Shown: piece by piece, positions 1 to 34,310 of the stretch
How the letters are laid out: every line of letters begins with the position of its first letter
How positions within the stretch are numbered: position 1 is the first letter of the stretch
From: a virus
Reading direction: 5' to 3' (one strand)
Length of the DNA stretch: 34,310 nucleotides
IMG/VR virus record: IMGVR_UViG_3300042549_000377
Span: 1-34,310 of that record
Program-made: the position numbers and the translations under genes
Notes under the pieces: model-generated
The model's input: the letters and a program-made list of their open reading frames with translations, nothing else
The model's database searches: none
Told to the model about the DNA's origin: nothing

Positions 1-230
1 ACCCAAGTCCCAAGCCACATAGGTCTTACAAAGGTCATCTCGCTCTATATTGCAAACCTGACCCTTAGACTCTAACTCGTTTACTTGCTTACCGTAGTAG
101 CTACCTTCCACCGCTGCGCTAAAGCTACACTCAAACTCTTGCTCGTACTTTTCCTCACCCATCTCGCGCTTGGCAGCGTTTAACTCATCCTGATTAACAA
201 TCTGAGTCTGCGAGGCTTTGAACTCTAGGA
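1..230. repeat. Left copy of terminal overlap (circular contig end)
   Basis: These 230 bases recur at the right end of the window in the same orientation. The first 126 are identical. The remaining 104 differ at nine positions (127, 136, 154, 157, 175, 190, 193, 208, 229). All lie in the terminase large-subunit frame; eight are synonymous and one swaps Glu for Asp. The overlap shows that the sequence closes into a circle or is circularly permuted. The pattern of differences points to two natural variants meeting at the join, not to read errors. Confidence 0.95.
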
Positions 231-762
231 GTTTCCAGCCCGGCTCACTTGTTGCCCTGTCGCGCAAGTCTTTAAAGTGATTCTGACCCTTTGGCGTACC
301 AATAAACATAGCCCAACCTTGGCGGTCAGCCAATGCCGGGCGAATGATCTCATTCCATATCTTAGGGTTTTGATCCCCAATCTCATCCAGAATCACGCCA
401 TCGAAATACTGTCCACGCAAGGAGTCTGGGTTTTCAGACCCGTATAACTGTATCCTGCGATCCCAGAAGTCAACTCGCAATTCGCTGATGTTTGCAACAG
501 CACCTAACGGTCTTGTGTAATGCGTGAGGTAATCAAACGCTACACGCTTTGCCTGACTGTATGTCGGCGCTATGTAGGCGTATCTAGGGCGTTCCTTATC
601 GCACTCAACGGCTGACTTAATCAACTGGTTGATAGCCGATACCGTCTTACCCATCCTACGATGCGCCACCACTACGACAAATCGGTTGTCATCAACCGCC
701 TGATGTATCTCTTTCTGTGGCGCTCTCGGTGAATAGTCTATTACGATTTCTCGTTCTGCCAC
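1..762 (-). CDS. terL: Terminase large subunit, N-terminal ATPase part (cut by window start)
   Basis: ATP-driven DNA packaging motor of the phage. I translated this part by hand. It starts at a GTG that overlaps the terS-like gene by 22 bases, with AGGCGG just upstream, and runs 254 codons to the window edge. Visible motifs: Walker A AHRRMGKT (residues 33-40), Walker B GVILDE (122-127) and the coupling motif FIGTP (153-157), in the usual order for a terminase ATPase. The frame continues exactly into the gene at the right end; the joined protein is 421 residues, normal for the family. No ATG precedes the GTG in frame before a stop, so GTG is the best start. The split is an artefact of where the circle was opened. 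Confidence 0.93.
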   Translation of the reverse strand, partial: MAEREIVIDYSPRAPQKEIHQAVDDNRFVVVVAHRRMGKTVSAINQLIKSAVECDKERPRYAYIAPTYSQAKRVAFDYLTHYTRPLGAVANISELRVDFWDRRIQLYGSENPDSLRGQYFDGVILDEIGDQNPKIWNEIIRPALADRQGWAMFIGTPKGQNHFKDLRDRATSEPGWKLLEFKASQTQIVNQDELNAAKREMGEEKYEQEFECSFSAAVEGSYYGKQVNELESKGQVCNIERDDLCKTYVAWDLG

Positions 763-1016
763 CGGATCACCGCCTGTATTGGTCCACCATCTTCTCCGCT
801 TACTTGCAGCGGTAATAACTTAGGATAAATAGTTGCCCAAAATGCTCTCTCGTTTGCAGGGTCTTCCTGCGCCCATGAGATCAATCTATTCGTTCCGCCT
901 AGTCCTTCTGCGGCTTGAGCAATTGCTTCCTTTGCGGAGGCTGTAGTGCGGTTAGGAGAGCCTTTTGGTCTCCCCCTACCTTTATTACTTAAATTTTCGT
1001 TCTCTATTAAATTCAT
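741..1016 (-). CDS. Terminase small subunit-like DNA packaging protein
   Basis: A 91-residue protein just upstream of the large terminase gene and overlapping its start. The first 25 residues are basic and carry GRGRPKGSPNRTTASAKEA, resembling an AT-hook or DNA-binding arm. The rest (QAAEGLGGTNRLISWAQED, then FWATIYPKLLPLQ) matches from memory a short protein found before terL in many proteobacterial podoviruses and annotated as small terminase. The family normally recognises the packaging site and loads the large subunit. It is short for a classical small terminase, so it may be a reduced form. Position and sequence agree; the function is inferred. Confidence 0.7.
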   Translation of the reverse strand: MNLIENENLSNKGRGRPKGSPNRTTASAKEAIAQAAEGLGGTNRLISWAQEDPANERAFWATIYPKLLPLQVSGEDGGPIQAVIRWQNEKS

Positions 1017-1058
1017 TTCCGACTCCTATCGGGTCATCGGGTTAAGTGCTGCTTAGTT

Positions 1059-1829
1059 TTACTTTAATAACTCGTCTAAATCTTTGTAACCAAATTCGTA
1101 AGGATAACCTTCCGTAGATAATGATTTTGCTTTTACATTTTTAGAAATAATTTTGTAACCTTCGCCTATGGAATTTTCGCCATGATCTTTCGCATAAGTT
1201 TTACTTGTTGTTACCCAATCACCGCTATTTATATCTTTTACACCTTTTGGAACTGCTCTATAAACAGTAACCTCAGCATCGGGGTTTCCTTTTGCTTTTA
1301 AAGCAGCCATATACCATTCATGGTCAACGGCTCTATTTCCAAGACCATATAAAGACTTACCCTGCTGAGTATATACATCTTTTGGCATTATCCCCGTTAG
1401 ATTATCTAACGTAGCGCCATAAACAGAGGCATCCGGTGCGGTATGGCTGCCCCTATATGATGAATCTGCTGCCATCGCCAAGTCTACGCCACCCTCACCT
1501 GTGGGGTTACGCATTGCTCGGCTTGATCCTACACCACCGCCCATGACGTTAAACGCCATGTTTACGCCTTCCTTGCCAGCACTAAACTCTGGGTCTGTGC
1601 CTAGCAATGATCGGGCTGGAGCAGTAATAGCGTTAGCAGCTTCGGCAATCAGCCCCGGTACAGCTAACTCTCTCTGGTTAAACACAGAGCCGGGCATTGT
1701 GTCTCGAAACGGCAGGAACGTAGCCCTGCCTTCCATAGGTAACGCTTTGGCATACCAAGGCTGCGCCTGAGATTCGATTGCGTTAAATCTCCGCAACTCC
1801 TCCTCGTCTGTCAGCAGTCCTTTAGCCAT
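1059..1829 (-). CDS. ADP-ribosyltransferase-like protein with hydrophobic N-terminal half
   Basis: A 256-residue protein in the late operon between the small coupled genes and the terminase. The C-terminal part reads VYRAVPKGV (residues 189-197), GDWVTTSKTYAKDHG (203-217) and YEFGY (244-248). The spacing of Arg191, the Thr-Thr-Ser at 207-209 and Glu245 resembles the R-S-E arrangement of mono-ADP-ribosyltransferase folds. Similar C-terminal domains occur in phage virion proteins, as far as I recall. The first 110 residues hold an Ala/Gly-rich stretch (LIAEAANAITAPARSLLG, then MAFNVMGGGVGSS) like segments of ejected proteins. AGGGTG precedes the ATG. Fold assignment is by eye; activity and target are unknown. 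It could be a catalytically dead structural domain. Confidence 0.5.
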   Translation of the reverse strand: MAKGLLTDEEELRRFNAIESQAQPWYAKALPMEGRATFLPFRDTMPGSVFNQRELAVPGLIAEAANAITAPARSLLGTDPEFSAGKEGVNMAFNVMGGGVGSSRAMRNPTGEGGVDLAMAADSSYRGSHTAPDASVYGATLDNLTGIMPKDVYTQQGKSLYGLGNRAVDHEWYMAALKAKGNPDAEVTVYRAVPKGVKDINSGDWVTTSKTYAKDHGENSIGEGYKIISKNVKAKSLSTEGYPYEFGYKDLDELLK

Positions 1830-1838
1830 GTGTCACCC

Positions 1839-1856
1839 TGTATACAATTCAACACA
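1839..1856. promoter_or_regulatory. 18-bp palindromic site, copy 3 (upstream of the ART-like gene)
   Basis: TGTATACAATTCAACACA matches the sites at 5433-5450 (15 of 18) and 8863-8880 (13 of 18). It has the shared core AATT and TGTR/YACA ends. It lies 10 bases upstream of the ART-like start codon on the minus strand. On that strand it could act as an operator or contain a TATAC-type -10. This is the weakest of the three copies because its arms match least well. Confidence 0.4.
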
Positions 1857-1875
1857 AGTAATGCAAACGCATTAC

Positions 1876-2049
1876 CTAAACAATATTTACGTTTATACAA
1901 ACACCAACAGCCGTACCGATTTGTTGTAGTTCAGTTATAACTGCCGACAACTGGGCTAGGCATTTATTTTCCGACCAGAATATATCTTCTGAGGTTACAA
2001 ATTGACACTCTCCTGCTATACATACAAACAGGACGAGTATCCAAGCCAT
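1876..2049 (-). CDS. Small exported cysteine-containing protein
   Basis: A 57-codon gene found by direct reading. The start ATG lies one base after the stop of the upstream gene, so translation is probably coupled. The protein begins with a hydrophobic segment (MAWILVLFVCIAGECQ) that looks like a signal peptide or membrane anchor. Cysteines sit at residues 10, 15, 30 and 51, and the rest is a short helical stretch (LAQLSAVITELQQIG). I recall short phage proteins of this shape but cannot name a function. The coupling to a clear gene is the main support that it is real. It may act in the envelope, perhaps after secretion. Confidence 0.62.
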   Translation of the reverse strand: MAWILVLFVCIAGECQFVTSEDIFWSENKCLAQLSAVITELQQIGTAVGVCINVNIV

Positions 2050-2050
2050 G

Positions 2051-2302
2051 CTACCACTTTACCTTATCTGCCCAGAACGCTGCGCTCATCTTGCCCTTGG
2101 CAATGTTTTTAGCGTGTCTGGCTTTGAATGATTCATTACGGGCAGAGCCTTCTGGACTACCCTTTACACCCTGTTGACCAAAGCGGATGAGTTTTGTATC
2201 CTCACCTGACTTAGCCAATACAGCGTGAGACTTAGTAGGATGGCTAGGCGTTTTTTTAGGCTTGTTAAAACCTGAGAAAGTTTCCTTTCCACGCTTAATC
2301 AT
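2051..2302 (-). CDS. Small basic conserved phage protein (DUF6321-like)
   Basis: An 83-residue, strongly basic protein with the segments SGFNKPKKTPSHPTKSHAV, IRFGQQGVKGSP and RHAKNIAKGKMSAAFWADKV. This pattern matches from memory a small conserved family in many phages of proteobacteria, with no established role. The start codon overlaps the upstream stop as ATGA. Charge and small size suggest DNA or capsid-interior binding, but nothing in the sequence proves it. It is part of a series of tiny genes that all share overlapping stop/start codons. Confidence 0.8.
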   Translation of the reverse strand: MIKRGKETFSGFNKPKKTPSHPTKSHAVLAKSGEDTKLIRFGQQGVKGSPEGSARNESFKARHAKNIAKGKMSAAFWADKVKW

Positions 2303-2445
2303 TTTTTCTTAGCCGTTTTAGCGGCTGTCTTAAAGTCTTTGGCGCTGGGTGCTGCCTTGCTGCCGACCTTATTCATCTTCTCGCCTGAGCCAGCCTTGAT
2401 GCGCTTTTGCTTGGCGTTGATATTGGCGTACAGTCCTTTAGTCAT
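2299..2445 (-). CDS. Very small basic conserved phage protein, 48 aa
   Basis: Read directly: the protein starts MTKGLYANINAKQKRIKAG, followed by SGEKMNKVGSKAAPSAKDF and a Lys-rich tail. This motif is familiar from short proteins in many phage genomes, commonly near structural genes and of unknown function. The start overlaps the upstream gene by eight bases, and its stop overlaps the next start as ATGA. It has no Cys and no hydrophobic segment. The Lys-rich composition suggests it binds nucleic acid or an acidic partner; this is inference. Confidence 0.75.
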   Translation of the reverse strand: MTKGLYANINAKQKRIKAGSGEKMNKVGSKAAPSAKDFKTAAKTAKKK

Positions 2446-2884
2446 AATCGTCCTCGCCTTTTTCGTATTCCATCTTAGCCATTGCTGTCATTTCTTTCTG
2501 GCGCTTAGTAGGAATCTTTTTGATAGGACCACCCACCAGCCATGCAGAACAGGTACGCTCTCCGGCACACTTGAACTCAAATAGTTCACAGTACCCCAGA
2601 TCAGCAGCGTCTACAATCGCCTCGTACTCGTCACCACCTGTACCAGAGCCTAATCCCTTAACGATACACTCATTCATTTCCGGCGTGACAATAAACGCAG
2701 CGCAATTGCCGCAGCGCATGGTCTTAGCCTCGTCTACAGAGGTATTCCACTCTTTAGCACGATCAGACCAAAACTCGGCAGATTCTTCCTCTGGGTTAGC
2801 AGGACCATAGCCTACGTTCTTAAAAGCCCAATTACGGTTTTTAAGATTCAGCTTAATGTCTTGAGTAGAGGCAGGGCATTTCAT
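2438..2884 (-). CDS. Cysteine-rich, likely zinc-binding conserved phage protein
   Basis: A 148-residue protein with seven cysteines at positions 3, 58, 61, 73, 99, 106 and 112, including CGNC (58-61). The set looks able to bind a metal, for example zinc or possibly an iron-sulfur centre. The N-terminus (MKCPASTQDIKLNLKNR) and the YGPANP and GYCELFEFKC segments match from memory a conserved phage family of unknown role. The C-terminus is a charged helix. The start shares ATGA with the upstream stop and the end overlaps the next gene by eight bases, so it is part of the coupled small-gene block. Confidence 0.78.
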   Translation of the reverse strand: MKCPASTQDIKLNLKNRNWAFKNVGYGPANPEEESAEFWSDRAKEWNTSVDEAKTMRCGNCAAFIVTPEMNECIVKGLGSGTGGDEYEAIVDAADLGYCELFEFKCAGERTCSAWLVGGPIKKIPTKRQKEMTAMAKMEYEKGEDDYD

Positions 2885-3024
2885 TCGTAACCCTTTTCCT
2901 CTTTCTTCAACTGTTTGGAATAGTCACCGCCTTTCATCTTCTTGCCACCAGCAGCCATCTGAGCCTTTTTGACGCGCATACCGTTATCGGTACACTTGCT
3001 CTTGTCTTTGCTTTGCATCTTCAT
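2881..3024 (-). CDS. Very small Lys/Met-rich protein, 47 aa
   Basis: Read directly: begins MKMQSKDKSKCTDNGMRVKK and ends in a Lys/Glu-rich helix. Start and stop both overlap neighbouring genes as ATGA, which supports real translation. No known domain is recognised. It is highly basic and has one Cys. It belongs to the same run of tiny basic proteins between the glycosyltransferase-like genes and the terminase, and its role is unknown. Confidence 0.65.
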   Translation of the reverse strand: MKMQSKDKSKCTDNGMRVKKAQMAAGGKKMKGGDYSKQLKKEEKGYE

Positions 3025-3173
3025 TTTTTACCCTTTGTATATTTACCAGCCTTTTTATCTTCAGCCATATACTCTTTGGCTACCTTTTGCGGGATACCCG
3101 CTTGCTTTGCAAACTTAGGAGAATTAGCTGCGGCTTTCATAAAAGCAGCTTGCGCTTTGCTTGTGCTTGGCAT
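3021..3173 (-). CDS. DUF3008-like small conserved phage protein, 50 aa
   Basis: Read directly: the protein begins MPSTSKAQAAFMKAAANSP and continues with a KFAKQAGIPQKVAKEYM segment and a Lys-rich tail. This resembles a very common short phage protein related to DUF3008, of unknown function. The start ATG overlaps the upstream stop (TAATG) and its own stop overlaps the next start (ATGA). The predicted structure is two short helices with a basic end. Confidence 0.78.
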   Translation of the reverse strand: MPSTSKAQAAFMKAAANSPKFAKQAGIPQKVAKEYMAEDKKAGKYTKGKK

Positions 3174-3850
3174 TATTCCTGAACTCCAAACGTGAGATGT
3201 CCAATTCTACCCTTTACGCCAACAGCACCAACTTGTGCGTAAGCGTCTTTAGGCAAAAACTTGTAAAACCCATGCTCTAAGTCACATTCGTTACCCTGCA
3301 ACCAGTTATCCAAAAGATAATCTTGTATTGTCTTAAGCGTCTGCTGCATCAATGTTTTCATAGACGGGCAAAAACTATACAAACAAGTCTTTAGGTACAT
3401 ATCCGTTCCCGCACTTGGCAAACCCGTGTAGAAAGGGTGCAAAAAGACCGCCTGAGACGGTTTATCATGCTGGGCATAGCTAAACGCATCCGTTAGCTGA
3501 TAACGCCCTGACAGCTTAAATACGCGGTCATACTGCGATATGTCGTTATCCAACACTTCAGCAGTCATGTACGATTCCATAGCAGATTTAACGTAACCCA
3601 TTGGTAATCCGCTATCTGCTATTTGTTTTCTACGCTCTGTCTGCCAGTAAGGAATAATCTTGACGCTATCAGGTATGTCTTTTAGCAACGCACTAGGGTC
3701 ATAAAGCGAACCCTCTAGCAGCCATATGTCAGCATCCGGTAGTCTGTTGTAAACGCTGTTAAATGTATCTAGCGTCTCTTTAAGCCTAAACTCTGGATTG
3801 CTGTCGTAAGACGGGATTAACGCGCTAGTAACTAAAAATAAACTACTCAC
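3173..3850 (-). CDS. Glycosyltransferase-like protein
   Basis: A 225-residue protein directly after the GT32 gene and overlapping it by eight bases. The N-terminus (MSSLFLVTSALIPSYDSNPE) reads like the first beta strand of a GT-A-type fold. The middle contains YDRVFKLSGRYQLTDAF, a pattern I associate with glycosyltransferase-like proteins in phage and LPS clusters, and GTDMY at about residue 148. I see no clean DxD motif. Paired with the GT32 gene it probably helps decorate a surface, either host LPS or the virion. It could also be a sugar-binding relative without activity. Confidence 0.5.
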   Translation of the reverse strand: MSSLFLVTSALIPSYDSNPEFRLKETLDTFNSVYNRLPDADIWLLEGSLYDPSALLKDIPDSVKIIPYWQTERRKQIADSGLPMGYVKSAMESYMTAEVLDNDISQYDRVFKLSGRYQLTDAFSYAQHDKPSQAVFLHPFYTGLPSAGTDMYLKTCLYSFCPSMKTLMQQTLKTIQDYLLDNWLQGNECDLEHGFYKFLPKDAYAQVGAVGVKGRIGHLTFGVQE

Positions 3851-4496
3851 GTTCTTCTAGGCACTCTTGCATATACAAAGTGTCGTATATTTGTCGAGTG
3901 CTGCCCCAGAATTGTTTAGCAAAAACATGACCCTCGCCTGTGTATTTTTGTCCCGTAAAGTGTTCAGGAATAAAATAATGGGATGGGTAAATTGTAAGGT
4001 TAGGGTACTGGAACTTTTCCCAGACGCTCGTTAACCGAACCGGACCAGTCGCTTTCCATGCTGGTAGGTCTGAAATGTCATCTGCGTAGATGTCCTCAAT
4101 AATCTGACCTATGAACGGGCTGGACGCTTGTGCAGCCAGATAACCGTTTGCCAGTAGTCCAAGGCGCTTTATTTCGTTTTCCCAACAACAAAACTCAGTA
4201 GCCTCCATTAGCCAAGACGGTAGCGGTTTTAAACACACGCTGTCGGCATCTATAGCAAAGCCACCATGCTCGTAAAGTATTTCGTAACGCATTAGGTCTG
4301 CAATGCCGCAAAGTTCTTGCCGTTGGGCAAATGTTTGCATATGTTTAGCATTGCGCCAAGCATTGTTAGATAAGTCCTCGTTGCCCCAGACCTTGACTAC
4401 ATAACTAGGATTCATCTTGATCCATGTGTTTATGCAGTTATCTGGACGCTTTGATTCATCACCTACCCACACGATGTGGATTTTCTTCGGGATCAC
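3843..4496 (-). CDS. GT32-family glycosyltransferase (OCH1-like, DXD motif)
   Basis: A 217-residue enzyme likely to transfer a sugar from a nucleotide donor. It opens with IPKKIHIVWVGDE, has the diagnostic ADLMRYEILYEHGGFAIDAD stretch (residues 66-85) with Asp83-x-Asp85 for metal and donor binding, and then LKPLP. I chose the GTG start. A longer frame reaches an ATG 57 bases upstream, but that would place an intrinsic terminator inside the gene. GGTGA lies just before the GTG. This is the first gene after the terminator and so the first of the late operon. It may alter host surface sugars or the virion; the acceptor is not known. Confidence 0.82.
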   Translation of the reverse strand: MIPKKIHIVWVGDESKRPDNCINTWIKMNPSYVVKVWGNEDLSNNAWRNAKHMQTFAQRQELCGIADLMRYEILYEHGGFAIDADSVCLKPLPSWLMEATEFCCWENEIKRLGLLANGYLAAQASSPFIGQIIEDIYADDISDLPAWKATGPVRLTSVWEKFQYPNLTIYPSHYFIPEHFTGQKYTGEGHVFAKQFWGSTRQIYDTLYMQECLEERE

Positions 4497-4505
4497 GTTA
4501 TCACC

Positions 4506-4531
4506 AAAAAAAAGCCCGAACTCAATCGGGC
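4506..4531 (-). terminator. Intrinsic terminator just before the late operon (tR'-like)
   Basis: On the minus strand GCCCGA, a six-base loop and TCGGGC are followed directly by eight T. It lies 54 bases after the stop of the small gene at 4586-4765 and 9 bases before the GT32 start. A transcript entering the late genes from upstream must pass it. With a Q-like antiterminator encoded at the end of the early operon, this is a candidate lambda tR'-type control point (inference). Confidence 0.85.
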
Positions 4532-4585
4532 AAAGAACCAAGGAGATATACAAGAAAGTGCGGAGAACACTTCCCCACGCAAATT

Positions 4586-4765
4586 TTACAGCTTTTTAAC
4601 TTTAGACACAATAGGTTGTGGTTTTTTAGCATAAATAGACTCTATGTGGTGTCCACTAATCAAACTAGGCTTTTCCAGAACTGCCATTGAGCCGGGTCTG
4701 GACACTACGCTATGCAAGCTAAATCCTTTGTACATCTTGTCACCAGATAAGTTGTGGGTTTCCAT
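4586..4765 (-). CDS. Small protein between the control region and the late terminator
   Basis: A 59-residue protein with segments METHNLSGDKMYKGFSLHS, AVLEKPSLISGHHIESIYA and a Lys-rich end. No domain is recognised. The frame extends upstream to a TTG, but the ATG used here is the first reasonable start; a further ATG at 4735 has GGTGAC upstream and could be the true one. It is followed after about 50 bases by an intrinsic terminator, as expected for a short transcript unit. It could be a real early leader gene or a chance frame. Confidence 0.5.
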   Translation of the reverse strand: METHNLSGDKMYKGFSLHSVVSRPGSMAVLEKPSLISGHHIESIYAKKPQPIVSKVKKL

Positions 4766-4807
4766 AAAGCAGGATTTCCGATTAAAAAATAAAACATGGG
4801 TAGCCAA

Positions 4808-5252
4808 GAGTGCAAGTGCTTGCCAAAGAACTTAGGTCTGCTTTTGCTACCCGATACCACTAGATTGCTAAAGCCTAGCCCCACAGGTAAACATTAGCAT
4901 AATAATCCTGACGGTTGTAAAGATTTTTTCCCAAACGGGATGTTTTTGTAAATTATGAATACAGTTTTACTGTTTATTACCGATCAGGATTATCTGGCAA
5001 TACTTTCCCCAAGGGTGATAAGCCTGTAGTTTCCTACGCTTTATCTGCCTGACCCATATATACCTGTACTGATATATACCAGTCCTACCGGAGTTAATGT
5101 TCAATCGAGTACAGGTCTTGTATCACCATGTCCCTGTATCTTGTGCTGTACCCATTTAAGTCAGCGAGGCTTGCATACGGGTGCTGTATAGCCTATGTTT
5201 ACTTCCACGCAGCCCATCTAGGCTCTTACTATCGTGTGGAGTACGGGACAAT
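4808..5252. promoter_or_regulatory. Divergent intergenic control region with several inverted repeats
   Basis: No convincing gene is seen. The following inverted repeats are perfect: GCAAGTGCTTGC (4812-4823); ATAATCCTGA (4902-4911) with its complement at 4984-4993; ACAGT-TTT-ACTGT (4961-4973); and ACCTGTACT (5062-5070) with its complement at 5108-5116. The word ATATATACC occurs twice (5055-5063 and 5072-5080), 17 bases apart. Early genes run right from here and late genes left, so promoters and operators for both should be in or near this stretch. I could not identify a clear sigma-70 promoter. A replication origin is also possible but not shown. Confidence 0.55.
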
Positions 5253-5341
5253 AAAAAACCGCTTTAGTCTGTACCCCGTGGACCCCAACCCTAAGGTTGA
5301 CCCCCTTTCGGGGCGAGATACATTCTAAAGCGGTCTTTTTT
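5253..5341. terminator. Three-helix structured element, likely bidirectional terminator or small RNA
   Basis: AAAAAACCGCTTTAG (5253-5267) pairs with CTAAAGCGG and the following TCTTTTTT (5325-5341), leaving one bulged base. Inside, TGTA (5270-5273) pairs with TACA (5319-5322). Two hairpins are enclosed: CAACC-CTAA-GGTTG (5286-5299) and CCCC-TTTC-GGGG (5302-5313). Read on the minus strand the last hairpin has a GAAA tetraloop. T runs follow the outer stem on both strands. Ordinary terminators do not enclose a multi-helix junction, so a stable small RNA is also possible. Confidence 0.7.
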
Positions 5342-5397
5342 ATCGGAGGTCCAATCCAATAATATACACAAATTATACACGAAAAATAATAATATCT

Positions 5398-5476
5398 ATT
5401 AGGGAAAACACCTATGTTTATTTGTGCTGAAATGTATACAATTTAGTACATGGCACTAACGCCAGTAACCAAGGAG
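5398..5476 (+). promoter_or_regulatory. Early-operon leader/promoter region, copy 1
   Basis: This stretch precedes the first early gene and is repeated before the gene at 8909. Shared elements in order: TAGGGAAAACACCTA (TAGG-N7-CCTA, 5400-5414), the 18-bp palindrome, and CAGTAACCAAGGA with the ribosome site (5463-5475). TATACAAT within the palindrome could be a -10 box, but no good -35 is seen. The repetition in front of two transcription units suggests a shared promoter and operator. Confidence 0.65.
5433..5450. promoter_or_regulatory. 18-bp palindromic site, copy 1
   Basis: TGTATACAATTTAGTACA, with core AATT and TGTA/TACA ends. It differs from the copy at 8863-8880 at three positions; two of these, TAC...GTA against TGC...GCA, change in step so that pairing or half-site symmetry is kept. 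It could be a dimer-binding operator or an RNA hairpin in the leader. Confidence 0.6.
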
Positions 5477-5483
5477 AAACAAA

Positions 5484-5603
5484 ATGACACGAATCGAAAA
5501 CGCAGTAAAGTTGATTAAAGAAATGTTCCCAGAGTTGCCCGATAAGTCTGTTGATCTTCTTGCAAAAATGATTGACCTCCAGCTTAACAAATTAAACAAA
5601 TAA
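5484..5603 (+). CDS. First early gene: 39-aa helical protein
   Basis: Read directly: begins MTRIENAVKLIKEMFPELP and ends in a leucine/lysine helix (LLAKMIDLQLNKLNK). AAGGAG lies eight bases before the ATG, a strong ribosome site. It is the first gene after the repeated early leader. The sequence suggests two amphipathic helices and a possible small dimer. No family is recognised. As a first early product it might modify host functions, but this is only a positional guess. Confidence 0.65.
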   Translation: MTRIENAVKLIKEMFPELPDKSVDLLAKMIDLQLNKLNK

Positions 5604-5608
5604 TCAAC

Positions 5609-5622
5609 GGGGCGAAAGCCCC
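5609..5622 (+). other. mRNA hairpin with GNRA tetraloop between two early genes
   Basis: GGGGC-GAAA-GCCCC forms a five-pair stem closed by a GAAA loop, six bases after a stop codon and directly before TACCAAGGAG. There is no T run, so it is not an intrinsic terminator. It may block upstream exonucleases or influence access to the next ribosome site. Confidence 0.7.
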
Positions 5623-5637
5623 TACCAAGGAGAAACC

Positions 5638-5880
5638 ATGTACCAAAACATAATCACCACACGCATAACAGGAATACCCGCCAAGATAGGCGTAACCCAC
5701 GTTTACAGGCAGTCTGGCAGCTTTATGAAAAACGAAGTATCAGACTTGGATTACCACGGCTATGTGGAGTTTGACTACGAGATATTAGATATGCGTGGCA
5801 AACGTGCTGTATGGCTAGAGCGCAAGCTGACAGACTCTATCCGTACCCAGATTGAGCAACAGATAGCGGAGGTAGTATGA
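5638..5880 (+). CDS. Conserved phage hypothetical protein, 80 aa
   Basis: An 80-residue acidic/aromatic protein (ITTRITGIPAKIGVTHVYR; YHGYVEFDYEILDMRGKRA; WLERKLTDSIRTQIEQQI). I recall a conserved phage family of this length and pattern, with no known function, often near recombination or methylase genes. The predicted structure is a beta sheet followed by a C-terminal helix. A strong ribosome site (AAGGAG) precedes the ATG. The end carries the GCGGAGGTAGTATGA junction that also ends the methyltransferase gene. Confidence 0.8.
   Translation: MYQNIITTRITGIPAKIGVTHVYRQSGSFMKNEVSDLDYHGYVEFDYEILDMRGKRAVWLERKLTDSIRTQIEQQIAEVV
5866..5880 (+). repeat. 15-bp direct repeat, left side of the methyltransferase gene
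   Basis: GCGGAGGTAGTATGA holds the Shine-Dalgarno GGAGG, the start ATG of the methyltransferase and the stop TGA of the gene before it. The same 15 bases occur at 6918-6932 with the same role for the next gene. A shorter form, GCGGAGGTA, occurs near 7973-7981. Confidence 0.9.
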
Positions 5881-6932
5881 GGTATCTGTCAGTCTGCGCT
5901 GGAATTGAGGCTGCGACTGTAGCTTGGCATGATCTTGAGTGGGAGGCTGCCGCTTACTCTGAAATTGAGCCGTTTCCATCTGGTGTTTTGGCACATCATT
6001 ACCCAACCGTTCCCAACGTAGGGGACATGACTAAATTTAAGGAGTGGGACATTGGATCAATTAACCTTCTTGTCGGAGGAACTCCCTGTCAGTCTTTCTC
6101 AATCGCAGGGCTTAGAAAAGGACTGGATGATCCGCGTGGCAACCTCATGCTTACCTATCTTGCCATTGCTGCAAAATATAGCCCCAGATGGTTGGTTTGG
6201 GAGAACGTCCCCGGCGTATTGTCATCCGGGGGGGGGGGGGACTTTGGAACTTTCCTCGGAGCGTTGGGGGAACTCGGGTATGGGTTCGCCTACAGAGTTC
6301 TTGACGCTCAATACTTTGGAGTGGCACAGCGCCGCCGCCGTGTGTTCGTTATCGGATGTCTTGGAGACTGGAGAAGTGCCGCAGCGGTTCTTTTTGAGCG
6401 CCACAGCTTGTGCCGGAATCTTGCGCCGAGCAGAAAAACGAAAAAAGACGTTGCCGGACCAATTACGGCTGGCATTGGAAAAGGTTGCAGAGGGACAGAG
6501 GGAGTAGAAAGTAATTGGGCTGTGCCTGTTTCTACCTTTTCAACTCCGGCGATAGGAAATATTGTGCAAGATGATGTTTCGTCCACAATGACAAAAAACA
6601 CAGGATCAGGAGGCGAGACACAGAATCCTGCTTATGTTATGCAGACTATGGCATTTAGCGGTCAGATGTCTAATCCGCAAGTTGACATCAATATGACTCA
6701 GACATTGGGGGCAAAAAACCCAATGGCGGTTATGCAGCAAATGGCAGTACGCCGCTTAACACCAGTAGAGTGCGAAAGATTACAGGGCTTTCCTGACAAC
6801 TACACAAACATACCGTGGCGTAATAAACCAGAATCGCCTGATAGTCCAAGATACAAAGCACTAGGAAACAGTATGGCAGTACCAGTTATGAAGTGGATTG
6901 GCGAACGAATTAACCAAGCGGAGGTAGTATGA
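5877..6932 (+). CDS. C5-cytosine DNA methyltransferase
   Basis: A 351-residue enzyme that transfers a methyl group from SAM to carbon 5 of cytosine. All main motifs are visible: SAM-binding motif I (SVCAGIEAATVAW), motif IV GGTPCQSFS with catalytic Cys71, motif VI WENVPG (108-113), motif VIII QRRRRVFVIG (151-160), motif IX RRLTPVECERLQGFPDNY and motif X YKALGNSMAVP. The target domain is short (about 170-285) and Thr/Ser/Gln-rich. No matching restriction gene is seen, so it is an orphan methylase, probably for protection from host restriction. Gly118-Gly121 are encoded by a run of 13 G; one G more or less would truncate the enzyme before motif VIII. Identical 15-bp junctions flank the gene. 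Confidence 0.97.
   Translation: MRYLSVCAGIEAATVAWHDLEWEAAAYSEIEPFPSGVLAHHYPTVPNVGDMTKFKEWDIGSINLLVGGTPCQSFSIAGLRKGLDDPRGNLMLTYLAIAAKYSPRWLVWENVPGVLSSGGGGDFGTFLGALGELGYGFAYRVLDAQYFGVAQRRRRVFVIGCLGDWRSAAAVLFERHSLCRNLAPSRKTKKDVAGPITAGIGKGCRGTEGVESNWAVPVSTFSTPAIGNIVQDDVSSTMTKNTGSGGETQNPAYVMQTMAFSGQMSNPQVDINMTQTLGAKNPMAVMQQMAVRRLTPVECERLQGFPDNYTNIPWRNKPESPDSPRYKALGNSMAVPVMKWIGERINQAEVV
6228..6240 (+). repeat. 13-G homopolymer inside the methyltransferase gene
   Basis: Thirteen G in a row after TCATCC encode four Gly and the first base of Asp122. Such tracts slip easily in replication, transcription and sequencing. With 13 G the methyltransferase frame is open. With 12 G translation moves into the alternative frame that ends at 6507. 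Confidence 0.95.
6280..6507 (+). CDS. Overprinted reading frame within the methyltransferase gene, 75 aa
   Basis: In the +1 frame relative to the methyltransferase, an open frame (open back to at least 6052) encodes a 75-residue protein from an ATG at 6280. It holds SLSDVLETGEVPQRFFLSAT and CAGILRRAEKRKKTLPDQLR. I recall this motif from many short phage proteins annotated as separate genes, which suggests a family repeatedly seen in this register. It could be a real second product, the tail of a frameshift fusion made at the 13-G tract, or a side effect of constraint on the main frame. No clear ribosome site is seen before the ATG. Function unknown. Confidence 0.42.
   Translation: MGSPTEFLTLNTLEWHSAAAVCSLSDVLETGEVPQRFFLSATACAGILRRAEKRKKTLPDQLRLALEKVAEGQRE
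6918..6932 (+). repeat. 15-bp direct repeat, right side of the methyltransferase gene
   Basis: GCGGAGGTAGTATGA, identical to 5866-5880. It provides the ribosome site and start codon for the next gene and the stop of the methyltransferase. Recombination between the two copies would remove the methyltransferase and leave an intact junction between the genes on either side. Confidence 0.9.
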
Positions 6933-7573
6933 AAACAGAAGATGTAATCAGCATTGCACTAGCGTCTGGTATGTACCAAGATGACGAAATGTTTTTTTCA
7001 CCGTCTACGGGGGAAGCAGATGTACATATTTCGGACTTGGAATATTTTGCCAAACTGGTAAAGGAGCGTACTTTGTCCAAACAAAAGGCAGGGTATTACC
7101 AAGAGGGATACGAGGCTGGACAGCATGATATGTTTACAAAATTGCAAAATGTAGACACATCCGAAAAACGTGTACACGGAACGGACAAATCTATACATGA
7201 GCCTTGGGACACATCCGACATGGCTTATCGTCCGAACGGGCTGAGTGTTGAGCAAGAGAAACTTTGTAAATATTGCTTGGGTATAGGACGGGTAGTGTGT
7301 GATGGTAGGTGTATGCCTGAGCAAGAGCCTGTGGCGTGGGTTAGTGATGCTGATTTTGTAGAAGGGCAGTTTGTTGAAGGCAGAGCAAGGCGTGTTTGGT
7401 GGGAATGTAATACGGGTGTCGGTCAACCACTCTACACCGCACTACCCAAGCGTGAATGGGTATCGCTGACGGATGAGGAGATTGATTATCTTGAAGACGC
7501 AATTGACCCCGCTATGTATCGAGTGTTTGCAAGACGCATCGAAGCCAAACTAAAAGAGAAGAACCATGACTAA
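6929..7573 (+). CDS. Mosaic phage protein with a cysteine cluster
   Basis: A 214-residue protein of unknown function. The centre has CKYCLGIGRVVCDGRC, a C-x2-C-x8-C-x3-C pattern that could hold zinc, similar in style to DnaJ-type knuckles. The C-terminal part has EPVAWV, QPLYTALPKREW and SLTDEEIDYLEDA, segments seen in mosaic early proteins of many enterobacterial phages. The start lies on the second copy of the 15-bp junction. Domain mixing suggests recombination-driven assembly of this gene. It may regulate or bind nucleic acid; no activity can be assigned. Confidence 0.7.
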   Translation: MKTEDVISIALASGMYQDDEMFFSPSTGEADVHISDLEYFAKLVKERTLSKQKAGYYQEGYEAGQHDMFTKLQNVDTSEKRVHGTDKSIHEPWDTSDMAYRPNGLSVEQEKLCKYCLGIGRVVCDGRCMPEQEPVAWVSDADFVEGQFVEGRARRVWWECNTGVGQPLYTALPKREWVSLTDEEIDYLEDAIDPAMYRVFARRIEAKLKEKNHD

Positions 7574-7994
7574 AGACGCAACAGTATCTATCCGACTTCC
7601 TGCCGAACTGCGTAAGCTAATCGCCGCACACGCAGAGGCTAATCACCGCACACTTGGATCGCAAGTCTTGTACTACATTGAGCAGGGCATGGAAAAGCCT
7701 AGAACCGTAAAGCGTACCTCTGGTGTGCAAAAGCCAGACGATGTATCAGACCAAGTGTGGGATGACTTTTGCAAACTGAGAGCATCCAAGAAAGCACCCA
7801 TAACCGAGTCAGCCCTACAAAACATTAAGACACAAGCAAACCTAGCCATGTGGACGCTAGAGAACGCACTTGCTGAGTGCTGTAGCCGAGGCTGGACGGG
7901 TTTTAAAGCCGAGTGGGTGCAACACAAGGTAGGAAAGCAAAGTGCGCTGGAGGAGTCCAATAGACAGGCTGCGGAGGTATTTGCAAATGGTTGA
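7566..7994 (+). CDS. Ribbon-helix-helix protein fused to a replication-type C-terminal domain
   Basis: A 142-residue protein with two parts. Residues 5-42 (ATVSIRLPAELRKLIAAHAE and following) fit an Arc/MetJ-type ribbon-helix-helix DNA-binding domain. Residues 60-117 (VSDQVWDDFCKLRASKKAP, then GWTGFKAEWV) match from memory a domain at the C-terminus of phage replication and DnaT-like proteins. The fusion could tie operator binding to primosome recruitment. It overlaps the next gene by eight bases and stands before a DUF6475-like replication gene. The role in replication is inferred. Confidence 0.68.
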   Translation: MTKDATVSIRLPAELRKLIAAHAEANHRTLGSQVLYYIEQGMEKPRTVKRTSGVQKPDDVSDQVWDDFCKLRASKKAPITESALQNIKTQANLAMWTLENALAECCSRGWTGFKAEWVQHKVGKQSALEESNRQAAEVFANG

Positions 7995-8583
7995 CGCTGA
8001 TAAAAAAGAGTTTGCTACTTATATGTCTGGCGTGTTCAGCGTCTACGGCAAAGAAGTAAGCACGATGCTCCTGCGTGTCTGGTTTGAGGCTTTGCGCCAG
8101 TACGATCTAAAGGCTGTCAAGGATGCGCTTGCCAGACACCTACTAAACCCTGATAACGGTCAATTTTTACCCAAGCCAGCAGACGTAGTAAAACTTATTG
8201 GCGGTACTACTATTGATACTGCTTTAGAAGCGTGGTCAACAGTAGATCATTCTATACGCACAGTAGGCACATACCGCAGCGTTGCCTTCCAAGACCCGAT
8301 TATCCACAAAGTCATACAAGACATGGGCGGCTGGGTGCATCTGGGAAAGAAAGAGGAAAAGGAATGGGCATTTGTAGCCAAGGAGTTCCAGACCCGCTAC
8401 AGAGGCATTAAACAGTCTGGTGCGCCCGTAGATGCTCCCAAGTATCTAACTGGTATTACAGACCAGCAAAACGCTTTAGCGGGTATCCAGTACAAAGAGC
8501 AACCAGTCCTCATAGGAAAACGAAATGACACCCAGCCAACGCTCGATTACTCTTATGAAGTCGCTCGGCTACCAAGTAGCTAA
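7987..8583 (+). CDS. Replication-associated protein, DUF6475-like
   Basis: A 198-residue protein starting at the ATG of MVDADKKEFATYMSG, which overlaps the previous stop; a longer frame to 7942 would lie inside the gene before. The body (LRVWFEALRQYDLKAVKDAL, FLPKPADVVKLIGG, GGWVHLGKKEEKEW) resembles a family often sited where a helicase loader or replication initiator would be. No ATPase motif is present. With no helicase or primase in the genome, this protein and the one before it are the best candidates to recruit the host replisome. The function is inferred from context. Confidence 0.7.
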   Translation: MVDADKKEFATYMSGVFSVYGKEVSTMLLRVWFEALRQYDLKAVKDALARHLLNPDNGQFLPKPADVVKLIGGTTIDTALEAWSTVDHSIRTVGTYRSVAFQDPIIHKVIQDMGGWVHLGKKEEKEWAFVAKEFQTRYRGIKQSGAPVDAPKYLTGITDQQNALAGIQYKEQPVLIGKRNDTQPTLDYSYEVARLPSS

Positions 8584-8833
8584 TTGCGATCATTACAACT
8601 ACTTCACCAAGCGTAGACATGACTTGTACGGCTGTATAGATTTACTGTGCATTGGTAACGGCGAGACTGTAGCGGTACAGGTTACGAGCAAATCTAATAT
8701 GTCTAGCAGGATTAAGAAGATTGAGGCATCCGAGGCTTTCCCTGAGATGCTGCGCTCTGGCTGGAGAGTGCTTGTACAGGGCTGGTGGAAAAACGCCAAA
8801 GGACGCTACGAAATGAAAGAGTTTGAGTTTTAG
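8525..8833 (+). CDS. PD-(D/E)XK nuclease-like protein (VRR/resolvase type)
   Basis: A 102-residue protein with HDLYGCIDLLCIG (Asp39) followed by VAVQVTSKSN (Gln52, Lys56), then RIKKI and GWRVLVQGW. The layout matches a PD-(D/E)XK nuclease core, with Gln in place of the usual Glu, as tolerated in some VRR-NUC and Holliday-junction resolvase relatives. I recall close relatives in other phages. It overlaps the upstream gene by about 59 bases in another frame. A role in cutting recombination intermediates would fit the ERF and exonuclease genes downstream; activity is not certain. Confidence 0.65.
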   Translation: MTPSQRSITLMKSLGYQVANCDHYNYFTKRRHDLYGCIDLLCIGNGETVAVQVTSKSNMSSRIKKIEASEAFPEMLRSGWRVLVQGWWKNAKGRYEMKEFEF

Positions 8834-8836
8834 TCA

Positions 8837-8903
8837 ATTAGGGAAAGTACCTATATAAATAATGTGTGCAATTTAGCACAATGGAGTCTCAGTAACCAAG
8901 GAA
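8837..8903 (+). promoter_or_regulatory. Repeated leader/promoter region, copy 2
   Basis: Matches the leader at 5398-5476: TAGGGAAAGTACCTA (8839-8853), the 18-bp palindrome, and CAGTAACCAAGGA (8890-8902). The distance from the first to the second element is nine bases shorter than in copy 1. It follows a stop codon and precedes a new gene run, so it probably starts a second early transcript for the recombination genes. Confidence 0.65.
8863..8880. promoter_or_regulatory. 18-bp palindromic site, copy 2
   Basis: TGTGTGCAATTTAGCACA contains the perfect inverted repeat TGTGC-AATTTA-GCACA. Relative to copy 1 the paired positions change together from A/T to G/C, keeping symmetry. It is the most regular of the three copies. 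Confidence 0.65.
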
Positions 8904-8908
8904 ACGAC

Positions 8909-8995
8909 ATGAAAACAATAGAAATCTATGACGCAGTACTGTACGCAATTGCCTCTTTTGCCTTCGGCGCAATCTTAGTATTGGAGATGCTATGA
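8909..8995 (+). CDS. 28-aa single-span membrane peptide
   Basis: A hand-read mini-gene with the N-terminus MKTIEIYDAVLYAIASFAFG and the end AILVLEML. The hydrophobic stretch is long enough for one transmembrane helix. AAGGAA lies upstream and the stop overlaps the next start as ATGA. It is the first gene of the second early unit. It may be an early membrane-acting peptide or simply a leader that couples translation of the next gene. Confidence 0.55.
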   Translation: MKTIEIYDAVLYAIASFAFGAILVLEML

Positions 8996-9210
8996 ACCTC
9001 GAAACCAATTCCCGTATTGTCCAAGCCTTTGTAGATGGTGAGTATCCAGTTAAAGACAAAGAGTTCTGGGAAAAGCACATGACTGACAAGTATTTCATTA
9101 TGGATTTGCTTAAGACCGTCTCTGAGAATTATTACAGTTTTGATCCGGTTGTCTGCACATTGCTAGACAAGATTGAGGCTCACGTTTACAAAGCATCGAG
9201 GAATATGTAA
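8992..9210 (+). CDS. Conserved-context hypothetical protein, 72 aa
   Basis: A 72-residue acidic, mainly helical protein (VQAFVDGEYPVKDKEFWEK; DKYFIMDLLKTVSENYYSF). No known domain is recognised. The start shares ATGA with the mini-gene upstream and its stop overlaps the start of the ERF gene by one base (TAATG), so it is part of the recombination operon. It might be a small partner of the annealase, but only position supports that. Confidence 0.65.
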   Translation: MNLETNSRIVQAFVDGEYPVKDKEFWEKHMTDKYFIMDLLKTVSENYYSFDPVVCTLLDKIEAHVYKASRNM

Positions 9211-9755
9211 TGAATGTATACAAGAAACTTATGCAAGCGCGTATTGACTTGCAAAACACAACCCTGTCCAAGTCCGGTCATAACAAGTTTGCCGGGTACA
9301 AATACTTTGAACTGGGTGATTTTATCCCTGCGATCCAGAACATCTTTAACGGTCTGGGATTGTGCGGCACGATCAGCTACACAAATGATCTGGCTACGCT
9401 TACGATTGTAGACATGAGCGACTTGAGCAAGATCGAGATTACAAGTCCTATGTCTGAGGCTGCGTTAAAAGGCTGCCACGCTGTGCAAAACCTTGGCGCA
9501 GTACAAACGTACATCCGCCGCTACTTGTGGGTTACAGCCCTTGAAATCGTAGAGCATGACGCTATCGACAGTTCCTCTGGTGCAGACGTAGAAGTGGCAC
9601 TTAAAGGTATCAAAGAGGCTGCTGATATTGAAACCCTCAAGTCTCAATTCAACGCTGCGTACAAGTTGTTTAAGGATGACAAAGAGGCGTTTGCCAAGCT
9701 AAACGTGGCTAAAGAGGCTCGTAAAACAGAACTCATGGCGGCTACAAATGATTGA
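9210..9755 (+). CDS. erf: ERF-family single-strand annealing protein
   Basis: A 181-residue recombinase that anneals complementary single strands, like P22 Erf. Family features: LQNTTLSKSGHNKFAGYKYF (about 14-33), ELGDFIPAIQNIF, SPMSEAALKGCHAVQNLGAV and TYIRRYLWVTALEIVEHDAI. The C-terminus is a charged tail. It works with the YqaJ-type exonuclease gene that overlaps its end by eight bases, forming a two-part annealing system like Red beta/exo. In a circularly permuted genome such a system would recombine terminal repeats to recircularise DNA after entry (inference from P22). Confidence 0.93.
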   Translation: MNVYKKLMQARIDLQNTTLSKSGHNKFAGYKYFELGDFIPAIQNIFNGLGLCGTISYTNDLATLTIVDMSDLSKIEITSPMSEAALKGCHAVQNLGAVQTYIRRYLWVTALEIVEHDAIDSSSGADVEVALKGIKEAADIETLKSQFNAAYKLFKDDKEAFAKLNVAKEARKTELMAATND

Positions 9756-10353
9756 ACAAGGCTCACCAGAATGGTTTGCACTCCGCGCAGGGAAGGTGAC
9801 AGCCTCCCGTGTGTCGGATGTCATGGCTAAGACCACAACAGCCGCTTATCAGAACTACATGGCTGACCTGATTGCAGAACGGTTAACCAGCGTGAAAACG
9901 GAGTCATTTACCAATGCTGCAATGCAATGGGGCGTAGACCATGAGGCGCAAGCAAGGGTAGAGTACGAGGTCAAGACAGGCTCATTAGTGGAGCAAGTAG
10001 CCTTTGTAGACCATCCTACGATACCTATGTTTGGATGCTCACCGGACGGTTATGTGGGTGAGGACGGGCTAATTGAGATCAAGTGTCCAAACACATCTAC
10101 CCACATAGACTACATCCGGCAGGACAAAGCACCCACAAAGTATGTCAACCAGATGCAATGCCAGATGGCAGTTACCGGGCGTAAGTGGTGCGACTTTGTA
10201 AGTTTTGACCCCAGACTCCCAGACGGGTTACAGTTATTTATCGTCCGGCTAGAGAGGGATGATGAGTACATTAGCAAGATGGAAAGTGTAGTGCAGGAGT
10301 TTTTAAACGAAGTGACTAGCGCCGTTAGCGGCTTAAAGGAAAGAACGAAATGA
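9748..10353 (+). CDS. YqaJ/lambda-exo-type 5'-3' exonuclease
   Basis: A 201-residue member of the PD-(D/E)XK exonuclease family. It begins GSPEWFALRAGKVTASRVSD, the usual YqaJ start, with WGVDHEAQAR (Glu66), SPDGYV (Asp100) and the catalytic LIEIKCP (Glu110-x-Lys112). The enzyme chews one strand of duplex ends so that the ERF protein can anneal the other. The length is normal. It overlaps both neighbours by a few bases, pointing to coordinated synthesis with annealase and SSB-like protein. Confidence 0.93.
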   Translation: MIEQGSPEWFALRAGKVTASRVSDVMAKTTTAAYQNYMADLIAERLTSVKTESFTNAAMQWGVDHEAQARVEYEVKTGSLVEQVAFVDHPTIPMFGCSPDGYVGEDGLIEIKCPNTSTHIDYIRQDKAPTKYVNQMQCQMAVTGRKWCDFVSFDPRLPDGLQLFIVRLERDDEYISKMESVVQEFLNEVTSAVSGLKERTK

Positions 10354-10607
10354 GTATCCAATACGAAGTCATGGCAAGCACCGGATCGTATACAGACAAG
10401 AACGGGCAGGAAAAGAAACGCTGGGTAAAGTGTGGAGTTGTAATGGCTACCAAGTCAGGCGGGTTAGCACTTAAGCTAGAAACTATGCCTGTAGGCGGGG
10501 ACGGATGGTTTAGCTTGTTTGAGCCAAAGCCGAAAGATGACTTTGCCCAAGCACCACGCAAGCAAGCACCCAGTATGGCTGATATGGAGTCGGACGCACC
10601 ATTTTGA
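10350..10607 (+). CDS. Small SSB-like protein with acidic SSB-type tip
   Basis: An 85-residue protein. The first 65 residues are beta-rich with Lys, Trp and Phe (YEVMASTGSYTDKNGQEKKR; WVKCGVVMATKSGG; WFSLFEPKPKDD), as expected for a short OB-like fold. The tail ends MESDAPF, close to the D-x-PF tip by which bacterial SSB binds partner proteins. It sits directly after the annealase and exonuclease genes. A single-strand binding role is likely but inferred; the sequence is too short to be a standard SSB. Confidence 0.62.
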   Translation: MSIQYEVMASTGSYTDKNGQEKKRWVKCGVVMATKSGGLALKLETMPVGGDGWFSLFEPKPKDDFAQAPRKQAPSMADMESDAPF

Positions 10608-10759
10608 TGGATAAATTCTGTAGCAATTGCAACCAGTACCGCAAGCCTACAGAAGGTGAGTACATCGTCAGAAACAAGATTAAACGCTGGCGATGCACCA
10701 TCTGTACCGAGCGCAAGAATCAATCACCCTACGCAAGTAAAAAAAAGGATAAATTATGA
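10607..10759 (+). CDS. Small zinc-ribbon protein, 50 aa
   Basis: Read directly. Two CxxC knuckles, CSNC (5-8) and CTIC (30-33), 21 residues apart, form a probable zinc ribbon. The surroundings are basic (VRNKIKRWRC, ERKNQ) and the tail is Lys-rich. The start overlaps the stop of the SSB-like gene (TGATG) and the stop overlaps the next start (ATGA). Likely a small DNA- or RNA-binding early protein; exact role unknown. Confidence 0.68.
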   Translation: MDKFCSNCNQYRKPTEGEYIVRNKIKRWRCTICTERKNQSPYASKKKDKL

Positions 10760-10899
10760 GTGGCTGGCTAATCGCTGCAACCGGAATAGCATATCTATGT
10801 GTGAGCATTGAGCAATTCTATAAAGGCAATATGCCTACAGGCATGGTATGGGCTGGTTACGCTTTTAGCCAGATTGGATTATGGAAACTAGCATCATGA
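10756..10899 (+). CDS. Small membrane protein, 47 aa
   Basis: Read directly: MSGWLIAATGIAYLCVSIEQ, a short FYKGNMPTGM loop, then VWAGYAFSQIGLWKLAS. Two hydrophobic segments suggest a helical hairpin in the inner membrane. I recall similar two-helix proteins in other phages, without a known function. ATGA overlaps at both ends show coupling within the early operon. Confidence 0.65.
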   Translation: MSGWLIAATGIAYLCVSIEQFYKGNMPTGMVWAGYAFSQIGLWKLAS

Positions 10900-11180
10900 G
10901 CGCAAACGACAAGCAAGTAGACGGAGAGCATTATCAGAAACCAATCCAGCCTTGGGATTACATCACTATGAATCGTTTAGGATACCTAGAGGGCAACATT
11001 ATCAAATATGTTACTAGGTACAAAGAAAAGAATGGTATGCGTGATCTGGAGAAAGCCAGACATTATTTAGACAAGTTGATAGAGGTTAACGCTACACAAA
11101 GTGACACAATCTGTAACCATTGCGTCAGTCCACCAGCTTGTGAGTTTAACGATAAGTGTCAAAAGGGGCTGGGGCGATGA
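10896..11180 (+). CDS. DUF3310 protein (SaV-like)
   Basis: A 94-residue protein starting at MSANDKQVDGEHYQ, the ATG that overlaps the stop before it; an upstream in-frame ATG exists but lies inside the previous gene. The core QVDGEHYQKPIQPWDYI, GNIIKYVTRYKEKNG and DLEKARHYLDKLIE is typical of DUF3310, a family sometimes labelled nucleotide kinase-like without firm proof. The C-terminus adds CNHC and two further Cys, which may hold metal. It stands among nucleotide and DNA metabolism genes. Confidence 0.88.
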   Translation: MSANDKQVDGEHYQKPIQPWDYITMNRLGYLEGNIIKYVTRYKEKNGMRDLEKARHYLDKLIEVNATQSDTICNHCVSPPACEFNDKCQKGLGR

Positions 11181-11392
11181 AAAATTACCCAAAGTGCTTT
11201 GATAGCCAAGAGCAATATATTCTATGGAGGCAAGCGGCTAGGCAGAGCAGTCCCGGACAATCACACATCTGCACAGACTGCACACCAGAGTACCAAAAGA
11301 AAATGGTTAGCGACAAAAGATGTGCAAAACCTTTGGCGTACTTTATCCGTCTGGATGGGGAACTTGTGGGCAAAGCCAAATGGAGCGTGTAA
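11177..11392 (+). CDS. Small Cys-containing phage protein, 71 aa
   Basis: Begins MKNYPKCFDSQEQYILWRQA at an ATG overlapping the previous stop. Cysteines at CTDC and RCAKPL may form a metal site with the first Cys. The end (YFIRLDGELVGKAKWSV) is beta-like. Similar short proteins accompany NinB genes in other phages, as far as I recall. Function unknown; a nucleic acid-binding or regulatory part is possible. Confidence 0.68.
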   Translation: MKNYPKCFDSQEQYILWRQAARQSSPGQSHICTDCTPEYQKKMVSDKRCAKPLAYFIRLDGELVGKAKWSV

Positions 11393-11742
11393 AGCTATCC
11401 CTTGGAAAGGATCGATCCATAGTCCATCATATCATAGACACTTGCCCGGACGGATGGACAGTAGAGGTCAAGCCTCGTAGCCGAACCCTTGAGCAAAATG
11501 CCCTGTACTGGACAACAGTACACAGCATTGCCGAGGAGGTAACGGTAGATGGTAACAAGTACACACCTATGGTCTGGCACAAATATTTCAAGCAAAGATT
11601 CTTACCTTGGGGGATTGTTGAGCTGCCATACGGTCATATCGCAGAATCAGAGCCAACTACGACAGAGTTAACCAAACAAGAGTTTAGTGAGTTTGTAGAA
11701 CAAGTTATGCAGTTTTATCATTCAAACAAGGAGTCAACATGA
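11380..11742 (+). CDS. ninB: NinB-family recombination protein
   Basis: A 120-residue protein starting at MERVKLSLGKDRS, with the previous stop overlapping its start. The stretch WTVEVKPRSRTLEQNALYW, then VDGNKYTPMVWHKYFKQRF and the LTKQEFSEFVEQV helix, fits the NinB/YbcN family of lambdoid phages, which binds single-stranded DNA and can replace part of the host RecFOR pathway. The length fits. It continues the recombination theme of the operon. Confidence 0.88.
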   Translation: MERVKLSLGKDRSIVHHIIDTCPDGWTVEVKPRSRTLEQNALYWTTVHSIAEEVTVDGNKYTPMVWHKYFKQRFLPWGIVELPYGHIAESEPTTTELTKQEFSEFVEQVMQFYHSNKEST

Positions 11743-11888
11743 AAACAGTTATTGCACTTATCCTAGCGTTATCCACCTCGGCAGCTATTGCCATGACTTG
11801 TACAACTAACTCTTTTTTTGCTGGAGGTAAGCTAACCGTATGCACAACTTGCTGTAGCGCATCTGGATGTATGACAACCTGTATCTGA
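11739..11888 (+). CDS. Exported six-cysteine peptide
   Basis: A 49-codon gene read directly. AAGGAG lies upstream and the start overlaps the ninB stop as ATGA. A signal peptide is clear (MKTVIALILALSTSAAIA), with probable cleavage after Ala18. The mature part of about 31 residues has six Cys (21, 35, 38, 39, 44, 48) in the order C-x13-C-x2-CC-x4-C-x3-C. Such a composition suggests a disulfide-bonded periplasmic peptide. It is unusual inside a DNA-recombination operon. Function unknown; envelope action or superinfection effects are guesses. Confidence 0.7.
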   Translation: MKTVIALILALSTSAAIAMTCTTNSFFAGGKLTVCTTCCSASGCMTTCI

Positions 11889-11895
11889 GAAAACC

Positions 11896-12264
11896 ATGCT
11901 AATAAGTAACACCAGCCAACATATTTACGATTACATCTCCAGAAATCCGCTTGTGTGTACGTCAGACATTGCAAAAGTCACAGGCTTGCCAATGAAAACC
12001 GTAAACTACCATGTACGCATGTTGCGTATGGATAACCTGATATATGTATCCGAATGGATACAAAATAGTAGGAACGTACCTACAATGGTTTTATCTGTCG
12101 GGAATAAACTAGATGCTCCAAAGCCTCCAGTTAAACCACAGACAATCATGCGGCATGAAAAGAAATTGAAAGTTCGTGCAAAGTTCACCCCCAGACCAGA
12201 CGAGGCAGCAGCGTGGCTACTGAACCCAATAACTCAGAGCAGTACCGACATGAGTGCGAGGTAG
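11896..12264 (+). CDS. Winged-helix transcription regulator
   Basis: A 122-residue protein. Residues 6-55 (QHIYDYISRNPLVCTSDIAK, VTGLPMKTVNYHVRMLRMDN) form a helix-turn-helix with a recognition helix at KTVNYHVRMLR, followed by a wing (LIYVSEWIQ), like ArsR/MarR-type regulators. The rest is basic and Pro-rich. It is the only clear winged-helix regulator in the genome and could act on the repeated 18-bp palindromes, but nothing links them directly. Confidence 0.75.
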   Translation: MLISNTSQHIYDYISRNPLVCTSDIAKVTGLPMKTVNYHVRMLRMDNLIYVSEWIQNSRNVPTMVLSVGNKLDAPKPPVKPQTIMRHEKKLKVRAKFTPRPDEAAAWLLNPITQSSTDMSAR

Positions 12265-12395
12265 CCTACATTATCCGGCTGCCATCCAAAAGAGAAAGAG
12301 CCGGGTATCTAGGTAACGTGCGTAAATATCGTGGCAATGAGGCAGCAGACAAACTAGAGGGGGCTGTATATCATGCGTGGAAACTACAGAAATAA
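12213..12395 (+). CDS. Small conserved phage protein, GTG start, 60 aa
   Basis: A 60-residue protein with EQYRHECEVAYIIRLPSKRE, LGNVRKYRGNEAADKL and EGAVYHAWKLQ. I recall this helical pattern in short phage proteins next to YbcO-like nuclease genes. No ATG fits the frame, so GTG is taken; the ribosome site (AGGCAGCAGC) is weak. It overlaps both neighbours, by 52 bases on the left and 23 on the right. Function unknown. Confidence 0.65.
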   Translation: MATEPNNSEQYRHECEVAYIIRLPSKRERAGYLGNVRKYRGNEAADKLEGAVYHAWKLQK

Positions 12396-12669
12396 GAAAC
12401 TGTTGGAAGTTGTCCGAGAGTCACCCTGCCAGCATTGCGGGACGGAGGATGGTACGGTATGCGCTGCACACGCTAATACTGCGGCAGCAGGAAAAGGGAT
12501 GGGGATTAAGGCGCACGATTACATGATCGCGGCATTGTGCTTTAGGTGTCATATGAGCCTAGATCAGGGTAAAGACATGACTAAAGACGAACGTGCTGAA
12601 ATGTGGCAAAATGCACACAATGGCACATTAGCTTGGTTATTTCAATCAGGGAAGTTAAAAGTATGCTGA
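12373..12669 (+). CDS. YbcO-like (DUF1364) HNH-type nuclease
   Basis: A 98-residue protein with NYRNKKLLEVVRESPCQHCG (Cys19, Cys22), AAHANTAAAGKGMGIKAHDY (His33) and AALCFRCHMSLDQGKDM (Cys56, Cys59, His60), then a C-terminal helix. This follows the YbcO/DUF1364 family of lambdoid phages, small zinc-stabilised HNH-like endonucleases found near NinB and RusA-type genes. Likely a DNA nuclease that cuts recombination intermediates. Family fit is good; the activity is inferred. Confidence 0.85.
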   Translation: MRGNYRNKKLLEVVRESPCQHCGTEDGTVCAAHANTAAAGKGMGIKAHDYMIAALCFRCHMSLDQGKDMTKDERAEMWQNAHNGTLAWLFQSGKLKVC

Positions 12670-13022
12670 AAGACCGTCTGTTTAATTGGGCTTTAGCCAT
12701 ACAAGGCGAGACAGGACCTATGCCAGATACCCATTGCAGATCAGCCGAAAGGCATTACTTGCCTGAAACTGGTGCTGTGTGGGATGAGCCTGAGGCAGAC
12801 GAAATAGTAGCTGACTACCTAGACGCAAACATAGTAGAGGCTGCGGTCTGTAGTTTGAGAGAGGAATTAAGAGTAGTAGTAAAAGCGCGTTATGTAAGTT
12901 TTCCGTATCACAACATTAACCATGTAGCGCACTTTATTAGGATGTCCCCAAGGAAGTTCCAAAACAATCTGGATGAGGCACATCGCCGACTATCCAACAA
13001 ACTCGGAGAATCACATGAATGA
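12663..13022 (+). CDS. Antiterminator Q-like late regulator
   Basis: A 119-residue protein starting at MLKDRLFNWALAIQG, overlapping the previous stop. The C-terminal half (ANIVEAAVCSLREELRVVV, NINHVAHFIRMSPRKFQ, LDEAHRRLSNKL) resembles the sigma-region-4-like helix-turn-helix of phage antitermination Q proteins of the phage 82/21 type. It lies near the end of the early operon, the usual Q position. A matching terminator lies before the late genes (4506-4531). Its action there is inferred. A plain DNA-binding activator is the alternative. Confidence 0.68.
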   Translation: MLKDRLFNWALAIQGETGPMPDTHCRSAERHYLPETGAVWDEPEADEIVADYLDANIVEAAVCSLREELRVVVKARYVSFPYHNINHVAHFIRMSPRKFQNNLDEAHRRLSNKLGESHE

Positions 13023-13197
13023 CGAATATGTATACACACCAGCCGGAACGTGCATCACAAAGCGTTGGAGAGAACTTGGATGGATTCCAGCCTCAGAGGA
13101 TGTGGCAATTATTGCCAAGTGGCAGCGTTATCAGAGTTTTGCAGGGCGCGCTCTGGGTGAACCTATCGGGCAGACTCCTGTTCCCTTAACGACTTAA
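13015..13197 (+). CDS. Small conserved phage protein at the end of the early operon
   Basis: A 60-residue protein from the ATG overlapping the previous stop (an upstream start would lie within the Q-like gene). It begins MNDEYVYTPAGTCITKRWRE, then GWIPASEDVAIIAKWQRYQS. This pattern is familiar from small phage proteins that follow Q-like genes, without known function. Its 3' end overlaps the oppositely directed Rz gene by 35 bases, and there is no terminator between the two operons. Confidence 0.72.
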   Translation: MNDEYVYTPAGTCITKRWRELGWIPASEDVAIIAKWQRYQSFAGRALGEPIGQTPVPLTT

Positions 13198-13669
13198 TCC
13201 ATTGGTAACAGGTAGCGGCGTAAGCTGCTGCCTCGTCTGCCCTACGGGACTCGGAAAGAAGTAGTTTTGCAAGCGGGTCTGAAAGTCTGCCGCCGGAGGG
13301 GGGAGTAACAGGCTTGGAGGAGGCGCTGGGATCGGAGGACACGGGGCAATTACTTGAGGCGGCGTGACTGTCGTACAGCCCTGCAAACTCAGAAGCAAGG
13401 CGCAGATTATCAGCGTACACATTATCCAGATTTTTTCTATGCTCGGCATTTTTAACCTCTAACTCTGTAGCTAATCTATTGTTATCGCGCTCGATAGCCA
13501 ATGCCCGTTTTGTAGCAACAGCTAACGCATCGGCAGCATCAAGTTTCATCTTGGCAATAACAGCCTGATACTTACCCTCTTTGTAATCAGCCGTAATCCA
13601 CCATGCGGACGCAGAGCCAACAATAAACGCCGCACCAATGGCAATAACTGTAGCTTTTAAGTCAAGCAT
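13163..13669 (-). CDS. Rz: i-spanin (Rz-like)
   Basis: A 168-residue inner-membrane spanin from an ATG with AGGAA upstream; earlier in-frame starts would run further into the holin gene. One N-terminal membrane helix (ATVIAIGAAFIVGSASAWWI) is followed by a long periplasmic helix rich in Ala, Glu and Lys (about 30-110) and a C-terminal end with Cys. It pairs with the o-spanin nested in another frame of the same DNA to fuse inner and outer membranes in the last step of lysis. Position after endolysin and holin supports this. Confidence 0.88.
   Translation of the reverse strand: MLDLKATVIAIGAAFIVGSASAWWITADYKEGKYQAVIAKMKLDAADALAVATKRALAIERDNNRLATELEVKNAEHRKNLDNVYADNLRLASEFAGLYDSHAASSNCPVSSDPSASSKPVTPPSGGRLSDPLAKLLLSESRRADEAAAYAATCYQWIKSLREQESAR
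13186..13449 (-). CDS. Rz1: o-spanin lipoprotein (Rz1-like), nested in Rz
   Basis: An 87-residue lipoprotein encoded wholly inside the Rz gene in another frame. The signal and lipobox are clear: MCTLIICALLLSLQGC, with the modified Cys at position 25. The mature part is Pro-rich (PPQVIAPCPPIPAPPPS), as in Rz1. AGAGG precedes the ATG at a good distance. The product should sit in the outer membrane and bind the Rz protein across the periplasm. Nested Rz/Rz1 is a known arrangement of lambda-type phages. Confidence 0.9.
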   Translation of the reverse strand: MPSIEKIWIMCTLIICALLLSLQGCTTVTPPQVIAPCPPIPAPPPSLLLPPPAADFQTRLQNYFFPSPVGQTRQQLTPLPVTNGLSR

Positions 13670-13895
13670 TTGGTTTCCTATGTGTGTCATCATACGTTGC
13701 AAAGCCTATATAAGCACCCACGACACCCGTAACAAACACATAGAATGGTGCAGCAATCGCACCCAAATTAGGATCGTTCGTGCCTAAAACTAGCAAGGGG
13801 AACAGTAACCCGGCAAACATAGACAGCCATGCCATCTTACGTCTGTTCTTCCAGCGGTCAACTTCCGGTAAGGTCAATTGAGGCGTATCTTGCAT
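13662..13895 (-). CDS. Two-helix membrane protein, holin candidate
   Basis: A 77-residue protein from the internal ATG of MQDTPQLTLPEVDRWKNRRK; a longer form from a TTG (13928) would add 11 residues and overlap the endolysin more. Two membrane spans are seen: MAWLSMFAGLLFPLLVLG and AIAAPFYVFVTGVVGAYIGF, separated by a short NDPNLG turn, with a polar end. This protein type commonly neighbours the endolysin gene in proteobacterial phages and is annotated as holin. It would form lesions that let the endolysin reach the wall. Another holin-like gene lies at 15653-15880. Confidence 0.72.
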   Translation of the reverse strand: MQDTPQLTLPEVDRWKNRRKMAWLSMFAGLLFPLLVLGTNDPNLGAIAAPFYVFVTGVVGAYIGFATYDDTHRKPNA

Positions 13896-14358
13896 TTCCT
13901 GCCATCCTGTTAATCCAACCCTTGCCAAAATGATTCCATTGGGGAATACCCGTATAGAACAGCATACGTTCTGCTGACATATTGAGAATCGTTTTAACGG
14001 GATCAGAGGCGTTTGTTTTATAAACCGTCTCTTTACCTATAGAACCATCAACGTGCGCTCCTACGGCTTTCTGAAGCCACCTAGCGGCATTTCCTGCCCC
14101 ATGATTCACGCATCCATCAAATACTTGGAACGCTACGGCAAATGGCATCTCGTTGCACAGGTTCTTATCCCAGAAGGCTCGTTTGTAGATCACAATTGCC
14201 TCGTTACGATTCATGGTGTTCATATCCCCCATGTAACCGTTTTCTCTGGCTGTGCCAATTGTGACACCCCAGTTAGTCTCCCCACCGGGATCGGCAGGGT
14301 GATTAACGTATCCACCCTCATGCCCCAAGACGCGCTCTACCGCAACATTAAAACTCAT
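13858..14358 (-). CDS. GH108 endolysin (N-acetylmuramidase)
   Basis: A 166-residue cell-wall hydrolase. The GH108 signature VLGHEGGYVNHPADPGGETN lies at about residues 10-29, with catalytic Glu14, then WGVTIGTARE. The C-terminal part (VDGSIGKETVYKTN; RMLFYTGIPQWNHFGKGWIN) fits the peptidoglycan-binding domain of the same family. I used the ATG that overlaps the stop of the upstream gene (ATGA); an in-frame ATG six codons earlier is possible. There is no signal peptide, so it needs a holin. It cuts glycan strands at the end of infection. Confidence 0.92.
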   Translation of the reverse strand: MSFNVAVERVLGHEGGYVNHPADPGGETNWGVTIGTARENGYMGDMNTMNRNEAIVIYKRAFWDKNLCNEMPFAVAFQVFDGCVNHGAGNAARWLQKAVGAHVDGSIGKETVYKTNASDPVKTILNMSAERMLFYTGIPQWNHFGKGWINRMAGNARYASIDLTGS

Positions 14359-15395
14359 TTGCGTTTCCTTTTCCATTTGACAAACTCAGCACCTTCCTCT
14401 GGTGTCCAGAACACTTTAACCATGTCTGGATGGTCTGTAGCTAAAGATGGGTCAATAACAGTCATGCAAGCAGGAGACAGGGATTGATCCCGAAAGCCAC
14501 GCTCTTTTGCGTAAGTGTCAAATAACTTGTAGGACGCTACTTGGATAGCATGGCAGACTTTGCCTGTAGACGGGTCTTTTACGATGCCGTAGCCAGATGT
14601 GTGCTTGTGTCCACTAATCATAATATGGTCACGCTGACCCATCTGGGCGGCTTTCATCTGACCGTGTGCGGGATTCCATTGTGAGTGTCCGGCAAAGTCG
14701 TGCCGAGCATTTACAATAACTTCTCGCTTATTGGGAAACCGTAGAGCAATCCTACACTCGCTAGACTGATACAAGGTCTTAGACTGTCTGGAAATCCACT
14801 TGATAGGATCGCTAGAGCCTGACCATGCGTCATGGTTGCCACCAATCATGTACAACCATCGAGTACGGGTAATAAACCACTCGGCTAGTTTCCATGCTTG
14901 ATCTGCGGAGGTACTTTGGTTAGCGTAGAGCCTTGCCAAGCGTCCAACCCAGTTATTGGTAGTATCACCTACGTTAGCGCCCCAGATGCCTTCCTGATGG
15001 GTTAAATCACCGTGGCGGCGTATTGCCTCTAGGTCTGTACCGTCATCATCTACATGGGGATCACCAAAATGCAGGATTCCGATAACTCCGTCCAGATGTA
15101 CCTTAACGGGGATTAGCTTGGTAGCCTCTTGGTGTTCTTTCTTTTTAGAAAACTGTTTAATTCTATGCTCGACTAATTCCTCTACGTTTATATCGTCATC
15201 AGGAATATCGGCAATCGTAAACTCTGGTTTGACAGGGCGCTTATCCCCGAATCTTTGGATATAAACGCCGATCCTTGCTTTAAGTGTGGTGAGTGGAATA
15301 CCTAACACTTTTGCCGCTTCAATTTTCGTTCCGGCATCTAAAAAGGCGTTCCATGCCTCGACTGCGGCATGATCGGATAACGGTTTAGCTGGCAT
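14355..15395 (-). CDS. HTH-calcineurin-like metallophosphoesterase
   Basis: A 346-residue protein. Residues 8-48 (AVEAWNAFLDAGTKIEAAKV, LGIPLTTLKARI) look like a helix-turn-helix. Residues 104-310 hold the metallophosphoesterase motifs in order: GDPHVDD (111-117), GDTTN (143-147), GGNHD (185-189), RHDFAGH (231-237) and GHKH (262-265), which bind two metals. The family cleaves phosphoesters, including nucleic acids and cyclic nucleotides. GAGG precedes the start. Its place in the lysis block is odd; it may be a DNA end-processing or anti-defence enzyme carried late. The substrate is unknown. Confidence 0.88.
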   Translation of the reverse strand: MPAKPLSDHAAVEAWNAFLDAGTKIEAAKVLGIPLTTLKARIGVYIQRFGDKRPVKPEFTIADIPDDDINVEELVEHRIKQFSKKKEHQEATKLIPVKVHLDGVIGILHFGDPHVDDDGTDLEAIRRHGDLTHQEGIWGANVGDTTNNWVGRLARLYANQSTSADQAWKLAEWFITRTRWLYMIGGNHDAWSGSSDPIKWISRQSKTLYQSSECRIALRFPNKREVIVNARHDFAGHSQWNPAHGQMKAAQMGQRDHIMISGHKHTSGYGIVKDPSTGKVCHAIQVASYKLFDTYAKERGFRDQSLSPACMTVIDPSLATDHPDMVKVFWTPEEGAEFVKWKRKRK

Positions 15396-15404
15396 TTGTA
15401 AACC

Positions 15405-15644
15405 TCAGGTTTTTAGATCACCAAGTTCGGTCATCTCTTGAATCATCCCTTTTGGAATGAATATAAGATTAGCCATATCACCCGGAAACCATGTCTGGGC
15501 AATCAATACGCCTTTCTTATTCTTTTTAACCAGAAACCCTGTAGTCCAACAAGGGTCTGCGGCAATATCTACGTCTCCAAACATCCAGCCATCTAGGTGA
15601 TACGCATCAATCCAACGCACAAGCACTAGCTTCGGGCTTTTCAT
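15405..15644 (-). CDS. Conserved phage hypothetical protein, 79 aa
   Basis: A 79-residue protein (VRWIDAYHLDGWMFGDVDIA; CWTTGFLVKKNKKGVLIAQT; MANLIFIPKGMIQEM). The beta-rich pattern with Trp and Asp is familiar from small phage proteins of unknown role. GAGG lies upstream of the ATG. It sits between the holin-like gene and the metallophosphoesterase in a lysis-gene order. No catalytic motif is seen. Confidence 0.75.
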   Translation of the reverse strand: MKSPKLVLVRWIDAYHLDGWMFGDVDIAADPCWTTGFLVKKNKKGVLIAQTWFPGDMANLIFIPKGMIQEMTELGDLKT

Positions 15645-15652
15645 GTTTGACC

Positions 15653-15880
15653 TCAGAGATTAGATTTAAACTTTTCGTATGCTGTTATTAGTACTGCGCT
15701 GATGCCAACCACCCAAATAATAGGCTTGGCAATCTTACCAATCCACTCTAGTACAAGAAAAGCACCCTTGGCGGCATTAAAAGCTATGACAACCTCGGTT
15801 GTCTTTTTGTCTAAACTATCTACCTTAGACTCTACCTCAACCAACCTGTCGTATATCTCTCGGTGAGTTACGTCATTCAT
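15653..15880 (-). CDS. XhlA-like holin or holin-associated protein
   Basis: A 75-residue protein with an N-terminal coiled-coil (residues 8-30, IYDRLVEVESKVDSLDKKTT) followed by hydrophobic spans AFNAAKGAFLVLEW and IAKPIIWVVGISAVLITAYE, ending in Lys. The coiled-coil plus C-terminal membrane layout resembles haemolysin XhlA and small phage holins. It is the first gene after the terminator at 15891-15916 and begins the lysis block. It may form the lesion itself or regulate the other membrane protein at 13662-13895. Confidence 0.7.
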   Translation of the reverse strand: MNDVTHREIYDRLVEVESKVDSLDKKTTEVVIAFNAAKGAFLVLEWIGKIAKPIIWVVGISAVLITAYEKFKSNL

Positions 15881-15890
15881 TCCCGTCTCG

Positions 15891-15916
15891 CAAAAGAAAA
15901 CCCGCCATCAGCGGGT
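15891..15916 (-). terminator. Intrinsic terminator between virion and lysis blocks
   Basis: On the minus strand ACCCGC-TGATG-GCGGGT is followed by TTTCTTTT. It lies after the tail-module genes and directly before the holin-like gene, so it can lower lysis gene expression or need antitermination. Confidence 0.82.
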
Positions 15917-15922
15917 ATTGTA

Positions 15923-15937
15923 TAACATAATATGTTA
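15923..15937. promoter_or_regulatory. Perfect 15-bp palindrome before the lysis block
   Basis: TAACATA-A-TATGTTA, seven-base arms. It lies between the 51-codon gene and the terminator. TATACAAT follows it on the minus strand and could be a -10 box, but no -35 is seen. It may be an operator for lysis timing. Confidence 0.45.
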
Positions 15938-15946
15938 CGGATTAAG

Positions 15947-16102
15947 TTACGATTCTGCGCTATCCTTTTGATCTTGCGGGATTTGCGCGTTTGCCTCTTG
16001 TTGAATTGCGTTTACAAAATTAACCACCTCCCCGTAAGGCTTAGTAGCAAAGTACTGCAATAGCGCATTAACAAGATTGATCGGTAGACTTAATTTATCC
16101 AT
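15947..16102 (-). CDS. Small conserved phage protein, 51 aa
   Basis: Read directly: begins MDKLSLPINLVNALLQYFAT, followed by KPYGEVVNFVNAIQQEANAQ and a polar end. This pattern is familiar from many phage genomes as a short protein near lysis and tail genes, function unknown. GGAGAG precedes the ATG. It is an amphipathic helical protein without a clear membrane span. Confidence 0.75.
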   Translation of the reverse strand: MDKLSLPINLVNALLQYFATKPYGEVVNFVNAIQQEANAQIPQDQKDSAES

Positions 16103-16153
16103 GTGGCTCTCCATAAGGACGGAATATTATTACCCGTTTTGATTTATAACCGA

Positions 16154-16495
16154 TTATGCCGCCCAAGGTAAAGCTGGTGTAACGACAGGCGGATTTACTT
16201 GATTCTCAATCTGCTGCTCAATGTTAGCGTTAATTGCTGCAACTTGTTCCTCACCCATTGCGTCTTGCACCCAACCGATTACTTGCGCTTGTGTCAGGTC
16301 TGAGTAGGGTGTGAATGTTGCGCCTTTGGTGTAGGGAGCAATGCTTTGTGAGCCGTAGACCGTAGCGTACAGAGGTGTGCCTGACGTATCATCAACGCCG
16401 TTTACACGCCATGCAGCGGAGAATACAACGTCTGTGTAGTTATCAACTTCTGGATAACAGGAGAGCGAGTCGATTTGCCATGTGATTGTGGTCAT
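16154..16495 (-). CDS. Tail-fibre-associated conserved protein (DUF7936-like)
   Basis: A 113-residue protein (ITWQIDSLSCYPEVDNYTDV; AWRVNGVDD; FTPYSDLTQAQVIGWVQDAM) that follows the fibre gene by one base. The pattern is typical of a conserved family encoded after tail-fibre genes in many phages and cyanophages. It may be a minor fibre part or an assembly helper. A beta sandwich with a C-terminal helix is likely. Role inferred from position. Confidence 0.82.
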   Translation of the reverse strand: MTTITWQIDSLSCYPEVDNYTDVVFSAAWRVNGVDDTSGTPLYATVYGSQSIAPYTKGATFTPYSDLTQAQVIGWVQDAMGEEQVAAINANIEQQIENQVNPPVVTPALPWAA

Positions 16496-16496
16496 G

Positions 16497-17894
16497 TTAG
16501 TTACCTTCTAAAGTGTTTAAACGGGTTGTAAGGTCTTGGATTAGGGCTTGTTGTTCTTGAATGAGTGCAATCAGGTTTGCCATAACTTCTGAACTTGCTG
16601 CTTGTATCCCTTGATATTCTGGATTGCCGTTTTTATCTACAGCATCCTTTGTGCCAGAAACTGATGATGGGCTAACCGCTTGCAACTCATGCGCCAAGAA
16701 ACCGACAAACTTAGAACCGTCTGATTTCCATGTGCCTTGTTTAGGTTGCAGAGCCATAATAAAGTCTTTAGCTTCTGCTCCTGTAACTGCGCCAGTAATG
16801 TCTTTTAGTCGATAGTCAGAGGATGTGGCATAAACCGTTGAAGAACCGTTAAAGATAATAGTACCAACTTCGGTTTCGGAAGACCCCGCATTAAAGCGCA
16901 TCATTCGTCTTCCACCCGATGTTGCTTTATTCCATAAAGTTACTACATATGATGAATCTACCGCATTGTTCACCCCGTAAAATGCTGATTCATTTCCGGT
17001 AACGGCAGCAACCCTTGGAGAAGTTAAGCCGCTTGGAGAACTCGTAGTCCCCACCAGCAAGTTGCCAGAGGAGTCGATACGCATTGATTCGTTAAACCCA
17101 ATGGTGCTTCCCGCCGAACCTGATGCTGCTCTGTTCCAAATAAAAGCGCCATCGGTGTGATCATTAATTTGCTGTACTGCATAATTGGCATTTACACGAA
17201 CCCAATTTGATCCATTAAAAACGCAATTTGCATTAATGTAAGAACGTGCAGTGTTTCCTACAAAAGAAGCTCCACCAACAAGTTGCAAAGCTGGGCCGCC
17301 AAGAGACCAAGCACTAGGCGTTACACCAATCCCCACGTTGCCAGACGTATCAATCCTGACTCTCTCGCTGCCGCCTGTGAAGAACGTTATGGGCAGGTAT
17401 GTGCCTGTGCCAACTTTGTCAGAAGAAAAAATTGCCTGCGCTGACTCCGCTCCAATTGAGAAAGTAGAAGCGTTATTTAGGTCAGATGTGTTATTAACAA
17501 TAAATCTAGATACTGTGCCTGTTCCGTTCGGCAAAGCGTTTATGCGGGTATTGCCATTTGTGGTGCTTGTTTGGATGGCAACTTGGCTCGATAAAGTCGC
17601 ATTACTAAAATCACCCCTAATACGATTCCCTGTGCCTGTGAAGGTTAGGTTGCCTGAGTCGGTGAGTGAGGTAACTGTAGCGGCAGCAGGAGTGGTAGCG
17701 CCTAGCGTGCCGTTAACAGCACCGTTAAACGGGTCACTAGCCGCACCAGTTTGGAAGTCCTTTAACTGAGCCATTAACTCACGAATAGCATTGTTAATAC
17801 CAGAAGGCGCACAACCCTCTGCAATGTCGATTGAGTCAATGTCGGTATTGTCTGCGGCTGTTGCGCTGAACTCCGAGATTTTTGTACGAGGCAT
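16497..17894 (-). CDS. Tail fibre/spike with S74 self-cleaving chaperone
   Basis: A 465-residue receptor-binding fibre. The N-terminus (about 1-60) has KISEFSATAADNTDIDSID and AIRELMAQLKDFQTG, typical of a virion-attachment region. The middle is Gly/Ser/Thr-rich beta structure with repeated phrases such as RIDTSGNVGIGV and RIDSSGNLLVGT. The C-terminal part is an intramolecular chaperone of the S74 type: SSDYRLKDI with Ser359 and Lys364 as catalytic pair, then GFLAHELQAV and a closing coiled coil (LIALIQEQQALIQDL). It should trimerise and cut itself off just before Ser359. Confidence 0.9.
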   Translation of the reverse strand: MPRTKISEFSATAADNTDIDSIDIAEGCAPSGINNAIRELMAQLKDFQTGAASDPFNGAVNGTLGATTPAAATVTSLTDSGNLTFTGTGNRIRGDFSNATLSSQVAIQTSTTNGNTRINALPNGTGTVSRFIVNNTSDLNNASTFSIGAESAQAIFSSDKVGTGTYLPITFFTGGSERVRIDTSGNVGIGVTPSAWSLGGPALQLVGGASFVGNTARSYINANCVFNGSNWVRVNANYAVQQINDHTDGAFIWNRAASGSAGSTIGFNESMRIDSSGNLLVGTTSSPSGLTSPRVAAVTGNESAFYGVNNAVDSSYVVTLWNKATSGGRRMMRFNAGSSETEVGTIIFNGSSTVYATSSDYRLKDITGAVTGAEAKDFIMALQPKQGTWKSDGSKFVGFLAHELQAVSPSSVSGTKDAVDKNGNPEYQGIQAASSEVMANLIALIQEQQALIQDLTTRLNTLEGN

Positions 17895-17903
17895 AATTAT
17901 TCC

Positions 17904-20135
17904 TTATTGAACGTAACCGTAATCTGTGAAAAATTCTTCTACTGGAGGCGTAGCCGAATCCACAACTAATTGAGATAATCCTGACCAAAATTGTACGCTT
18001 GTGGGCGATAACTTACGCAATTGGCGCAGCTTATTGATACCGTCTGGGCTTGTGATAATTCCAGCAATAGACTCAGCGTTTTGAGAGAACTGGCGCTCGG
18101 AAGCCCAATCCGCTATAAACTTTAGCGGAGCATCTAAGCGAATACCACCCGCTAATTTACCCGCTGTCTGAATAAGACCACCAGCCTGATCGCCCATATC
18201 CTTTAGAACCTTTTGGTTAAAGGCAGTATCAGAGCCTATCTTCTTAACCCGTCCAGCAGCCTCTAGGACGCTTGTTAGGTCTGTGAGTGCTGTGTATTGC
18301 TCTTTGCTTAACGCAGCCTGTAAGACCCGCTTATCCTTCTCATTGCCTAACAGAAGGTTACGCCATGTCGCTCCAGCATCCACGGGAATCTCCCTAGAGC
18401 CGGGAGTAACGCCAGACGCTTTCTCCCACTTTTGTTGTAGCCAAGCGCGTGTAACATCTTGCCACGCATTAGGATTGGTAGCCTCAACTTGTTGCTTAAC
18501 GTATCTAACGGTTTGGGGAGATGCACCGTCAAACACTCGGCTAGCAAATTGGTTAAGGTTATCTGGGCTAATGTTTGTGAGCGAGAGTCCGGGGCGCTTT
18601 TCCATGAACCTGTTAATAGGATCAGAGAACGTAGCAAAAGCCTCGTTTGCCTCTAGGTACTTTGGATTATTAGCACCCATAGCGGCTACTAGATCATTTT
18701 GGAGTCCAGTAATCTCGCCTTTAATAACTTTGTCCATAGACCCGACAACATCCGAGCGCAATGTGGCATCAATCGCAAACTTGGCACGTTGTAATGCAGG
18801 AAGTCTGTCATCCAGAACCTTTTGCACAACTTCCTTACCCTCTGCGTCTTTAGTCTTAACTTCTCTAAATAACAAGTCTTTGATGCGCTGCAACTCCCGC
18901 TTTTCCTCGCCTTTGGCAATTTCAAGCATACTGTCAATTCTTGCCGCAACAGGTCTAACGTCAACGGGCTGTGCAACCTCAAAAGCCGCTTTGTAATAAG
19001 GCTCTACTAAAGTGTCACGCTGCTTCTCAAGCGCAGATAGTTGATCTTTAAGCGCAGACTGACCTCTAAATCCTGCGGTCATTGGATCGCTTACTCGGCT
19101 GATTGAGCCAAGGAACTCGTCCACGGCTGGCTGCACTTGCTCTTGAAACCGTTTTTCGTAAAACTTGCCCAAAACATCGCTACTCTCAGGGATGTTGCCA
19201 AGCACCTTTTGCTGAGACTTTAAGGACGGTAGGTTTGTCAACTCAGCGGGAGTTAACTGGATACCACGGGCTTGCGCCATGCGCTGCAACTCGGCTACAG
19301 CAGCAGGATCAAGTCTGCCAATATCTGCCGCTGTACGAGCATTTGCTGACAGAACCCGACCACCCGGTATCAATTGAGTGGCAGCATCCAATAGACCGCT
19401 TGTGGCTACCTGACCGACATCTAACGGTCTGTCCTCACCAGAGATTAGTCCGGCAATCTTTTGCCGACCTACGTTTGCAAGAGACGCAGCGCCACCAGTA
19501 AGAGCCATACTTCCGGCTGCACCAGCAGGACCGCCAAGCATCATAGGGGCAGATGCTATACCAGTAACAATAGAAGGAATAGCCTCGGCAATATCTGGTG
19601 CAACATAAGCCAAAGACGTTTTGGGCGCTTTTAGGATGCCCGGCACTTCAGCGTAAAACTTACCGTCATCAGCCTCGTACACAATGTCGTTGCCAACAAT
19701 ACGATAACGGCTCTCTGGGATACCACGCGCTTTAGCAAACTCTGCGATTGCCGCTTTCTTGTCCGTTTGCACACCAGCACGAAACGCTGCGCTAGGTGTA
19801 GCACCCATTTCCGCCGTAGCTTGGAAAGGCAAAGTCTCTTGCTGTATCCTTGTACGAGGTGCGTATAGCTGCAAAGGAGTAGGTTGTGGGGCAATAGGCG
19901 CTTGAACCAGAGGCGCTGTAGGAGCAACCGGAGCAGCCTGTGGCGCTACTGGTGCTTGCATAGCAGGGGCAGTAGGTGCAGCGGTAGGTGCGGCTTGTGC
20001 TGGAGGTTGTGGTGCAGCTTGTGTGGCAGCGCCTCGTCCTACTATCTTCATAATCGCAGCGCGGATTTCATCCTGCGACATAGTGGACGGAAACTCTACC
20101 TCTCCTATATCTGGAATCTCAACAATAATAGACAT
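17904..20135 (-). CDS. Large internal virion/ejection protein
   Basis: A 743-residue protein. It starts with a short beta domain (IVEIPDIGEVEFPSTMSQDE), then a Pro/Ala/Gln-rich linker (about 35-100). A hydrophobic segment follows (AIPSIVTGIASAPMMLGGPA, about residues 188-207), then a long helical body with LTPAELTNLPSLKSQQKVLG. Such proteins are stored in the head and injected ahead of the DNA in podoviruses. No lysozyme motif is seen. The start overlaps the previous stop by one base (TAATG). Role by size, order and composition. Confidence 0.72.
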   Translation of the reverse strand: MSIIVEIPDIGEVEFPSTMSQDEIRAAIMKIVGRGAATQAAPQPPAQAAPTAAPTAPAMQAPVAPQAAPVAPTAPLVQAPIAPQPTPLQLYAPRTRIQQETLPFQATAEMGATPSAAFRAGVQTDKKAAIAEFAKARGIPESRYRIVGNDIVYEADDGKFYAEVPGILKAPKTSLAYVAPDIAEAIPSIVTGIASAPMMLGGPAGAAGSMALTGGAASLANVGRQKIAGLISGEDRPLDVGQVATSGLLDAATQLIPGGRVLSANARTAADIGRLDPAAVAELQRMAQARGIQLTPAELTNLPSLKSQQKVLGNIPESSDVLGKFYEKRFQEQVQPAVDEFLGSISRVSDPMTAGFRGQSALKDQLSALEKQRDTLVEPYYKAAFEVAQPVDVRPVAARIDSMLEIAKGEEKRELQRIKDLLFREVKTKDAEGKEVVQKVLDDRLPALQRAKFAIDATLRSDVVGSMDKVIKGEITGLQNDLVAAMGANNPKYLEANEAFATFSDPINRFMEKRPGLSLTNISPDNLNQFASRVFDGASPQTVRYVKQQVEATNPNAWQDVTRAWLQQKWEKASGVTPGSREIPVDAGATWRNLLLGNEKDKRVLQAALSKEQYTALTDLTSVLEAAGRVKKIGSDTAFNQKVLKDMGDQAGGLIQTAGKLAGGIRLDAPLKFIADWASERQFSQNAESIAGIITSPDGINKLRQLRKLSPTSVQFWSGLSQLVVDSATPPVEEFFTDYGYVQ

Positions 20136-21196
20136 TACACATCCTCTAGTTGACCAGTTACCGGATTAAATCTCTGTCTGCGTGTTGGGGCAGCGGGTGC
20201 TGCGGGTGCTGCTGCTGGCGGTCTATTTGCGCCACCAGCGGGAGGGAATATACCCTCAAACGGGTTACGAATAACTTTATCAGGGTCTTTACCTAGTGTG
20301 CTTACAAACCCTCGGTAATTGTCAACGGTAGTCTGCACTTGAGGGGCAATAGCCATGACGTTTTGTTTTGCCGTATTAAGCAAATCCGCACGCTGACCTT
20401 CTGTTAACTTTTGACCAGTTTTAAGGCGTTGCGCGTAATTTTTAATACGATCAGGAACAGATGTGGCGTTAATGATTGTGTCGTATTCGCCTTCACGCAC
20501 CGTAGATTGCGGGTCAATCGTTTTAAAGTAATTAAACACAAGAGAAACGTCACCCGCAACAGATGGGTTTTGTACTGCGTTCTCCATTGTTTTAAAAGTT
20601 TTCACAACCTTTTGAGCGTCTGCTGTTTGCGTATTAAAGTCATTTACGATTTGGCGCAACTCCCTAGATACGGCAGTAGGATCGCTAGTGTTAACGCTCA
20701 CGCGCGGCGCTGCATTTGCTCTACTTCTATCTGCTGCGGCAATGGCTTGCGATCTTTGATCTGGTGTTAACTTGGAGACATCAGCAGTACCAAACAAATT
20801 AAGTGCTTGATTAGCTGCTTCACCAGTAAACGCTTGGGTCTTGCCCTGTAACTGTTCAGCAATCTTAAGGTATGCGGCTTGGTTTTTAGGATCAAGCAAA
20901 GCCATCTTTTGCAATTGAGCAATACGAGCGCCAGTATCTCCGCCTTGAGCGCCACCCATAGCGCCCATCATTTGCTGCTGAATCTGCTGCTGTCTAGCTT
21001 GTTGCATAGCCTGACCAGATGCTTGCTGACCAGCCATAACACCCTGACCGAGTGCCGCACCTAAAGATGTTGGGGTAAGCGATGGCGCACCAGCTTGTAA
21101 CAATGACGCACCCAAACTCAACAACCCAGCTTGTTTAGCCCTCTGCATTGGGTCTTCTTCACCCATCCCAAGAAGTCCTGAAATAAAATCAGCCAT
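20135..21196 (-). CDS. Internal virion/ejection protein
   Basis: A 353-residue protein. The N-terminus is hydrophobic and Gly/Ala-rich (MADFISGLLGMG; GLLSLGASLLQAGAP), then Gln/Met-rich (about 60-85). The body holds VAGDVSLVFNYFKTIDPQST and GEYDTIINATSVPDRIKNYA, a helical pattern I recall from ejection proteins of podoviruses. The end is Pro/Ala-rich. It lies between two other likely ejection proteins and probably forms the DNA channel with them. Confidence 0.72.
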   Translation of the reverse strand: MADFISGLLGMGEEDPMQRAKQAGLLSLGASLLQAGAPSLTPTSLGAALGQGVMAGQQASGQAMQQARQQQIQQQMMGAMGGAQGGDTGARIAQLQKMALLDPKNQAAYLKIAEQLQGKTQAFTGEAANQALNLFGTADVSKLTPDQRSQAIAAADRSRANAAPRVSVNTSDPTAVSRELRQIVNDFNTQTADAQKVVKTFKTMENAVQNPSVAGDVSLVFNYFKTIDPQSTVREGEYDTIINATSVPDRIKNYAQRLKTGQKLTEGQRADLLNTAKQNVMAIAPQVQTTVDNYRGFVSTLGKDPDKVIRNPFEGIFPPAGGANRPPAAAPAAPAAPTRRQRFNPVTGQLEDV

Positions 21197-21203
21197 ATCT
21201 ACC

Positions 21204-21497
21204 TCAAATTAAAGATTGTGGACGCTGACGCTGCATTTGCATTTGCTGTAGCTTCATCAACTCGTCATAAGGTGAAATCACGTTAACCTGTTGCCCTTTA
21301 CGAATCTGAGGGGCTTGAGCCTGTCCCGGCATTTTCTGCATTTGCATAGCTTGCTGATACATTGCAAACGGGTTTTTCTGACCCTGTGATGCAGATGCTT
21401 TTTGAGTAGCAATCATTTGCATAATGTCTTCTTGCGACATTCCCTCTAGCTTAGAGGTATCTATCGCGCCTTCAGGCGTAAATAATGATCCAGACAT
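21204..21497 (-). CDS. Small Gln/Met-rich virion protein
   Basis: A 97-residue protein (SLFTPEGAIDTSKLEGMSQE; MIATQKASASQGQKNPFAMY) ending in a Gln/Met-rich helix (LMKLQQMQMQRQRPQ). It lies between two likely ejection genes and shares their composition, so it may be a minor internal protein or scaffold. No domain recognised. Short spacers on both sides indicate one operon. Confidence 0.6.
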   Translation of the reverse strand: MSGSLFTPEGAIDTSKLEGMSQEDIMQMIATQKASASQGQKNPFAMYQQAMQMQKMPGQAQAPQIRKGQQVNVISPYDELMKLQQMQMQRQRPQSLI

Positions 21498-21506
21498 ATT
21501 TTTACC

Positions 21507-22658
21507 TTATGGTCCAAGTAAACCAAAGAGTCCAGCGCCAGCACCTATTGCAGAACCAAGCGAACCGTATTGCGAGCCGCCCAATGCTCCACCCAATGCT
21601 GCACCGCCAAAGATATTGGCTGCTTGATTTCGGTAGATAGGCTGCGTAGTTTGTTGACCCATTGGCGCACCATAAGCGGCTGACAAGAAACTCTGTAGCT
21701 TAGATGCCGGAAGGTTTTGCATAAAGTTAAAACGCTGCATTTCATCAGCCAATGCAGCCTGTTGATAACTTTCTTGCGCCTGACCTGTTTGATATAGACG
21801 GTCAATGTCAGCATAATCAGCAGCAGCCATACCGGGAGCCATGCCAGCAGCTTGCAATTGACGGGCATAATCTGATGCCGCTGTGCTACCCAAACCGCCT
21901 AATGCAGCCATTTGGTTAGCATATTGCTGTTGAGTTCCTGCGCTAAGACCTTGTGCGCCAGCCATGCGGTTTAAGACATCTTGCTGTGACAACGATCCCA
22001 AGCGACCCTGTGCCGCCTCTTGCATCTGGCGCTCTGCTGCGTAATTCTGATATGCAAGGTTAGATGCCGTATCTGTTAGCGACTGTGCAAACTGACCGGA
22101 GGCACGATCCTGCAATTGACCCATAGCATTAGAGCCGTATCGTCCGGCTCTGCTTGTTTGAGATGAAACTGACTGTATCTGGTCTTGGAACTTAGAGCCA
22201 GCAGAACGAGCAGCCGCATCAAACGCGCCAGAGAAAAATGGCGATCCACCAAGATATGCACCTTGAGCAGTTTGCATAGTACCCGGCATTGCAGCGTTTT
22301 GAAACTGACCACCTTGCATTGCCTGATAGAACCCAGCAGACGGATCGCTAGGAGCGTTTGCGTACATATTTTGATAGCCAGCCATAGCGGGGTTAACAGC
22401 GCCCTGTAGCTGACCTACTGTCTGCTGAGACTGTTGTAGCAAAGGATTGCCCTGAACCGCACGATTAGCCGCAAACTGTAACGACTGTTGCGTAGCTTCA
22501 GAAGGAGACACATAACCTTGACCGGGGTAATAGCCGGGCAAAGATGGGTCTTGATACAGCTTTTGCGCCTCGCTCAAACCGTAAGCAATATACGGCTGCA
22601 TTGCTGGGTCAATACTCTGTGTTACCACCTGTGTAGATGGTTGGCTCGATCCACTCAT
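21507..22658 (-). CDS. Gln/Ala-rich internal virion protein with glycine-zipper end
   Basis: A 383-residue protein. The N-terminus (QVVTQSIDPAMQPYIAYGLS; YPGQGYVSPSEATQQS) and long Gln/Ala/Ser-rich helical body are typical of podovirus internal proteins. The last 40 residues (IFGGAALGGALGGSQYGSLG, then SAIGAGAGLFGLLG) form a glycine-zipper segment that could insert into a membrane. A part in the ejection channel is likely. The start overlaps the gene before it by four bases. Confidence 0.68.
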   Translation of the reverse strand: MSGSSQPSTQVVTQSIDPAMQPYIAYGLSEAQKLYQDPSLPGYYPGQGYVSPSEATQQSLQFAANRAVQGNPLLQQSQQTVGQLQGAVNPAMAGYQNMYANAPSDPSAGFYQAMQGGQFQNAAMPGTMQTAQGAYLGGSPFFSGAFDAAARSAGSKFQDQIQSVSSQTSRAGRYGSNAMGQLQDRASGQFAQSLTDTASNLAYQNYAAERQMQEAAQGRLGSLSQQDVLNRMAGAQGLSAGTQQQYANQMAALGGLGSTAASDYARQLQAAGMAPGMAAADYADIDRLYQTGQAQESYQQAALADEMQRFNFMQNLPASKLQSFLSAAYGAPMGQQTTQPIYRNQAANIFGGAALGGALGGSQYGSLGSAIGAGAGLFGLLGP

Positions 22659-23053
22659 TTCAACTCCTTAACCCATGTACGGGGTCTAAAACCTAATTTG
22701 TCTGCAACCTTGACCCATCCAACTCTATTTGTGTCAAAGGTTAACTTTTGTGCGCCAAATTCACGCGCTAATGTTTCAATGTGATCCACGCCATTCTCTA
22801 GTAAGTTTGGAGCAATAGCCCAAGCACACCAGATATGGCAAGTATCACCATTTCTTTCTAAGATAAAAAAACCTTCTTTCGTATCGTTGTCAGCCAAAAC
22901 TAACCATAAAAACGCCTTACCGTTTCCGAGATTTGCATAAACATCTTCCGGAATATACGGCTCTGGAGACTTACGCAAGATACGGGATAACCCGAACTTA
23001 ATAAATTCCCAATTCTCTCTAACCATCTCAGGAGTTTGATATATGTATTTCAT
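22655..23053 (-). CDS. GNAT-fold protein, T7 gp13-like
   Basis: A 132-residue protein with the end DTNRVGWVKVADKLGFRPRT, typical of acetyltransferase-fold proteins, and a beta centre FLWLVLADNDTKEGFFILER. Podovirus virion modules often encode such a GNAT-like protein before the ejection genes, comparable with T7 gp13. The acetyl-CoA loop (Q/RxxGxG/A) is not visible, so catalysis is doubtful; it may serve as an assembly factor. Confidence 0.68.
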   Translation of the reverse strand: MKYIYQTPEMVRENWEFIKFGLSRILRKSPEPYIPEDVYANLGNGKAFLWLVLADNDTKEGFFILERNGDTCHIWCAWAIAPNLLENGVDHIETLAREFGAQKLTFDTNRVGWVKVADKLGFRPRTWVKELK

Positions 23054-23832
23054 CCGACAATTACATATCCGTAAGTTTTGTCTGCCGTACTGTTGGCAAA
23101 ATGCGAAACCGTAGCACTACCATTAGTTTGTGCTGAAACGTATACATTTGAAGTAGACGATGGAGCAATGTATTGCATGGTTGCTATAACAGACGGAGTG
23201 GCTGGTCTTGTTGGAGTAGTCTGTGCTGCCAAGTACTCAAGTTTGACATCGGTGCTTTCCGTAGCCCAATACATTTCAATATAATCATTTGCTTGCAATT
23301 CAAAGAAAAAGTTAACAGCAAATACAGACCGTCCATTGGTTGTACCGTGTTTAGACGGAATACTTAACTCCGTATTGCTGTTTATAATATTTGTCCCATT
23401 CTTGCTAAACCACACAGAAACCGCATGATCTTGTGAGTCGGCATTAGTGAACTGAATACTAGTTTGATAGTTATAAATACCGTAGTTTTTAACTGTAATC
23501 CTAGAATTACTAACTACGCTTATGCCGTTAGTAAAGTCTGTTGTATCGTAAGTAATTGCGTATGCTGTATTGATTGCCGCAGCCGTTTGGTCTGCAAGGT
23601 CTTGAAACGACCCGTAAGGCGCTGTATCTGCCTCTGCTGCGTCTGATACCGGAACTAGGATAATCAGGCTGTCTCGGCTGATACGCTCGTTATTGATCGT
23701 GGTAGTGGTTGCACCACCCACAGCCAAAGTAACGCGACCTGTATTATTGGTCTTGCCATTCATAATGCCGTTGACAATCTCTGCCGTAGTGCGAGAGTCT
23801 GCACCAAACGCAGGGAACAAGCGAAACATCAT
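23050..23832 (-). CDS. Virion structural protein, beta-rich
   Basis: A 260-residue Thr/Ser/Asn-rich protein. The N-terminal part (TGRVTLAVGGATTTTINNER; LIILVPVSDAAEADT) and C-terminal part (FFFELQANDYIEMYWATEST; VKLEYLAAQTTPTRPATPSV) resemble beta-sandwich decoration or tail proteins seen in many phages. The place after the P22-gp10-like gene suggests a tail or adaptor part. It overlaps both neighbours by four bases. The precise role is open. Confidence 0.65.
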   Translation of the reverse strand: MMFRLFPAFGADSRTTAEIVNGIMNGKTNNTGRVTLAVGGATTTTINNERISRDSLIILVPVSDAAEADTAPYGSFQDLADQTAAAINTAYAITYDTTDFTNGISVVSNSRITVKNYGIYNYQTSIQFTNADSQDHAVSVWFSKNGTNIINSNTELSIPSKHGTTNGRSVFAVNFFFELQANDYIEMYWATESTDVKLEYLAAQTTPTRPATPSVIATMQYIAPSSTSNVYVSAQTNGSATVSHFANSTADKTYGYVIVG

Positions 23833-25268
23833 CTTGCCCCCACCGGAGTAACCTCAACGTCAACAGCCACCATGTGCTTCCATTGATCCCCTGAAGGGAC
23901 AATTTTTAAGCGATGATACCTACCCAAAGAACGTAAAGAAACTCTGTTTTCATCTGTTGCCGCTACAGGAGTGCCAAATATAACCTCCGTATCCAATCTC
24001 ATGCGAGAAAAGGCAGCAACACTAGCCGAACCGTTATCAACTTGCGGTCTGGCTAACTTTACAATGGATTGAGGTCCACCCTCAAAATCTCCCGTTTGAA
24101 TGTCACCCTCCATAGGCGCACCTGTATACGTTATGATTTTAGCCCCATTTACACCAACAAGTAAGACTTTACCCCCAGACCACAAGCGGCTGTCCAAACT
24201 TGTTTCAAGGGAGTCCATAGTTCCGTAAGCGTCTAGCCCTTCTAAAGAAATGCTTGCGCCTGCTGCCGTAGAAATATATTGAGCAGAAGTTATCGCCCTA
24301 GACCACTTTTTTGTCTGCCAGTTATAAATTAACAAAGATTGCTGACTAAATGTGTTTTGATACGACCAAATAACTAGGCTGTTGATAGGGTCAATAGCCG
24401 CACTCATTCTGTCAAACTCGTTTGGATTTGCGTCCCTAAAAAAGAAACGGTCTACCTTTTCTGTTCCGATCGGAATAACATTCTGCCCGTCACAGGCATA
24501 GAACCCATCATCAGACAGAAAGTAAGCCATCTGACCATACTGCACAATTGATCGAGGCTCATAGCACCCAAGATTACGCGAAATCGTGTCAAACTGGAAA
24601 AATAAAGGAGAACCAATATATGTCATGCGTGAAATGGCTCTTTCTAAAAAGATTAAGCCAAACTCACCACCAGTTAGTCCTTGAATGTCACCGCCATCTG
24701 CGATGTCTTGCGTATCAGACTGCGAGGTTGTCCCCGGAGTCCAGTTTGTCTCATCGTTAATATCCGACCAATATACTCGGTTAGGATAGGTAGCATCTCT
24801 AGCAGCCACCACAAAGTCACGCACTACGGTTACATAAGACGCTGTTGGCGCTGCCGCCGCTAGGTCTATAAAGTTACCGGATGTGCCTGTAGTCCATGAC
24901 TGTAGTTTGTCTTTGCCGTTTGCAGCAATAACCACATTACCAAATTGCGTAAAGTCCCACATCGTTGTGGATGTATAGTTAATTGGGCTACCGCCAGACA
25001 ATTTTGATACATCGTCAAGCGATGCGTCAACAGAATCAAACTTATACAGCTTTGTTGCACCCGCAGCAAAAAGTACGGTTGCGCCAGAAAATTGACCAGC
25101 AAACGCCGTTAGCAAGTTTTGCGATGCACTAGCAGAAAGGTCTACCTCAGAGGTAAACGGTCCGTACCCAATACCCATAGGTATAACATTCTTAGCCTCT
25201 GTGAGCGCCCCAGCAATACCCGGCTGGTCTGGCATCCACTCGCCTAATACTATCCTTGTCTGAGCCAT
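23829..25268 (-). CDS. Tail hub/stabilisation protein, P22 gp10-like
   Basis: A 479-residue beta-rich protein. It begins VLGEWMPDQPGIAGALTEAK and has repeated beta blades (FGNVVIAANGKDKLQSW; NRVYWSDINDETNWTPG; GLIFLERAISRMTYIG; YFLSDDGFYACDGQNVIPIG; LLIYNWQTKKWSRAI), as in beta-propeller tail proteins related to P22 gp10. In P22 this protein closes the portal and carries the tail. The length fits. The order portal-capsid-adaptor-gp10-like supports the call. Family recognition is from memory. Confidence 0.75.
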   Translation of the reverse strand: MAQTRIVLGEWMPDQPGIAGALTEAKNVIPMGIGYGPFTSEVDLSASASQNLLTAFAGQFSGATVLFAAGATKLYKFDSVDASLDDVSKLSGGSPINYTSTTMWDFTQFGNVVIAANGKDKLQSWTTGTSGNFIDLAAAAPTASYVTVVRDFVVAARDATYPNRVYWSDINDETNWTPGTTSQSDTQDIADGGDIQGLTGGEFGLIFLERAISRMTYIGSPLFFQFDTISRNLGCYEPRSIVQYGQMAYFLSDDGFYACDGQNVIPIGTEKVDRFFFRDANPNEFDRMSAAIDPINSLVIWSYQNTFSQQSLLIYNWQTKKWSRAITSAQYISTAAGASISLEGLDAYGTMDSLETSLDSRLWSGGKVLLVGVNGAKIITYTGAPMEGDIQTGDFEGGPQSIVKLARPQVDNGSASVAAFSRMRLDTEVIFGTPVAATDENRVSLRSLGRYHRLKIVPSGDQWKHMVAVDVEVTPVGAR

Positions 25269-25843
25269 GTATTATTTCCCTGTGGTACTTGCGTCCAAAC
25301 ATTCGACCCTGCGGGAATGTCTGTCCATGTATTAGAACCGAACGATTCATCTGTCCAATTCTCGCCCAAACGCTCTCCAAGCGCATAAACCGATGCGGTA
25401 GCTACAACACTACCGTTACTGTTTAATATCGCCCAAGGGATCGCTGTAGCCGTTGCTATAGCCGTTATATTGCCACCGGATTGATACTCAACCCCACCTA
25501 GTGCCGTAGCCGTAGCGTTAGCAGATACGGACGCAGAACTTAACCGCATCCTGATTGCATCAGACGCAACCGTAGCATCAGCCGTAACAGATGCCGATGT
25601 GGTACGAATCCTAATGGAATCACTAGAGGCGCTTGCCGTTGCCGATACACTTGCCGCACCGTCTAAGATGCGTTCAGCTACAACCGTAGCACTAGCGTTA
25701 GCTGACGCGCTGGCAGCACCATCAAAGATACAGGTATCAGCAGAAGTCCATATAGCACTATCAAGCGAAAACGCCAGCGTATCTAAATTGCCGCCAAACA
25801 GGTCTAGCTGTTCTAGCGTGTATGGACCGCAAACGTCAGCCAT
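25250..25843 (-). CDS. Ala/Ser-repeat virion protein
   Basis: A 197-residue protein with four 20-residue repeats (about residues 41-120), each Ala/Ser-rich with an Arg-Ile or Arg-Met step, such as GAASVSATASASSDSIRIR and TSASVTADATVASDAIRMR. The end has three Trp repeats of about ten residues (NWTDESFGSN, TWTDIPAGSN, VWTQVPQGNN). Both are common in phage structural proteins. The repeats may form a beta-solenoid or a flexible fibre. It lies between two virion genes and overlaps the next by 19 bases. Function unknown. Confidence 0.65.
   Translation of the reverse strand: MADVCGPYTLEQLDLFGGNLDTLAFSLDSAIWTSADTCIFDGAASASANASATVVAERILDGAASVSATASASSDSIRIRTTSASVTADATVASDAIRMRLSSASVSANATATALGGVEYQSGGNITAIATATAIPWAILNSNGSVVATASVYALGERLGENWTDESFGSNTWTDIPAGSNVWTQVPQGNNTWLRQG
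25484..25723 (-). repeat. Four 20-codon tandem repeats in the Ala/Ser protein
   Basis: Protein residues 41-60, 61-80, 81-100 and 101-120 align with no gaps, with Ala/Ser at most places and Ile/Met-Arg near the end of the middle repeats. The exact 60-base unit suggests duplication followed by drift. Confidence 0.7.
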
Positions 25844-25845
25844 GA

Positions 25846-26232
25846 TTAAGCCAATGTAACTGTCAGGTTGCCAGTAGCAATCTTAAATACATCACCTGTT
25901 TCGATGGTTTTACTAGCCGTAAGTGCGCCGTGATACATCAAGTTACCTGTAGTCAGCGCGTCAAACACGCCAAAGTGCGTAACTGTTCCCCAGTTACCCG
26001 TAGCTTGTGGGAATTGCACATCAGCGTCCGTAGATGCCGCACCGTTTGAGGGTGATGCAAATGTAGCCGATTGTCTTGCATACGCATTGCCCGATACTTC
26101 CGTACCAGAACCCGCATCTGTCGGGTCAGTCGTAAACAGACCGACATAAACGGTTGTGGGCGCTGTGTAATTTGTTGCGCGTAACGTACCGTTGATAAGT
26201 GCGTTCTCTAAGTAATTGCTAAATGCAGCCAT
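25846..26232 (-). CDS. Virion protein, Gp80-like family
   Basis: A 128-residue protein with YVGLFTTDPTDAGSGTEVSG, NAYARQSATFASPSNGA and WGTVTHFGVFDALTTGNLMY. This matches from memory a widespread beta-rich phage structural family (Gp80-like), encoded near tail and connector genes. It probably forms a tail or decoration part. The spacing to both neighbours is a few bases, so it is in the same operon. Confidence 0.82.
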   Translation of the reverse strand: MAAFSNYLENALINGTLRATNYTAPTTVYVGLFTTDPTDAGSGTEVSGNAYARQSATFASPSNGAASTDADVQFPQATGNWGTVTHFGVFDALTTGNLMYHGALTASKTIETGDVFKIATGNLTVTLA

Positions 26233-26235
26233 TAT

Positions 26236-26856
26236 TTACCTCTTTGTAAGTGTCATCGTTAGTGGAACACCACTATATTGTGCTTGTTCATCGCTCGTTG
26301 TAAGTGCGTCTACACCCTTCTGATACATCCCCGCCCAGACCTGTAATCGTGCGTCATTCATAAGATACGGCTCTGCCTCAATTAGCGCACCGTACAGTAC
26401 AAGATCAGGACACACAGCCAAGAACACATTGCTCGTATTCGTGTTAGACAAGTACTCTGGTGCTGCGTAGTACAGAATCTCTAGCGTGTAGTTTGTGTCT
26501 GGAATCGGCGCAAACCTGAACTCTGTTGCCAGAATTGTGTAATCAATCGGAAAGCCTGACTCTGTAGACCGAGTATTGCGGGAGAACACAGAGGGAGAGA
26601 CGTAACTAATCACCCTAACCGGATTGGTCTGGATGGTTAAATCTCGCACCTCTAAAAAGTCAGGAGGCAATGCAACAGTAGCATCGCCTCCGGTAGTTTG
26701 TGTGGTTGCCGACTTCATCATCTGTCGAATCCGCAACTCTCTACGAATACGGGTCTCAGCTAAACGGATGAAATCGGGAATCTGGGCTGTCAAATCCGTC
26801 CTTGCCAAGTAATTAGCAATAGTCGTTTGCAGCGAACTATAGTCTGTTATTGCCAT
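26236..26856 (-). CDS. Head-tail adaptor protein
   Basis: A 206-residue protein with ITDYSSLQTTIANYLARTDL, IPDFIRLAETRIRRELRIRQ, ALPPDFLEVRDLTI and YPDLV-like ends (AVCPDLVLYGALIEAEPYL). This layout is typical of the ring protein that connects portal to tail in podoviruses such as those with SU10- or P22-type capsids. It overlaps the glycosyltransferase gene by 20 bases. The family assignment is by recall. Confidence 0.82.
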   Translation of the reverse strand: MAITDYSSLQTTIANYLARTDLTAQIPDFIRLAETRIRRELRIRQMMKSATTQTTGGDATVALPPDFLEVRDLTIQTNPVRVISYVSPSVFSRNTRSTESGFPIDYTILATEFRFAPIPDTNYTLEILYYAAPEYLSNTNTSNVFLAVCPDLVLYGALIEAEPYLMNDARLQVWAGMYQKGVDALTTSDEQAQYSGVPLTMTLTKR

Positions 26857-27475
26857 AAGTTATGTCATCCCATCCGTATTCTTTAGTCCCGATATGCTTA
26901 ATCAACGGGGATAGATCGTGGTCAACGTATGTGTCGATACCAAAATCTTGCGCTTTGATGCAAAAGTGTACATCCTCACCAATAATTCCACCCTTGTCTG
27001 TCCATAGTATGTCAAACCAAGGTTTACGCATTGACTGCAAAGCCTCGGCGCGAGTCAGCGTTACGCCAAACCCAACTGCCGTTACTTTCTCAATTCCTTC
27101 CATACCCCTAGATTCTACCTTCTCCCACTCATGCGAATCCTCTTTTATATGGAGATGCAGAGCAGTAGGCAAAATAGGCTCTCGGCGTGTTGTAGCATTG
27201 ACACCAAGGATCGGTACGTTCCGGCTTAACATGACTTCTAGCGTGTTTGCCGGAAACCGCATATCCGAGTCAATCCACAAAATAGCCTCTGCACCATCCG
27301 CTAACGCTTGATCTGCCAAACTTTCTCTTTGGCTAAAGATTAACGTACCCGGCATCTGGAGAATGATAATCTCATCATCCGTTGCGCGAGAGTGGTATCC
27401 AATCAACTTAGCTAGGTCAAAGCAAAAACCCGACATGACGCTATCACGGCATGGTACACAAATGGCTATTTTCAT
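26837..27475 (-). CDS. Glycosyltransferase-like protein inside the head gene block
   Basis: A 212-residue GT-A-type protein. It has MKIAICVPCRDSVMSGFCFD at the start, WIDSDMRFP with the Asp69-Ser-Asp71 motif for metal and sugar nucleotide, and IIGEDVHFC with an ED motif at 167-168, all as in GT2-like enzymes. It is placed between capsid and adaptor genes, overlapping both neighbours, so it should be made at the same time as the capsid. A role in capsid glycosylation is possible; host surface change is the alternative. The acceptor is unknown. Confidence 0.78.
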   Translation of the reverse strand: MKIAICVPCRDSVMSGFCFDLAKLIGYHSRATDDEIIILQMPGTLIFSQRESLADQALADGAEAILWIDSDMRFPANTLEVMLSRNVPILGVNATTRREPILPTALHLHIKEDSHEWEKVESRGMEGIEKVTAVGFGVTLTRAEALQSMRKPWFDILWTDKGGIIGEDVHFCIKAQDFGIDTYVDHDLSPLIKHIGTKEYGWDDITYGNNRL

Positions 27476-27792
27476 AATCTCCCCGGTCTTACGCGTAAGT
27501 AACGATTGTCTGGATTGTTCAGGAAAGCAGCAAAAGCTGGCTCATCCATCACAGCGTATCCACGCATGATACCCATTTTATTTAAATCGTCAATTACCGC
27601 ATCGGGAATAGTAGCAATGTGGGTTAAATCTCCCCACCTGTCTAATGACGTAATGTCATTAAACTTTTGTTTGTTCACCTCGATAATGTGTGAAATATCC
27701 TGCTTAGTTTCTAGGATAAGTCCACCATCACCGTCATGGTGCGCTATTGTATGTTTGCCCGAATCAGCGTCAACAGATAATAGTTTTTTCAT
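27472..27792 (-). CDS. Small head-module protein, 106 aa
   Basis: A 106-residue protein (LLSVDADSGKHTIAHHDGDG; ISHIIEVNKQKFNDITSLDR; VIDDLNKMGIMRGYAVMDEP) of a family I recall after major capsid genes in podoviruses. Function unknown, perhaps a minor head part. AAGGAC precedes the start. A hairpin separates it from the capsid gene. Its end overlaps the glycosyltransferase start by four bases. Confidence 0.72.
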   Translation of the reverse strand: MKKLLSVDADSGKHTIAHHDGDGGLILETKQDISHIIEVNKQKFNDITSLDRWGDLTHIATIPDAVIDDLNKMGIMRGYAVMDEPAFAAFLNNPDNRYLRVRPGRL

Positions 27793-27803
27793 AAGTCCTT
27801 AAC

Positions 27804-27825
27804 GGGGAGAGCCGAAGCCCTCCCC
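27804..27825 (-). other. Hairpin with UUCG loop after the capsid gene
   Basis: On the minus strand GGGGAGGGC-TTCG-GCTCTCCCC gives nine pairs with one G-U, closed by a stable C(UUCG)G loop, seven bases after the capsid stop. No T run follows, so it is not a standard terminator. It probably protects the 3' end of the capsid mRNA. Confidence 0.75.
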
Positions 27826-27832
27826 TATTACA

Positions 27833-28777
27833 TTACAGCGCTGGGTTGATGTCTGTCACCAGACCATGAGCAGCTTCGTTACGCATTTCCAAAGTCAATT
27901 CAGCGAGAATCTGTGTCTTATCGCTGTCTCCGGCTTTTGCCAATTCGTTTGTGGCGAATGGGCGCAGATATGCTACTGCTGCGTACTCAGGATCAAGCAC
28001 GAAAGCATCACGGCTACGCATAAAGCGCGATGGAACAACAGAGATCGAGCCAAAGTCTGACAAGTAAACGTCAGCAGCACCGATAATTGTTGTGGGTGCA
28101 TCGGCTGGAGCCATGTAACGCTGTTCTGCGATACCAGCAAAGGTAGAAACCTTCTGCTTTGCACCAGTACCAACCAACAACACTTTAGGAGTGCCACCAG
28201 AGTCGTACACTTTCTTGACAACACTCTTGAGCAATGTCTCGGTAAATGTACGCAATGCGCCATCCGAACGTGTGCTAACACCGATAGTCACGGGATCAAC
28301 ACCAGACGTACCCTTGTCTGTGTTTGTCTGAATCCATGACAGCATCGAACCCATTGTACGAGCTGTGGTGCTGTTGCCAGCACTACGACCTTGGTTAGCA
28401 CAAAGGATTGTCTCGATGTCACGCTTCAACTCGGACGATGCGCGAGCAAGCTGATATGCCTTCTCAGACTTACGACCAGCCTTGTTAACTGTTTCCAAAG
28501 TACCGGAGACTTGAACAGTCTTCTGGACGATCTGGGTATAGTTACCGAGGCGTGAGGTAGGTGACATTGTGGCTGAAGTTGCATCTGCACCTTCAACAGC
28601 GGCGTTAGCAGTCGTAGCGGCTGCCAATGTGTCTGTCTGCCACTCATGGTAAACAGCGGTTGCCTTAGTACGGGCAAGCGTGTTTAGCAAGGGAGTGTCT
28701 GTAGGGCTGATGTCGTAAATGACATCGGTTAGGTCTTCGCGCTGACCAATTGCGCTGTGTGCGGTATATGTAGGCAT
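27833..28777 (-). CDS. Major capsid protein (SU10-type)
   Basis: A 314-residue shell protein with an HK97 fold expected. It begins AHSAIGQREDLTDVIYDISP, TDTPLLNTLARTKATAVYHE, then VVEKTVQVSGT-like NYTQIVQKTVQVSGTLETV and KAYQLARASSELKRDIETIL; the end has VYLSDFGSISVVPSRFMR and FVLDPEYAAVAYLRPF. This pattern matches the SU10/DUF5309 major capsid family. It follows the scaffold gene, as expected, and is itself followed by a stable hairpin. The length is normal. Confidence 0.92.
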   Translation of the reverse strand: MPTYTAHSAIGQREDLTDVIYDISPTDTPLLNTLARTKATAVYHEWQTDTLAAATTANAAVEGADATSATMSPTSRLGNYTQIVQKTVQVSGTLETVNKAGRKSEKAYQLARASSELKRDIETILCANQGRSAGNSTTARTMGSMLSWIQTNTDKGTSGVDPVTIGVSTRSDGALRTFTETLLKSVVKKVYDSGGTPKVLLVGTGAKQKVSTFAGIAEQRYMAPADAPTTIIGAADVYLSDFGSISVVPSRFMRSRDAFVLDPEYAAVAYLRPFATNELAKAGDSDKTQILAELTLEMRNEAAHGLVTDINPAL

Positions 28778-28790
28778 TTTAAATTACTTC

Positions 28791-29750
28791 CTATAAGAAT
28801 CGTTCAAATACGTTAGCAGCATCCGCAACCCTTCCGGTCTTGCGTAACTGCGCTTGTGCTTTTTTGGTCTGTTCAGCGTTAGGATCAGATTGACGCGATA
28901 CTCCTGCCTTAAACATTTTAGGCGCTTCGGCTACCTTTTTCGTAACCCCTGCCTTATTGCTCATTAGCTTTTCGTATTGCATCGCACGATATAACGTCAA
29001 AACAGCCCGAGAGTCGTACACGCTGGCTAGTTCTTCCTCAGACCACCCAATCTTCTTTGCATAGTCTCGTATGTCTTTTTTGACTTGTACTGACTTTTGC
29101 TCGTCTGCATATTCAGGAATAGCCTCGGCTAACTTTTGCGATTCCACAGCTAGGAACTGGCTTAAATGCTGAGACTGTTCCGCTTGTTGCTGTTGAGCAA
29201 TGCGTTGTCTTTCTGCGTTAATTGCCTGTAACTGTTTGTCGCGCTGAGTTTGCTCCGCTACCTTGACTGCATAACCGATAGGGTCTGTTTCTTTAAGAGC
29301 CTCCAGATTTTCCTGCGGCGCTTGACGCAATGCGTTTTCAATCACCGAAAGACGTTGCTGGTACTGATCTCTCTCTTTCTTTGCTTGCTCGATTACAACA
29401 CGCTCAGATTCGACCTGTTTGCGTTGCTCTGCGAGAGTTTGGGTTTTCTTTGTGTAGTCTGCCTCACGTTGATAACCCTTGATTAAGTCATCGAGCGTCA
29501 CCTCTACTTCTTCGCCTGAGGCTTTCACCTTGTAGCGCGGCTGCTCGTCTACTTCCTCTTGGTCTGCAACGTCATCCGAATCGCTTGCTTCTTGCGACTC
29601 ATCAGCGTCCTGAGACACCTCTTGATTGTCAGCAGCGGCATCTGGTTGCTCTTGCGAGTCCTCACCACCCATTAAACCTAAAAATGCTCCGGCGGCTTGA
29701 TCCACCGATAGCGTTCCACTACCCTCTGAGGGTGTCATGTTTTCGCTCAT
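28791..29750 (-). CDS. Scaffolding protein
   Basis: A 319-residue protein. The first 75 residues are very acidic (QEQPDAAADNQEVSQDADES), followed by a conserved KASGEEVEVTLDDLIKGYQR and a long coiled coil (about 95-200, KTQTLAEQRKQVESERVVIE; AINAERQRIAQQQQAEQSQH). The C-terminus is basic (QLRKTGRVADAANVFERFL), as needed to bind coat protein. Position directly before the major capsid gene is decisive. It should guide capsid assembly and then leave the shell. Confidence 0.88.
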   Translation of the reverse strand: MSENMTPSEGSGTLSVDQAAGAFLGLMGGEDSQEQPDAAADNQEVSQDADESQEASDSDDVADQEEVDEQPRYKVKASGEEVEVTLDDLIKGYQREADYTKKTQTLAEQRKQVESERVVIEQAKKERDQYQQRLSVIENALRQAPQENLEALKETDPIGYAVKVAEQTQRDKQLQAINAERQRIAQQQQAEQSQHLSQFLAVESQKLAEAIPEYADEQKSVQVKKDIRDYAKKIGWSEEELASVYDSRAVLTLYRAMQYEKLMSNKAGVTKKVAEAPKMFKAGVSRQSDPNAEQTKKAQAQLRKTGRVADAANVFERFL

Positions 29751-29811
29751 CTTACTAACCCCAATATCATCGGATACCGTCCGACACGGTTTTGCACCTT
29801 ATGGCGCATAT

Positions 29812-30042
29812 TCAAAATATCTTCCACCGTTTCTCATCTATCTGCTTTTGATCGGCAATAGACGTAAAGTGGTTAACGACTGCATCTATACCACGAACCA
29901 TCTGGTATGCAGCCTCTCTAGTTTCAATATCCTCGAACCTAGAGTTAACAATCTGTTCAATGCAAGACTTCTTTAAACTAGCAATCTGCTCTTTAAAGAA
30001 ATCATCAGTTATTAAATGATGTGCGCGTTCTGCTCTGTTCAT
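29812..30042 (-). CDS. Small conserved head-module protein, 76 aa
   Basis: A 76-residue helical protein (RAERAHHLITDDFFKEQIAS; NSRFEDIETREAAYQMVRGI). I recall this family in podoviruses between portal and scaffold genes, with no certain function. Charge and helices suggest it could be a small head or assembly factor. The start shares ATGA with the upstream stop. The 61 bases after it hold short imperfect hairpins but no gene. Confidence 0.75.
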   Translation of the reverse strand: MNRAERAHHLITDDFFKEQIASLKKSCIEQIVNSRFEDIETREAAYQMVRGIDAVVNHFTSIADQKQIDEKRWKIF

Positions 30043-31439
30043 ACTTTAATAATTGGCGCGTTAGGTGCATAACCCTCACCAAACCTTCCAGCACCGTAGA
30101 ACGGTCCTTGCGTAGGTAGGGAGAATGTTGGGAATAATTGGGCGATAGCTTGTCTCACAGCCGGAGTGTAACCCTGACCCATTTGCCCTGTACCAGCTTG
30201 TTGTGCTTGTGCGGAGTATTGTCCAATCATAGAAGGCATTGCATCAACTAATGCTTGCAACTGCGCTGCGGTTAAACTTCCGCCAGCCGTTGTAGCTGGT
30301 TGATCTGGCTTCAGCGCGTCAGCAACAGCCAAACCGCCAAGAGCCAAGCCGCCTTTAATAAGATCACCTGTGCTACCAGAAAGAAGATTGCTTCCCGCTG
30401 ATAATACGCTACCCAACGTAGTGCCGCCCAAAGAGCCTCCGCCAGTACCAGCAGCACCAGCAAGAATATCTCCCGAACCACCAAGAAAGCCACCAGCGGT
30501 AGAGCCTGACAAACCCGCAGCAGCGCCTAATGTTTCACCGCCTGTACCAACAGCGCCAGCCAGAATGTCTCCTGATCCGCCTAGAAAGCCACCCGCAGTA
30601 GAGCCAGTAATGCCAGTAGCGCCTAAAGACCCGCCGCCAGTTCCAACAGCACCGGGGAGAATCTCACCCGCACCACCAAGGAATCCAGCGCCACCAGTTC
30701 CAGCTAATTCTCCACCAGTAAGTATCGTGCTGCCAAAGTCGATCGGGAAAGCCGTAGCGCCAGCACCGCCAGCAGTACTTCCACCCGCACCCGCAGCGCC
30801 AGCCGCAGGAGCAAGCGCAGCCGCAGCAGCCATAGCAGCCGCAGCAATAGCAAAGTTACGGAAGTAAGGGTCTTTAATTCCCTCTAAAAAGTCTCCACCA
30901 ATCGTGCCAAATACACCCTTGTTTTCTAGCGGTCTATATAAGGCAGCTTGCTGCTCTAACGTGCCGCTAATTGCTGGAGTACCAGTATTGTCGTAAGTAA
31001 ACGAGTAAGGGTTGCTAGGATCACTTAAGAACACAGGCATATTAGTGGCAGGATCGACTAATTGCGTAGGCGTTGATCCTGTGATAGCCTCACCGGGCTT
31101 AACGATAGGCTTAAACAAAGATACATCACGCTCGCCATACCGTGTCGCAATCTGATTGCCAGAAACGGATAATGGGTTAGCCGCCACATAAGCCGCAGCC
31201 GCTTGTAATTGAGCCTGTCTGTCAGCCTCTAGCTGTGCGTTCATAGCCGCTTGTTGCGCTGCGGTATTTTCTACATACTGACCGCCAGCATCAGCATTGA
31301 TTGTTTGATACTGACCAACTGGTGCGCCAACGGTAATAGGTCTAAATTCGCCACCAGCGTCAGCGTTAATAGTTACATATTGACCTTGTGATGGGTCAAA
31401 CCGTGGGTCTTGGTAAAAGTTGCCGTATTCATCGTACAT
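30039..31439 (-). CDS. Glycine-rich repeat virion protein
   Basis: A 466-residue protein. The N-terminus has two copies of QYxTINADAGG (residues 20-30 and 43-53). Residues 195-220 are Ala-rich and hydrophobic (FAIAAAAMAAAAALAPAAGA). From 252 to 340 there are three 32-33-residue Gly-rich repeats, each starting GFLGGxGxI. The C-terminus (GQGYTPAVRQAIAQLFPTF) is more regular. It lies between portal and scaffold genes, so it is probably a virion or ejection-type protein. The hydrophobic and repeat parts could cross a membrane. No known domain. Confidence 0.7.
   Translation of the reverse strand: MYDEYGNFYQDPRFDPSQGQYVTINADAGGEFRPITVGAPVGQYQTINADAGGQYVENTAAQQAAMNAQLEADRQAQLQAAAAYVAANPLSVSGNQIATRYGERDVSLFKPIVKPGEAITGSTPTQLVDPATNMPVFLSDPSNPYSFTYDNTGTPAISGTLEQQAALYRPLENKGVFGTIGGDFLEGIKDPYFRNFAIAAAAMAAAAALAPAAGAAGAGGSTAGGAGATAFPIDFGSTILTGGELAGTGGAGFLGGAGEILPGAVGTGGGSLGATGITGSTAGGFLGGSGDILAGAVGTGGETLGAAAGLSGSTAGGFLGGSGDILAGAAGTGGGSLGGTTLGSVLSAGSNLLSGSTGDLIKGGLALGGLAVADALKPDQPATTAGGSLTAAQLQALVDAMPSMIGQYSAQAQQAGTGQMGQGYTPAVRQAIAQLFPTFSLPTQGPFYGAGRFGEGYAPNAPIIKV
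30420..30686 (-). repeat. Three Gly-rich tandem repeats (32-33 codons)
   Basis: Units begin at residues 252, 284 and 317 with GFLGGAGEI, GFLGGSGDI and GFLGGSGDI. The second and third share GFLGGSGDILAGAxGTGG. DNA between units 2 and 3 is still very similar, pointing to fairly recent duplication. Confidence 0.85.
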
Positions 31440-31440
31440 A

Positions 31441-33495
31441 CTAGACGCTCCTGATGTTTACGTTATTTGTAATATCTGCGCCCAATTGAGCCGACTTTAG
31501 CTGAATCTCAGCCGCTAACTCCTCCTGCTTTAATTGGAGGGATGCAGCAGCCTTCTCACGCTGAATCTGAATATCTGCTGCCGCTTTCTCGCGCTGCAAC
31601 TCAATCTCAGCCATTGCCTTTTGCTGCGCTGCCTGTACGTCTGCCTGTGCCTTCTGTTGTGCAATCTGAATCTGCGCTTGTGACTGCTGAATCAATGCCT
31701 GTACAGTAGGATCGGGTTGTGGCTGTTTAGGCTGTGCAAGTTGCTGCTCAATCTCTGGCGTGACTTCCTTAAAGAACTCTGCACTATCGGTAAACCCTGC
31801 TGCCTCAATAAAGCGACCCAAAGTGTTGCGATACTGACCGACTGTAACCAATGGGTTAGCAGGACCGAACTGTTGCAAGATAGCCTCTTGTTTAGCAAGC
31901 ACCATCTGGAGCATAGTCATCTGCTCTGCTTTGTTACCAGTACCCAGACCAACAGAAATGTCCACATCGTACTCGTTTGACCAAGAACGCGGATCAATCG
32001 GGATGTACTTACCACGCATCCGCATGAGTGTAGGCTTGTCCTGATACTTGCAAAGTAGCTGCAAGATACCTTGGAACAATGTACGCACACCTGTTTCGGC
32101 AAAGATACGGGCAATCAACTCTAGCTTGCCACCAGCCGCCGCCGTAGACGCTGCTACAGCCGCAGCAGTCACGTTCTGCAACACATCTGGGTTAAGACCC
32201 TGCTGCATATCAGATACGCCTGTACGCTTGGCTTGTGCGTCATCCAAGTATTGCAACATTGGAAATGCTTGGGCGATAACGGACGGTACGCTAAGTGGTA
32301 CGATTGCCTGTGGGTTTTTCATCCGAACTACGCCACCGGGTGTCACACTTAGTAGGTCATCTAGGTTAACTTGTCCCTCTACAGCACCCACACGGGCATT
32401 GTTTGACAGGTACAGGTTATCCAACATCTGACGCACAACAGTCGATTTAATCAACTGGATGTCCATGCTACGGTCAGCCAAAGACTCTCCGTAGAACTTG
32501 TGTGGGATCGGGATAGGGCAGAGCGAGTGAAACGGTAAATAGTCCGTCTCTACGTTACTCAGAATATCAGAGCCAGCGTAGAATATCTGGCGCAATTCAG
32601 CTACGCCATCACCGTCATAATCTGTACGCAGATAAGCCTCGTAGACCTCAACCTCTTGCATTGACTCATCTAGGCTCGCTTCCTCATCTGGTTGCTCACC
32701 ACGGCTATAACGGGCAATACGCTCGTCTGTATAGCTTAAGTCATTGTAGGACGGTAGGTTAGCCACAATCTCTGGGTCAAAGCCCATAGCGATCAAGTCT
32801 GAACGTGGCAAGAGTTTCCTATGAGCAACAAAAGGCGAGTCTGCAACAGACCTCGCACGCTTGCTTATAAGGAACTCCTCTGGAGGCACGTTCTCTACCT
32901 TGACTGAGCCGGATTGTGTACGTTTCGCTACAATTACATCATGCGATTGCATGAGTATAGGCGCACCGTCCTCACCAACTCCACCGTCCAAGACTGTAGT
33001 ATCTTGCGCTACGATTTCGTACTTACCATCTGACAGGAGCATTACCATCTCATCGTCTGTCAGACCTCGGTACTCCTCTTTGGTGACATCTTCTTTAATG
33101 TCCCAGTAGCACTTAACAACACCATTCTTTTGTAGCAACGCATCCTTAAACCAGTTATGTAGGATGGTAAAGCCGGGGTTCTGACTATAGAACACCCAAT
33201 TACAGTAATCGGTAGCCTGTTTAGCGCCTTCCTCATCACCCGGATGTTTAGGCTCAAAGCGCACAATATCGTCCGACTGAGTGAATACGCGCACCAATTG
33301 TGGCAATGCACCATCGATAGCCTCGGCTACCTCACCTGTAACGATCTGGCTGCGACCTTCTACCTCGTTGCCATAGGGCTGACGTAGGTAATACTCAAGC
33401 GCCTTCGTTCTCGCTTGGGTTGTCTCTGTGTCCAGATACCCGATTGCGTTGTCGATTTCGTTTTCCAGAATCGACTTCAGTTTCCCATCGTCCAT
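31441..33495 (-). CDS. Portal protein (P22-like)
   Basis: A 684-residue portal that forms the ring for DNA entry and tail attachment. I used the ATG of MDDGKLKSILENEID, which has GAGGA upstream; a TTG six codons earlier is possible. Features: YYLRQPYGNEVEGRSQIV, EAIDGALPQLVRVFTQSDDI, FKDALLQKNGVVKCYWD and LPFHSLCPIPIPHKFYGESL, as in P22-type portals. The C-terminal 110 residues are a Gln/Ala/Lys coiled coil (IQREKAAADIQIQREKAAAS), the barrel or crown helix. It follows the terminase genes as usual. Confidence 0.92.
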   Translation of the reverse strand: MDDGKLKSILENEIDNAIGYLDTETTQARTKALEYYLRQPYGNEVEGRSQIVTGEVAEAIDGALPQLVRVFTQSDDIVRFEPKHPGDEEGAKQATDYCNWVFYSQNPGFTILHNWFKDALLQKNGVVKCYWDIKEDVTKEEYRGLTDDEMVMLLSDGKYEIVAQDTTVLDGGVGEDGAPILMQSHDVIVAKRTQSGSVKVENVPPEEFLISKRARSVADSPFVAHRKLLPRSDLIAMGFDPEIVANLPSYNDLSYTDERIARYSRGEQPDEEASLDESMQEVEVYEAYLRTDYDGDGVAELRQIFYAGSDILSNVETDYLPFHSLCPIPIPHKFYGESLADRSMDIQLIKSTVVRQMLDNLYLSNNARVGAVEGQVNLDDLLSVTPGGVVRMKNPQAIVPLSVPSVIAQAFPMLQYLDDAQAKRTGVSDMQQGLNPDVLQNVTAAAVAASTAAAGGKLELIARIFAETGVRTLFQGILQLLCKYQDKPTLMRMRGKYIPIDPRSWSNEYDVDISVGLGTGNKAEQMTMLQMVLAKQEAILQQFGPANPLVTVGQYRNTLGRFIEAAGFTDSAEFFKEVTPEIEQQLAQPKQPQPDPTVQALIQQSQAQIQIAQQKAQADVQAAQQKAMAEIELQREKAAADIQIQREKAAASLQLKQEELAAEIQLKSAQLGADITNNVNIRSV

Positions 33496-33589
33496 ACATT
33501 TCCTCAAGCGCAATCACGCGCTGTAGTAGATTCTCATATTCGTCCCGTGAGACAGGATTGCCGCGCCTATTGACTATCATACTACCCAT
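33395..33589 (-). CDS. Small gene between terminase and portal, 64 aa
   Basis: A 64-residue frame that starts 13 bases before the terminase stop and overlaps the portal gene by 101 bases. The first half (MGSMIVNRRGNPVSRDEYEN, then LLQRVIALEEMYGRWE) looks like a real short helical protein and fills the 80 bases between the two genes. The second half is Arg/Asn-rich and may be a by-product of the portal frame. Short linker genes are common here in other phages. Function unknown. Confidence 0.5.
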   Translation of the reverse strand: MGSMIVNRRGNPVSRDEYENLLQRVIALEEMYGRWETEVDSGKRNRQRNRVSGHRDNPSENEGA

Positions 33590-34310
33590 CCAGTATTAAC
33601 TTTAAGAGGCTTGCCCCAATTCGATGTCTGGGTATCCATGCCTACCGCCAAGTATCTAAACGCATCTGCGCCGTGTGATGACCAGTCGTGTAGTGGCTTG
33701 TCATAAAAAACTTGGCGTTTCTCGTCAAATTCCCGTCTGTAATTTCGGATACAGTCCAATCCCTGCTTGGTTGCTTGAGCATTAAACCAGCAGCGAGGCA
33801 GTAGCCTACGCACCGCTTGGATACCGTCATCAACCCCAAGCCTCGGCACAACCGTACAATCCAATCCCGCATCCTGTAGCACCTCTAATCTGGAGCGTCC
33901 TGTACCTAACTCCCGTACTTGGACATCATGCGGTAATAACTGTGGTGCTTTGTGCCAGCCTCTATTGGTTAACTCTCGTACATACCAATCTAAGCCTTGA
34001 CCATGATTCTCGATATAGTCCAGCAGTCTAACCTCTTGCCCTACAGTCTGAGCCACCCAGATAGAGGTACTGTCACCCATACCCAAGTCCCAAGCCACAT
34101 AGGTCTTACAAAGGTCATCTCGCTCTATATTGCAAACCTGACCCTTAGACTCTAACTCGTTTACTTGCTTACCGTAGTAGCTACCTTCCACCGCTGCGCT
34201 AAAGCTGCACTCAAATTCTTGCTCGTACTTTTCATCGCCCATCTCGCGCTTGGCTGCGTTTAACTCATCTTGGTTAACAATCTGAGTTTGCGAGGCTTTG
34301 AACTCTAGCA
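33577..34310 (-). CDS. terL: Terminase large subunit, C-terminal nuclease part (cut by window end)
   Basis: This is the other part of the packaging motor gene; it overlaps the left part by 230 bases. The nuclease domain cuts concatemers into genome lengths. Its RNase H-like pattern is visible: AWDLGMGDSTSIW (first Asp, position 252 of the joined protein), LLPHDVQVRELGTGRSRLEV and WSSHGADAFRYLAVG near the end. The visible part has 243 residues before the stop. The shared segment reads MGDEKYEQ here and MGEEKYEQ in the left copy, a natural Asp/Glu difference. Confidence 0.93.
   Translation of the reverse strand, partial: LEFKASQTQIVNQDELNAAKREMGDEKYEQEFECSFSAAVEGSYYGKQVNELESKGQVCNIERDDLCKTYVAWDLGMGDSTSIWVAQTVGQEVRLLDYIENHGQGLDWYVRELTNRGWHKAPQLLPHDVQVRELGTGRSRLEVLQDAGLDCTVVPRLGVDDGIQAVRRLLPRCWFNAQATKQGLDCIRNYRREFDEKRQVFYDKPLHDWSSHGADAFRYLAVGMDTQTSNWGKPLKVNTGWVV
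34081..34310. repeat. Right copy of terminal overlap (circular contig end)
   Basis: Matches bases 1-230. The 126 bases nearest the unique part are identical; all nine mismatches fall in the last 104. Removing one copy gives a circle of about 34,080 bp with terL intact. Confidence 0.95.

Follow-up and report, generated by a model that had tools for sequence, protein, structure and literature searches.

What is the structured element at positions 5253–5341 of the 34,310-nt viral DNA stretch analyzed here (IMG/VR record IMGVR_UViG_3300042549_000377, referred to below as the window)? A preliminary description, made from the letters alone, recognized three helices where a plain terminator needs one stem, and suggested a stable small RNA, a put-like antitermination element, or a bidirectional barrier between early and late transcription.

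Fold and strand of the element

The expected parts, namely a TGTA/TACA helix, two hairpins, one of them with a GAAA loop on the minus strand, and an outer stem of about 15 pairs, were all found at 5253–5341. The stem ACCGCTTTAG/CTAAAGCGGT accounts for 10 of these pairs, and A5/T5 beyond one extra C extends it to about 15. On the minus strand, this outer stem, P1 (5334–5325 with 5267–5258), closes a structured RNA of ∼57–60 nt and encloses P2 (5322–5314 with 5278–5270), P3 (CCCC-GAAA-GGGG, 5313–5302), and P4 (CAACC/GGTTG, 5299–5286). When 5253–5341 is folded alone, the energy is −45.9 kcal/mol for the minus strand (z −7.1), compared with −34.1 kcal/mol for the plus strand (z −5.1). For neither strand was any of 200 shuffled sequences as stable.

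We scanned IMG/VR for the outer-stem pattern CCGCTTTAG, a gap of 40–68, and CTAAAGCGG. Among the 31 loci retrieved (loci are numbered with the prefix L), 15 are true relatives. The others were judged to be chance matches, other stems, or other elements (L004, L006–L008, L012–L014, L016, L019, L020, L022–L025, L030, and L032). All 15 true relatives share P1, P2 (TGYRYCYCG/CGGGGTRCA), the CCCC/GGGG hairpin, a second hairpin varying in sequence, and, in the minus sense, a U-tract after the element. The P1–P4 domain (5258–5334, minus strand) is defined by the minus-strand fold and by covariation in alignment A3 (18 sequences), in which 97.2% of the cells are paired and 12 of the 32 pairs show double changes. 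Its covariation score is 0.290, compared with 0.159 for shuffled and less than 0.09 for slid alignments. The preliminary description had named, as the outcome contrary to its proposal, relatives losing the inner helices while keeping the outer stem. No close relative behaves in this way; in distant relatives the inner hairpins are replaced by others, and the outer stem and the pseudoknot described below are retained.

The wobble pairs of P2 distinguish the two strands. In relatives, U-G and G-U pairs are kept where the plus strand would have A-C mismatches; at one P2 position U-G is found in 15 of 18 sequences, and pairing there is feasible on the minus strand only. Together with the lower fold energy, these pairs point to the minus strand as the functional one. 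A DNA-level element, such as a replication origin, was ruled out, since the invariant G-U pairs suit one RNA strand only, and a protein-coding reading was ruled out by the double compensatory changes and the indels. Searches of the window for ORFs and tRNAs yielded no coding or tRNA explanation for the element.

In the minus sense, every close relative carries a further hairpin, P0, upstream of the element (5343–5359, TTGGA/TCCGA with the loop TTGGACC). In the 18-sequence alignment, 100% of its cells are paired, and double changes occur in three of the four pairs tested. The loop contains the motif TGGACC (5348–5353), which pairs with GGTCCA (5279–5284), located just before the 3′ side of P2, to form a pseudoknot. 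These two strands covary to unrelated sequences, TTGGACGTC/GACGTCCAA in L026 and TTGGCGGA/TCCGCCAA in L003. In a comparison of 54 diverse loci, pairing was better between cognate than between swapped strands (p = 1.5e-15), and the second strand lies mostly 27–30 nt ahead of the U-tract. The element is thus not the closed unit first proposed: it needs the upstream hairpin at 5359–5343, and a conserved 3′ core (5246 to ∼5000) comes after it.

An extended −10 box, TG-TATAAT (5372–5379, with the box itself at 5377–5372, minus strand), lies upstream of P0, and every close relative has a −10 box aligned with it. The window box predicts an RNA start near 5365. The −35 of the window promoter is poor. 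A sigma70 promoter scoring at least 9/12 is found at this place in 46 of 106 loci (43%), compared with 4.7% of control windows. In a number of loci, automatic calling of start sites and −10 boxes was unsuccessful.

The 3′ core and the whole RNA

In relatives, conservation runs ∼250 nt beyond the U-tract. This 3′ core, which we call type i, extends from 5000 to 5246 on the minus strand. Its alignment A1, of 47 diverse sequences, contains 45 invariant columns, and 89.6% of the cells are paired under a ten-helix, two-pseudoknot model. Double changes are found in 35 of the 49 core pairs, and the covariation score is 0.476, compared with 0.166 for shuffled and less than 0.10 for slid alignments. 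The core begins with hairpin H0 (CGT/ACG, 5233–5246), which is 93.6% paired with double changes in two of three pairs. The H0 loop TCCA (5240–5237) forms a second pseudoknot with TGGA (5207–5204; 92.5% paired, double changes in all four pairs). Hairpin H4 (5145–5165), with the invariant loop TTAAATGG, is 99.6% paired and shows double changes in five of six pairs; in hairpin H5 (5110–5138) all six pairs show them. The H5 loop GGTG (5127–5124) pairs with CACC (5017–5014) in a third pseudoknot that closes the 3′ end. As both strands are invariant in 47 of 47 sequences, this pairing is compatible with the alignment only, and unproven by covariation. A weaker pairing, CAAG/CTTG, is possible at the 3′ end of the core (94% kept, two double changes).

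We predict, from the alignments, a minus-strand RNA of ∼365 nt running from ∼5365 to ∼5000, of which the three-helix element would be the 5′ domain. Of the stable small RNA suggested at first, the RNA nature stands and a short terminated form is possible, but the element itself belongs to a larger RNA. The view that it is more than a plain terminator is upheld by the covariation, the pseudoknot, and more than 115 relatives, and a minus-strand RNA with the folds described here almost certainly exists.

The core pattern TTAAATGGSKAC...AACATTMAC retrieved at least 119 viral loci, nearly all of them true. The core is carried by at least 115 IMG/VR loci, every one in viral records. With a covariance model built from the central core, one copy each was found in 18 of the 20 viral records searched, and the two records without a match contain other core types. 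Rfam 15 gave no match in the window at gathering scores; in a loose search of the window, the best match was at chance level (23.5 bits for a cutoff of 90), and a freshwater-2 match at 5399–5486 (plus strand) was weak and far under its cutoff. In seven relatives, Rfam detected RF02932 in L005 and nothing else. Among known phage records compared by blastn with several queries, some of which had no match, MW202674.1, from a spring, is the sole relative; L005 has a weak match to MW202545. The plasmids searched contain no relatives. The exact core pattern had no hit in GTDB bacterial genomes, and the core model detected no copy among ∼790 genomes around Glaciimonas, a weak test in which few candidates were scored per genome; both results are weak evidence for absence from bacterial genomes. 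Literature searches retrieved no report of this RNA. Comparative evidence strongly supports a new, large, and widespread noncoding RNA family of environmental bacterial viruses, absent from Rfam. In the deposited automatic annotation of MW202674.1 (L003), the region 4923–5419 contains short "hypothetical proteins" opposite to the RNA strand; these are probably not genes.

Large RNAs known from phages include GOLLD, whose 3′ part is conserved and 5′ part variable, and ROOL, which has several pseudoknots (PMC12286853). The window RNA resembles them as a large structured phage RNA without an assigned function. It differs in giving no match to their Rfam models even at a loose threshold and in its smaller size (∼365 nt). 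In addition, a search for tRNA genes in the window was negative.

5′ domains and core types

One kind of 5′ domain precedes three core types: type i, the Betaproteobacteria-1 RNA (RF02932), and a third. Betaproteobacteria-1 reportedly comes from a 2017 paper. By scanning viral contigs for it, we found L206, L207, and L255, whose 5′ domain matches that of L059 with 99% identity over 108 nt. The core following this domain is Betaproteobacteria-1 in the first three loci and type i in L059, and there is no similarity between the two cores. In L005 and L031, Betaproteobacteria-1 lies directly behind the 5′ domain (RF02932 match of 95.6 bits). The third core type, found in L015, L028, L029, and L036, ends in ACCCTTGGGG, as does the window core. 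Type i cores, in turn, come with many different 5′ domains.

Type i and Betaproteobacteria-1 are alike in the 5′ domain that they share in phages, in having either their own promoter or a position directly behind a gene (toprim primase-like in the case of Betaproteobacteria-1), and in that no terminator is seen after Betaproteobacteria-1 (by eye, uncounted). Their cores, in contrast, are distinct by sequence: core model R1 does not match Betaproteobacteria-1, and the RF02932 covariance model (cutoff of 49.4 bits) has no match in the window. In Burkholderiales genomes, Betaproteobacteria-1 is mostly without the 5′ domain and occupies varied intergenic sites or a position right behind the toprim primase-like gene. 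Burkholderiales prophages in which it comes right after the stop codon of this gene are L159, L160, L166, L168, L172, L193, L202, L204, L205, and L214–L216. In several genomes of Paraburkholderia and Caballeronia, Betaproteobacteria-1 is present in up to four copies.

The 5′ domain is unevenly distributed among the copies of both RNAs. When the type i core lies directly behind an upstream gene, the 5′ domain with its U-tract is absent (six of six distinct loci), and it is present in 74 of the 77 other distinct loci (Fisher p 2e-7). L123, a further apparent exception, was set aside as it involves a spurious 60-aa ORF. Similarly, none of the 21 phage Betaproteobacteria-1 copies directly after a gene has the 5′ domain, compared with 21 of the 32 others (Fisher p 4e-7). 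Absent from gene-adjacent cores and present in most others, the 5′ domain therefore goes with the RNA's own promoter. On this comparative evidence, it is quite likely an exchangeable control module.

The presence of the same 99% identical leader on unrelated RNA cores is a modular design unseen in the families compared here, and it places Betaproteobacteria-1, an Rfam orphan, in the same phage context. We see about an even chance that phages share a swappable cassette, consisting of a promoter and a pseudoknotted, terminator-ended leader, placed before unrelated large noncoding RNAs that would all belong to one functional system, with Betaproteobacteria-1 as one part and the window core as a second.

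Gene neighborhood and the terminator-like end

In 46 loci, a Cro-like regulator gene lies just upstream of the RNA on the same strand, with ERF, SSB, and exonuclease genes opposite in direction. Replication-type genes are found downstream of the RNA in many loci, and a small-terminase gene in L005, L010, L011, L018, and L036 (identified by profile in L010 and by eye in the others). Two positions are rich in operator-like palindromes (TTAAGNTANCTTAA): one ahead of the Cro-like gene, the other 45–126 nt after the RNA. At the latter position they occur in 33 of 87 distinct loci (38%), compared with 1.1% of background windows; almost none are found at the RNA's own promoter. The phage repressors probably bind at these palindromes and at the similar sites beside the Cro-like gene. 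The presence of palindromes on both flanks but not at the promoter in between argues that, in these phages, the RNA has a promoter of its own and forms a separate gene flanked by two regulated promoters. This argument is drawn from the relatives, as the window itself yielded neither a Cro-like gene nor an operator. A perfect TTAAGNTANCTTAA palindrome separates the RNA from the next operon in L003, L045, L049, L077, L104, L112, and L118.

Alternatively, the RNA could be a cis-acting leader of the downstream operon that modifies the transcribing polymerase and so lets it read through later terminators, as do EAR and put, the latter binding RNA polymerase to suppress termination in cis. The position after the Cro-like gene and before replication or terminase genes is that of nutR in lambda, and in 95 of 112 loci the RNA and the ORF that follows it share a strand. 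In 113 loci, the 250 nt that follow the core contain no intrinsic terminator, and a strong one is located 360–460 nt after the RNA in the window clade (the window, L033, L056, L059, L065, L098, L127, and L132). In the window, this terminator, GCCCGAT-TGA-GTTCGGGC TTTTTTTT, lies at 4506–4531 on the minus strand, before a glycosyltransferase gene. However, the identity of the downstream genes varies among relatives, and opposite-strand genes come next in four loci (L047, L067, L094, and L147). Moreover, the second, operator-bearing promoter that immediately follows the RNA in 38% of loci indicates that the downstream operon has its own start. Comparison with put also argues against such a leader. 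The HK022 put element is ∼70 nt long, consists of two stem-loops, and is present in two copies per phage, putL and putR (PMC9378689). Like put, the window RNA belongs to a phage, lies near early promoters, and is suspected of a regulatory role in termination. Its 5′ domain, in contrast, measures ∼110 nt, combines P0, P1–P4, and a pseudoknot, ends in a U-tract, and is followed by the 250-nt core; each of 20 records contains at most one core match, and not one copy per early operon. The put-like identity suggested at first is thus abandoned. As a whole, the neighborhood favors a separate RNA over an operon leader; cis action is still compatible with it, but we consider a leader of the downstream operon unlikely.

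The U-tract after P1 (5253–5258, minus strand) gives the 5′ domain its terminator-like end. It precedes the core in 106 of 115 loci (92%, among the matches listed), compared with 15% of background windows. As in intrinsic terminators, a G+C-rich stem is directly followed by a U-tract (P1 and U6). The loop of P1, by contrast, measures ∼57–60 nt, where intrinsic terminators have about 3–8 nt, and P1 is absent from the terminator scan. A stem around a structured loop of ∼60 nt departs from the canonical terminator, and termination there may be poor. By inspection, no antiterminator pairing of the kind that alternates with the terminator fold in attenuators was seen in the folds or alignments at hand. 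The late leader of lambda, the 6S RNA, starts at pR′ and ends at tR′: a promoter is followed by a short structured leader, a terminator-like end, and then genes. The window RNA shows the same order of promoter, structured leader, terminator-like end, and downstream genes, but in lambda no conserved RNA core follows the terminator.

The best explanation, which we hold to be somewhat likely, is that the element forms the 5′ domain of a phage noncoding RNA gene that stands separately on the minus strand, and that it acts as a promoter-proximal, terminator-like control leader. The link of this domain with its own promoter and the conserved U-tract both lead to this reading. Whether attenuation is the mechanism is close to a toss-up on the present alignments. 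A different role, as a structural cap that only guards the 5′ end from decay, would also account for a 5′ domain found in own-promoter copies and missing from copies cotranscribed with an upstream gene. The U-tract would then be a protein site (e.g., for Hfq) or a chance extension of the stem, and a few loci, such as L110 and L147, do combine their own promoter with a closed 5′ hairpin devoid of U-tract. This role is less probable still than that of an operon leader: the U-tract is kept in 92% of loci, including loci with no A-rich upstream strand, which argues that it is not a mere stem extension. A simple bidirectional terminator, or a barrier separating early from late transcription, would fit the T-run that follows the stem on both strands in the window but is highly improbable: only the minus-strand U-tract is conserved, no long plus-strand gene enters the element, the structure extends past the stem and begins at a minus-strand promoter, and covariation is seen in the inner helices as well as in the pseudoknot.

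Strand, pairing, pseudoknots, promoter, conserved U-tract, exchangeability, and the restriction of the 5′ domain to own-promoter copies come from sequence comparison. We infer a control-leader role, conditional termination, and a core acting in trans, as follows. The sigma70-type promoter ending at 5372 would start a minus-strand RNA near 5365. The first ∼110 nt would fold into P0 and the closed P1–P4 domain, locked by the P0-loop pseudoknot and ending in the U-tract. Most transcripts would stop there as a ∼110-nt RNA, with the 5′ domain serving as an intrinsic terminator that acts conditionally. The others, be they a simple fraction or a regulated share, would read through into the ∼250-nt core with its two further pseudoknots, which would then act as an RNA in trans. 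With no intrinsic terminator after it, the core probably owes its 3′ end to processing or to Rho. Termination by the leader and its control thereby become testable, as does the role of a constitutively promoted RNA between two repressor-controlled promoters.

Three further features of the window were recorded. A small minus-strand ORF (4586–4807) between the RNA and the strong terminator has counterparts at the same place in several phages, with the motif RPGSMxVLExPS. The first large minus-strand gene after the RNA (3843–4553) encodes a glycosyltransferase with a DXD sugar-binding region (PF04488). On the other side of the RNA, a run of about 12 G at 6228–6241, within a DNA methyltransferase ORF (5877–6932), is possibly a phase-variation tract or an assembly error.
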